This document shows positions 1-40,958 of a stretch of 40,958 bases of DNA, in pieces (the stretch's first letter is position 1; each line of letters opens with the position of its first letter). The DNA is from Candidatus Kaiserbacteria bacterium. GTDB taxonomy: Bacteria; Patescibacteriota; Minisyncoccia; Phycocordibacterales; Phycocordibacteraceae. The translations under genes and the position numbers were made by a program. Where the stretch lies: positions 1 through 40,958 of the forward strand of contig JARIGM010000031.1 in assembly GCA_029288865.1 (NCBI GenBank), written 5' to 3'. The notes below the pieces were generated by a model. That model was not told where the DNA came from. It saw only the letters and a program-made list of their open reading frames with translations, and did no database searches.

Positions 1-1850
1 GCGCCTTTCGGCACAGCGAGTACCGATGCAACTTTCTCATCCCCGGCGAGCGGCAAGAAGTTCATGATGGACTTTCCTTTGGTCGCGCGCTTTCCTTCTG
101 GCACTTCGTACATCTTCATCTGGTATGCCTTGCCGTAGTCAGTGAAGAAGAGGAGGTCTGAATGAGCTGATGCGCTCAAGAAGTGCGTCACGACATCTTC
201 TTCCTTCGTGGACATGTCGATCACGCCGACACCGCCGCGCTTCTGGATCTTGTATTCATCCGGATTCGTACGCTTCACGTAGCCGCCCTGCGTGAGTACG
301 AGTACGGATTCCTCATCCGGTACGAGATCTTCGACAGAAATATTCTTCACGCCACCCTTCACGATCTTCGTGCGGCGATCATCGCCATATTTATCAGCAA
401 TTTCAACGAGCTCTGCGCGTACCACTTCAAGAATATTCTTTGCAGAAGAAAGAATCTTCTTGAGACGCTTGATGGTGTTCTGCACTTCTGCGAGCTCTTC
501 CTCAACCTTCTTTCGTTCGAGGCCAGAGAGACGCTGAAGGCGCATCTCGAGGATTGCAGTTGCCTGGATCACTGTGAGTCCAAACTTCTTTTGGAGATTC
601 GTCGATGCGGTTGGAGTATCAGGAGACTTTCGAATGATCGCGATTACTTCATCGATATGATCGAGGGCGATCGTAAGACCGAGCAAGATATGTTCGCGCT
701 CTTCTGCTTTGCGGAGTTCGTATTCGGTGCGGCGCTTCACGACGACGCGGCGGTGCTCGATGAACGATTCGAGCATTCCCTTAAGCGAAAGCGTCTGCGG
801 CACGCCGTCCACGAGCGCGAGCATGTTGTAGTGGAAGGTCGATTCGAGCTCGGTGTATTTAAAGAGGTTATTGAGGACGGCTTGCGGATGCGCCGTTCCC
901 TTGAGCTCCACGACAATGCGGATATCATCTGTCGATTCGTCGCGCAGGTCCTTGATGCCTTCAATCTTCTTCTCGTGAACGAGTTCCGCCATGCGTGTGA
1001 TGAGGTCCGCCTTGTTCACGCGGAATGGAATCGACGTGATGAGGATGTGCGTACCCTTCTTATCTTCAATGATCTCTGCAACGCCACGGCAAATCACGCC
1101 GCCACGACCCGTCGTGTATGCGTGCTTGATATCTGCCTGGTTGAACGCGATACCACCCAACGGAAAATCCGGACCCTTCACGAACTCAAGAAGATCGTCA
1201 GTGGTTGCATCAGGGTTATCAATGAGATGAGTAGTCGCATCGACGACTTCGCGCAGGTTGTGCGGGGGAATGTTCGTCGCCATACCGACGGCGATGCCGA
1301 GCGTACCGTTCAATAAAAGATTCGGAACCGCAGCTGGAAGAACGGTCGGCTCTTGCTTGCTTCCATCGAAGTTTGGCGCCCACTCGATCGTTTCCTTCTC
1401 GAGATCACGCAGCATTTCATCCGCGATACGAGACATCTTCGCTTCCGTATAACGATATGCAGCGGCCGGGTCGCCGTCGATTGATCCGAAGTTACCTTGA
1501 CCTTGCACGAGTGGGTAGCGTGTAGAGAAATCCTGTGCGAGCTTAACCATCGCGTCATATACAGAAGTATCACCGTGCGGGTGGTACGAACCGAGCACCT
1601 CTCCCACCACTGTCGCCGACTTACGAAACTTCGCGCTTGGAGTGAGCCCTGTCTGACGCATCGCATAGAGAATACGGCGATGCACTGGCTTGAGGCCGTC
1701 GCGAACGTCCGGCAATGCGCGGGATGTGATGACGGACATCGCGTAGTCCAGGTACGACGTACGCATCTCAGCCGTGATCGACTGATTCACCACGTTGATA
1801 CGTGGCTCTATCGGTGCCTCATCTTCAGGAGCTGCTGCTTTCTTAGCCAT
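1..1850 (-). CDS. gyrA: DNA gyrase subunit A, 3' end truncated by window edge
   Basis: Missing from the ORF track because it runs off the window. Reverse translation from ATG at 1850 gives [64 protein letters not shown]..., with typical GyrA motifs ([52 protein letters not shown]). Confidence 0.96.
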
Positions 1851-1874
1851 ACGATAACTATACGCGTGTCAGTA

Positions 1875-2264
1875 TTAAAAGGAAATCACCCGCTGATTCG
1901 TGTCATTCAGGTTCGAACCCTGTGCGGAAGTATCTGCAGAGGAGTCAGAGGAAACTGCTGGAGATGCAGACACGCCGACTGGCGCGAGCGCAGGCGTGCT
2001 GCTGCCGGACTGAATCGCGCCAACAGCGCCAAGCAACTGCTTCAGATGAGATTGTGTCTCGTTGGCTGCAGTGTGTACGTTTCCAGTCGCATTTGCAGGT
2101 GCAGTACCGGGCGCGGCGAGGTTAAGTGCGAGGGATCCCGAGGTAACGAGCGTACCGAACCATACGATTGCAACGAGACCGGTGAAGCCAACCGTCGTCC
2201 CCATCGCAATGCGATGACGGATGTGTTCTGGATGTGCTCGAAGCCGTTCGATAAAGTCGCGCAT
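1875..2264 (-). CDS. small single-TM hypothetical protein
   Basis: 129-aa ORF with one hydrophobic segment (GTTVGFTGLVAIVWFGTLV) and a Ser/Ala-rich tail; follows gyrA spacing. Confidence 0.6.
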   Translation of the reverse strand: MRDFIERLRAHPEHIRHRIAMGTTVGFTGLVAIVWFGTLVTSGSLALNLAAPGTAPANATGNVHTAANETQSHLKQLLGAVGAIQSGSSTPALAPVGVSASPAVSSDSSADTSAQGSNLNDTNQRVISF

Positions 2265-2271
2265 AGTGCAG

Positions 2272-2913
2272 TTACGGTGTTACCACAATAATAGCACCCT
2301 CCTTATCTGCAGTGTCTTTCTTCTTGATCGTAAGCTTGTCTACTTTTTCACCTTCATTGCCTGCCTCTTTGAGGTAATCCTTGAGCGCATCTGAATGACC
2401 CATACCACTCCAGTGCATCGGAATAATGATCTTTGGCTCAAGCATCGTTGAAAGCTTCGCTGCACCAGCTGCGTCGAGCACGCCATCGCCACCAACTGGT
2501 ACGAAGAGTACATCGATGTCATCGATCGCTTCACGGGCCTCCTGCGGAAGCGTCGCATCTGAAAGCGCACCTAAATGCACGAGCGTCATCCCTTCGAGCT
2601 TCACTGCATAGACAGTATTCACTGCACTGCCATGTCCCTTAGGAAGCATGTATTCGCTCTTCGTGAGGAAGCCCTGCACGGTCACTCCGCCTTTTTCGTA
2701 TTCCCCCGGACCAGTAATAGGAAACGCGTCCTTTCCGCCGAACGAAACCTCATCAATACCGTTCATATCCGGATGATTGCGAGACACGAGCGCGATATCT
2801 GCACCGAAACGCACAGCCGGAAGCGTTCCTCCCTTGCCAATCGGATCGAACACGAGCGTGAGATCCCCGAACGTTACCTTGAAACACTGTCCTCCGTGAT
2901 GCGTAATTACCAT
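2272..2913 (-). CDS. MBL-fold metal-dependent hydrolase (UlaG-like)
   Basis: 213 aa, MVITHHGGQCFKVTFGDLTLVFDPIGKGG... with MBL-fold features (DP near N-terminus, ...IIPMHW). Confidence 0.85.
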   Translation of the reverse strand: MVITHHGGQCFKVTFGDLTLVFDPIGKGGTLPAVRFGADIALVSRNHPDMNGIDEVSFGGKDAFPITGPGEYEKGGVTVQGFLTKSEYMLPKGHGSAVNTVYAVKLEGMTLVHLGALSDATLPQEAREAIDDIDVLFVPVGGDGVLDAAGAAKLSTMLEPKIIIPMHWSGMGHSDALKDYLKEAGNEGEKVDKLTIKKKDTADKEGAIIVVTP

Positions 2914-3069
2914 ATGTCTTGTAATTATATCATGAAGAGAAGTTAGCCACAGGCGAACACTTCACATGCTACTCAGGCATGATAATCTCTTCCTTACGCG
3001 GCACTGTGCCACGTCTCAAGCGCCCATATGGGATGGCTTTGAGTTTCATTTTTGCAAAGGGAGGACCCG

Positions 3070-3180
3070 ATGATTGCCCTCGATATCACTGGCCAACACG
3101 GCCATGTCGACACCAACACCGAGCACATCGCCGGCGATCTGCCGGGTGAAGGCATCGCTTCCACCTACGTGCCGTCCTGA
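3070..3180 (+). CDS. 36-aa mini-ORF with strong SD and own terminator
   Basis: AAAGGGAGGACCCG-ATG; MIALDITGQHGHVDTNTEHIAGDLPGEGIASTYVPS*; perfect hairpin plus T-run follows at 3214-3243. Confidence 0.4.
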   Translation: MIALDITGQHGHVDTNTEHIAGDLPGEGIASTYVPS

Positions 3181-3213
3181 CACGGCATCAACATCAACCT
3201 TTTTAACCCAGCG

Positions 3214-3243
3214 GGCCCGCAGATTTATCTGCGGGCCTTTTCT
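3214..3243 (+). terminator. rho-independent terminator
   Basis: GGCCCGCAGAT-TT-ATCTGCGGGCC followed by TTTT. Confidence 0.75.
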
Positions 3244-3332
3244 TATGCACCACAAAATATAGACAAGCCTATTATCTGTGGTACTTTAAATTCTGCGGAT
3301 GATACCATTCGCTTTCAACCTGGGAGGATCTA

Positions 3333-3713
3333 TTGAAACTGTACCTTGACCTTGTATTACGGGGAGCTTTGCTCCTCAGTCTCGCCGCTATGGCAGTTGC
3401 CTGCACCGTAGCCACCGCCGACCGAACCCTGTCGCCGCAATTCCTCGGAACCGTCGGAATGTTCCTCGCGATGTTCGCCATCGGGGTACTTACCTCGACG
3501 AACGGGCTCGGCCGACTCCTCAAGACGCTTCGGAACTTGCAGAAGCAAGCGATGATGATCTTCGGTCGTCAGTCGGCGGAACGGTTTCTCAACTGCTTCC
3601 GTCCCTTCCTGCGGCAGATCCGCCGGCTCGCACGGACCAAGTCCGTCAGCCACTTGCGGTCCTTTCCGTACATTGTGCGCAGGAGCCGACCTCTGATGTT
3701 CCTTAGCAGCTAG
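3333..3713 (+). CDS. small membrane protein, hypothetical (TTG start)
   Basis: CTGGGAGGATCTAT-TTG; two N-terminal hydrophobic segments then a basic tail; 126 aa; terminator downstream. Confidence 0.5.
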   Translation: MKLYLDLVLRGALLLSLAAMAVACTVATADRTLSPQFLGTVGMFLAMFAIGVLTSTNGLGRLLKTLRNLQKQAMMIFGRQSAERFLNCFRPFLRQIRRLARTKSVSHLRSFPYIVRRSRPLMFLSS

Positions 3714-3736
3714 AAAGCGCTTAGGACGGCATCAAC

Positions 3737-3800
3737 GCCTCACGATATATTTCGCATGCAAAACGCTGTGCGAATGAGCTATCGTGAGGCTTTTCTTTTA
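3737..3800 (+). terminator. rho-independent terminator
   Basis: GCCTCACGATA (3737-3747) pairs with TATCGTGAGGC (3780-3790), then TTTTCTTTTA. Confidence 0.7.
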
Positions 3801-3885
3801 ATAAAGTCGTGGTATCGTACATTGACTCGATGAGCTGAGACTGCTTATCGAGGAGCTCATTGTTCATTCATACAGGGGAAATATC

Positions 3886-4083
3886 ATGCAGCGACCGTCG
3901 TCTACACCAACAACGTCCCGGCTCACACCACTCCTCGGAAGCCGAAGAAGTGTGGTGCCGCATCCAACGTTTGGACCGCCGAAAGACAGGATTCGACTTA
4001 TGGCATCGGCGGCATCAGTGCCACCTGCCACTAGACTGGTCGATTTCGACCCGCCCACCGAGGCCGATTCATCGCAAACTTAA
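3886..4083 (+). CDS. 65-aa hypothetical mini-ORF
   Basis: AGGGGAAATATC-ATG; ORF MQRPSSTPTTSRLTPLLGSRRS...; terminator-like hairpin AGACTCCT...AGGGGTCTTTT downstream. Confidence 0.35.
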   Translation: MQRPSSTPTTSRLTPLLGSRRSVVPHPTFGPPKDRIRLMASAASVPPATRLVDFDPPTEADSSQT

Positions 4084-4196
4084 TCGGCTCACTTCGCGCA
4101 GAATGCGCCTCTCAGACTCCTCGCTTCGGCAGGGGTCTTTTATTTATCCTTTATTTGAGCCATATTTTCACTATATTTGAACATTAACCAAAGAGC

Positions 4197-4223
4197 TTGA
4201 CAAATTTTGATGTGTTTGATAAT
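4197..4223 (+). promoter_or_regulatory. sigma70-like promoter of the 4272 mini-ORF
   Basis: TTGACA at 4197-4202; GATAAT/TAATGT at 4218-4225. Confidence 0.5.
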
Positions 4224-4271
4224 GTATCTGGGCATCAGATGAGATGCGTTGCACATCAAAGGAGAGGTCCC

Positions 4272-4436
4272 ATGACCCCCCATACCATGCACTCCGCGCA
4301 GGTGAAGTTCGCCGAGATGACCGCCATGACCGCCGCCAGCATCGACCCGGGCCCCGGCATCCACGATCCCTCGGCCAGTTCCGGCGCCAGCAGCCTGTCG
4401 GCCGATCGCGGCCATGTCGCGCATTATATTTCCTGA
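4272..4436 (+). CDS. 54-aa hypothetical mini-ORF
   Basis: AAAGGAGAGGTCCC-ATG; MTPHTMHSAQVKFAEMTAMTAASIDPGPGIHDPSASSGASSLSADRGHVAHYIS*; promoter upstream, strong terminator downstream. Confidence 0.45.
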   Translation: MTPHTMHSAQVKFAEMTAMTAASIDPGPGIHDPSASSGASSLSADRGHVAHYIS

Positions 4437-4492
4437 TCGTCGCCGGCCGGCGCGGCACCGCTAATAGCGATGCCTTCAGCCGAGCCTAACTG

Positions 4493-4536
4493 GGCCCAGC
4501 AATTGATTCGTCAATTGCTGGGCCTTTTCTTTTTAT
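4493..4536 (+). terminator. strong rho-independent terminator
   Basis: GGCCCAGCAATTGA-TTCG-TCAATTGCTGGGCC, perfect 14-bp stem with TTCG tetraloop, then TTTTCTTTTT. Confidence 0.85.
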
Positions 4537-4641
4537 CCTTATTTTGCTATAGTCCTCCCATAACGCGTGTCCGTGGACGGTTTAACCCTTTGCGCTCTTT
4601 GAGCTCAAATACCCGTCTGCCATGAATCGCGTCTTTAATAT

Positions 4642-5775
4642 ATGCCCGAAGAAAAGAAGGCTGCCACACCGGTAGTCGCAACGTTCACTGTTGACCCAAG
4701 CCATTCGATGGCTAAGTTCGTCGATTCGATCGCAACGCCTCCCCAGGCTGGCGACACGGTCGAAGGAACCATTATTGAGCTCGTCCGTGGTCGTCTCTAT
4801 GTAGATCTCCCGCCATTCGGCACCGGTATCATCTACGGCCGCGAATACCTTAACGCTGCAGACGTACTCCGCAAATCGAACCCTGGGGACATCATCACCG
4901 CTAAGGTTGTAGATCCGTCAGGGATCGAAGGATACATTGAGCTCTCTCTTAAGGAAGCTCGCCAGGCTGCTATCTGGGGCGAAGCTGAACAGGCGATCCT
5001 CCAGGGCACCACGTATAACCTCGTCGTTGAAGAAGCGAACAAGGGCGGTCTTATCCTTTCATGGCAGGGCATCCAGGGCTTCCTTCCCGCTTCTCAGCTT
5101 GCGAAGGAACACTATCCTCGCGTTCCAGAGGGGGATAAGGAGAAGATCTTCGGTGAACTCCTCAAACTCCAGGGACAGGTTCTTCCAGTCCGCATCATCA
5201 CTGCAGATCCTAAGGAAGGAAAGCTTATCTTCTCGGAGCGCACTGGCAGCGAAGAGGAAGAGAAGACGTCCCTCATCGATAAGTATCAGGTTGGCGACGC
5301 TGTAGATGGCGAAGTCACCGGCGCAGTTGATTTCGGCGTATTCGTGAAGCTCGAGCAGGGTCTTGAAGGGCTCGTGCACATCAGCGAGCTCGATTGGGGC
5401 CTCGTTGAAGACCCTCGCAACATGTTCAAGGTTGGCGAGAAGGTTCGCGTGAAGGTTATCGAGATCAAGGACGGCAAGATCTCCCTCTCGATCAAGGCAC
5501 TCAAGGATAACCCTTGGAAGCTCGCTGCTGAGAAGTACAAGAAGGGCCAGGAAGTATCCGGCGTTATCATCAAGTACAACAAGCACGGCGCCCTCGCTTC
5601 GATCGAAGAAGGTGTTGCTGGCCTCGTCCACATCAGCGAATTCGCGACTCCCCAGGAACTTCGCGAGACGCTTGAGCTCGGCAAGAGCTATCCGTTCACC
5701 ATTGTACTCTTCGAGCCGAAGGACCAACGCATGACCCTCTCATACGCAGGTGCAAAGAAAGGAGCGAAGAAATAA
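4642..5775 (+). CDS. rpsA: 30S ribosomal protein S1
   Basis: 377 aa with tandem S1 domains (GxVxxxxxFGVFVKLEQGLEGLVHISE). Confidence 0.93.
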   Translation: MPEEKKAATPVVATFTVDPSHSMAKFVDSIATPPQAGDTVEGTIIELVRGRLYVDLPPFGTGIIYGREYLNAADVLRKSNPGDIITAKVVDPSGIEGYIELSLKEARQAAIWGEAEQAILQGTTYNLVVEEANKGGLILSWQGIQGFLPASQLAKEHYPRVPEGDKEKIFGELLKLQGQVLPVRIITADPKEGKLIFSERTGSEEEEKTSLIDKYQVGDAVDGEVTGAVDFGVFVKLEQGLEGLVHISELDWGLVEDPRNMFKVGEKVRVKVIEIKDGKISLSIKALKDNPWKLAAEKYKKGQEVSGVIIKYNKHGALASIEEGVAGLVHISEFATPQELRETLELGKSYPFTIVLFEPKDQRMTLSYAGAKKGAKK

Positions 5776-5793
5776 TAACGAACGTGCAAAAAG

Positions 5794-5825
5794 AAAATCC
5801 TGGTCATTTATTTGACCAGGATTTT
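5794..5825. terminator. bidirectional terminator between convergent rpsA and the NUDIX-like gene
   Basis: AAAATCCTGGTCA / TGACCAGGATTTT stem. Confidence 0.75.
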
Positions 5826-6413
5826 TCGTATTGAAGTTTTCAATGGCACCCAACTAAAGATCGTTGTCTTGTGGTCGCTTTTTTCCACATATTCTTCTTT
5901 CCAATACCGACGTGGCATCTTCCAGAGGTAATAGGTGATATCGCTTTCAGACCGAAGGGTGGGATATGAGCGAGAGGATTTGGAGTAGGTAAACTTGGAT
6001 CGAATGCGCTTGAGCTGTAACGGCTCCGCAACATCGATTCCAAGTTCTTCGCGGATTCCGCGAAGCATGCCCTCCAATGCCGTTTCGCCTTGCGAACAGC
6101 GATATTTCTCACTCACACTCACGTCTCGATTCCGTCGCGTCTTGTATCCATTCTCGAATACCTGACGTTCGATCAGATGCAACTTCTGCTTCTTATTTGT
6201 ATGGAAGATGTACGCCTGAGCTCGGCAAGCCTTTCGCAAAAGTTTCCCTTTGCGATCCACAAGCACGCAGTCGTGGTGTTCGATTTCGCCGAAAAGATAT
6301 TCGACTGACTTCGTGTGTTTATGCTTACCCCACCCTTTCGTATTTACTTTGTACTTCTTTAAGATCTGCTTAAGAGTCCGCAGATCAGGGATATCAAGAT
6401 CAATATCAGCCAT
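5808..6413 (-). CDS. NUDIX-like domain protein
   Basis: 201 aa; GETALEGMLRGIREELGI resembles a Nudix box; SD GGAAAGGAGG upstream. Confidence 0.55.
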   Translation of the reverse strand: MADIDLDIPDLRTLKQILKKYKVNTKGWGKHKHTKSVEYLFGEIEHHDCVLVDRKGKLLRKACRAQAYIFHTNKKQKLHLIERQVFENGYKTRRNRDVSVSEKYRCSQGETALEGMLRGIREELGIDVAEPLQLKRIRSKFTYSKSSRSYPTLRSESDITYYLWKMPRRYWKEEYVEKSDHKTTIFSWVPLKTSIRKILVK

Positions 6414-6466
6414 CTGAGGCCTCCTTTCCTGCCAGCAGAATGCAGCAGGCCGAGGATTTTGGCAAG

Positions 6467-7063
6467 CTAACGAGTATTGGCTTCCATGGTCGCCTTTTCG
6501 GCGCCTTCGGAGATGAAGAGTTCAAGCACGTGACAGGTTTTCTTCAGCACTTTCTTGAGCTCAGGTTCTTCTTTAGGAGAGAATTTACCGATCACATGCT
6601 TCACGACTTTCTCCTCGCCAGTAGGCTTCTTCGTTTTCCCTTTGGGCGTTGAACCGGAAATCCCGATCTTGATCTGATAGAACGCCTTGGTTTTAAGAGC
6701 TCGCATGATACTTTCCACGCCTTTGTGTCCGCCTGAGCCGCGTTCAAATGTCATCTTCATAACGCCGAGCGGCAGATCGAGATCATCACGAATAACGACG
6801 AGCTTCTGGGCAGCCTTTACGCTCTTCACGAACGCGGGAGCCGCCTTTCCCGATTGGTTCATAAAAACCTCCGGCAGCACGAGCTGCACTTTTTCATCTG
6901 CAACGCTGCCTTCAGCAACAGAAGCATGCGCAACCTTTCGCAAGGCAAAGTCATCGAAGCCTTCTTGCTTCGCAAACAATTCAACAGCCATACGACCCGC
7001 ATTATGTCGCGTCTTTTCGTATTCTTTTCCTGGATTCCCGAGTCCCATTATTACGTAGGGCAT
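6467..7063 (-). CDS. pth: peptidyl-tRNA hydrolase
   Basis: MPYVIMGLGNPGKEYEKTRHNAGRMAVE..., VIRDDLDLPLG, GSGGHKGVESI. Confidence 0.96.
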   Translation of the reverse strand: MPYVIMGLGNPGKEYEKTRHNAGRMAVELFAKQEGFDDFALRKVAHASVAEGSVADEKVQLVLPEVFMNQSGKAAPAFVKSVKAAQKLVVIRDDLDLPLGVMKMTFERGSGGHKGVESIMRALKTKAFYQIKIGISGSTPKGKTKKPTGEEKVVKHVIGKFSPKEEPELKKVLKKTCHVLELFISEGAEKATMEANTR

Positions 7064-7170
7064 ATGTATTCCTCATTTTACCAGCAATCCGCAGAGACAT
7101 ACAGCACACGCTTTTGAAGAGGCTCTCGGAGAACGAATGACATTTGCGAGCCGTAAGGAGTCTGCGAACA

Positions 7171-7282
7171 AGAGATAGAATGAGGCAATTGGTGGGGCTC
7201 TGCGCAGCGCGTCGGCGCGAGCAGGAGGAAATTTTTCAGCAGAAAAATATTCCGGACCCACCAATTGCCTCATCCTATCTCT
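7171..7282 (+). repeat. foldback element copy 1: 26-nt inverted arms around a 60-nt structured core
   Basis: Arm 7171-7196 AGAGATAGAATGAGGCAATTGGTGGG pairs with 7257-7282 (one A/C mismatch). Core 7197-7256 is related to the core at 30013-30071. Confidence 0.85.
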
Positions 7283-7289
7283 ACGCTTG

Positions 7290-7317
7290 TTGACGCGTGT
7301 AAAAAGAGGAATACAAT
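7290..7317 (+). promoter_or_regulatory. lepB promoter
   Basis: TTGACG (7290-7295), 16-nt spacer, TACAAT (7312-7317); ATG at 7327. Confidence 0.6.
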
Positions 7318-7326
7318 ACACCTACG

Positions 7327-7878
7327 ATGAAGTTCTTCTCGAACGCACTGAAAGAAATCGCTCTCTTCATTGTGCTCGCGTTGATCGTTGTTCCTCCTAT
7401 CCGCATCTTCGTCGCGCAACCGTTCGTCGTTGACGGCGAATCGATGCATCCAACATTCGAGAATGCAGATTATCTCATCGTTGATGAGCTCACGTATCAT
7501 TTCCATACTCCGCAACGCGGCGATGTCGTGGTATTCCGTGCGCCACCAAATCCGAAAGTCTTTTACATAAAACGCATCATCGGCTTGCCGGGCGAAACCG
7601 TACACATCAGCTCTGGCAAAGTCACGATCACGAAGACGAACGGCGCTACATTGGTCCTTGATGAGCCGTACGCCATGATCGAAGATGCTACCTACATGCT
7701 CGACCGTACGCTCGGCTCAAATGAGTACTTCGTTATGGGAGACAATCGTCCAGAAAGTTCGGATTCGCGCATCTGGGGACCCTTACCTCGCGCGAATATT
7801 ATCGGCCGCGTCTATCTGCGACTATTACCATTCTCTAAATCCGGCGTCCTTCCCGGAAAAGCAAACGAACCACAATGA
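7327..7878 (+). CDS. lepB: signal peptidase I
   Basis: FVVDGESMHPTF, FYIKRIIGLPGE, YFVMGDNRPESSDSR motifs. Confidence 0.95.
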   Translation: MKFFSNALKEIALFIVLALIVVPPIRIFVAQPFVVDGESMHPTFENADYLIVDELTYHFHTPQRGDVVVFRAPPNPKVFYIKRIIGLPGETVHISSGKVTITKTNGATLVLDEPYAMIEDATYMLDRTLGSNEYFVMGDNRPESSDSRIWGPLPRANIIGRVYLRLLPFSKSGVLPGKANEPQ

Positions 7879-9020
7879 GTACTTCCTCGCTTCGTCCTGA
7901 TGATATCTTACGACGTGCTACAGCAGTCGGTAACTATTACGGGTTCACGCCATTGGCAGCTGCCGCGGCAGCCAACAAAGGCAACGGCGCAAAAGGAAAT
8001 TACCCAGAAAACTTGAATCTCGAGGCGCTTGATCCCAACGCGCGCGACACCGTATCGTTCTTGAAGCATGTGCGTGATGCAGGACTTGCGCCAACCACTG
8101 CCCAACCGCTTTTCCTCTGGCATACGAACGCAGCGGCAGGCCGCCCTGCGCCGAAACAGATCGTCATACAATTCCACGCCCTTGGCGCTGAACATGCGAT
8201 CGCAGACGCCGTACTTATCCGTGCAATGTCAGCACTTATTAGCGATCTTTCCAAAGAAACGCCACGTCTCCGCCTCAATAGCATGGGAGACAAGGAAACA
8301 AGAAGCCGATTTGCTCGCGAATTGACTCAGTTCTTCCGCAAGCAAGGAACGGCGCTTCCTGCAGAGTGCGTCGCATCTTCGAAGCATGACGTGTTCCAGG
8401 CTGCAGAACAGCTGGCCTGCAGCGAAGCCCGCGAATATCTTCCTTCTCCAACCGATCACCTTTCCGAAGCAAGTCGCAAACACTTCGAAGGAGTGCTCGA
8501 ATACCTCGAAGCAACCGATACGCCATACGAACTTGCGCCTGAACTCCTTTCTAAGGGGACTGCTTGGGCTGAAACCTGTTTTGAAATACGCACGGATGAT
8601 CGCATCAGCGCATGGGGCTCTCGCTATAACGATCTGGCAAAGCACTTCTTTAAGGGCGCACTTCCATCGATCGGTGCTATCTTGCGATTCTCTGTGGAGG
8701 ACCGCTCAGACATAACTCCGCCGAAGGAGAAGCCGAATGCTCGATTCGTGTTCGTGCACATCGGCGATGAGGCAAAGCGTGAAAGCATGAAGATGACGGA
8801 CCTGCTCCGCAAAGCACGAATTCCGCTGTATCAGTCGATCGGCATCCAATCCCTCACTGAACAGATGCGTCTTGCAGACTCCGTAAAGGCACCGTACTTG
8901 CTCATCATGGGCCGCAAAGAGGCTTTGGAGCGTTCGGTCATTCTTCGTGAGATCTCCACCCATACTGAGACCTTCGTCCCCCTGGATAACCTCGTTGAGC
9001 GCCTCCGCACTGTTGCATAA
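7875..9020 (+). CDS. histidyl-tRNA-synthetase-like paralog with degenerate class II motifs
   Basis: 381 aa; class II HisRS-like layout (YGFTPL; AAGRPAPKQIVIQFHALGAEH; LNSMGDKETR; C-terminal anticodon-binding-like domain) but motif 2/3 residues are replaced. Confidence 0.65.
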   Translation: MSTSSLRPDDILRRATAVGNYYGFTPLAAAAAANKGNGAKGNYPENLNLEALDPNARDTVSFLKHVRDAGLAPTTAQPLFLWHTNAAAGRPAPKQIVIQFHALGAEHAIADAVLIRAMSALISDLSKETPRLRLNSMGDKETRSRFARELTQFFRKQGTALPAECVASSKHDVFQAAEQLACSEAREYLPSPTDHLSEASRKHFEGVLEYLEATDTPYELAPELLSKGTAWAETCFEIRTDDRISAWGSRYNDLAKHFFKGALPSIGAILRFSVEDRSDITPPKEKPNARFVFVHIGDEAKRESMKMTDLLRKARIPLYQSIGIQSLTEQMRLADSVKAPYLLIMGRKEALERSVILREISTHTETFVPLDNLVERLRTVA

Positions 9021-9074
9021 AAACAACTTGCGAATATAGTTTCTTTGAACCTGAACCTTGGAAGGAGGTGCACT

Positions 9075-9419
9075 GTGGCATACGGAAATAAATGTGTTCG
9101 ATGCGGACACGAAGAAGAAAGGCATCACAATGGATTATATGAGGAACCATTTGGTGATTGGATGGATCATACACGCCCTGGATACAAGATGGATATCCTG
9201 CAGTGTATGGAAACACCCCACCCCGTCGAGTATCAAAAACTCATAGATGGAAACGGGGACATTCTTGAAGGGCTGGATTGGGGCATGGGCAACGAAGGTT
9301 GCGGATATCAATCCCCCAATCCTCGCGAAGAAAGCCACCTGTACGAGGAAGAAATGGCCAAATTTACTCTTCCGTCTAGCGTCGTCATTATAGGGGGTCG
9401 TTGGTATATTAGCGAGTAA
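9075..9419 (+). CDS. hypothetical protein with N-terminal CxxC (zinc-ribbon-like)
   Basis: GGAAGGAGGTGCACT-GTG; MAYGNKCVRCGHEEERHH...; terminator follows. Confidence 0.6.
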   Translation: MAYGNKCVRCGHEEERHHNGLYEEPFGDWMDHTRPGYKMDILQCMETPHPVEYQKLIDGNGDILEGLDWGMGNEGCGYQSPNPREESHLYEEEMAKFTLPSSVVIIGGRWYISE

Positions 9420-9423
9420 AATA

Positions 9424-9456
9424 AAGCCCTCTTGGATAAAAACCAAGGGGCTTTTC
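9424..9456 (+). terminator. rho-independent terminator
   Basis: AAGCCC..CTTGG / CCAAGGGGCTTTT. Confidence 0.6.
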
Positions 9457-9512
9457 CTTATAATCAATCAGGTAGACAACTAAAGCCCCTATATGCTAGT
9501 ATTCTTTACATT

Positions 9513-9770
9513 ATGGTAAACGCAACACGCGTAGAAGTACGTCGCGGTAAGAACGAGAGCGCAGCCTCTCTTCTTCGCCGTTTTACACGCCGTGCACAGG
9601 GCCTCGGCCTCGTGCGCCTTATGCGCAAGAAGCGCTATTACGAGCGCGAAAAGTCCAAGAATGTGGACCACAAGCGCGCCCTCGTATCGCTTGAGCGCAA
9701 GGCGAACTACAACGAGCTCGTAAAGCTCGGCAAGATCGACCCGACAGCTCGTCGCACCCGCGGCCGCTAG
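9513..9770 (+). CDS. rpsU: 30S ribosomal protein S21
   Basis: MVNATRVEVRRGKNESAASLLRRFTRRAQGLGLVRLMRKKRYYERE; the ORF-track start at 9432 is an upstream extension. Confidence 0.88.
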   Translation: MVNATRVEVRRGKNESAASLLRRFTRRAQGLGLVRLMRKKRYYEREKSKNVDHKRALVSLERKANYNELVKLGKIDPTARRTRGR

Positions 9771-9779
9771 TCAAAAGAA

Positions 9780-10202
9780 ATGTCGACGAACCTCGACATG
9801 CGGAACTTCACCCGGCGCAAAGCGCCGGGTTTTCCGTATTCAGAAATTGCTCAGGCCATACTTCCCGGCTGGGATATCTCGCTCGTCTTCGCAGGAGAGA
9901 CTCGCGCAAAGAATCTGAATGTCTCCCTTCGCGGAAAATCGTACGTGCCAAACGTGCTTTCATACGAACTCGGAAACAAATCTGGGGAGATCGTCATCTG
10001 CCTGCCAATAGTGAAGAAACAGGCGCCAGAGTACGGGCTCAGCTATGCGAATTGCGTCGCTTTCATGTTTATCCACGGGTTACTTCATTTGAAAGGAGTG
10101 CCACACGGGACTACAATGGAACGATATGAGAACCAGTACCTTCAGCGCTTCGCCGGCGCGCGCATAGACTATGGCAGCACGCAGGATCGCGACCGGCATT
10201 GA
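9780..10202 (+). CDS. ybeY: endoribonuclease YbeY (rRNA maturation factor)
   Basis: HGLLHLKGVPHG metal-binding motif, 140 aa, small UPF0054-type protein. Confidence 0.85.
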   Translation: MSTNLDMRNFTRRKAPGFPYSEIAQAILPGWDISLVFAGETRAKNLNVSLRGKSYVPNVLSYELGNKSGEIVICLPIVKKQAPEYGLSYANCVAFMFIHGLLHLKGVPHGTTMERYENQYLQRFAGARIDYGSTQDRDRH

Positions 10203-11340
10203 TATCGGGACACACCAAACGAAAGTGGTGGTCGTTGAAGAAGTGCAAGGACCAGAAGGCTCATCGCTCCAGATAATTGGCACCGGCCTCGCAGATTCAG
10301 CTGGTATGCGTCACGGCTACGTCGTGGACCCAGCAGATGCAGCTGCTGCTGTCCGAGCGGCAAAGGCGCAAGCCGAAAGCATGACGCATATTCCGATCAA
10401 GAATGCGTTCCTCGCTATCGGTGGCATCTCGCTCGACGAGATCCGGGCAAACGGCAACACGGTCATCTCCCGTGCAGACCAAGAGATAACCGAACTCGAC
10501 ATCGAGAAGGCTCGTGAGATGGCGCGCGAAGCGGCACAGCCGAACTTCATCAATCGTAGCGTCCTGCACGAGATCCCGCTCGGCTTCAAAGTCGACGGCA
10601 CCAAGACCCTCGGCAACCCAACTGGCATGAAAGGTACTCGCCTGGAGGTGGATTACCTTTTCATAACTTGTCTCACTCAGCACCTCGAGAGCATGAACGC
10701 TGTCGTAGAGGCTGCTGATATCGAAGTGATCGATCAGATGGCTTCCCCGCTTGCTGGCTCATACGTGACCCTTACGAAGGACCAGAAGATGAAAGGCTGT
10801 TTGCTGGCCAACATCGGCTCTGAGACCGTCTCGATCGTAGTTTATGACGAAGGAGTACCGATCTCACTCAAAGTCTTCCCTATGGGCTCTACACACATCA
10901 CTGACGACCTCGCACTGGGCTTTAAGATCTCACTTGAAGACGCAGAACGCATCAAGCTCGGTCGACTTGGAGGAAATATGTATCCTCGCAAGAAAGTTGA
11001 AGAGATTATCGCTATCCGTTTCCGCACGCTTTTCGAGCTCATAGACAAGCACCTGCGCGCGATCGGTCGTCGTGGAAATCTTCCTGCGGGCATCGTGCTC
11101 TCGGGCGGCGGCTCCGGACAAGGCACCATCAGCGACATCGCGAAAGGCGCACTCAACTTGCCGGCGCGTATTGCAGACCTCAAACTTTCTTCTGATACGA
11201 AAGTACGCGATGCGACCTGGGCAGTTGCATACGGTCTTGCATTGTGGGGACTCACGGGCGAAACAGAAACGACGAAGAAAACGCAATTCACCGATGTACG
11301 AAAATCCGTACAAGATTTCTTCAAGCAATTCATGCCCTAG
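10171..11340 (+). CDS. ftsA: cell division protein FtsA
   Basis: RIATGIDIGTHQTKVVVVEE; actin-like ATPase motifs; directly upstream of the ftsZ region. Confidence 0.95.
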   Translation: MAARRIATGIDIGTHQTKVVVVEEVQGPEGSSLQIIGTGLADSAGMRHGYVVDPADAAAAVRAAKAQAESMTHIPIKNAFLAIGGISLDEIRANGNTVISRADQEITELDIEKAREMAREAAQPNFINRSVLHEIPLGFKVDGTKTLGNPTGMKGTRLEVDYLFITCLTQHLESMNAVVEAADIEVIDQMASPLAGSYVTLTKDQKMKGCLLANIGSETVSIVVYDEGVPISLKVFPMGSTHITDDLALGFKISLEDAERIKLGRLGGNMYPRKKVEEIIAIRFRTLFELIDKHLRAIGRRGNLPAGIVLSGGGSGQGTISDIAKGALNLPARIADLKLSSDTKVRDATWAVAYGLALWGLTGETETTKKTQFTDVRKSVQDFFKQFMP

Positions 11341-11343
11341 TCG

Positions 11344-11371
11344 TTGACAGTGGGATCAAGGGGAGTATTAT
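11344..11371 (+). promoter_or_regulatory. sigma70-type promoter
   Basis: TTGACA (11344-11349), 16 nt, TATTAT (11366-11371). Confidence 0.6.
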
Positions 11372-11377
11372 ATTTAT

Positions 11378-11500
11378 ACAAACGACCTATTCGTTATTCA
11401 TCCAGCGACGACGCTCAACGGAGAGAGTAGGAATGCCCCGCATTCATGTGGGGAGGAAAGAAAGAGATCAGGTAAATATTTGCCTGATCTCTTTCTTTAT
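11378..11500 (+). ncRNA. candidate ~120-nt small RNA between ftsA and the MazF-like gene
   Basis: Starts ~7 nt after a consensus promoter and ends at a 12-bp terminator; internal hairpin CCCCGCAT/ATGTGGGG; no convincing ORF with a stop. Confidence 0.4.
11461..11500. terminator. bidirectional terminator
   Basis: AAAGAGATCAGG (11461-11472) / CCTGATCTCTTT (11483-11494). Confidence 0.75.
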
Positions 11501-11866
11501 TTTGGCAAATACAGCAGAGTCAATTTTAAATAGCCGTTCTTGTAGTCTGCGTACGTCGATCAATTTGATTTGCGAAATTATTACGCTCCTTGTAATACCA
11601 TCAGGACATTTGATGACAAAATAAAATCTATTCGAGGGTTTTACCTTAGAGCTTAAAGGGACTGTTAGGAAAATGCTTGCATTGAATTTTCGTACTATTA
11701 GTACCGGTCGCTGCCAGCTAGGCCCCTTGCCATCTTCTTCGCTTCCCACATTCAAACCATATGCGCACCACCAGGCTTCTCGTTCTTGGAACTGAACGGC
11801 ATCGATATCGCTGCGAAGGCTTATGGTTTTCTTAACTTCATTCCATCGATCGAAATCCTTCTGCAT
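11468..11866 (-). CDS. PemK/MazF-family toxin-like protein, no adjacent antitoxin
   Basis: REAWWCAYGLNVGSEEDGKGPSWQRPVLIVRKFNASIFLTVPLSSK...SQIKLIDVRRLQERL. Confidence 0.8.
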   Translation of the reverse strand: MQKDFDRWNEVKKTISLRSDIDAVQFQEREAWWCAYGLNVGSEEDGKGPSWQRPVLIVRKFNASIFLTVPLSSKVKPSNRFYFVIKCPDGITRSVIISQIKLIDVRRLQERLFKIDSAVFAKIKKEIRQIFT

Positions 11867-12043
11867 CAGCCCATGGTACTAAAACGAGTTCAAATATTGA
11901 TGAGAAAAAGATGAAATAAAGCTGAATTTGGGAGCACAGCTCTCCCCCTTGTCAATATTTGCATGCTTGACGAACCTGGTATTATAAGGATGTTATCTAC
12001 AGGGGATATTTTAATATTATTTATAGCCAGTTATTAGCCGCAT

Positions 12044-13321
12044 ATGCCTAAGCAAGTAGCACCAGAGATCGAGACCTTCGCACGCATCCGCGTCGTTGGT
12101 TGCGGCGGATCAGGCGGAAACGTCGTGAATCACATGGTTAATTCGAAGGTGAAGGGCGTTGAGTTCATCGCCATCAACACCGACGCGCAAGACCTCCATC
12201 GTTCGCTCGCAAAGAAGAAGATTCACATCGGAAAGAACCTCACCAAGGGTCTCGGTGCAGGAATGAACCCAGACCTCGGCCGCCGTGCGGCTGAAGAGAC
12301 TCGCCAGGAAATCCAGGAAGCGCTCCAGGGTTCTGACATGGTATTCATCGCGTGCGGTATGGGAGGCGGCACCGGAACTGGTGCAGCACCGATCGTCGCG
12401 AAGATCGCGAAGGAGCTCGGCGCGCTCACTGTCGCTGTCGTCACCAAGCCGTTCTCATTCGAAGGCGCACAGCGCACTGAGATCGCAGAAAGCGGCCTCG
12501 CCGAACTCAAGAAAGAGGTAGACGCGTATCTCATCATCCCGAACGACAAACTCCTCTCGATCGTAGAAGCACAGACCAGCGCGAAGAACGCATTCGCGCT
12601 TGCCGATGAGATTCTCCGCCAAGCAGTTGAAGGTGTCTCGGACATCATCACTACGCCCGGCGAGATCAACACTGACTTCAACGACATCAAGACCATCATG
12701 GAAGACGCCGGCCCAGCACTCATGGGCATCGGTATCGCTGAAGGCGACAACCGAGCGAAGGATGCTGCAGCGCAGGCAGTGAACTCCCCTCTCCTCGACG
12801 TCTCGATCAACGGTGCGAAGGGTATCCTCTTCGTGGTCGCAGGATCAGAAGACCTCGGCATTCTCGAGGTGCAGGAAGCTGCGAAGGTCGTGAACGAATC
12901 TGTCGATCCGTCTGCAAAGGTGATCTTCGGTATCATGCGCGACGAGAAGCTCAAGAAGGGCCAGCTCCGCATCATCGTGATCGCGACCGGCTTCCCTGAA
13001 GGAGAAAGCGGCCGCACTTCCCCAACCGGCATCGCATCTCTCTTTGCTATGCCTGCAAAGGAAATCCAGCAAGAGGTTCGCGGCAAGATTTATAACGATT
13101 CTATGGGCAAGCGAGAAGAACCAACTCCTGCTCCTATGCCAGCACCTGAGGCAACTGAAGAAGAACGCCCGATGCGTGAAGAACGACCTGAACCGATCGT
13201 CACTGCACAGCCGCAGCGTCGCATTGATAATGGCGTGATTGCTCCGCCACCAGTCGTCGAGACTGAAGAGGACGATGCATGGGGTGCGATTCCGAGCTTC
13301 CTCCGCCGCCACAAGAAATAA
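12044..13321 (+). CDS. ftsZ: cell division protein FtsZ
   Basis: GGSGGNVVNHM, GGGTGTGAAP (tubulin signature), 425 aa. Confidence 0.98.
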   Translation: MPKQVAPEIETFARIRVVGCGGSGGNVVNHMVNSKVKGVEFIAINTDAQDLHRSLAKKKIHIGKNLTKGLGAGMNPDLGRRAAEETRQEIQEALQGSDMVFIACGMGGGTGTGAAPIVAKIAKELGALTVAVVTKPFSFEGAQRTEIAESGLAELKKEVDAYLIIPNDKLLSIVEAQTSAKNAFALADEILRQAVEGVSDIITTPGEINTDFNDIKTIMEDAGPALMGIGIAEGDNRAKDAAAQAVNSPLLDVSINGAKGILFVVAGSEDLGILEVQEAAKVVNESVDPSAKVIFGIMRDEKLKKGQLRIIVIATGFPEGESGRTSPTGIASLFAMPAKEIQQEVRGKIYNDSMGKREEPTPAPMPAPEATEEERPMREERPEPIVTAQPQRRIDNGVIAPPPVVETEEDDAWGAIPSFLRRHKK

Positions 13322-13351
13322 TCTTGGGCTTCAGGAATAAGATATTCTTGG

Positions 13352-13447
13352 TATACTGTGATTGATGAGGGGTGGGGTTGCGAAAGCTACTAACCCAACT
13401 AGTTAGTAAGAAAATAAAAAGACCGAGTAAGCTCGGTCTTTTTATTT
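13352..13447 (+). ncRNA. candidate short structured RNA downstream of ftsZ
   Basis: TATACT at 13352-13357; two mutually exclusive hairpins (GGGTT/AACCC and TACTAAC/GTTAGTA); 16-bp terminator at 13412-13447. Confidence 0.35.
13412..13447. terminator. terminator after ftsZ
   Basis: AAATAAAAAGACCGAG / CTCGGTCTTTTTATTT. Confidence 0.85.
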
Positions 13448-13501
13448 GTATTTAATTGGGTATGAAATGGCCCCGATGAATTGTCACCGGGGCCATAATG
13501 T

Positions 13502-13843
13502 TTACATCTCGTGCAAGACCCATGTCGGATATGAATAGTCATAGCCATGGAAGTCATTACCGAATCGGCGTTTCAGCTCGTCCGTAACCTCGTTAAAGAA
13601 GAGAGTTGCGGCCACCTTCCGGTCTCGGTGATTCAGGTCAGAATACGACAGACGATACTCAAAACCGATTCCGAGTGCGCCATCTCTTCCGGCTCCTCGA
13701 ATGTAAAGACGTTCCCAATAATCAGGATCACGGTGTTTCCATTCAAGTGCCATCTGCTGCAAAGCAATCAGACCGACGCCAGATCTGAATTTCCATAAAC
13801 CACTGATCAGTTCGCTGTCTTCGTGCCATACATGTATCGACAT
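13502..13843 (-). CDS. hypothetical protein (113 aa)
   Basis: SD CAGGAG upstream of ATG at 13843; MSIHVWHEDSELISGLWKFRSG...; consensus promoter with palindrome upstream. Confidence 0.6.
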   Translation of the reverse strand: MSIHVWHEDSELISGLWKFRSGVGLIALQQMALEWKHRDPDYWERLYIRGAGRDGALGIGFEYRLSYSDLNHRDRKVAATLFFNEVTDELKRRFGNDFHGYDYSYPTWVLHEM

Positions 13844-13905
13844 GTGAAATCTCCTGAGGAAAAGAAAGAGGAAAAGGAACACATACATTACTACTGACGC
13901 ATGCA

Positions 13906-13939
13906 TTTACATATTATGGCATAATATGTAAAATGTCAA
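13906..13939 (-). promoter_or_regulatory. promoter with 27-bp palindromic operator-like sequence
   Basis: TTGACA (13939-13934), 17 nt, TAATAT (13916-13911); palindrome TTTACATATTATG-G-CATAATATGTAAA at 13906-13932. Confidence 0.7.
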
Positions 13940-13997
13940 TATTTAAAATTACTATACACCTCTCTACTAATCAGATTTTTGTTATACTGAACTGACT

Positions 13998-14927
13998 ATG
14001 AACGACTTGATAATCATTGGCGGCGGCCCCGCAGGGGTCGCCGCGGGAGTGTATGCGGCGCGCAAGCAATTAAAGACAATGGTGATCGCCGAAGAGTTTG
14101 GTGGCCAAAGCACTGTTTCTGAAGGCATCGAGAACTGGATCGGTACAATAAAAATCCCTGGCAAAGACCTGGGCAAAGCACTCAAGGCACATCTCGATGC
14201 CTACGCGAGCGATATCGTACAGATCAAAGAAGGCGATCGAGTGGAGCAGCTTGCACGCTCAGAAGACGCGAACGGATTCACAGTTATCACAAAAAAAGGT
14301 GAATCATACTCGGCTCGCGCGATTCTCATCGCCTCAGGCGCAGGCCGCCGCAAGCTCATGATCCCTGGTGCAGACACATTTGAAAACAAGGGCCTCACAT
14401 ACTGTGCTTCCTGCGACGGTCCGCTTTTCTCGGGCGCTGATGTCGTCGTTATCGGTGGCGGCAACGCAGGATTCGAGAGCGCGCTCCAGCTGCTCGCATA
14501 TGCGAAATCCGTTACACTCCTTAACCGTTCAAAGGAGTTCAAGGCCGACCCGATCACGGTCGAAATGGCACGCAAGCATCCGAACATGACGATTCTTACG
14601 GAAGTCGAACCCGTTGAGGTAAAGGGTGATAAGTTCGTGAACGGGCTCGTGATTCGCGACACGAACACAAATGAAACGCGTGAGCTCGCGATAACCGGTA
14701 TATTCGTAGAAATTGGCGTACTTCCGAACACTTCTTTTGCAAAAAACATCGTGGAGCTGGACGCATTTAACCGTGTCGTGACTGATGCGAAGAACCAGCA
14801 CACAAGCGTCGAGGGCATCTGGGCCGCTGGAGACTGCACGGACGAGCTCTACCATCAGAACAACATCGCTGCAGGAGACGCCGTAAAAGCCCTTGAAGAC
14901 CTCTACCTGTGGCTTAAGAAGCACTAA
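13998..14927 (+). CDS. trxB: thioredoxin reductase (FAD/NAD(P) oxidoreductase)
   Basis: GGGPAGVAAGVYAARK; YCASCDGPLF redox motif; VVIGGGNAGFESALQL; GIWAAGDCTD. Confidence 0.9.
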   Translation: MNDLIIIGGGPAGVAAGVYAARKQLKTMVIAEEFGGQSTVSEGIENWIGTIKIPGKDLGKALKAHLDAYASDIVQIKEGDRVEQLARSEDANGFTVITKKGESYSARAILIASGAGRRKLMIPGADTFENKGLTYCASCDGPLFSGADVVVIGGGNAGFESALQLLAYAKSVTLLNRSKEFKADPITVEMARKHPNMTILTEVEPVEVKGDKFVNGLVIRDTNTNETRELAITGIFVEIGVLPNTSFAKNIVELDAFNRVVTDAKNQHTSVEGIWAAGDCTDELYHQNNIAAGDAVKALEDLYLWLKKH

Positions 14928-16119
14928 GCGCCATATCCCAGATCGCGCCCGCCACATTGCGTGGCTGGCCTTCAAATGGCAAGTGATGGTTATCGAAAAA
15001 CGGCATTGAATTGCATTCTAAGATGCCAAACCGCTTCTGTTCTTTCCATGAGCGGGAGATATCTTCAATGATAAAGTCGATACCGGTGATATGTGCGCTC
15101 AGCTCACGAGCTGAGCGCTCGAAAAGCTCGATATTGTCTGGATGGACCGAGTCAGTAACATCAGCGGTCGTGCCGCCCACGCTCCAGTTCACTTTCTGAT
15201 GGAAATACACGCGCTTCCCTTTTTCTGGTACGCTCTCAAACGTGTAGCCTTGCCATTCTAGCTCTTTTTTTGCGAGTTCATTGAGCTGAATCTTTGAGAA
15301 ATATGGACCGCCGCGGCCGGGTTTCTTATTTTCCTCTTCGACGAGCTGTGTAAGAGTGTGGATGCCGTCCCCTACGACCGATGGAGGATCTCGACGGAGC
15401 GCAGCTGCAAACTTCCCGTCCACGACCGTTGCGCGATACACCGGCCCGATCAGTTCTTCTTCGACGATGACTTGCGGCGAGACGCGCTTCGCGATCTTAA
15501 ATGCGCGAACAAGTTCGGCTTCGTCGTTGATATGTAAAATGGTATGTCTCGATCCTGAGCCGGAATGCGGCTTCACGATGACGGGCGCTTCGAGGGTTCG
15601 ATAGATGGCAAGGGCCTGCTTTTCTGTGCGAGCGGCTCCGCCGCGTGCCACCGGCAACCCTCGCTTCTTGAACTCCTCTTTCAAGCGTGCCTTATCGTCC
15701 ATCCATCGCACAGGATCATATTTCTTGGGTGCATCTGGTATTCCCTCAAAGGCAAGCATCTTTCCATTCGGCAATTGAGCCACGAGAATATTCCGAGGGA
15801 GTCCAAACAATCGCCATTCCCACATCGGAATACCGCGGCGTTCCGCCTCTTCCCACAAGCAACGAGCAAGCAGCAGCGTGCCGTCGTCCGGAGTGACTTG
15901 CTTCTTAGCAAGCCCTAGGGCAACGGTTCCTTTGAGAAATGCAGGACCAATGAATTTCTCAAGCTTCTTCTCTATTTTGTCCAATGCGGATCTCTTTTCT
16001 GATGGACGGAAGATGCCGGCGACGAATTCGTCGATCCAGATCGTGCCATATGTAACAGCATGAAAAAGCTCGTTCTCGTCGCAATCAGGACAGGATTTAT
16101 GGGTGGGAGCGTCAGTCAC
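14914..16119 (-). CDS. ATP-grasp domain protein (RimK/cyanophycin-synthetase-like)
   Basis: APVIVKPHSGSGSRHTILHI, FGILECNSMPFFDNHHLPFEG. Confidence 0.75.
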   Translation of the reverse strand: MTDAPTHKSCPDCDENELFHAVTYGTIWIDEFVAGIFRPSEKRSALDKIEKKLEKFIGPAFLKGTVALGLAKKQVTPDDGTLLLARCLWEEAERRGIPMWEWRLFGLPRNILVAQLPNGKMLAFEGIPDAPKKYDPVRWMDDKARLKEEFKKRGLPVARGGAARTEKQALAIYRTLEAPVIVKPHSGSGSRHTILHINDEAELVRAFKIAKRVSPQVIVEEELIGPVYRATVVDGKFAAALRRDPPSVVGDGIHTLTQLVEEENKKPGRGGPYFSKIQLNELAKKELEWQGYTFESVPEKGKRVYFHQKVNWSVGGTTADVTDSVHPDNIELFERSARELSAHITGIDFIIEDISRSWKEQKRFGILECNSMPFFDNHHLPFEGQPRNVAGAIWDMALSAS

Positions 16120-16140
16120 GGACCAATTATACGATATCTC

Positions 16141-17199
16141 CTATTTCTTCGTATAGGGCCGTGCAGCGGCCCAGTCGCTATCGAACGTCTGCTCAAGCGA
16201 GGAGAGAATATCTGGTCGAGAGACAACGATTCCGAGTTCGCGGTTCGAATCAAGCGACCGTCCCGAAAAGTTTTCCGAGCCAAGAAACACTTTCGTTCCA
16301 TCCGCAAGAACCATCTTTGCGTGGATATATCGGCTTGCCGTCGAAGAGTATGTGCGAACCTGCACGCCAGCATCCGTCAGCTCATTGAATGCCGGTTTCC
16401 AATTCGTGGCGTAGGTCATATTGACGCGAACGGTAACACCTCGGGCGGCAGCTTGCTCAAGGGCTTGTGAGATGCGCGGGTCGGCCATCTCCTCGTTATA
16501 AATATCGAGTGTGGAAGTCGCAGAATTGATCAGAGCGAGCAGGAGCGGCGCAGAACCAGGACTCCAGACAAGGTCGCTGCCATTCCCTGCCGTCGTGCCG
16601 ATGCCGTCCCAGTCAGACTGGAACGTTTTCGAAATTGCCTGCAGGTCTGTTGGGTCAGTATCGATCACACCGAAATCGCGACTCGAGACATAGTATTGCG
16701 GAGAAAGATTGAAGGTCATGATGAGTGCGGACTTCCCGTCTGCGATGAGCGTCTTCTGATGGGTGAGCGTAAACGAATTCGTCGCCCACTTCACCGGCAC
16801 GTTATGAGTTTGCAGGAAATCATATGCCGCCTGATCAGGATGCTTACCAAATGAATCGACATCTTGAAGAATTACACGCACCTGCACGCCCCGCGATTGC
16901 GCGGCCACCAACGCCTGCTCGATCGTCGGATCTTCCAGTTCATAGATCACCAGGTCAATCGAATTCATCGCGTGCGCTATGGCGTCGCTCACGGGCTGTA
17001 CGCCATCTTCGGGCTCAGTTACCAATGTCAGCGGAGCCGATGGAGATACCTGCGAGAGTTCCGCTGCTGCGGCCTGATTTGTCTGCGGCACTGGCGAGTG
17101 CGTTACGATATTCCACGGCTGATGCTCAAGCAACGGCGGGATCGCCGCAATGAAGACGACCAGGAGCGCGATCAGCGTGCGATAGCGGACAAATGTCAT
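16141..17199 (-). CDS. phospholipase D-like protein with N-terminal TM segment
   Basis: Two HxK motifs: HQKTLIADGKSALIMTFNLS and HAKMVLADGTKVFLGSENFS. Confidence 0.85.
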   Translation of the reverse strand: MTFVRYRTLIALLVVFIAAIPPLLEHQPWNIVTHSPVPQTNQAAAAELSQVSPSAPLTLVTEPEDGVQPVSDAIAHAMNSIDLVIYELEDPTIEQALVAAQSRGVQVRVILQDVDSFGKHPDQAAYDFLQTHNVPVKWATNSFTLTHQKTLIADGKSALIMTFNLSPQYYVSSRDFGVIDTDPTDLQAISKTFQSDWDGIGTTAGNGSDLVWSPGSAPLLLALINSATSTLDIYNEEMADPRISQALEQAAARGVTVRVNMTYATNWKPAFNELTDAGVQVRTYSSTASRYIHAKMVLADGTKVFLGSENFSGRSLDSNRELGIVVSRPDILSSLEQTFDSDWAAARPYTKK

Positions 17200-17819
17200 T
17201 TCTCGTTACGCCGCTTCATGTACCATCGGCTCGTCACGATCAAGAGTGCAATAACAATTACAAATACCGAATAACGCTCGACGAACCACATCACGTCTTC
17301 ATATTTATATCCGAAGAAGTATCCGATCAGGATGAACTGCCCGACCCCGAGAATTACGCCCGGAATGTTATATCGGATGAAAGTCTTATACGGCACTTGA
17401 TATACGCCCGCCAAGAATGGAGTGATCCATGAAATCGGACCGAGGAATCGCGCGAAAAAGATGGCCTTCGGCCCGTACTTAAGGAATACTTGATGTCCTT
17501 TCTTGTAGTTTTCAGGATTCAGAATCATCCTGCCTTCTTTGAAGATCGAGCCCTTACTCACTCGACCAATTAGGTAGCTTGAACTGTCGCCTAAGAGCGC
17601 GCCTGCATATAAGACGGGAACCACGAGCTTAAGAGCAAGCACGCCATGCCCCGCAAGTATCGAGCCCGATAGAAAGACTGCTTCGCCAGGAATGAAAAAG
17701 CAGGGACCGATGAGGGTCTCAAAGTACGCGCCCAAAAATAGCACCCCATATGCTGCATCCCTATGCAGGCTCAGCCAGTGGACCAGCTGCGTAAGGGTGC
17801 CAATCAAGAGAATTCCCAT
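17196..17819 (-). CDS. DedA family membrane protein
   Basis: GPCFFIPGEAVFLSGSILAG; FFARFLGPISWITPFLAG; start MGILLIGTLTQLVHWL at 17819, next to tRNA-Ser. Confidence 0.85.
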   Translation of the reverse strand: MGILLIGTLTQLVHWLSLHRDAAYGVLFLGAYFETLIGPCFFIPGEAVFLSGSILAGHGVLALKLVVPVLYAGALLGDSSSYLIGRVSKGSIFKEGRMILNPENYKKGHQVFLKYGPKAIFFARFLGPISWITPFLAGVYQVPYKTFIRYNIPGVILGVGQFILIGYFFGYKYEDVMWFVERYSVFVIVIALLIVTSRWYMKRRNEK

Positions 17820-17908
17820 GGCGGAGAGGGGGAGATTCGAACTCCCGAGACCCTTTCGAGCCTGCCGGTTTTCGAAACCGGTGCATTCGACCACTCTGCC
17901 ACCTCTCC
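17819..17908 (-). tRNA. tRNA-Ser(CGA), CCA encoded
   Basis: Acceptor GGAGAGG/CCTCTCC, anticodon loop TTCGAAA, long variable arm, T-loop TTCGAAT, 3' G-CCA at 17822-17819. Confidence 0.93.
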
Positions 17909-18002
17909 AGGTTATCGTGAGTGAATAACCTCCGTATACTAGCATTTTCGGGCTAAAAAATGTAGGATGAGTTTATGCCGCCTTACGGCAGCCTTATTAC
18001 AA

Positions 18003-18077
18003 GGCCTCATCGTCTAACGGTTAGGACGCGGCCCTTTCACGGCTGAAATCGGGGTTCGATTCCCCGTGAGGTCACCA
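18003..18077 (+). tRNA. tRNA-Glu(TTC), CCA encoded
   Basis: GGCCTCATCGTCTAACGGTTAGGACGCGGCCCTTTCACGGCTG...GGGGTTCGATTCCCCGTGAGGTCACCA. Confidence 0.95.
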
Positions 18078-18095
18078 GTAGAATATTAGAGACGA

Positions 18096-18713
18096 CTAGA
18101 ACCCGAGCACTTCGTTCACGAAGATGACATGTACTTGCCGGCCGATGGCAGGATTCTCAGAATGCAAGATCAGTGTTTTGTGATGAGCAGTACCGTATCC
18201 GTATACTTGCTTCATTCGCTCATCTTCGAGTGCCAGAATGTGTCCTTCGAGACGATCATTCGCTTCCTTGAGCGTTGGTACGATCTTATGTGTGCCAACC
18301 ACAAGAATGATATTGCGTGAAGTAAACGCAAGATACGGAAGCTGGCTGCCGCTGTTTGACGCGAAGAAAAGCTCGCCGGTTTCGGTGACAGCGTGCGCAC
18401 TGCCGAGGTAGAAATCCGATGTGACTGATTCACGTCGAAGCCTTGCTTGTTTCTCGGGATCGGTTTCCATAAGAATAGCTGCATGGAGATTATTCCAGCC
18501 GTGCTCACCCGCCTTCAGATAGTCGACAAATCCGATCTGCTCGAGCGTACGCGATGCACCGTTCATGATGGAGGATCCAGCCGGTATGAGATCCTTGATC
18601 TTTGCGAGCGCATTTTCTTTCGTTTCAACGCTTTGCGGCATGAAGTTGTGCGCAGCGAGCGCACTCATTGTCTTAGTTACTGAATCTGCTGAAGCGAGGG
18701 TGGTGTAGTCCAT
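18096..18713 (-). CDS. LUD-domain protein (LutC/YkgG-like)
   Basis: MDYTTLASADSVTKTMSALAAHNF...SIMNGASRTLEQIGF...TGELFFASNSGSQLPYLAF. Confidence 0.8.
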   Translation of the reverse strand: MDYTTLASADSVTKTMSALAAHNFMPQSVETKENALAKIKDLIPAGSSIMNGASRTLEQIGFVDYLKAGEHGWNNLHAAILMETDPEKQARLRRESVTSDFYLGSAHAVTETGELFFASNSGSQLPYLAFTSRNIILVVGTHKIVPTLKEANDRLEGHILALEDERMKQVYGYGTAHHKTLILHSENPAIGRQVHVIFVNEVLGF

Positions 18714-18789
18714 ATGAATGATTAATCTGATAGGTCCTATCTGACTATACGCCGCCCCAAAATCGCCTGACCTGGGGATAACGTTCAAC

Positions 18790-19611
18790 TTAGTACGACT
18801 TCGTCCACAACCCAGTCATAAGCAGAGCAACGTATCGGCCGATTCGGATGCGATTGATTGAAATGGCAAATGCCGTCGTGCCGAGTGATTCACCAATTCG
18901 CTCCGCAAGCGTGCGCATATACGAACCAGAACCGCACACAACACGAAGCTTTATCATTGCAAACGAACGGTCGGGCATAGACGTAAAGATTTCTTCCCAT
19001 CGTGCGCGAATTTCGTCTTGTCTAAAGTCAGCTCCTAAGGCCTTCGAAGGTTCGTCGCTTCGCGGGACGATCGCGAGTGCATTTGTAATCCGCGATTGCA
19101 ATTCGGTTTTCGTGAGCGAACCGACTGAACAGATAGAAATGTGATACATGCGCTCGAGATGCGTCGGGATTTGTATTTCGTCGAGGCGATTCTCGAAATA
19201 GTATCTGAAGAGCGGGATGCCCTTCACCGTTTTGGATGAGAAGATGGGGTACGAACGCTCGTGGACGCCGAGTTCCGCCACGCAAGCGCGTCGTAAAGCG
19301 GCGCGCCTTATCGTAGCCTCCTTCCCCGCATAGTTAGCTAACCCAAGCACGTCGCCTGTGTCCGTCTTGAGATCTACTACGATTTCGATCTCGTATTCCT
19401 TATCGAGCTTCGTATATTCTCCTTGCTTGCGGCATTCGTCGCCGAGCAGTACAAGCAACTTCCCTTCTGCCATCGGATCGAGACGACCTGCATATGATGT
19501 GGCGACGCCTTTCAGCTCGTTATGCGCAGATTTCCACGCCTCAAGCGCTTGCAGCGGCGTCTCGCCGCGCTTCTTGTGTACGATCGCCCATCGGCTGACC
19601 TGTGCATTCAT
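18790..19611 (-). CDS. truB: tRNA pseudouridine synthase B-like
   Basis: AGRLDPMAEGKLLVLLGDECR; KEYEIEI; CGSGSYMRTLAERIGESLG. Confidence 0.87.
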   Translation of the reverse strand: MNAQVSRWAIVHKKRGETPLQALEAWKSAHNELKGVATSYAGRLDPMAEGKLLVLLGDECRKQGEYTKLDKEYEIEIVVDLKTDTGDVLGLANYAGKEATIRRAALRRACVAELGVHERSYPIFSSKTVKGIPLFRYYFENRLDEIQIPTHLERMYHISICSVGSLTKTELQSRITNALAIVPRSDEPSKALGADFRQDEIRARWEEIFTSMPDRSFAMIKLRVVCGSGSYMRTLAERIGESLGTTAFAISINRIRIGRYVALLMTGLWTKSY

Positions 19612-19705
19612 CTATCAGATAGTACCGCTTTTCCCGTACTTTTTGTCCTGTTCAAATCTAATATGTGTAGTATAATACCTTCAGGCTAGTTCAAAGGAGG
19701 GAAAA

Positions 19706-20068
19706 ATGTTTGAAGAGGCAGGAGGGGAGATATCAAATACTGAGGTGCAGATACTAGCATGGGTGGGTGTTAGTTGCTCCGGCTTGCCGGACGAGATTCC
19801 GACCCCGTGGGATCGAATCATCACGACGGTAGGAGATGTCGGATGGGCTCATATTCCTGGCCATGATCATATTCTTCAAAAAATCTTTAAGAATAATGAC
19901 GTAGTCGGGTATGGGGTGCTGATTAAGCACGTGCGGTTTGATCCGCGGATTCGGAATCCCATTTATCGTGGTGCCAGTCCAGAAGAATTGGCACAAGCAA
20001 AAAAAGCATTGAATGCTGTTTTAGGCCCTTCTTCTGTTCCGGCAGATATATATCAAATTACTTTTTGA
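19706..20068 (+). CDS. hypothetical protein (120 aa)
   Basis: CAAAGGAGGGAAAA-ATG; TATAAT at 19671-19676; terminator CGGGAGGC/GCCTCCCG at 20073-20097. Confidence 0.65.
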   Translation: MFEEAGGEISNTEVQILAWVGVSCSGLPDEIPTPWDRIITTVGDVGWAHIPGHDHILQKIFKNNDVVGYGVLIKHVRFDPRIRNPIYRGASPEELAQAKKALNAVLGPSSVPADIYQITF

Positions 20069-20072
20069 TTAC

Positions 20073-20103
20073 CGGGAGGCTCAAAGAAGGCCTCCCGTAT
20101 TGT
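20073..20103 (+). terminator. terminator
   Basis: CGGGAGGC-loop-GCCTCCCG then TATTGTTT. Confidence 0.55.
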
Positions 20104-20168
20104 TTACCTCGACGGCATTTTGTTGTATCGTGCTCTATAACGGCTCAGGGTTCTGCCCTGGACTTCAT

Positions 20169-20242
20169 GCGCGGCTAGCTCAGTTGGTTAGAGCGTCCCC
20201 TTGACGTGGGGAAGGTCGGGGATTCGAATTCCTCGCCGCGCA
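20169..20242 (+). tRNA. tRNA-Val(GAC)
   Basis: GCGCGGCTAGCTCAGTTGGTTAGAGCGTCCCCTTGACGTGGGGAAGG...GCCGCGCA. Confidence 0.95.
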
Positions 20243-20247
20243 CCCAA

Positions 20248-21120
20248 ATGGATTCATTGAAACCAGTCATTTTATACCACACGAACTGTCCTGATGGGTT
20301 CGGAGGCGCCTATTCCGCATGGAAGAAGTTCGGTACGGAAGCTCGCTATATTCCGGTCCAGCACGGTCGTCCTGCGCCGTGGGAAGAGCTCGGAGATATC
20401 TCGAAGGCTCACATATACTTCATCGACTTTTGTTACCCTCAAGAAATTATGGATGAATTTATCCGGAAGTCTGGCGCAATGACCGTGCTTGACCACCACG
20501 AGGGCATCCGCGGGGTCGTGGAAAACATTCCCGACCATATTTTCGATAATGATCGCTCAGGTTCGACAATCGCCTGGAGCTATTTCCATCCCGACACATC
20601 GGTGCCGGCTATCCTGAAATATGTCGAGGATGGCGACTTGTATCGATTCACGATGCCTGAATCGCATGCGGTGCTCGCATTCCTCTATGTGCATCCATTC
20701 GAATTCGAGATGTGGGACGAGCTTCGTTCGCAACTTGATAACCCGATTACGTTCGATGATGCGATTGAGATAGGCCGAATCTACGAAAAACATTACGGGA
20801 TCATGACTGACAAGATCGCTGCCGCTGCAGAACTGGTCGATTTCGAAGGCCACACTGTCTATCTTGCATCTACTATTCGTCTCTTTACTTCTGATGTCGG
20901 AAATAAGCTTTGTCGCACACATCCCCCATTCGCACTTATCGCGAGCGTAAAAGCAGATGGCATGCGCGTTTCGTTGCGTGGTGATGGAACAATAGACGTA
21001 TCCGAAATTGCTCGGAAGTATGGCGGTAACGGACACAAGAGTTCTGCAGCATTCTCACTTCCTTTTAATGCGCCGGTGCCGTGGACGCCCGCTGCAAAAA
21101 GTTCCGACGAAGGGATATGA
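20248..21120 (+). CDS. DHH-family phosphoesterase
   Basis: LYHTNCPDGFGGAYSAWK; YFIDFCYP; TVLDHHEG; C-terminal GGNGHKSSAAF. Confidence 0.85.
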   Translation: MDSLKPVILYHTNCPDGFGGAYSAWKKFGTEARYIPVQHGRPAPWEELGDISKAHIYFIDFCYPQEIMDEFIRKSGAMTVLDHHEGIRGVVENIPDHIFDNDRSGSTIAWSYFHPDTSVPAILKYVEDGDLYRFTMPESHAVLAFLYVHPFEFEMWDELRSQLDNPITFDDAIEIGRIYEKHYGIMTDKIAAAAELVDFEGHTVYLASTIRLFTSDVGNKLCRTHPPFALIASVKADGMRVSLRGDGTIDVSEIARKYGGNGHKSSAAFSLPFNAPVPWTPAAKSSDEGI

Positions 21121-22328
21121 GAATCCTCTCCATCGAGACAAGCTGCGACGAGACCGCGATCGCGATTCTCGACTGCCATGGCGATGAGCAATCGGCAAAT
21201 TTTGAAATACGAGCGCATTCTCTCCTTTCTCAAATAGATATCCACCGCGAATTCGGCGGCGTATTCCCTGCTGTGGCGAAACGTGAGCACGCAAAGAATC
21301 TGGTACCGCTTCTGCGCGATACCCTGGAAGAAGCCGAGTTGTTGCACGCAGATACTCAACTCCTTGAAGAGACTGCCCGCGTACGCATCGGCGAGCTCCT
21401 CGCGCGCGAGTCAGACATGGCGGAAGTGTTTATCGAATTTATCTCTGAGGTCGAACGTCCGGATATCGATGCGATCACAGTTACGTATGGACCAGGTCTT
21501 GAGCCCGCGCTGTGGGTTGGGGTGAATTTCGCACAAGCACTTGCCGTCGCGTGGAATGTCCCGCTCGTGCCAGTGAATCACATGGAGGGCCATTTCCTCA
21601 TTGCTCTCACAAAACGTATCGGGGAGCATCACCTCGTGATTGAAGAGGTTGAAGTGCCGATTCTCGGCCTTTTGATTTCAGGCGGTCATACCGAGATAGA
21701 TCTTATGGAACCCTGGCTCACCTATCGCACGCTCGGCCAGACTCGCGACGACGCCGTGGGCGAAGCCTTTGATAAGGTCGCGCGCATGATGGGCCTGCCA
21801 TACCCCGGAGGACCCGAAATCTCTCGCCTTGCAGCACGTGATCGCGAAGACGCGAGCACGAATCCCTACAAGCTGCCACGTCCCATGATCGACACTCCGG
21901 ACTATGATTTTTCATTTAGCGGCCTCAAGACTGCCGTCCTCTACACCATAAAAGATGACCCGGAACTCGCGCAGCATGAGACCGCTGAGGGCGCGACCGC
22001 AGATACGCGCAAGAAGGAGCAGCTCGCACGCGCATTTGAAGACGCTGCTGCAGACGTGCTGGTATCCAAAACGTTGAAAGCGCTCGAAGAGACACAGGCA
22101 CAAGTGCTCGCCATCGGTGGTGGCGTGTCCGCAAACATGCACATTCAGGAACGCTTCCGACAAGCGCTTACCGAAAAACTCCCATACGTCGACCTCCGCG
22201 TTCCACCTGAAGGCCTTACCGGCGACAACGCCATCATGATCGGCATTGCCGGTTTCTATCGCGCACAAGCCGAAAATTTTGCACCCACGGGCTCTCTTAT
22301 TGCCAACGGCAACCTCCGCCTTGCATAA
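21117..22328 (+). CDS. tsaD: tRNA N6-adenosine threonylcarbamoyltransferase
   Basis: MRILSIETSCDETAIAIL; VNHMEGHFL; SGGHTEI; ATGA overlap with the upstream stop. Confidence 0.96.
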   Translation: MRILSIETSCDETAIAILDCHGDEQSANFEIRAHSLLSQIDIHREFGGVFPAVAKREHAKNLVPLLRDTLEEAELLHADTQLLEETARVRIGELLARESDMAEVFIEFISEVERPDIDAITVTYGPGLEPALWVGVNFAQALAVAWNVPLVPVNHMEGHFLIALTKRIGEHHLVIEEVEVPILGLLISGGHTEIDLMEPWLTYRTLGQTRDDAVGEAFDKVARMMGLPYPGGPEISRLAARDREDASTNPYKLPRPMIDTPDYDFSFSGLKTAVLYTIKDDPELAQHETAEGATADTRKKEQLARAFEDAAADVLVSKTLKALEETQAQVLAIGGGVSANMHIQERFRQALTEKLPYVDLRVPPEGLTGDNAIMIGIAGFYRAQAENFAPTGSLIANGNLRLA

Positions 22329-22331
22329 GGA

Positions 22332-22361
22332 AAAATCGCGCACGATGCCGTGCGCGATTTT
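22332..22361. terminator. bidirectional terminator
   Basis: AAAATCGCGCAC / GTGCGCGATTTT. Confidence 0.8.
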
Positions 22362-22555
22362 CAATTAAACGATTCGAGAAAAGTGTCCGGGTTTGCTTCT
22401 GCATCCAGAGCCATTTTCTTTAAGAACTCATCGGAGTTTCCCAACAATCTGATACGAGCTGACGATCGTATTGATTCCTCAGTAATTCCGAGAGCATCGA
22501 TGATCATTTTTACCCATACTTCCCGGGAACCCGGTTGTAACAGTCTCTGAGCCAT
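22361..22555 (-). CDS. hypothetical small protein (64 aa)
   Basis: GGGAGGCGATC-ATG; upstream TTGACA-17-TATTAT promoter on the minus strand. Confidence 0.6.
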   Translation of the reverse strand: MAQRLLQPGSREVWVKMIIDALGITEESIRSSARIRLLGNSDEFLKKMALDAEANPDTFLESFN

Positions 22556-22694
22556 GATCGCCTCCCGCAATCTGTGCTTATCACCTATGTAGATAATAAG
22601 TATTTAATGGTGTATTGTCAATAAATTTATTACCTGAACTATAATCCGGCTGGCTTTTTCTTATATTTTACGGCTTTTCTGCTATAGTATCTTC

Positions 22695-25424
22695 ATGGAT
22701 GAGGCACTAGAAAAGTTCCGGAAACCGTACGATCCGGCAAGCACCGAGGCAGGCATTTACAAGGCATGGGAAGAAAGCGGGTACTTCAACCCGGACAATC
22801 TCCCTGCCGATCTGATTGAAGACGGCACCACTGGAAGCGGCAAACCGTTCACTATTGTCATGCCACCCCCAAACGCGAACGGTAGCCTCCATGCCGGACA
22901 CGCGCTGTTCGTGACCCTTGAAGACCTCTTCACGCGCTTCAAGCGCATGCAGGGATACAAAGCCCTCTGGCTTCCCGGCGCAGACCATGCCGGATTCGAG
23001 ACCCAGGTGGTGTACGAAAAGCAGCTTGAGAAAGAAGGCCGCTCCCGCTTCAATATGGATCCGCAGGATCTGTACAACGAGATCTACGATTTCACCATCA
23101 AGAACAAAGCGCACATGGAAGACCAGGTGCGTTCACTGGGTGCATCCTGCGATTGGTCTCGCGAGAAGTTCACGCTCGATCCCGAGATCGTGGAGAAAGT
23201 GCAAGCAACATTCATCAAGATGTATCAGGACGAGCTCGTCTATCGCGGTAAGCGCATCGTGAACTGGTGTTCGAAGCATCAGACTTCCCTCTCGGATGTC
23301 GAGACGGAGAGCGTCGAGGAACCATCAAAGCTTTACTATTTCAAATACGGTCCGTTCGAGATAGCGACCGCGCGTCCTGAGACCAAGTTCGGCGATAAGT
23401 ATGTCGTCATGCATCCGGAAGATGCACGCTATGCGCAGTACGAGCACGGCCAGAAGCTCACCGTCGAATGGATCAATGGCCCGCTCGAAGCAACGATCAT
23501 CAAAGATCCGGTCATTGATATGGAATTCGGTACCGGCGTGATGACGATCACACCATGGCACTCACAAGTGGACTTCGAGCTCGCGAATAAGCACGGCCTC
23601 GATATGGAACAGATCATCGACTGGCGTGGCAAGCTCCTCCCGATCGCGCAGGAATTCGCAGGCATGAAGATCACCGAAGCGCGCGAGAAGATCGTCGAGA
23701 AGCTCCAAGCAAAGGGTCTCGTCACACGTATCGAGGAGAACTATAAGCACGTCGTGAAGCGCTGCTATAAGTGCAACACGCTCATCGAGCCACAGGTGAA
23801 GGACCAGTGGTTCGTAAAGATGGCCCCGCTCGCACGCATGGCACTCGACGCATCTGATCGCGGTGATTTTAAATTCATTCCCGAGCACGAGGAAAAGGTC
23901 TTCCGTTACTGGATGGAGAACGCACTCGACTGGAACGTCTCGCGACAGATCATCTGGGGTATTCCGATCCCTGCGCACTTCTGTGTGACCTGCGAGACGC
24001 CGAAGGTGGGCGGCGTGGTTGAATCCAAGTGGTTTATCGTACGCCACGGCGAGACTGAGATGAATCTCAAGCGTCAGATCCAAGGCCAGAATGATTCCCC
24101 ACTCACAGAAACCGGTCGTGCCCAGATCGAGAAGAGCGCGAAAGAACTCGCGAAACACAATATCGACCTGATCATCAGCTCAGACCTTGGCCGCACCAAA
24201 GAGACTTCAGAGATTATCGCGAAAGCGACAGGCGCAGAGATCCTGTACGAACCAGCGCTCCGCGAACGCAGCTACGGGCCGCATGAAGGAAAAAGCTACG
24301 ATGAAATCGATCATGTTCATAGAAATCTGAACGGATATCACGAGTCTGTTGAAGGGGTTGAGGCATACATCGACGTCGAGAACCGTGCATGGAGCGCATT
24401 CGAAGAATATCGGAAGACGCACCGAGCGAAAAATGTCGTTATCGTGACGCATGGCGGCGTGATGCGCACGCTCCGTCGCCGACTCTATGACCTTTCGCCC
24501 GAAGAAGCTATGGATGCAGAAGGAATGAAAAACGGTGAATACATAGCGCTCGATCACCTCGACAGCGCATGCGCGAACTGCGGCGGAGAGCTTTTCAAGG
24601 CTGACACTGATACATTCGACACATGGTTCTCATCGGGCCAATGGCCACTCCTCACGACTGGCTTTGATCCTGCAGGAGAAAGCAGCGTCGACTTCCCTAC
24701 CTATTACCCAACGGACGTGATGGAAACCGGCCGGGACCTCGTGTTCAAGTGGGTGCCGCGCATGATCATCTTCGGTCTTTATCTCGCACAGAAGGCGCCA
24801 TTCCATACGATCTACCTGCACGGTCTCGTAAATGACGCGAACGGCAAGAAGATGAGCAAATCCAAAGGCAACGTCGTGAATCCGCTCGATCTCACCAGCA
24901 AGTACGGCACCGATGCGCTTCGTATGGCGCTCGTCGTGGGAAATACGCCAGGCACTGACCTCGCACTACGCGAAGATAAAGTAAAAGGTTACAAACACTT
25001 TGCGAATAAGATCTGGAACATCGCGCGCTTCGTGCTTGAAAACACGTACGACGCAGACCTGGATGCTCCGCTGAGCGATTTCGATGCGCTCATGCTTCGT
25101 GAGTTCGAAGAGATGGCAGCAGACGTAACCCGAGATCTCGAAGAATACCGTCCGCATCTTGCTGCAGAAAAAGCGTACCACTATGTCTGGCACAAGTTCG
25201 CCGATGAGATTCTTGAGGCGTCCAAGCCTATCCTTGCAGATTCGGACACGCCTGATGCAGTTGCATCGCGTAAGGCACTGCTACGCGGCCTCCTCGCGGG
25301 CTCACTCAAGCTCCTGCATCCATTCATGCCATTCGTAACAGAAGAGATCTGGCAGAGCATCCCAGGCACTACAAACATGCTCATGGTTTCTTCGTGGCCT
25401 GCTCGCTCGAGTGAAAAATCATAG
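22695..25424 (+). CDS. valS: valyl-tRNA synthetase with internal histidine phosphatase domain
   Basis: PPPNANGSLHAGHAL; CP1 editing region (TARPETKFGDKYVVMHPEDARY); DTFDTWFSSGQWPL; KKMSKSKGNVVNP. Internal WFIVRHGETEMN...SSDLGRTKET...HGGVMR. Confidence 0.95.
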   Translation: MDEALEKFRKPYDPASTEAGIYKAWEESGYFNPDNLPADLIEDGTTGSGKPFTIVMPPPNANGSLHAGHALFVTLEDLFTRFKRMQGYKALWLPGADHAGFETQVVYEKQLEKEGRSRFNMDPQDLYNEIYDFTIKNKAHMEDQVRSLGASCDWSREKFTLDPEIVEKVQATFIKMYQDELVYRGKRIVNWCSKHQTSLSDVETESVEEPSKLYYFKYGPFEIATARPETKFGDKYVVMHPEDARYAQYEHGQKLTVEWINGPLEATIIKDPVIDMEFGTGVMTITPWHSQVDFELANKHGLDMEQIIDWRGKLLPIAQEFAGMKITEAREKIVEKLQAKGLVTRIEENYKHVVKRCYKCNTLIEPQVKDQWFVKMAPLARMALDASDRGDFKFIPEHEEKVFRYWMENALDWNVSRQIIWGIPIPAHFCVTCETPKVGGVVESKWFIVRHGETEMNLKRQIQGQNDSPLTETGRAQIEKSAKELAKHNIDLIISSDLGRTKETSEIIAKATGAEILYEPALRERSYGPHEGKSYDEIDHVHRNLNGYHESVEGVEAYIDVENRAWSAFEEYRKTHRAKNVVIVTHGGVMRTLRRRLYDLSPEEAMDAEGMKNGEYIALDHLDSACANCGGELFKADTDTFDTWFSSGQWPLLTTGFDPAGESSVDFPTYYPTDVMETGRDLVFKWVPRMIIFGLYLAQKAPFHTIYLHGLVNDANGKKMSKSKGNVVNPLDLTSKYGTDALRMALVVGNTPGTDLALREDKVKGYKHFANKIWNIARFVLENTYDADLDAPLSDFDALMLREFEEMAADVTRDLEEYRPHLAAEKAYHYVWHKFADEILEASKPILADSDTPDAVASRKALLRGLLAGSLKLLHPFMPFVTEEIWQSIPGTTNMLMVSSWPARSSEKS

Positions 25425-25438
25425 AGTATACTAGAGAA

Positions 25439-26191
25439 ATGATTGGACCGATCCAAGCTATCGGCTATGCCCTCCTTGCCGGAGTCGTTCCGGCGCTTAT
25501 CTGGTTATATTTCTTGCTGCGCGAAGATAGGCGAAATCCTGAACCCCCACTGATCGTACTTATCGCCTTTGTGGCGGGCATGATCGCCGTATTGCTCGTG
25601 ATCGGACCCGAAAGCGCATTTCTGAATTACGCCGTCGAGCATTTTTCTGGCTGCTCGAACGATAACGTCTGCACACCGGTCATAGTCGGCTGGGCAACAA
25701 TCGAAGAGGTTACGAAATACCTTCTTTGCGCGGTGCTCGTGCTCTGGCGACGTGAGGTGGACGAATCGTTGGACCTCGTCGTATATATGATCACGACAGC
25801 GCTCGGCTTTGCAGCACTCGAGAATACTTTGTTCCTCATTGCGCCATTCATGCAAGGCACCATCACGCTCGGCCTCGCCACTGACGTTCAGCGATTCATC
25901 GGCTCAACCCTCGTGCATGTGATATCTTCATCTGCGATCGGGTTTTCGCTCGCCTTCACGTACCGCAAAATGATGAGCGTCGAAGGGTATGCGCTGCGTG
26001 CGACCATTGCCTCAGGCGGACTTATCCTCGCGATCGCATTGCACAGCGTTTTCAACTTCTTTATAATCAATCATAACGGCGATCAGAAGGTACTCGCGTT
26101 CTTTACCGTCTGGACATCTGTTGTCGTGTTCTTCGCATTATTCGAACTGCTGAAGTATTTTCGATATCGCACCTTATCCGCAAACCGATAA
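25439..26191 (+). CDS. PrsW-like intramembrane metalloprotease
   Basis: Multi-TM; IEEVTKYLL and ALGFAALENTLFL motifs. Confidence 0.83.
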   Translation: MIGPIQAIGYALLAGVVPALIWLYFLLREDRRNPEPPLIVLIAFVAGMIAVLLVIGPESAFLNYAVEHFSGCSNDNVCTPVIVGWATIEEVTKYLLCAVLVLWRREVDESLDLVVYMITTALGFAALENTLFLIAPFMQGTITLGLATDVQRFIGSTLVHVISSSAIGFSLAFTYRKMMSVEGYALRATIASGGLILAIALHSVFNFFIINHNGDQKVLAFFTVWTSVVVFFALFELLKYFRYRTLSANR

Positions 26192-26203
26192 ATTATTTGT
26201 ACT

Positions 26204-26752
26204 ATGGCACTGAAAAAACGATCTTTCTTCGAACGACTCTCCGGCAGCGCTGGAGAAGATTTTGATACGTTCGAAGAAGACGGCCCGCAAGTACACACGA
26301 CCTTCCCGCGCGACCTTCGCCCCTCAGCCACTGCAGCAGCTCCAATGCAAGGCACGGCAATGGGCGTCATTCCGCAGCCAGCAGTTCATACCGCTTATCT
26401 CCATGGCGATGAAGAACCATCTGAGGGCCAGCTTCCTGTTGACGTCTACCAGACACCAAGCGAAATCGTGATTCGTACCTTTATCGCAGGCGTACGGCCA
26501 GACGAAGTGAATGTTTCAATAAGCCGCGATATGGTCACCATCGAAGGCGCACGCGAAGAACGCGCAACTGTCTCAGAGAATGATTATTTCCATCATGAAC
26601 TCTTCTGGGGATCCTTCTCGCGCACTATTCTCCTTCCTCAGGAAATCGACGTCGAGAATTCATCTGCAGGCGCAAAAGATGGCCTCATGACCATCATCTT
26701 GCCGAAACTCGATAAGGCAAAGCAGACGAAGCTGCGCGTTAAAGCCGGCTAA
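26204..26752 (+). CDS. Hsp20/alpha-crystallin small heat-shock protein
   Basis: LPVDVYQTPSEIVIRTFIAGVRPDEVNVSISRDMVTIEGAREE...GLMTIILPK. Confidence 0.9.
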   Translation: MALKKRSFFERLSGSAGEDFDTFEEDGPQVHTTFPRDLRPSATAAAPMQGTAMGVIPQPAVHTAYLHGDEEPSEGQLPVDVYQTPSEIVIRTFIAGVRPDEVNVSISRDMVTIEGAREERATVSENDYFHHELFWGSFSRTILLPQEIDVENSSAGAKDGLMTIILPKLDKAKQTKLRVKAG

Positions 26753-26757
26753 TTCCT

Positions 26758-27864
26758 TTATTTTCGCTCTGTGTGCAGAGATGGTGTGCTTGATGCTGCG
26801 ATAGCGGTGAATTCAATGCGACCGATCACCTGCCGTGACGCGGTCTCTATAGATACGCGATATTTTCCGGGCTGGACATTCGAGAGTATGGAGTAGCCGC
26901 GGTATCCGCCATTCCTACCACCAGAGATAGCGAACGGCACGACAGAGCGTGTCTTCCAGCTGTGGGCTACAGTGTCGTATACCTCCCATTCGTGGATAAC
27001 AGACGTTCCGAAGTTTGTAGGTGCAAATACTGAGCTGTACGCCACGAGCGAGTCTCCAGGCGCTACATGCACCACTATTTGATACAACGGCCCGAACTGC
27101 CACCACTGCCGAGTCGGCGCAGCCTCTGCCTGTACTTCATACCCTCCTGGGACGCGCTCAATACCGTGATAGATGTCCGAATCTGAAAGCGTAAGCGGGA
27201 TTGGAGGTATCAGGCCCGCAAAATAGGAGCCGACCACGATTGCCACAATCAGAGCGCTTGGCGCCAGGACTGTTATCCATGCGCCTGCAAGACGCTTGAG
27301 ATTAATTGCCGCCAGCAAGCTGATGAGTATCGCGAAGATGCCGATAGTCGCAAGCGTACTTTCGAGGAAAATAAGCGGTGAGAGCGAGTGTAAGAGCAGC
27401 GGTAACGCAAAGATGAGGTATGTATAAAGCGCGAAGAAGAACAGGGTCGTCTGAAACGCCAGATGACTTCTAAAGTCACGGAAGAGCTCGTTTCCGATAA
27501 ACACGGCAGCAAGCACGAGCAAGAATGGCCAACTCGCAAACACAAAAGCGCTCTTAGTATAAAAGATGAGGAATCCACTCAACAGATTCCCCGTGAAGAA
27601 TTGCACGCCGAGCGGGAGCAGAACGTTCAACACTTTCCAAATAATTCCCTGCTTCTGGTCATATCCGCGCGCTACAAAAAGATAATTACCGAGGATACAG
27701 ATTGCCACAGCAACGATATACACGCTGAATAAGATATATGCGACCGCAATCGAGACGAGCAGAAATGTAAAGATGTCGCTCACGAAGCCAGCTACATACA
27801 CCAGCGTCGAGATGTGCCGTTCGTTCTTCTTAGCCCATGCCAGGAGGTTCTGGATGAATTTCAT
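26758..27864 (-). CDS. integral membrane protein, hypothetical
   Basis: Multiple TM helices then a soluble C-terminal domain; ATG 27864 preceded by TATAGT-N6. Confidence 0.65.
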   Translation of the reverse strand: MKFIQNLLAWAKKNERHISTLVYVAGFVSDIFTFLLVSIAVAYILFSVYIVAVAICILGNYLFVARGYDQKQGIIWKVLNVLLPLGVQFFTGNLLSGFLIFYTKSAFVFASWPFLLVLAAVFIGNELFRDFRSHLAFQTTLFFFALYTYLIFALPLLLHSLSPLIFLESTLATIGIFAILISLLAAINLKRLAGAWITVLAPSALIVAIVVGSYFAGLIPPIPLTLSDSDIYHGIERVPGGYEVQAEAAPTRQWWQFGPLYQIVVHVAPGDSLVAYSSVFAPTNFGTSVIHEWEVYDTVAHSWKTRSVVPFAISGGRNGGYRGYSILSNVQPGKYRVSIETASRQVIGRIEFTAIAASSTPSLHTERK

Positions 27865-27885
27865 GAGTAAACTATACCGCACGAA

Positions 27886-27961
27886 TGGTGCTTGGGGCCG
27901 GTCTCGAACCGGCGACCCCTTCCTCTTCAGGGAAGTGCTCTACCAACTGAGCTACCCAAGC
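27886..27961 (-). tRNA. tRNA-Phe(GAA), CCA encoded
   Basis: GCTTGGGTAGCTCAGTTGGTAGAGCACTTCCCTGAAGAGGAAGG...CCCCAAGCACCA. Confidence 0.95.
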
Positions 27962-28006
27962 AATAGAGGCATAATATCATAAACCTGAGCCTTTTCTAGA
28001 GCCTCG

Positions 28007-28321
28007 CTACATGTTGGATTTGTACCGTTCCATAGCCTCTTTGAGCTGTTCTGGGGATGGTAATCCGAACAATCCGGCGGACGTACTGCTGGCATTGGTC
28101 CCGGGAAGCTGCATGATCTTCAGGTACGGAGCCAGGAGCGGCAAGAGGAAGAACGGCAGTACCAGCACGACGGTCCAGATGATGAGCTTCCCGATAAACG
28201 CCATACGCCCGACTGCCTGCATGCGCTTGAGTATCCGATTATTTTCCTCTGCTGCATCGAGCGAATCCTCGACCAGCTCTTTGAGCTCGTTAAATTCTTT
28301 GCGCGTAATCTCTTCGTTCAT
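28007..28321 (-). CDS. small membrane protein, hypothetical (104 aa)
   Basis: N-terminal coiled region, TM segment LIIWTVVLVLPFFLLPLLAPYL; TATAAT-N9-ATG. Confidence 0.6.
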   Translation of the reverse strand: MNEEITRKEFNELKELVEDSLDAAEENNRILKRMQAVGRMAFIGKLIIWTVVLVLPFFLLPLLAPYLKIMQLPGTNASSTSAGLFGLPSPEQLKEAMERYKSNM

Positions 28322-28387
28322 GTTTCTCGAATTATAGCATTCAGGGAGTGGGCATGAAAAAGCCCACGCGTGGCGCGGGCTTTTCTG

Positions 28388-28633
28388 TCATCGAGGTGGC
28401 AAGTGGAAATCGGTCCGATCTCCTGGATCCGGCCATGAAGGTGGAGGATCGGGATTCAGTGAGATGGGTTTCGGGAAGATGGCGACTACTATTGCGATTA
28501 CTGCTAACAGTACTGCAAGCACGAGTTGGGCCCGGTCGATGATTTCTCCGTCACGGAATGACTGCGATGCAAGATAGATTGCGATCGCAAGAAAACACAC
28601 AACCAGGAAAATCTTCTGCCCTACTTTCAGCAT
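28388..28633 (-). CDS. small membrane protein, hypothetical (81 aa)
   Basis: GGAGGGCTGAAT-ATG; two TM segments. Confidence 0.5.
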   Translation of the reverse strand: MLKVGQKIFLVVCFLAIAIYLASQSFRDGEIIDRAQLVLAVLLAVIAIVVAIFPKPISLNPDPPPSWPDPGDRTDFHLPPR

Positions 28634-28709
28634 ATTCAGCCCTCCAAAAAGGTCAAAAGCAACCTAATTCTGAGCATAAACTCAACAAGAGAAATGTCAA
28701 TTCTATTTG

Positions 28710-28781
28710 TGCCGCTAGCAGGAATCGGACCTACATCTACCCCTTAGGACGGGGCTGTTCTATCCATTGAACTATAACGGC
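28710..28781 (-). tRNA. tRNA-Arg(CCT)
   Basis: GCCGTTATAGTTCAATGGATAGAACAGCCCCGTCCTAAGGGG...GATTCCTGCTAGCGGCA. Confidence 0.9.
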
Positions 28782-28807
28782 GAAGCGAACAATATCTCAA
28801 GGCTAAC

Positions 28808-28844
28808 ACAAAACCCGGTAGACCGCAGGCCTACCGGGTTTTGT
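28808..28844. terminator. terminator-like hairpin
   Basis: ACAAAACCCGGTAG / CTACCGGGTTTTGT. Confidence 0.65.
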
Positions 28845-28855
28845 GCCGCATCTAC

Positions 28856-29104
28856 TTACGCAGCAATGCCGAGCAGCTCAGAAAGCTTCTCCTTATCGAA
28901 ACCGACGATCACATCATCGCCAATCGTGATAACAGGAACAGCCATCCCGCCACTCTTCTCGACCATTTCCTGACGCTTTTCCATGTCAGCTGCGACATCG
29001 AATTCGCTGTAGGTGACACCATTTTTCTTGAAAAACTCCTTGGTCATCTCGCAGAAATGGCAAGTCGGGGTGCTATAGATCACAACGTTTTTTTCTTCAG
29101 TCAT
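28856..29104 (-). CDS. glutaredoxin-like protein
   Basis: VVIYSTPTCHFCEMTKEFFKKNGV; GGMAVPVITIGDDVIVGFD; 82 aa. Confidence 0.9.
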   Translation of the reverse strand: MTEEKNVVIYSTPTCHFCEMTKEFFKKNGVTYSEFDVAADMEKRQEMVEKSGGMAVPVITIGDDVIVGFDKEKLSELLGIAA

Positions 29105-29158
29105 ATATTTTGTGTTAGTCCCTCCAGTATACCACTTCTAGTTATCCACAGGTCTTTG

Positions 29159-29236
29159 TGCGGATAGGGAGAATCGGACTCCCGCCCGGGCTTGAGAAAT
29201 GAAAGGATTCGGGGAATCCTTTCATCGGTTATACGC
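29159..29236 (-). pseudogene. tRNA-like remnant: T-arm and acceptor recognisable, D/anticodon region replaced by a 12-bp hairpin
   Basis: GCGTATA...GGGAG-TCCGATT-CTCCC-TATCCGC-A; internal ATGAAAGGATTC-CCC-GAATCCTTTCAT. Confidence 0.4.
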
Positions 29237-29240
29237 AAAG

Positions 29241-29311
29241 TGCAGAATACGAGAATCGAACTCGTACCTGGTGCTTGGGAAGCACCCGTTCTACCACTAA
29301 ACTAATTCTGC
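29241..29311 (-). tRNA. tRNA-Gly(CCC)
   Basis: GCAGAATTAGTTTAGTGGTAGAACGGGTGCTTCCCAAGCACC...GTTCGATTCTCGTATTCTGCA. Confidence 0.93.
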
Positions 29312-29350
29312 ACTTTGTAGATAACCGCGTTCTTCGAACTATATCCGCTG

Positions 29351-29734
29351 TTATGAGCCCTGCACGGGCTTTTTCTGCCAGAACATCGCCCAGCCGAACC
29401 ATTTCTGCCACCACGATACTGGCGGCGTACTAGTCGCCTGCTTGCCAGGTACTACGATAATAACGCCCTCGCCGGGACGCGCAACACCGAACGTCTCGCG
29501 CAACGTCGCCTCCTTTCCGCGCTCGGTCGAGAGCTCGTTAATATCCTTCTCCAACGACTGTTGACGCGTCTGGAGGCTTGCGAGCTGCTTCTGGGTGTCC
29601 TGCGCAGTGTGCCGAGCGATCTCCTCCTTTCGAGCGATATTCACGTTCAGAAACACCAGCCACACCAGCAGCACCGAGAGTGCGCCAGCAATCACGTAGT
29701 CCTTCAATCTTGCCTTGCTCGGCCGTCTCGCCAT
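29351..29734 (-). CDS. septum formation initiator family (FtsB/DivIC-like)
   Basis: N-terminal TM then coiled coil (ARHTAQDTQKQLASLQTRQQSLEKDINELSTERGKEATLRE). Confidence 0.78.
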   Translation of the reverse strand: MARRPSKARLKDYVIAGALSVLLVWLVFLNVNIARKEEIARHTAQDTQKQLASLQTRQQSLEKDINELSTERGKEATLRETFGVARPGEGVIIVVPGKQATSTPPVSWWQKWFGWAMFWQKKPVQGS

Positions 29735-29890
29735 TTTCCTAGTATATCAGTCGCCACAACCCAGAGGCCATGCTAACGTATAAGCATAAAGTTCTTTTAG
29801 ACTTGGCGAAACTGGTGTGACTGGGCGTTTCTCTGAATACATAGGAGGAGCAGATAATGTCATTACGCTTGCCTTTTGACATGATTAGCC

Positions 29891-29922
29891 GCCCCTCGGT
29901 TTCCAAACCGAGGGGCTTTTTT
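29891..29922 (+). terminator. rho-independent terminator
   Basis: GCCCCTCGGTTT-CC-AAACCGAGGGGC then TTTTTT. Confidence 0.85.
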
Positions 29923-29986
29923 AACAGCAAAGAATGCGTCAATTACAGCGGCCGAGGTAGTAGCATACCGATAGTGATGGCACCGG

Positions 29987-30097
29987 AGGGAGACACAGAT
30001 TGTTTGAAACAGGCTCTCGGAGCGTGTCGACGCGAGAGCGAGCCGATTTTTCAGCAGAAAAATACGGCGTACTGTTTCAAACAATCTGTGTCTCCCT
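29987..30097 (+). repeat. foldback element copy 2: perfect 26-nt inverted arms around a 59-nt structured core
   Basis: 29987-30012 AGGGAGACACAGATTGTTTGAAACAG is the exact reverse complement of 30072-30097; core related to 7197-7256. Confidence 0.88.
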
Positions 30098-31907
30098 ACT
30101 GGCCACTCTCTTGAACCATGCGCATGAAGACCTCCTCAGGTATGTCTACTTTCGCATGCACTCCACGGCGCTTCTTCCCTTTCTTTTGCTTCTCAAGAAG
30201 CTTCATGCGGCGGGTGATGTCACCACCATAGAGATAGCCAGTTACATCCTTGCGAAGCGCTGAAATAGATTTTGATGAGATAATGCGGCCGAGCGCTTGT
30301 GCTTGGATCTTCACCACGAACATCTGGCGCGGCAAGATACCGGCGAGGCGTTCCACCATCTTCTCTGCTTCCTCCACCACACGACGACGCGAGATGACGC
30401 GTGCAAATGCAGGCACCGGTTCTTCAGCAACAAGAATGTCGAGACGCACCACGTCTGCAGGACGATCGTCAAGGAATTCATATGAAAGCGAGGCGTATCC
30501 TGATGACACGTTTTTCACCTTATCGAAAAATCCACGCATCAGTTCGCGGAGCGGCATCTCCGCTATGATTTCGATGCGTCCGTCGAGGTTCGCTTCCGTT
30601 GATTGTACGTTTCCCTCGTGGTCATGGAAGATTTGCAGGAGTCCCGAGAGCGAATCAGGCGGAGTGATGAGGATAACCTTCACCCACGGCTCTTCGATCT
30701 GCGCCACGTCGCCGTACTCAGGAAATCGGGATGGCGTGTAGATAGTCTCCTTCTTGCCAGCCTTATTCGTGACGTTGTATGCAATGGTCGGAATGGTCAC
30801 GATCAGTTCAATATCAAATTCACGTCGCAAGCGCTCCGTGACGATTTCCAAGTGAAGCATGCCAAGGAAGCCGCAACGGAATCCGCGACCCAGCACACCG
30901 GATGACTCTTCCTCGAACGAGAGCGACGAATCAGAGAGGCGAAGACGTTCGAGCGCCTGGCGCAAATCAGCGAGATCATCCTGGCTTTCCGGATATATAG
31001 AAGTCCACACCACGGGACGAGGGCGATCAAAGTCAGCGAGTGGCGGCAGCGTACCGCGCTCAGATGCAACCGTCTCACCCACCGCGACGATGCCAGCCTC
31101 CTTCACGCCAGTCACGATATACCCGATCTCGCCAGCAGAGAGCTCTGCAGCTGGCGTTTCATCCGGCATGAATACGCCCACTTCAAGCGCCACGAACTTC
31201 TTCCCTGCTGCCGAGAATGTCAGTGTGTCGCCTTTCTTAATTGCACCGTCGAAGACGCGAGCATATACGGCGATACCGCGATGTGTTGAGTATGAAAAGT
31301 CGAAGATGAGCGCACGTGCATCCGAAGTGCCTGCGGGCGATTCGCTCGCACGTGGTGCTGGAACGGTCGTGATGATCTTCTCGAGCAGATCCTCGACGCC
31401 CTCTCCTGTTTTTCCTGACACCCCGAGGATGCTGTCCGGAGAGACGTCCAGCAGCTCCGCCACCTCAAGTGCGACTTCATCCGGACGCGCTGCAGGAGAG
31501 TCGATTTTGGAAAGCACCGGAATGATTACGCAGCCAGCCGCTTTTGCCATGCCGAGCGTCGTGAGCGTCTGTGCCTGGATGCCTTGCGTGCAATCCACGA
31601 GCAAGATCACGCCTTCCACTGCTGAGAGGGCGCGCGAGACTTCATATGAGAAATCGATATGACCCGGTGTGTCGATGAGGTTCAGGATGTACTCCTGACC
31701 GTCGCGTGCCTTGTACTGCATGCGTGCTGGCTGCATCTTGATCGTGATGCCGCGCTCGCGTTCGAGGTCCATGCGATCGAGCACCTGGTCACGCATCTTA
31801 CGCGCCTCGATCGTACCCGTACGTTCAAGCATCCGGTCCGCGAGGGTGGATTTTCCGTGGTCGATGTGAGCGATGATCGAGAAGTTTCGGATTCGAAGAT
31901 GGGACAT
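30096..31907 (-). CDS. lepA: elongation factor 4 (LepA)
   Basis: RNFSIIAHIDHGKSTLADRMLE; NLIDTPGHIDFSYEVSRALSA; GFRCGFLGMLHLEIVTERL; 603 aa. Confidence 0.97.
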   Translation of the reverse strand: MSHLRIRNFSIIAHIDHGKSTLADRMLERTGTIEARKMRDQVLDRMDLERERGITIKMQPARMQYKARDGQEYILNLIDTPGHIDFSYEVSRALSAVEGVILLVDCTQGIQAQTLTTLGMAKAAGCVIIPVLSKIDSPAARPDEVALEVAELLDVSPDSILGVSGKTGEGVEDLLEKIITTVPAPRASESPAGTSDARALIFDFSYSTHRGIAVYARVFDGAIKKGDTLTFSAAGKKFVALEVGVFMPDETPAAELSAGEIGYIVTGVKEAGIVAVGETVASERGTLPPLADFDRPRPVVWTSIYPESQDDLADLRQALERLRLSDSSLSFEEESSGVLGRGFRCGFLGMLHLEIVTERLRREFDIELIVTIPTIAYNVTNKAGKKETIYTPSRFPEYGDVAQIEEPWVKVILITPPDSLSGLLQIFHDHEGNVQSTEANLDGRIEIIAEMPLRELMRGFFDKVKNVSSGYASLSYEFLDDRPADVVRLDILVAEEPVPAFARVISRRRVVEEAEKMVERLAGILPRQMFVVKIQAQALGRIISSKSISALRKDVTGYLYGGDITRRMKLLEKQKKGKKRRGVHAKVDIPEEVFMRMVQESGQ

Positions 31908-31910
31908 GCG

Positions 31911-33590
31911 TTAGTCGGAGCGATCGGAGGTAGTGCTCGCAAACGGCTGAAGTGCCTGAGAATTGCGCATTTTGCGCAATATCTGATACAACGCCTTGAA
32001 TTCCTGGTTTTCCAGAAGTGCGAGCACTGAAGCCGATACCGCTAGACCCACAATACCAGCCACTGCGCATTGTGTGAACACCGCGACCAATGAGGTGAGC
32101 GGCGCGATATTTCCGAGACCAAGCAGCACTCCGTACGCTGCTGCCCCACCCACGATCGCTGCAGCTGAGCCTTCGAAGAACGGTCTAAAGAGTGCTGAAG
32201 CGACTCCAGGTGCCACCGTGCGGAGTGTAAGGAGTGCGACAGCACACATCACGAGCTGGCCCATCGTCGCGCCGATAGCAATAAAGAGGACGCCGGTATC
32301 TGGAACATCCGAGACGCGGAAAAGTGCCTCAATGAAATACCTGAACATCGGGAATTGATGCGCGAGAGAAAGGCACCCGACCGCAACAAGAACTGAGATA
32401 CCCGCATCGCCCAGTTGCACGAAGAGCGGGTTCCAAGAGCGGTGCGCAGCATAGAACGCGCGCGCTGCAAGCAAGATGATCCCTTGCGCAAGGAGACCAA
32501 GCACTAAGAGCGCGAGCACTGCAGCCGTGATGCGCGTCGCATCCCAGTTGAATGCTCCTGAACCGAGCACGATACGTACGATATGCGCGCGCAGCACGAT
32601 TACAAGCACCGTAATGACCGAAGACCAGAAGATAATGTGCCGCGCAGCTGTCGTTAACGTTGCCTTATACGCCGAGAGGTCTCGCTTATTCATCTGTTCT
32701 GCCATAACCGGGAATGCAGCTGTGGCATAGGAGGCTGCAAAAAGCGACAGCGGCACTGCTTCGAGATTCGATGCGAACGTGAATACTGACACGCTTCCAG
32801 TACCTAATCGGCTCGCGATCGAGATAAGCGCGAGTGTCGTGGCCGTGCTCATGCCGAGCGCCATTGAACGAGGCACTGAATCCTTCACCACATTCCAGAT
32901 GACTGAGAACGAGGGAATCGTCGGCATCGGGAGCAATCGTGCTTTCATCACGACTGGTATATGGATCGAAACATGTGCGAGTGCCCCAAGCACGACGCCT
33001 ACGCCGATTCCCGGCAATCCCATGATCGGATACAACACGACTGTACCGAAGATAATGCCAAGATTATAAAGAACTGGTGAGAGCGAGAAGATCAGAAACC
33101 TCCGCTGCGTCTGTGTGACGCTCATCAATATTCCCGAGAGCCCGAGCAGTATTGGTTGCAGGAGCAATATTCGTTCAAGCAACACAAAGCTCGCTGCATG
33201 TACAGATCCCGCAAACGAAGGATAGAGCGTAAAGAGGAACTGCGGTGCGAATATTGCAAGAAACGCACAGATGATTCCGCTTCCTATAACAAAGAAGGAT
33301 GTCGCTTGTGAGAGCAATTTCTTTGCCTCCTCATGATCCGAACTGATGATACGGGGAATCAGAACATACGCAGAGACGAGCGAACCCACAAGCGCGAACA
33401 CGAAGTCCGGCACCTTGAACGCTGCATAGTACAGGTCAAGTATTTCCCCTGCCCCGAACATATGTGCGAACGTATGGTCTCGAACAAGCGCGAGCGCTTG
33501 CGAGACGAACGTCAGAGCCGCAAGCAAGTACGCGGCCTGATGAAGGCCGCGTACCGGAGCTGTTATCTTCGTGAATAGCTCGCGCACCAT
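31911..33590 (-). CDS. murJ: MurJ-like lipid II flippase
   Basis: Multi-TM; SQALALVRDHTFAHMFGAGEILDLYYAAFKVPDFVF typical of the MurJ/MviN family. Confidence 0.88.
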   Translation of the reverse strand: MVRELFTKITAPVRGLHQAAYLLAALTFVSQALALVRDHTFAHMFGAGEILDLYYAAFKVPDFVFALVGSLVSAYVLIPRIISSDHEEAKKLLSQATSFFVIGSGIICAFLAIFAPQFLFTLYPSFAGSVHAASFVLLERILLLQPILLGLSGILMSVTQTQRRFLIFSLSPVLYNLGIIFGTVVLYPIMGLPGIGVGVVLGALAHVSIHIPVVMKARLLPMPTIPSFSVIWNVVKDSVPRSMALGMSTATTLALISIASRLGTGSVSVFTFASNLEAVPLSLFAASYATAAFPVMAEQMNKRDLSAYKATLTTAARHIIFWSSVITVLVIVLRAHIVRIVLGSGAFNWDATRITAAVLALLVLGLLAQGIILLAARAFYAAHRSWNPLFVQLGDAGISVLVAVGCLSLAHQFPMFRYFIEALFRVSDVPDTGVLFIAIGATMGQLVMCAVALLTLRTVAPGVASALFRPFFEGSAAAIVGGAAAYGVLLGLGNIAPLTSLVAVFTQCAVAGIVGLAVSASVLALLENQEFKALYQILRKMRNSQALQPFASTTSDRSD

Positions 33591-33595
33591 ATCCC

Positions 33596-36046
33596 TTATT
33601 TCGTCACGCTTGGAGAGGTGGTAGCGTTCGCATTCTTGTCATATACCGCTGGCTGCTGGATACCAAGCGCGCCAAGACGTGATGGCGGGAATGGGTTCAC
33701 CTTGTTCCTGAGCTGCGCGATGTCTGGAGCGACTGCTGCTGCGTTCGCTGCAGAGAGGCCGCCGATAGCCTGGAACTGATCGATCGCCTTATCAAACTGA
33801 CCAGTGGTCGAGTAGAGGACGCCGAGGAAGTAACGAGCGTTCGCATACTGAGGATTCAGCTGAACTGCCTGGCTCAGTGCTGCAATCGCACCATTCGCGT
33901 CACCGTTTGCAGAGCGCAAGAGACCGACTTCGAAGAGGATAGACGGATCGTTCGGTGAGAAATACGCAGCAGCTTCTGCAGCCTGGAGCGCCTCCTTAGC
34001 CTTGCCTTCCTGTGCCTTCAATTGAGCGAGCAAGAAGATAGCTTGCGTGTAATCCCCTTTCAAGCTAATTGCCTGGTTAAGGTCTGCTTCTGCAGCGTCA
34101 TTATTCTTCTGTGAGATCTCGAGCTGTGCGAGAACGTAGAGCAAGGTCGGGTTCGTTGGATTTAATGTCTGAGCATGCTGATATGCGCTCTTCGCATTGT
34201 CATAGGCACCAGTGATGTTAAGTGGCACCACGCTTGAGTATACCTGACCGAGAGTTACCCAGTTCTGGTAGTTGTTAGCGCCGAGCTTTGTAGCAGTCAT
34301 TGCAGCTTGGACGCTTTGCGTAAGTGCAGACTGGAACTGCTGCTGAGCCTGTGCTGGTGTAAGCGTGGTATCTGCAGCAATCTTGCTCATCTGCGTAAGG
34401 CCGATCTGAGCAGCGAGCTGGTACGTTCGATCAGTCGGTGCGAATGCAAGCGAGTGGTTAATGTGATTTGCGGCAGAGGTGAGGTCATTCTTTGAGAGAG
34501 CGACTGCTGCCTGCGTATATTCGGTTTCAGCGAGATAACGCTCGACGACTACATATCCAGCAGCAACCGATCCGAGGAGAAGCAACGTGAGGCCGAACAC
34601 GATGAGGAAACCAATGCGGGGGTTACGTGCAAAGATGAGTCCCCACTCTTGGCGTTCGCCTGAGTAACGAAGCGACGAGACAAACAAACCGGCAAGCGCG
34701 AATCCGATAAGAAGTACGACTGGTCCAGGGAAGTTAAATACCATGAGCGCGAATACGTACAGTGCACCCACGAATGAGGCGACCGAGACAAAACGAGCTT
34801 CAGGATCAGCAGGCGCACGGAACAAGAGCGCGCGAAGACCGAGTACGATGAAGAGGCCGAGGAATGCAATCCATGCAAGTGCACCAAGGAGACCTTCAGT
34901 GACGAATGATGTCGGAATCAAACCGATGCCTGAGTTGAAGTCTACGCTCCAGAAAATGGTCTGATTAAGCGAGCGGTCACGGAACTTAAGCCACTGCTGT
35001 CCAAAGGTGTTCGGGCCAGAACCAAAGATTGGCGAGGAAGCATACGTATGGCTACCCACAGTGAAGGTGGATGCCCATGATGGTCGAACATCGAGCACGT
35101 TCACGCCAAGACCAGTTGAGAGCGCGCTACCGATAGTGGACGAGCCGATCATGAAGAAGAGCGCGAGAGCGAGCGTAACAAGTGGAGCGACCAAAGGACG
35201 GTTTTCCACCGAAGACTCATTTTCCATGTCATTTTCTTCGGAAAGAGTCGTGATACCTTCAAGATCCCCGTCTTCTACCGTTGTGCGGCGGCGCAATATT
35301 GCTTCGATGAAGAGACCGAGCGCAACGAGAGCGACCAATGCCCACAGAAGGATGGAATTCACTGCTGCAAGCACGAGCAAACTGAGACCTCCCATCACCC
35401 ACAATGCGATACGAGTTTTGCCCGTAATGTTAAGGAAACGTCCAGCGATCAAGAGCATCGCAACGGTAAGTCCCATGAGCATGCCCAAGTCACTGAACGA
35501 ACCGATGAGGTTTGCCGTCGTGCTGATAGTGTTCGGCATCACATGACTCAAGATGAAGAAGATGACCTCAGAAACCACAACCAGACCCATAACGACGGTT
35601 CCGGCCTTGAAGAAAGTCTTGTACTGCGGCGTACGACGGAACATCAGTGCTACGAGCGTTGCAGAGAGCGCAAGGATGAGCATGAACCCGAGCGTATCTG
35701 GCTCAAGCTCAGCACCAAAGAATGCCGTCATGAACCCTTCTGGAGCGAAAAGCGACGAAAGGAGATACGCAATCGGCACGAGCCAGAGCGAACCGAGAAG
35801 TGCCAGTGGAGGAACGATAATGTTTCCCTTAGTAAGACGAGCGAGTATGAAGAGTGCGAGTGAGATCAAGCCGCCAATAGCAACCAGTGCGATCTTCGTA
35901 TAAAGGAACGGTAAGCTTTGAGACCAGGTAAAGACGAGGACTCCGATAGCGAGGGTGCCGATGAGTGCTAAGACCGATGCGCTGTCGAATGACAGAGTAC
36001 GGGACGAGGTAGCACCGTTCTGATGTGGTTTTGAAATAGAGTTCAT
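33596..36046 (-). CDS. O-antigen-ligase-like membrane protein with C-terminal TPR repeats
   Basis: ~12 TM segments; C-terminal TPR-like repeats (PNDPSILFEVGLLRSANGDANGAIAALSQAVQLNPQYANARYFLGVLY). Confidence 0.75.
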   Translation of the reverse strand: MNSISKPHQNGATSSRTLSFDSASVLALIGTLAIGVLVFTWSQSLPFLYTKIALVAIGGLISLALFILARLTKGNIIVPPLALLGSLWLVPIAYLLSSLFAPEGFMTAFFGAELEPDTLGFMLILALSATLVALMFRRTPQYKTFFKAGTVVMGLVVVSEVIFFILSHVMPNTISTTANLIGSFSDLGMLMGLTVAMLLIAGRFLNITGKTRIALWVMGGLSLLVLAAVNSILLWALVALVALGLFIEAILRRRTTVEDGDLEGITTLSEENDMENESSVENRPLVAPLVTLALALFFMIGSSTIGSALSTGLGVNVLDVRPSWASTFTVGSHTYASSPIFGSGPNTFGQQWLKFRDRSLNQTIFWSVDFNSGIGLIPTSFVTEGLLGALAWIAFLGLFIVLGLRALLFRAPADPEARFVSVASFVGALYVFALMVFNFPGPVVLLIGFALAGLFVSSLRYSGERQEWGLIFARNPRIGFLIVFGLTLLLLGSVAAGYVVVERYLAETEYTQAAVALSKNDLTSAANHINHSLAFAPTDRTYQLAAQIGLTQMSKIAADTTLTPAQAQQQFQSALTQSVQAAMTATKLGANNYQNWVTLGQVYSSVVPLNITGAYDNAKSAYQHAQTLNPTNPTLLYVLAQLEISQKNNDAAEADLNQAISLKGDYTQAIFLLAQLKAQEGKAKEALQAAEAAAYFSPNDPSILFEVGLLRSANGDANGAIAALSQAVQLNPQYANARYFLGVLYSTTGQFDKAIDQFQAIGGLSAANAAAVAPDIAQLRNKVNPFPPSRLGALGIQQPAVYDKNANATTSPSVTK

Positions 36047-36152
36047 GCTTCGATGTATATGCCCTTAATAATCAAGACTGATATCTCCTAGTATAACGCA
36101 CTGCCTTTCATTCAAAGTTCCGTGAGTGGATAAACACATGAAAATATAAGGA

Positions 36153-36190
36153 AAATGAAAAATGCCTGCGTTAGCAGGCATTTTTCATTT
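36153..36190. terminator. terminator hairpin between rnpB and the O-antigen-ligase-like gene
   Basis: AAATGAAAAATGCCTGC / GCAGGCATTTTTCATTT, 17 bp. Confidence 0.75.
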
Positions 36191-36194
36191 AGGT

Positions 36195-36535
36195 ACCGAT
36201 CCGTAAGCCGAATTCTGTCGTGGACGATCATCTATCTGGGACGCTTGTTACCAAGCGCCTCGAGCGGCGCTCCTGGAAAACCAGGCACGGCCTTGCATCG
36301 AAGTAAGGATTTAGCCGTTTCACCCACTCCGTTACCGGAGCGACTCATCCTTCCTAGTCGAAACCAAGGAGGATGCTTTCGTCTTTCGTTGAAAGCGTCT
36401 CTGCTCGCACCTCGCGCCTTACGGCGGACGGGCGTTACCCGCTACCCTTCTGCAGCACAGCAAGCCGTGCTGCCGATGTTCGGACTTTCCTCTCTCGCAT
36501 CCCTTCCGGAATGCAGAGCGATCATCTAGATCGGT
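36195..36535 (-). ncRNA. rnpB: RNase P RNA (class A)
   Basis: Minus strand contains GAGAGGAAAGTCCGAACATC and ACAGAATTCGGCTTACGGATCGGT; terminal P1 pairing ACCGATC/GATCGGT. Confidence 0.93.
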
Positions 36536-36553
36536 TCGTGGATTATACCACGA

Positions 36554-37054
36554 TTAATATGGAGCAGGCAATGGCACTTTCACCCCCACGGACCAGCCTT
36601 TCTCGTCCGCGAATCCAGCCTTTGTTTCTAATACGTACCGAATGGGTTGGGTCGGATAATACACTTCCGGATACGAGTCTGCAGGGACGGCTTTATTCAG
36701 ACTTACGATAGTGCCCGTATCATCGAGCCAGATCATATCGATCGATGTGAGCATATCTTTCATCCAGAATCCGTACACGTCGTTCCGAGGAAAGACGAAG
36801 AGCATGGCGTAGTTATCAGGAATAGTGGCGCGGCCTCCAAGACCTCGTTCCTGAGCCGCCTGAGTCGTCACCACTTCGAACGTCATCGGCGTGGTAGTGG
36901 TCGGAGAGGCATTCAGTGCAGCGGTACTCGTTGAGGAAATTGATATAGGAGCCTCTTGCTCCTTCGTGTGAGATTTTGCAGTGTCAGCAAGAAATAAGAG
37001 TGCGATAGCAGCCGCTGCAATAAGAAGAAAGGCGAATGCGATCGTGCGCTTCAT
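36554..37054 (-). CDS. DUF192 family protein
   Basis: QERGLGGRATIPDNYAMLFVFPRNDVYGFWMKDMLTSIDMIWLDDTGTIV. Confidence 0.88.
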   Translation of the reverse strand: MKRTIAFAFLLIAAAAIALLFLADTAKSHTKEQEAPISISSTSTAALNASPTTTTPMTFEVVTTQAAQERGLGGRATIPDNYAMLFVFPRNDVYGFWMKDMLTSIDMIWLDDTGTIVSLNKAVPADSYPEVYYPTQPIRYVLETKAGFADEKGWSVGVKVPLPAPY

Positions 37055-37084
37055 GCATCTATGCTATCACGAAAGCAAATCTGT

Positions 37085-38191
37085 TCAGAAATAGCTGGTT
37101 TTGGGACTCCCGAGCCCCGTCACATAATCATATTTCGTGCGTGCAGTGCAGAAATAACCGCAAGATCCATTCTGCCCAGCAGTAATATCTCGAAAGTACG
37201 AGGTACTCTTGCTCATAGCGTCCTTATATATCCGAGGTGCCGAAACCCCTGTGCCAAGCGCCACGATTCCTGCCCACTGCGGCGCTCCGGCAGATGTACC
37301 GCCTACTGTGTGCCATACCCCACCATGGATTATCGGAAAGCCTGAAGCTGGGTCAGCGTCGTATGCAACATCCGGAACTCCACGCATACCATCAGACTTT
37401 GGAATACCGTAACTCGTTTGATATGTTGATGCTTTTTCATATTCGCTCACGCCGCCACCGCTTCCGGGCGATGCGACTTCTACGGAAGCAGTGCTCGACG
37501 CATACCCCAGCGACGTACCTCCAACCGCGAGGACCTTAGGCGACGCTGCTGGCCACGAGACGCCCGCACCACTATCTCCCGACGAAGCCACAAATACCGC
37601 CTTCGATACGCTCGTGAAATGCTTGTCCAGTGTCGTTTCCTCTGGAAATTCTGCGCCACCCCAGCTCATCGATACGGCTTTTATATCTTTCTGTTTTGCT
37701 ATGTAATCGATAGCATTAAGCAGGTTCGCGCCGCTCGGCGTCGTCGCTTCGACAAGCAAGATTTTTGCGCCGGGTGCAATCGCATGTACCCATTCCACAT
37801 CAAGCGCCGTCTCCATCTGCCAGCCGCCGGTCGCCTGTCCTTCCGTCGGGCTCATGAGATGCTGCGTGAGGCAGCCATTCTTGATAGTGCATGCAGGCAG
37901 ATGGAACTGGGCGTCGAAATCGGCAAGGTCTTGTTCTATCGCGGCATCATTGTATGCACCAATGATCGCAATGGTTCCTTTACCGCCCGCGGCTGGCAGT
38001 CCGTACAGTTTTTTGATTTCCTCTGGCGTCATACCTTTCGGGACTTTTCCTGTCGTCGCATATATATGGAGCGGAGGCTGGGCTGTGTAATCTCCGAAAT
38101 GATACGAGGCGGCGGCCGAAGACGGTACAACGGATAAGAGCACGATTGTAATGCAAGCGAGGGAAGTTTGTGCGTGGTTTTTCATATCCAC
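37085..38191 (-). CDS. S53 (sedolisin) family serine-carboxyl peptidase
   Basis: MSWGGAEFPEE; VASSGDSGAG; GGTSAGAPQWAGIVAL; METALDVEWVHAIAPGAKI; signal peptide. Confidence 0.85.
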   Translation of the reverse strand: MDMKNHAQTSLACITIVLLSVVPSSAAASYHFGDYTAQPPLHIYATTGKVPKGMTPEEIKKLYGLPAAGGKGTIAIIGAYNDAAIEQDLADFDAQFHLPACTIKNGCLTQHLMSPTEGQATGGWQMETALDVEWVHAIAPGAKILLVEATTPSGANLLNAIDYIAKQKDIKAVSMSWGGAEFPEETTLDKHFTSVSKAVFVASSGDSGAGVSWPAASPKVLAVGGTSLGYASSTASVEVASPGSGGGVSEYEKASTYQTSYGIPKSDGMRGVPDVAYDADPASGFPIIHGGVWHTVGGTSAGAPQWAGIVALGTGVSAPRIYKDAMSKSTSYFRDITAGQNGSCGYFCTARTKYDYVTGLGSPKTSYF

Positions 38192-38265
38192 GCAGTATCC
38201 GACGCGAGCGATGAAATTATCCTCGAGAAGTTCTAAAGTTTTCCTGAGTTTTTGACAAAACCGGG

Positions 38266-38350
38266 CGGAGGCGGAGAGATTCGAACTCTCGGAACCTTTC
38301 GGTTCACACGCTTTCCAAGCGTGCGCACTAGACCGCTATGCGACGCCTCC
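38266..38350 (-). tRNA. tRNA-Ser(GGA)
   Basis: GGAGGCGTCGCATAGCGGTCTAGTGCGCACGCTTGGAAAGCGTG...GAGAGTTCGAATCTCTCCGCCTCCG. Confidence 0.93.
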
Positions 38351-38392
38351 GTGCGTATGTTTATAGCACGAAAATTGATTCGAGGCTTGGTG

Positions 38393-38989
38393 CTATTGTT
38401 CGATCATTACCCCACACTGACGGCATGACCCCGTATTGGCACCACCCACTACCGCGCAATGGACGTTCGTGGTGTCATTATCCCATGTTCCCCACGTGGC
38501 ATTTTCAGCTGTACAGTCTGCTGTGGCTGGCTGTTGATTTGGCGGAGTAAACATTGCAGGTACCCACGCGATCGAATAGGAGTTCGCCGTTCCTGTATAG
38601 GTGATTCCCGTATTATTATCGTAATAGCTGCCTGGCGATCGATAAATGAAATAGCCATTCGTGCTCGAGGGTTTATTCTGATTCGCTGCCGGCACCTTGA
38701 TGTACTTCGCGAGCGCCGTATCCAAAGCAGCATTGCTGGAGAGCGTACCTCCCCAACAGGAGGTCGCGCCGAGACACGCAAGATGTCCGCCGGTCGAGAT
38801 TGGCTTGCCGCCATTATCGTCTGCAACCTGCGTCATCGCAGCCTCGAGCTGACGTACCTCAGCGATCGTCTGCGCGTGCTGCCCTTTGACGCGTGCTTGG
38901 TTGAGTGATGTGAGCACGACAGAAGACAAGATCCCGATGATCGCGATCACGACAAGTAATTCTATGAGCGTGAAGCCTCTGCGTAGCAT
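38393..38989 (-). CDS. type IV pilin-like protein with prepilin cleavage/methylation motif
   Basis: MLRRGFTLIELLVVIAIIGILSSVVLTSLNQAR. Confidence 0.93.
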   Translation of the reverse strand: MLRRGFTLIELLVVIAIIGILSSVVLTSLNQARVKGQHAQTIAEVRQLEAAMTQVADDNGGKPISTGGHLACLGATSCWGGTLSSNAALDTALAKYIKVPAANQNKPSSTNGYFIYRSPGSYYDNNTGITYTGTANSYSIAWVPAMFTPPNQQPATADCTAENATWGTWDNDTTNVHCAVVGGANTGSCRQCGVMIEQ

Positions 38990-39051
38990 CTTAGAATTAA
39001 GATTAACACGCATTAATCTTAATGAGCTGAAAGAATTTAATGATGTGGATA

Positions 39052-39960
39052 TCACGAAGTGCTGAGGAGCGCACGCACACGATCAGCGATGGGAGGATGA
39101 GTTGAAAACATGCGGTCGATCCAATCAGTTGGCTTCGCGCCGAAGGGGTCGCCGATAAATAAGTGGGCAGTTGCATGGCTCGGGCGACGCATCGGCGCTC
39201 CATATGAGCCCAGCTTTTGTAATGCAGACGCAAGACCTTCTGGATAGCGCGTCAGAAGCGCACCAGAGGCATCAGCTAGATATTCGCGACGACGTGAGAT
39301 TGCGAGCTCGATAAGCTGTGCAGCGATCGGGGCAAGTATGATGGCGACTAAGCCGAATACAAGCAATACGATACCCCATCCTCCTCCGTTGTTATCGCGG
39401 TTTCGGCCACCACCCCAAAACGACATGCGCAGAAAGATGTCTGCGATGATGGCAACAAAGCCCGCCAGCACTACAGCCACGGTCATAAGGAGAATATCGC
39501 GATTCTGGATATGGGAGAGTTCGTGTGCGATCACGCCCTCCAGCTCCGGACGCGTCATCATACTAAGAAGTCCCGTCGTTGCGCATACGACAGCATGCTT
39601 TTCGTCCCTCCCGGTTGAGAACGCATTTGGCGCCGGATCCTCTATCACATACAGCTTCGGCATCGGCATGCCGGCGGCTATAGAAAGGTTCTCTGTAACC
39701 GTATAGAAATCGAAGAATTCTTCGCGCTTTGCAGGCCGCGCATTGGTCATGGAAAGCACCTGCTTATCCGAGAACCAATAACTGTAGAAGTTCATACCCA
39801 CCGCGAACGCAACAGCAATGTAGAGGATTGTCGAGTCTTGGTAATACCAGGAGATGGCATAGCCGATCATGATGACTACGATCAAGAAGCCCGCCATGAG
39901 CCATCCGGTGCGCCACATATTGCTTGAACGTTGTTGGTAGAGAGTACGCACTGCCGCCAT
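39052..39960 (-). CDS. htpX: HtpX-like M48 zinc metalloprotease
   Basis: GVIAHELSHIQNRDILL; DPAPNAFSTGRDEKHAVV; four TM segments. Confidence 0.92.
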   Translation of the reverse strand: MAAVRTLYQQRSSNMWRTGWLMAGFLIVVIMIGYAISWYYQDSTILYIAVAFAVGMNFYSYWFSDKQVLSMTNARPAKREEFFDFYTVTENLSIAAGMPMPKLYVIEDPAPNAFSTGRDEKHAVVCATTGLLSMMTRPELEGVIAHELSHIQNRDILLMTVAVVLAGFVAIIADIFLRMSFWGGGRNRDNNGGGWGIVLLVFGLVAIILAPIAAQLIELAISRRREYLADASGALLTRYPEGLASALQKLGSYGAPMRRPSHATAHLFIGDPFGAKPTDWIDRMFSTHPPIADRVRALLSTS

Positions 39961-39963
39961 AAG

Positions 39964-40275
39964 CTATTTCTTTAGGAATCGATCCTTGTCTCGACCTTTG
40001 CACTTATCCATTTTCTTTTGGAATTCTTCGTCCAGGTCTATACCATGCTTGTTCGCGATGCACATTGCAGCAAAGATTACATCCATAACCTCGCCACCTA
40101 ATTCTTGCTTTGCCTCTTCCGGCTTCTTTGGCTTCGAACCATATATATGATTCAGCAACCGTGCTACTTCGCCCACCTCTTCAGAAAGCGCAGCGAGTTG
40201 GGAGAGCGCAGGCCAGTATGGTTCTGCAAGACCCTGTGCCCAATCGTCGAGTTCTTTTTGGGCTTCTTTAAACAT
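39964..40275 (-). CDS. MazG-like nucleotide pyrophosphohydrolase
   Basis: ALSEEVGEVARLLNHIYG...ELGGEVMDVIFAAMCIANKHGIDLDEEF. Confidence 0.87.
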   Translation of the reverse strand: MFKEAQKELDDWAQGLAEPYWPALSQLAALSEEVGEVARLLNHIYGSKPKKPEEAKQELGGEVMDVIFAAMCIANKHGIDLDEEFQKKMDKCKGRDKDRFLKK

Positions 40276-40277
40276 GG

Positions 40278-40838
40278 CTAGAAGGAAACTTTCACTGGCT
40301 CGCGTGCTGCGGCGTCCGCATCTGCAAGCTCGAACAGATCCATTTTCTGGATATGGAATGAAGACGCGATGACGTTGCCCGGGAACTGCTCGATCGCGAT
40401 GTTGAGATCGCGCACGTTGCCGTTGTAGAAACGACGGGCTGCCTGAATCTTGTCTTCCGTGTCGGAAAGCTCGGCCTGCAGACTCAGGAAGTTCTGATTC
40501 GCCTTAAGTTCTGGATACGCCTCGGAGATCGCGAATACGCTCTTGAGCGCGCCGGTGAGCATGTTTTCGGTTGCAGCCTTATCTGCTGGAGTGGTTGCGC
40601 CCATTGCCGCTGCACGTGCCTTAGTCACATTCTCGAATGCAGAGCTTTCGTGGGTCGCGTACCCCTTCACCGTCTCCACGAGGTTTGGAATGAGATCGTA
40701 GCGGCGCTTGAGCTGCACATCGATATCTGCCCACGCTTCCTTGGTGCGGTTGACCTTCGAAATGAAGCCATTATATGAAGCAACTATGTATAGAATCACC
40801 AGCACGACGATGCCAATAAGGATGTAAATGATTGTCAT
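40278..40838 (-). CDS. lemA: LemA family protein
   Basis: YNGFISKVNRTKEAWADIDVQLKRRYDLIPNLVETVKGYATHE. Confidence 0.94.
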   Translation of the reverse strand: MTIIYILIGIVVLVILYIVASYNGFISKVNRTKEAWADIDVQLKRRYDLIPNLVETVKGYATHESSAFENVTKARAAAMGATTPADKAATENMLTGALKSVFAISEAYPELKANQNFLSLQAELSDTEDKIQAARRFYNGNVRDLNIAIEQFPGNVIASSFHIQKMDLFELADADAAAREPVKVSF

Positions 40839-40896
40839 AGCGGTTAGTATTAGGTTTGCTCAATTATACCACTTTCCAGAAGATGTAAACGGCACG

Positions 40897-40958
40897 TTAC
40901 CAGCCGCCACCGCCGCCACCGCCACCGCCACCGCCAGAGAATCCACCACCCCCTCCAC
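40897..40958 (-). CDS. C-terminal end of a Gly-rich-tailed protein, probably TPM-domain/YgcG-like (truncated by window)
   Basis: Minus strand reads ...GGGGGFSGGGGGGGGGGW*; common next to lemA. Confidence 0.6.
   Translation of the reverse strand, partial: GGGGGFSGGGGGGGGGGGW

What the first reader, a model, noticed from the sequence alone, without database searches (positions are those of the whole stretch)
7171..7282. Foldback element family, copy 1: unique 26-nt arms enclosing a related three-way-junction core
Seen directly: AGAGATAGAATGAGGCAATTGGTGGG [60 nt] CCCACCAATTGCCTCATCCTATCTCT. A second element at 29987-30097 has completely different arms but the same arm length (26 nt), nearly the same core length (60 vs 59 nt) and a homologous core. 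Both cores contain ATTTTTC-AGCA-GAAAAAT. It is closed by GGAA...A-TTCC here and by GCCG...A-CGGC in copy 2, a fully compensatory 4-bp change with a conserved bulged A. A first hairpin, GCTC..GCGC-GTCG-GCGC..GAGC here, is GCTCTC..GCGT-GTCG-ACGC..GAGAGC in copy 2, again with a compensatory pair. Conserved core plus locus-specific arms of fixed length is the reverse of IS/MITE/REP organisation, where the ends are conserved. It suggests a process that inserts the core while copying 26 nt of flank in inverted orientation, or a cruciform/RNA whose arm length is measured. Copy 1 lies between divergent pth and lepB, just upstream of the lepB -35 (TTGACG at 7290), which argues against it being only an mRNA leader or terminator. 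I do not recognise a named family.
Basis: partly seen in the sequence, partly recalled or inferred. Interest (0 to 1): 0.88.

Follow-up and report, generated by a model that had tools for sequence, protein, structure and literature searches.

The report
Conserved hairpin core with locus-specific arms
Small dispersed DNA elements in Parcubacteria carry the same folded core in every copy but are each framed by their own inverted copy of the neighbouring sequence, which suggests a kind of spreading repeat not described in the databases and papers I could search.

Summary
Both foldbacks are where stated, and the window's genome holds at least 9 copies. A covariance model of the core finds copies in 42 of 99 relatives. 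The family is nearly confined to Parcubacteria/Paceibacteria and absent from Rfam 15 and from 2.9 million viral contigs. Core pairing is strongly supported: covariation score 0.52, against 0.15 shuffled and at most 0.08 slid. Cores cluster by genome, while arms differ at every locus, which suggests recent spread or homogenisation.

There one arm contains the gene's own last codons, and most relatives have no hairpin at that site. The idea of a measured 26-nt arm fails for the family (stems 12-41, median 23), although 6 of 8 copies in this genome are 25-26.

Wobble bias in the arms singles out the + strand as the one whose pairing matters, whatever the direction of host transcription. Y1 transposases and reverse transcriptases are missing from several element-rich genomes, so neither explains the spread. 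My best mechanism is a mobile two-hairpin core whose foldback primes a short template switch into the flank. Insertion itself, the enzyme and any function were not shown.

The parts
7171..7196 (+). copy 1, 5' arm (locus-specific, 26 nt)
   Evidence: 25/26 complementary to 7257-7282
7196..7257 (+). copy 1, conserved core: two-hairpin three-way junction (CM hit, 69.6 bits, E 3.9e-11)
7257..7282 (+). copy 1, 3' arm
7121..7169 (+). 5' half of a long-form copy of the same family (GGCTCTCGGAGAACG...GTCTGCGAAC), 3' half missing, directly abutting copy 1
   Evidence: resembles the complete long-form element G000:C23:69603-69704
29987..30012 (+). copy 2, 5' arm (locus-specific)
   Evidence: 26/26 complementary
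30012..30072 (+). copy 2, conserved core (CM hit, 91.8 bits, E 1.2e-15)
30072..30097 (+). copy 2, 3' arm; its outer end overlaps the lepA stop codon (lepA ends at 30096 on the - strand)

Best explanation
A small non-autonomous dispersed element of Parcubacteria. Its heritable part is a core of about 57-62 nt (long forms about 95-120) that folds as two hairpins. Inferred mechanism: (1) the core is placed into intergenic DNA, mostly just behind a stop codon; (2) at or after insertion, a DNA strand ending in the folded core snaps back and copies some 20-30 nt of the adjacent flank before synthesis returns to its template, leaving X-core-X'. This explains why the arms are locus-specific and perfectly complementary when young, and why they can contain the end of the host gene. 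(3) Arms are later kept complementary by further template switching and/or selection on the + strand fold. Shown: family, core fold, locus-specific arms, inverted copies of coding ends, core homogeneity within genomes, + strand bias. Inferred: mobility, snap-back synthesis. Unknown: the enzyme, and any host function.
For: Multi-copy family in relatives. Arm complementarity score >=14 in 132/175 elements, against about 1/300 mismatched pairings. Core covariation 0/500 shuffles. Nearest core lies in the same genome for 33/91, against a mean of 4 and a maximum of 12 in 300 shuffles; orthologous loci often hold less similar cores than other loci of the same genome. The core at rpmE in G002 is identical to one at another locus in G000. 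lepA: present in G000, absent in most relatives. clpB: the G000 arm CCGTATAACCGTACGAGTGAGAAAAG contains the gene's end, while most of 30 relatives have no hairpin; nusB-NUDIX: the arm CACAGAACAGGTAATGCG contains codons QNR-stop, and G022 has a similar coding end without the palindrome. Host stop inside the arm only on the R side, 6/65 against 0/50. Template switching is known to create and maintain perfect hairpin stems (PMC8794818).
Against: No pair of near-identical genomes with filled and empty site was available; relatives are species-level and intergenic DNA is saturated. At rpmE, elements and plain hairpins occupy the same place, which fits vertical descent or insertion into hairpins. 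Some orthologous arms keep homology with compensatory changes (L340/L354; L032/L059/L035), so not every arm is a fresh flank copy. About 15% of arms end in a conserved GCGA...GAGC/GAAGC motif that flank copying does not predict. No transposase tracks the family.
Confidence: 0.48

Rival explanations
1. A vertically inherited structured RNA (or single-strand DNA) motif of gene ends. The closing helix may have any sequence, the core is functional and is homogenised within each genome by gene conversion.
For: Strong core covariation. In the arms G.T exceeds A.C 65:27 (p = 9e-5), also where host genes run on the - strand (27:9): pairing of the + strand is preserved. Tandem-GA and kink-turn-like motifs lie on the + strand. 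Positional conservation at rpmE, RNase J and pth-lepB. Conserved outer GCGA/GAGC motif.
Against: Patchy presence at lepA and clpB among close relatives. Inverted copies of coding ends. Host orientation is not fixed (35 against 19 in codirectional contexts). No own promoter was identified by eye. Few G.T pairs in core helices 2-5 (1.3% against 3.2% in tRNA acceptor stems).
Confidence: 0.28
2. The core inserts into the loop of pre-existing terminator-like hairpins, so the arms are old terminator stems.
For: At rpmE and ftsZ relatives carry plain hairpins (stems about 10-25 bp, loops 1-13) exactly where others have elements; both start about 7-11 nt after the rpmE stop.
Against: At clpB and nusB most relatives have no hairpin, yet the arms include coding sequence. 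At lepA most relatives have none. By eye, arm inner ends are AT-rich where rpmE plain hairpins are GC-rich inside. The four longest plain hairpins of this window have 16-21 bp stems, its element arms mostly 25-26.
Confidence: 0.13
3. A REP/MITE-type repeat moved in trans by a known enzyme (Y1/RAYT transposase or a reverse transcriptase).
For: Hairpins with bulged bases and a frequent 3' GTAC recall single-strand-DNA elements. Many relatives encode Y1_Tnp or a reverse transcriptase.
Against: G000 has no Y1_Tnp. Y1_Tnp is also missing from G018, G024, G045, G057, G063, G071 and G076, and RVT_1 from G018, G029, G040, G045, G063, G073 and G084, all of which hold elements. The ends are not conserved.
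Confidence: 0.05
4. Chance inverted repeats or an assembly artefact.
For: None beyond the draft state of the assemblies.
Against: Many independent genomes and a covarying core.
Confidence: 0.01

Closest known systems
Double-hairpin elements (DHE) and palindromic GC clusters of fungal/yeast mitochondrial DNA (Paquin et al. 2000, cited in PMC5910586; PMC4478555)
   Same: Tiny non-coding hairpin units, many copies, intergenic, thought mobile, enzyme unknown, merge with one another
   Different: As far as I know from those sources, no flanking locus-specific inverted arms; different sequence, host and core fold
REP/REPIN-BIME with RAYT (Y1) transposases; GTAG-tagged palindromes (PMC3733652)
   Same: Intergenic, near gene 3' ends, hairpins with bulges, a short tetranucleotide beside the hairpin
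   Different: Conserved unit lies in the middle, ends are not conserved; Y1_Tnp absent from the window's genome
Template-switch / quasipalindrome mutations (PMC8794818, PMC7202029)
   Same: Create perfect reverse-complement stems in one event and keep them perfect by apparent compensatory change
   Different: Known as sporadic mutations, not tied to a conserved dispersed core
Integron attC sites (from own knowledge)
   Same: Folded single-strand site behind a stop codon with variable stem sequence
   Different: attC has conserved outer boxes and a variable end; here the centre is conserved
TIGR arrays of Tas proteins (PMC12045711)
   Same: Parcubacteria among hosts; variable palindromic sequences around conserved units
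   Different: Single dispersed copies rather than arrays; box C absent from all 175 elements

Membership tests
any Rfam 15 family | score at or above the gathering cut-off | tested here: not met
   only tRNA and RNase P; (E up to 10): only sub-threshold microRNA/snoRNA noise from the long stem
REP/RAYT | Y1_Tnp (PF01797) in the same genome | tested here: not met
   none in G000 and several other element-bearing genomes
REP/RAYT | conserved GTAG tetranucleotide at the foot of a short palindrome | tested here: not met
   core ends in GTAC 72/175 and GTGC 39/175; the foot itself is locus-specific
IS-derived MITE | conserved terminal inverted repeats | tested here: not met
   the terminal arms differ between copies with identical cores
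IS-derived MITE | direct target-site duplication | tested here: inconclusive
   no near-identical empty site; no systematic direct repeat was noticed outside the arms, but none was searched for
retroelement moved by a reverse transcriptase | reverse transcriptase available in the genome | tested here: not met
   RVT_1 absent from G018, G029, G040, G063, G073, G084, which hold elements
TIGR guide array | box C (RUGAUGA) with box D motifs in tandem units | tested here: not met
   0 of 175 with box C on either strand
intrinsic terminator | GC-rich stem followed by a U-tract on the host strand | tested here: inconclusive
   gene-end location common, only weak T enrichment after the 3' arm, divergent-promoter copies exist
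double-hairpin element | two adjacent hairpins as the mobile unit | tested here: inconclusive
   two covarying hairpins are shown; that they are the mobile unit is only inferred
double-hairpin element | population-level insertion polymorphism | not testable with these tools
   only one genome per species is held

The most novel reading that the evidence does not exclude
A new class of bacterial mobile element that inserts a folded core and at the same time creates an inverted target duplication, by snap-back copying of the adjacent strand, instead of the usual direct duplication; without conserved ends and without any known transposase.
Probability: 0.33. Interest if true: 0.9.

Novelty: new variant of a known kind. 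Interest (0 to 1): 0.74.

Why it matters
Known small bacterial repeats are recognised by conserved ends. Here the ends are private to each locus and only the centre is shared, so repeat finders that look for conserved termini would miss them. If inverted flank copying is real, it gives a natural assay for template switching in uncultured bacteria and a route by which gene ends acquire 3' hairpins. If the + strand bias reflects a function, this is an undescribed structured nucleic acid in a very large bacterial group.

Tried and rejected
Fixed 26-nt arm as a family rule: rejected, although it is a real cluster in this genome. REP/RAYT and reverse-transcriptase mobility: enzymes absent from element-bearing genomes. 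Phage carriage: 0 hits in viral contigs. Rfam membership: none. TIGR guide arrays: no box C. A first tRNA control used wrong 3' ends and was redone. A first G.T/A.C count used scoring that favoured G.T; it was repeated with symmetric scoring and held. Five window proteins scanned against NCBIfam gave nothing. Literature searches for Parcubacteria/CPR hairpin or repeat elements found no description in the held library.

Full report
WHAT WAS CLAIMED AND WHETHER IT IS THERE. Both foldbacks are present at the given coordinates, fold far better than shuffled sequence, and share a core. A search of the window's own genome (842 kb, 36 contigs) for the loop hairpin found further copies at once. A covariance model of seven cores finds nine copies in this genome: C4, C5, C11, two in C13, two in C23, and the two of the window (C26). 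Three of these (C4, C5 and one in C23) are long forms of 101-102 nt with an extended first hairpin; the second C13 hit is a diverged long variant (95 nt, 37.8 bits). A tenth, partial copy lies at about 7121-7169, directly 5' of copy 1.

HOW WIDE THE FAMILY IS. The model finds copies in 42 of 99 relatives, often several per genome (up to 13). Evenly drawn across the phylum it finds 8 of 287 genomes, six of them in the window's order. Those listed are overwhelmingly labelled Kaiser-, Adler-, Nomura-, Yonath-, Taylor-, Wildermuth-, Uhr- or Moraniibacteria, Parcubacteria or Paceibacterota; most of those labelled only 'bacterium' or 'uncultured bacterium' also match the model. The few named from other groups (Erwinia, Escherichia, Duodenibacillus, Saprospiraceae) gave no match or only a marginal one and are taken as chance. 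IMG/VR gave none.

CORE. On 100 distinct sequences 92.7% of cells pair, against 70.6% in shuffles. There are 417 double changes against 117, and the covariation score is 0.52 against 0.15 shuffled and at most 0.08 when partners are slid. The core is hairpin 1 (internal loop G(G/C)A opposite GA in the consensus, readable in the commonest form as a kink-turn, GCTC-TCG-GA-GCG / CGC-GA-GAGC), then GA, then hairpin 2 with loop AGCA and a bulged A, then usually GTAC or GTGC. The kink-turn reading is by eye.

ARMS. Arms are present in 132 of 175 elements at a score reached by about 1 in 300 mismatched pairings. Within a genome, copies with 90-100% identical cores mostly have unrelated arms; in the AT-rich genomes G071 and G076 arm identity is higher, up to 0.88 for one pair. 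Stem length is 12-41 bp family-wide (median 23), but 25-26 in six of eight copies of this genome, against 9 of 94 elsewhere (p = 9e-5).

WHERE THEY SIT. Of 156 elements with context, 65 have a gene ending on the 3' (R) side, and the core is most often 25-34 nt from its stop codon (32 of 65). In 6 of 65 the stop lies within 20 nt of the core, inside the arm. On the L side 50 genes end and none is closer than 20 nt (p = 0.035). This fits a gene-side R flank that is original and an L arm that is new, but the counts include orthologues. Divergent-promoter copies exist: copy 1 lies between pth and lepB, and G018 has an element of the same orientation at the same site with different arms and core subtype, while the adjoining TGTTGACG flank is conserved.

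EMPTY SITES. lepA 3' end: most relatives have stop codon then promoter, with no hairpin. Elements occur in G000, G014 and G029 (the last two 91% identical in the end of lepA, yet with a short core in one and a long core in the other, and different arms), and remnants in G002 and G036. clpB 3' end: G000 carries a long-form element whose arm begins inside the last codons. Most of the 30 relatives shown have no hairpin there; G002 has a short-form element (G057 also, L072), G029 a degenerate half, and a few have weak or terminator-like hairpins. nusB-NUDIX 3' end: the G000 arm contains codons QNR-stop, and G022 has a similar coding end without the palindrome. In both cases the arm on the far side is an inverted copy of coding sequence and so the derived one. 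rpmE 3' end (up to 72 regions examined): elements and plain hairpins occupy the same place, both starting about 7-11 nt after the stop. Here the data do not say whether elements replaced hairpins, descended vertically, or lost their cores.

EVOLUTION. A core's nearest relative is in the same genome for 33 of 91, against 4 by chance. For RNase J, lepA and nusB the orthologous core is clearly less similar than other cores of the same genome. This means recent spread or gene conversion. Orthologous arms at moderate distance do show homology with compensatory change (L340/L354 at rpmE; L032/L059/L035), which either selection or template-switch correction (PMC8794818) can produce.

STRAND. In the arms G.T outnumbers A.C 65:27 with symmetric scoring (p = 9e-5). 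It does so where host genes run on the - strand (27:9) as well as on the + strand (16:2), though not clearly in mixed contexts (22:16). The 26 rpmE elements alone show no bias (7:6). Pairing of the + strand therefore seems to be what is kept, independently of the host mRNA. This fits a self-transcribed RNA or a single-strand DNA form; strand-biased cytosine deamination is a further possibility. Core helices 2-5 hold fewer G.T pairs than tRNA acceptor stems (1.3% against 3.2%, p = 0.005). About 15% of arms end in a GCGA / GAGC or GAAGC motif, more often than shuffled flanks.

MECHANISM. The picture that covers most data is a two-hairpin core that spreads and, by its own foldback, provokes a short template switch into the neighbouring strand. 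I give this 0.48. The RNA-motif rival (0.28) explains the strand bias and positional conservation better, and the flank copies worse. Insertion into existing hairpins (0.13) explains rpmE and ftsZ but not clpB, nusB or lepA. Known enzymes do not track the family.

LIMITS. One genome per species; species-level divergence; counts not corrected for shared ancestry; rough E-values from a short calibration; gene calls from a simple ORF script; model R1 is biased to the short form. Absence from the literature means absence from the held open-access library only.

Noticed in passing
window 7121-7169: 5' half of a long-form copy abuts copy 1 and its 3' half is missing; locus L353 (G099, rpmE) shows the same: a new element inside an old one whose 3' half is gone.
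   Followed up: partly
window 7054-7081 and 7299-7326: 28-nt, 79% inverted repeat: the lepB leader resembles an inverted copy of the pth start region (its first codons included), enclosing both elements; perhaps an older flank copy.
   Followed up: no
window 11457-11498: Near-perfect 42-bp palindrome without a core, overlapping the 3' end of the ORF 11468-11866 (-): a coding-end palindrome like the element arms.
   Followed up: no
L354, L347, L367, L138, L195: Other small hairpin units with a GAGTAC loop, or CACCAC...GAGTACTTC, lie inside cores or alone at the lepA site: further small repeat families in the same genomes.
   Followed up: no
L390, L324, L137: Foldbacks with long arms but a different core at the same gene-end sites (rpmE, lepA); possibly sister families.
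   Followed up: no
G000:C23:34745-35350 and many relatives: A single reverse transcriptase of roughly 350 aa in many of these genomes, perhaps of diversity-generating retroelements; presence does not follow the hairpin elements.
   Followed up: partly
L065, L070, L074, L092 (G076): Several copies of one genome share an outer motif TTTGCGGAC...GGTAGCAAA beyond variable arms of about 16-19 bp.
   Followed up: partly
L038 (G035:C47:101-278): Two tandem copies with the same core 116 nt apart and related inner arms.
   Followed up: no

Follow-up and report, generated by a model that had tools for sequence, protein, structure and literature searches.

A histidine phosphatase domain inside the CP2 knuckle loop of isoleucyl- and valyl-tRNA synthetases

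In the textbook view, isoleucyl- and valyl-tRNA synthetases (IleRS and ValRS) make do with synthesis and editing sites alone. The valS gene described here raises the question of what a phosphatase is doing in the interior of such an enzyme. The gene lies in a stretch of 40,958 nucleotides (the window) and is read as one open reading frame without interruption. The initial annotation had proposed that a histidine phosphatase (HP) is nested in ValRS, two enzymes sharing one frame, and Pfam bears this out: tRNA-synt_1 is split in two around His_Phos_1, and Anticodon_1 is also present. The features of the locus are the following.

22695 to 25424, plus strand: valS, ValRS open reading frame of 909 aa with nested phosphatase (ORF, Pfam, NCBIfam)
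22755 to 23996, plus strand: ValRS catalytic core, part 1, with HAGH at aa 66 and the CP1 editing domain (Pfam, motifs)
23982 to 23993, plus strand: first Cys pair of the CP2 knuckle, C430-x-x-C433 (residues read)
24033 to 24554, plus strand: nested HP domain PF00300, aa 447-620, with R450, H451, R500, E524 and H586 (Pfam, AlphaFold2, Foldseek, residues)
24549 to 24962, plus strand: ValRS catalytic core, part 2, with DTFDTWFSS and KMSKS (Pfam, motifs)
24570 to 24581, plus strand: second Cys pair of the CP2 knuckle, C626-x-x-C629 (residues read)
24849 to 24863, plus strand: KMSKS signature, aa 719-723 (residues read)
25083 to 25412, plus strand: anticodon-binding domain PF08264, aa 797-906 (Pfam)

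By profile and motifs, the host protein is identified as a valyl-tRNA synthetase. It scores 743.7 bits against the NCBIfam valS profile TIGR00422 (cut-off 612.1), in two pieces, and both charging signatures, HAGH and KMSKS, are present. ValRS sequences with about 57-71% core identity occur in records labelled Vogel-, Taylor-, Yonath-, Nomura-, Wolfe- and Kaiserbacteria, which probably places the window in the Parcubacteria/Paceibacteria branch of the ultra-small Patescibacteria. In an alignment of 33 ValRS rows, three HP-bearing ones included, the CP1 editing residues R227, P228, E229, T230 and D293 are invariant, and in HP-bearing ValRS and IleRS alike the host keeps its synthesis and editing motifs intact. 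A role of the HP as a replacement for editing was considered and is not supported, given this conservation. At 23562-23573 the window protein reads HSQVDFE where its relatives have the consensus HDxxDFE; Asp293 is retained. The window also holds seven tRNA genes, among them a tRNA-Val (GAC) at 20168-20246 that shares the strand of valS and precedes the gene by about 2.4 kb. A frame at 21081-22328, between this tRNA and valS, appears by eye to be TsaD-like (tRNA t6A), and a class A RNase P RNA is located at 36189-36537 on the minus strand.

The insert itself is confirmed as a complete branch-1 histidine phosphatase by profile, residues and predicted fold. The PF00300 match has an E-value of 6.5e-46 and 156.9 bits (cut-off 21.7), and it is nearly full length, covering profile positions 2-180 of 194. 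The hallmark residues that the initial annotation had described as intact are all found: R450 and H451 of the RHG motif, the second Arg R500, the acidic E524 and the second His H586. Modelled alone with AlphaFold2, the insert adopts the HP fold (pLDDT 87.9, pTM 0.87), and a Foldseek search with this model gives TM-scores of about 0.85 to PhoE, PspA and Rv2419c. The AlphaFold model of the whole ValRS is confident in the core and poor in the insert region, where the alignment contained few HP rows. Profiles of narrower families remain below their cut-offs for the window protein: the alpha-ribazole phosphatase CobC (TIGR03162) at 116.4 versus 162.9 bits, the phosphoserine phosphatase PspA (NF045917) at 65.6 versus 350 bits, and IleRS with a GNAT domain (NF040702) at 174.7 versus 1999 bits, with no GNAT domain reported by Pfam.

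The insert was also said to split the CxxC...CxxC zinc element, and the two Cys pairs of the CP2 knuckle do flank the HP domain on either side. ValRS relatives with a four-Cys knuckle carry a loop of about 30 residues at this site; in the five closest congener ValRS (72-75% identity in the N-terminal core) the loop has 23-29 residues and no Cys. From this comparison, the recipient of the HP appears to have been a knuckle-type ValRS, with the domain entering midway through the knuckle. That the arrangement is an artefact of assembly or binning in the window is suggested by one fact, that this exact ValRS has been seen in no second genome; both junctions are in frame, however, and they lie in the loop that holds an HP in other ValRS and in dozens of IleRS from separate assemblies, so that a chimeric assembly is very unlikely. 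The GC content of the insert (52.8%) matches that of the window (52.3%), and the source genome, of which the window is contig C26 (842 kb in total), is rated 100% complete and 0.02% contaminated. An artefact can be set aside with near certainty.

How far the arrangement extends was read from the synthetases of the same genome and of its relatives. Three HP domains are found in the window genome: one in ValRS, one in IleRS and one in a stand-alone gene; the PF00300 search finds none in LeuRS or in any other protein of that genome. The IleRS is a protein of 1141 aa, and its HP occupies the loop that corresponds to the ValRS site, past the GSxxEL motif and ahead of the HxPYID segment. Many frames of 1100-1250 aa came up when 39 relatives were searched in the same way, and those that were read are IleRS. 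For a census unbiased with respect to HP, the IleRS profile TIGR00392 was run over 66 genomes of the class and matched in 65. Counted from the listed profile pieces, 40 of these IleRS have a gap in CP2, 21 have none and 4 are broken at contig ends; all 40 gapped proteins were read, and every one contains an HP. Outside the class, a CP2 gap with an HP was found in three of 66 IleRS (G090, G106, G098), and in one further IleRS, from G083, the HP is located after KMSKS. Four IleRS of family f83 (L061-L064, from G127, G217, G141 and G197) carry two HPs in tandem in frames of about 1440-1530 aa, with all catalytic residues retained.

An HP-bearing ValRS was seen in five genomes only (G000, G033, G220, G041, G083), each from another family, and the ValRS of G083 has two HPs in tandem. 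Among 93 congeneric genomes probed with the window insert, the ValRS insert was found in the window genome alone; the best other match within the genus has 40% identity and is situated inside an IleRS, and a small number of weaker matches fall in shorter frames of 493-752 aa, which stand outside this classification. None of the 25 congener ValRS that were read contains an HP. IleRS without an HP also occur inside the genus (L127-L129 and L271-L274, from G005, G017, G019 and G007), beside HP-bearing congeners. The HP insert is common in IleRS of the class, rare outside it, and far commoner in IleRS than in ValRS, and the CP2 loop site is common to the inserts of both synthetases across many lineages. 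The initial annotation treated the insert as a feature of ValRS; the feature is real, but its main host is IleRS, that of the window genome included, and the ValRS case is sporadic.

The conservation of the active site speaks to whether the domain works. Thirty-five inserts (34 from IleRS of the class and that of the G083 IleRS) were found through the IleRS search and not through an HP search, and the R-H-R-E/D-H set is retained in all of them, in the patterns R-H-G-R-E-H (25), R-H-G-R-D-H (6) and R-H-A-R-E-H (4). Among 44 main-group IleRS inserts the mean pairwise identity is 35%, and of seven invariant columns five are the active-site R, H, R, E and H. Invariance concentrated in catalytic positions, with the rest diverged, argues for an active enzyme rather than a spacer. 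Relatives that keep the insert and lose its catalytic residues were also looked for, and none was found: all full-length fused domains retain them. The rapid divergence of the remainder of the domain is what a structural spacer or a relic devoid of catalysis would lead one to expect, yet given the intact catalytic residues such a reading is hardly credible. Judged from these residues, the nested HP is very probably an active phosphatase. In one stand-alone HP of the genus (L012, in G012), the second catalytic His is replaced by Ser; no full-length fused copy shows this.

The history of the module seems to be one of movement. On a tree of the insert-free IleRS core, a quick tree, the presence of the HP requires at least 16 changes, 11 of them forced by well-supported branches. 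Within the genus, the IleRS core of G002, which bears an HP, groups with those of the HP-free G005, G017 and G019, while its HP groups with HPs of the other IleRS core type; since the two groupings disagree, the module seems to have been exchanged between synthetases. Taken as phylogenetic patterns, these data point to an HP module repeatedly gained, lost or exchanged across much of the class. Measured by path in the HP tree, the rows closest to the window ValRS insert belong to stand-alone HPs; support for that branch is weak. Two particular origins of this insert were tried: a recent copy of the IleRS insert of its own genus was rejected (AU p 0.006), and a recent copy of the stand-alone HP of its own genome (L003) gave AU p 0.025. 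The HP tree suggests several groups of inserts, and the AU tests reject none of the single clades (all ValRS inserts, p 0.33; all IleRS inserts, 0.22; all fused HPs, 0.49), so that no number of independent insertions is claimed.

Further information may be found in the surroundings of ileS, which were read for 19 IleRS of the class with neither HP nor Nudix domain, 16 outside the class and 4 insert-less congeners. In two class genomes whose IleRS has no insert (G334 and G313), a stand-alone HP gene lies directly upstream with its end overlapping the ATG of ileS, and the HP tree places both of these HPs within the main IleRS-insert group (98/89 support). In two others (G331 and G352), an HP gene on the same strand is located about 0.9 and 1.8 kb upstream, and these HPs are placed at the base of the same group; other frames intervene, and only G334 and G313 were counted as strong cases of adjacency. 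Within the stretch read, no HP was found near ileS in any of the 16 IleRS outside the class or the 4 insert-less congeners. By eye, a T-box-like leader, GGTGGTACCACG, appears to lie in G331 (L258) between the HP gene, which ends at 4016, and ileS. Fusion in most genomes with overlapping genes elsewhere is the usual mark of joint function, and a joint function of HP and IleRS is suggested on these grounds.

These observations bear on the reading in which a metabolic phosphatase of PhoE, GpmB or CobC type, active and unrelated to charging, is simply parked where a highly expressed protein of a streamlined genome offers a permissive loop. The nearest solved structures are indeed broad metabolic phosphatases, the CP2 loop is surface-like and variable in length, and the insert is absent from many congeners. 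However, IleRS and ValRS have been used repeatedly and the module has been exchanged between IleRS lineages, a free HP gene overlaps ileS in two insert-less genomes, and the window genome keeps its HPs in IleRS, ValRS and one stand-alone gene, with LeuRS free of them. Parking remains an unlikely reading, with a minor share of the probability. The initial annotation had linked the domain to aminoacylation, naming a phosphorylated inhibitor, a tRNA 3'-phosphate or a phosphorylated amino-acid analogue as conceivable substrates, and that link, though not any one of these substrates, has become likelier through the restriction to IleRS and ValRS, the reuse of one loop and the adjacent HP genes; against it count several insert-less genomes with no neighbouring HP. 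A functional tie of the HP to Ile/Val charging is thus likely, and the domain probably does an unrecognised job linked to the charging of these tRNAs. The insert is not essential for charging itself, since 21 of 65 class IleRS and the 25 congener ValRS do without it.

The best explanation, advanced at slightly less than even confidence, is that the nested HP is an active phosphatase, bound by its tether to Ile/Val charging, whose substrate is a small phosphorylated molecule, perhaps of nucleotide type. A portable, independently folding HP would have been spliced into the CP2 knuckle loop of two class Ia enzymes of Patescibacteria, IleRS and ValRS; the usual phospho-histidine intermediate would form on H451; the domain would dephosphorylate a small molecule that arises at the synthetase or is brought to it; and tethering would hold this clean-up beside the charging site. 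That the substrate is a small nucleotide-type molecule is, taken by itself, a more tentative proposal. The fold does not reveal it, because the substrates of the HP superfamily are very varied. A wider version, speculative and somewhat doubtful, would have a mobile HP module repeatedly entering IleRS and ValRS as a third activity that clears a phosphorylated by-product or inhibitor, an Ile/Val-specific quality control or self-protection not known in other bacteria.

Three other activities may be weighed against a tethered small-molecule phosphatase. The HP could be a regulatory protein phosphatase that dephosphorylates the synthetase or a partner, which would lift an inhibitory phosphorylation and adjust Ile/Val charging. 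Both small-molecule and protein phosphatases occur among HP families, and SixA and PGAM5 are phosphoprotein phosphatases of branch 1 (PMC12934123). A tether in cis would suit self-regulation, but structure matches of the isolated domain are to small-molecule phosphatases first. We know of no phosphorylation of IleRS or ValRS in these bacteria, which also counts against regulation, and this role is considered improbable. Removal of a 3'-phosphate or a similar mark from tRNA-Ile or tRNA-Val before charging would account for the tie to tRNA-binding enzymes; it leaves the Ile/Val restriction unexplained, however, and with no sign of RNA specificity in the sequence it is less probable again. The simple logic of product removal favours a pyrophosphatase that takes away PPi (or AMP) and pulls aminoacylation forward. 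The window genome already has a soluble PPase, though, and PPi gives no reason for the restriction to Ile and Val; a pyrophosphatase role is accordingly very improbable. The same role was also sought through co-occurrence, and a count of soluble PPases alone showed no correlation: one is present in 4 of 20 genomes with the HP versus 6 of 20 without, and in 8 of 8 on both sides within the genus. We infer that PPi is a less likely substrate than a phosphorylated inhibitor or a by-product of nucleotide type.

Other enzymes inserted in IleRS give a hint in the direction of the tethered clean-up activity. The IleRS of G318 (L322) has no HP and contains a Nudix hydrolase domain in its CP1 region (aa 225-343, E 6.6e-24), and that of G083 (L316) has a GNAT-like domain at aa 666-764, before KMSKS (E about 1e-6), in addition to its HP at aa 918-1069. 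Pfam finds no other inserted domain in long IleRS without an HP, and a search of 188 class genomes for the G318 Nudix domain located it inside a long frame in G318 alone. Small-molecule clean-up enzymes may therefore be what is inserted in IleRS; the Nudix insert and the GNAT insert were each seen once, and serve as leads, not tests.

A conserved and active-looking HP in IleRS and ValRS points to branched-chain tRNA-charging chemistry that is missing from standard models. The proposal can be tested directly: the catalytic residue has been identified, and natural controls are available in congeners that carry or lack the insert (G005, G017, G019 and G007 have IleRS without it).

Compared with known systems, the window protein has in common with bacterial ValRS and IleRS (TIGR00422, TIGR00392; Thermus ValRS 1gax, IleRS 1ile) the core, the CP1 editing domain, the CP2 knuckle and the anticodon domain, and differs from them by some 180 aa of phosphatase in the knuckle loop. 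A PDB sequence search gave no combination of synthetase and HP among the matches listed, and a literature search found no paper on IleRS or ValRS with an internal HP. The insert shares its fold and all catalytic residues with PhoE-like branch-1 HPs (1h2e), PspA (4ij5) and Rv2419c (4qih); these are stand-alone enzymes with 28-31% identity to it, and their substrates cannot be transferred. Mycobacterial MutT1 (Nudix and HP) likewise joins a branch-1 HP to a nucleotide-handling domain, but end to end and in no synthetase, whereas the HP of the window is nested. The HP domain of MutT1 has been described as of unknown activity (PMC11784022), and with HP families so varied, family membership gives no substrate. 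The BEAN and HABAS insertions of RNA polymerase, which are polyphyletic (PMC11515920), likewise show one domain type entering a universal enzyme repeatedly, at a small number of sites; those are lineage-specific insertional domains of a polymerase, and here it is a phosphatase in a synthetase. IleRS with an N-acetyltransferase domain (NF040702) is a precedent for an extra enzyme domain in IleRS, in that case an acetyltransferase and not a phosphatase. Synthetases with extra domains are already known, and an HP nested in IleRS and ValRS is a new addition to them.
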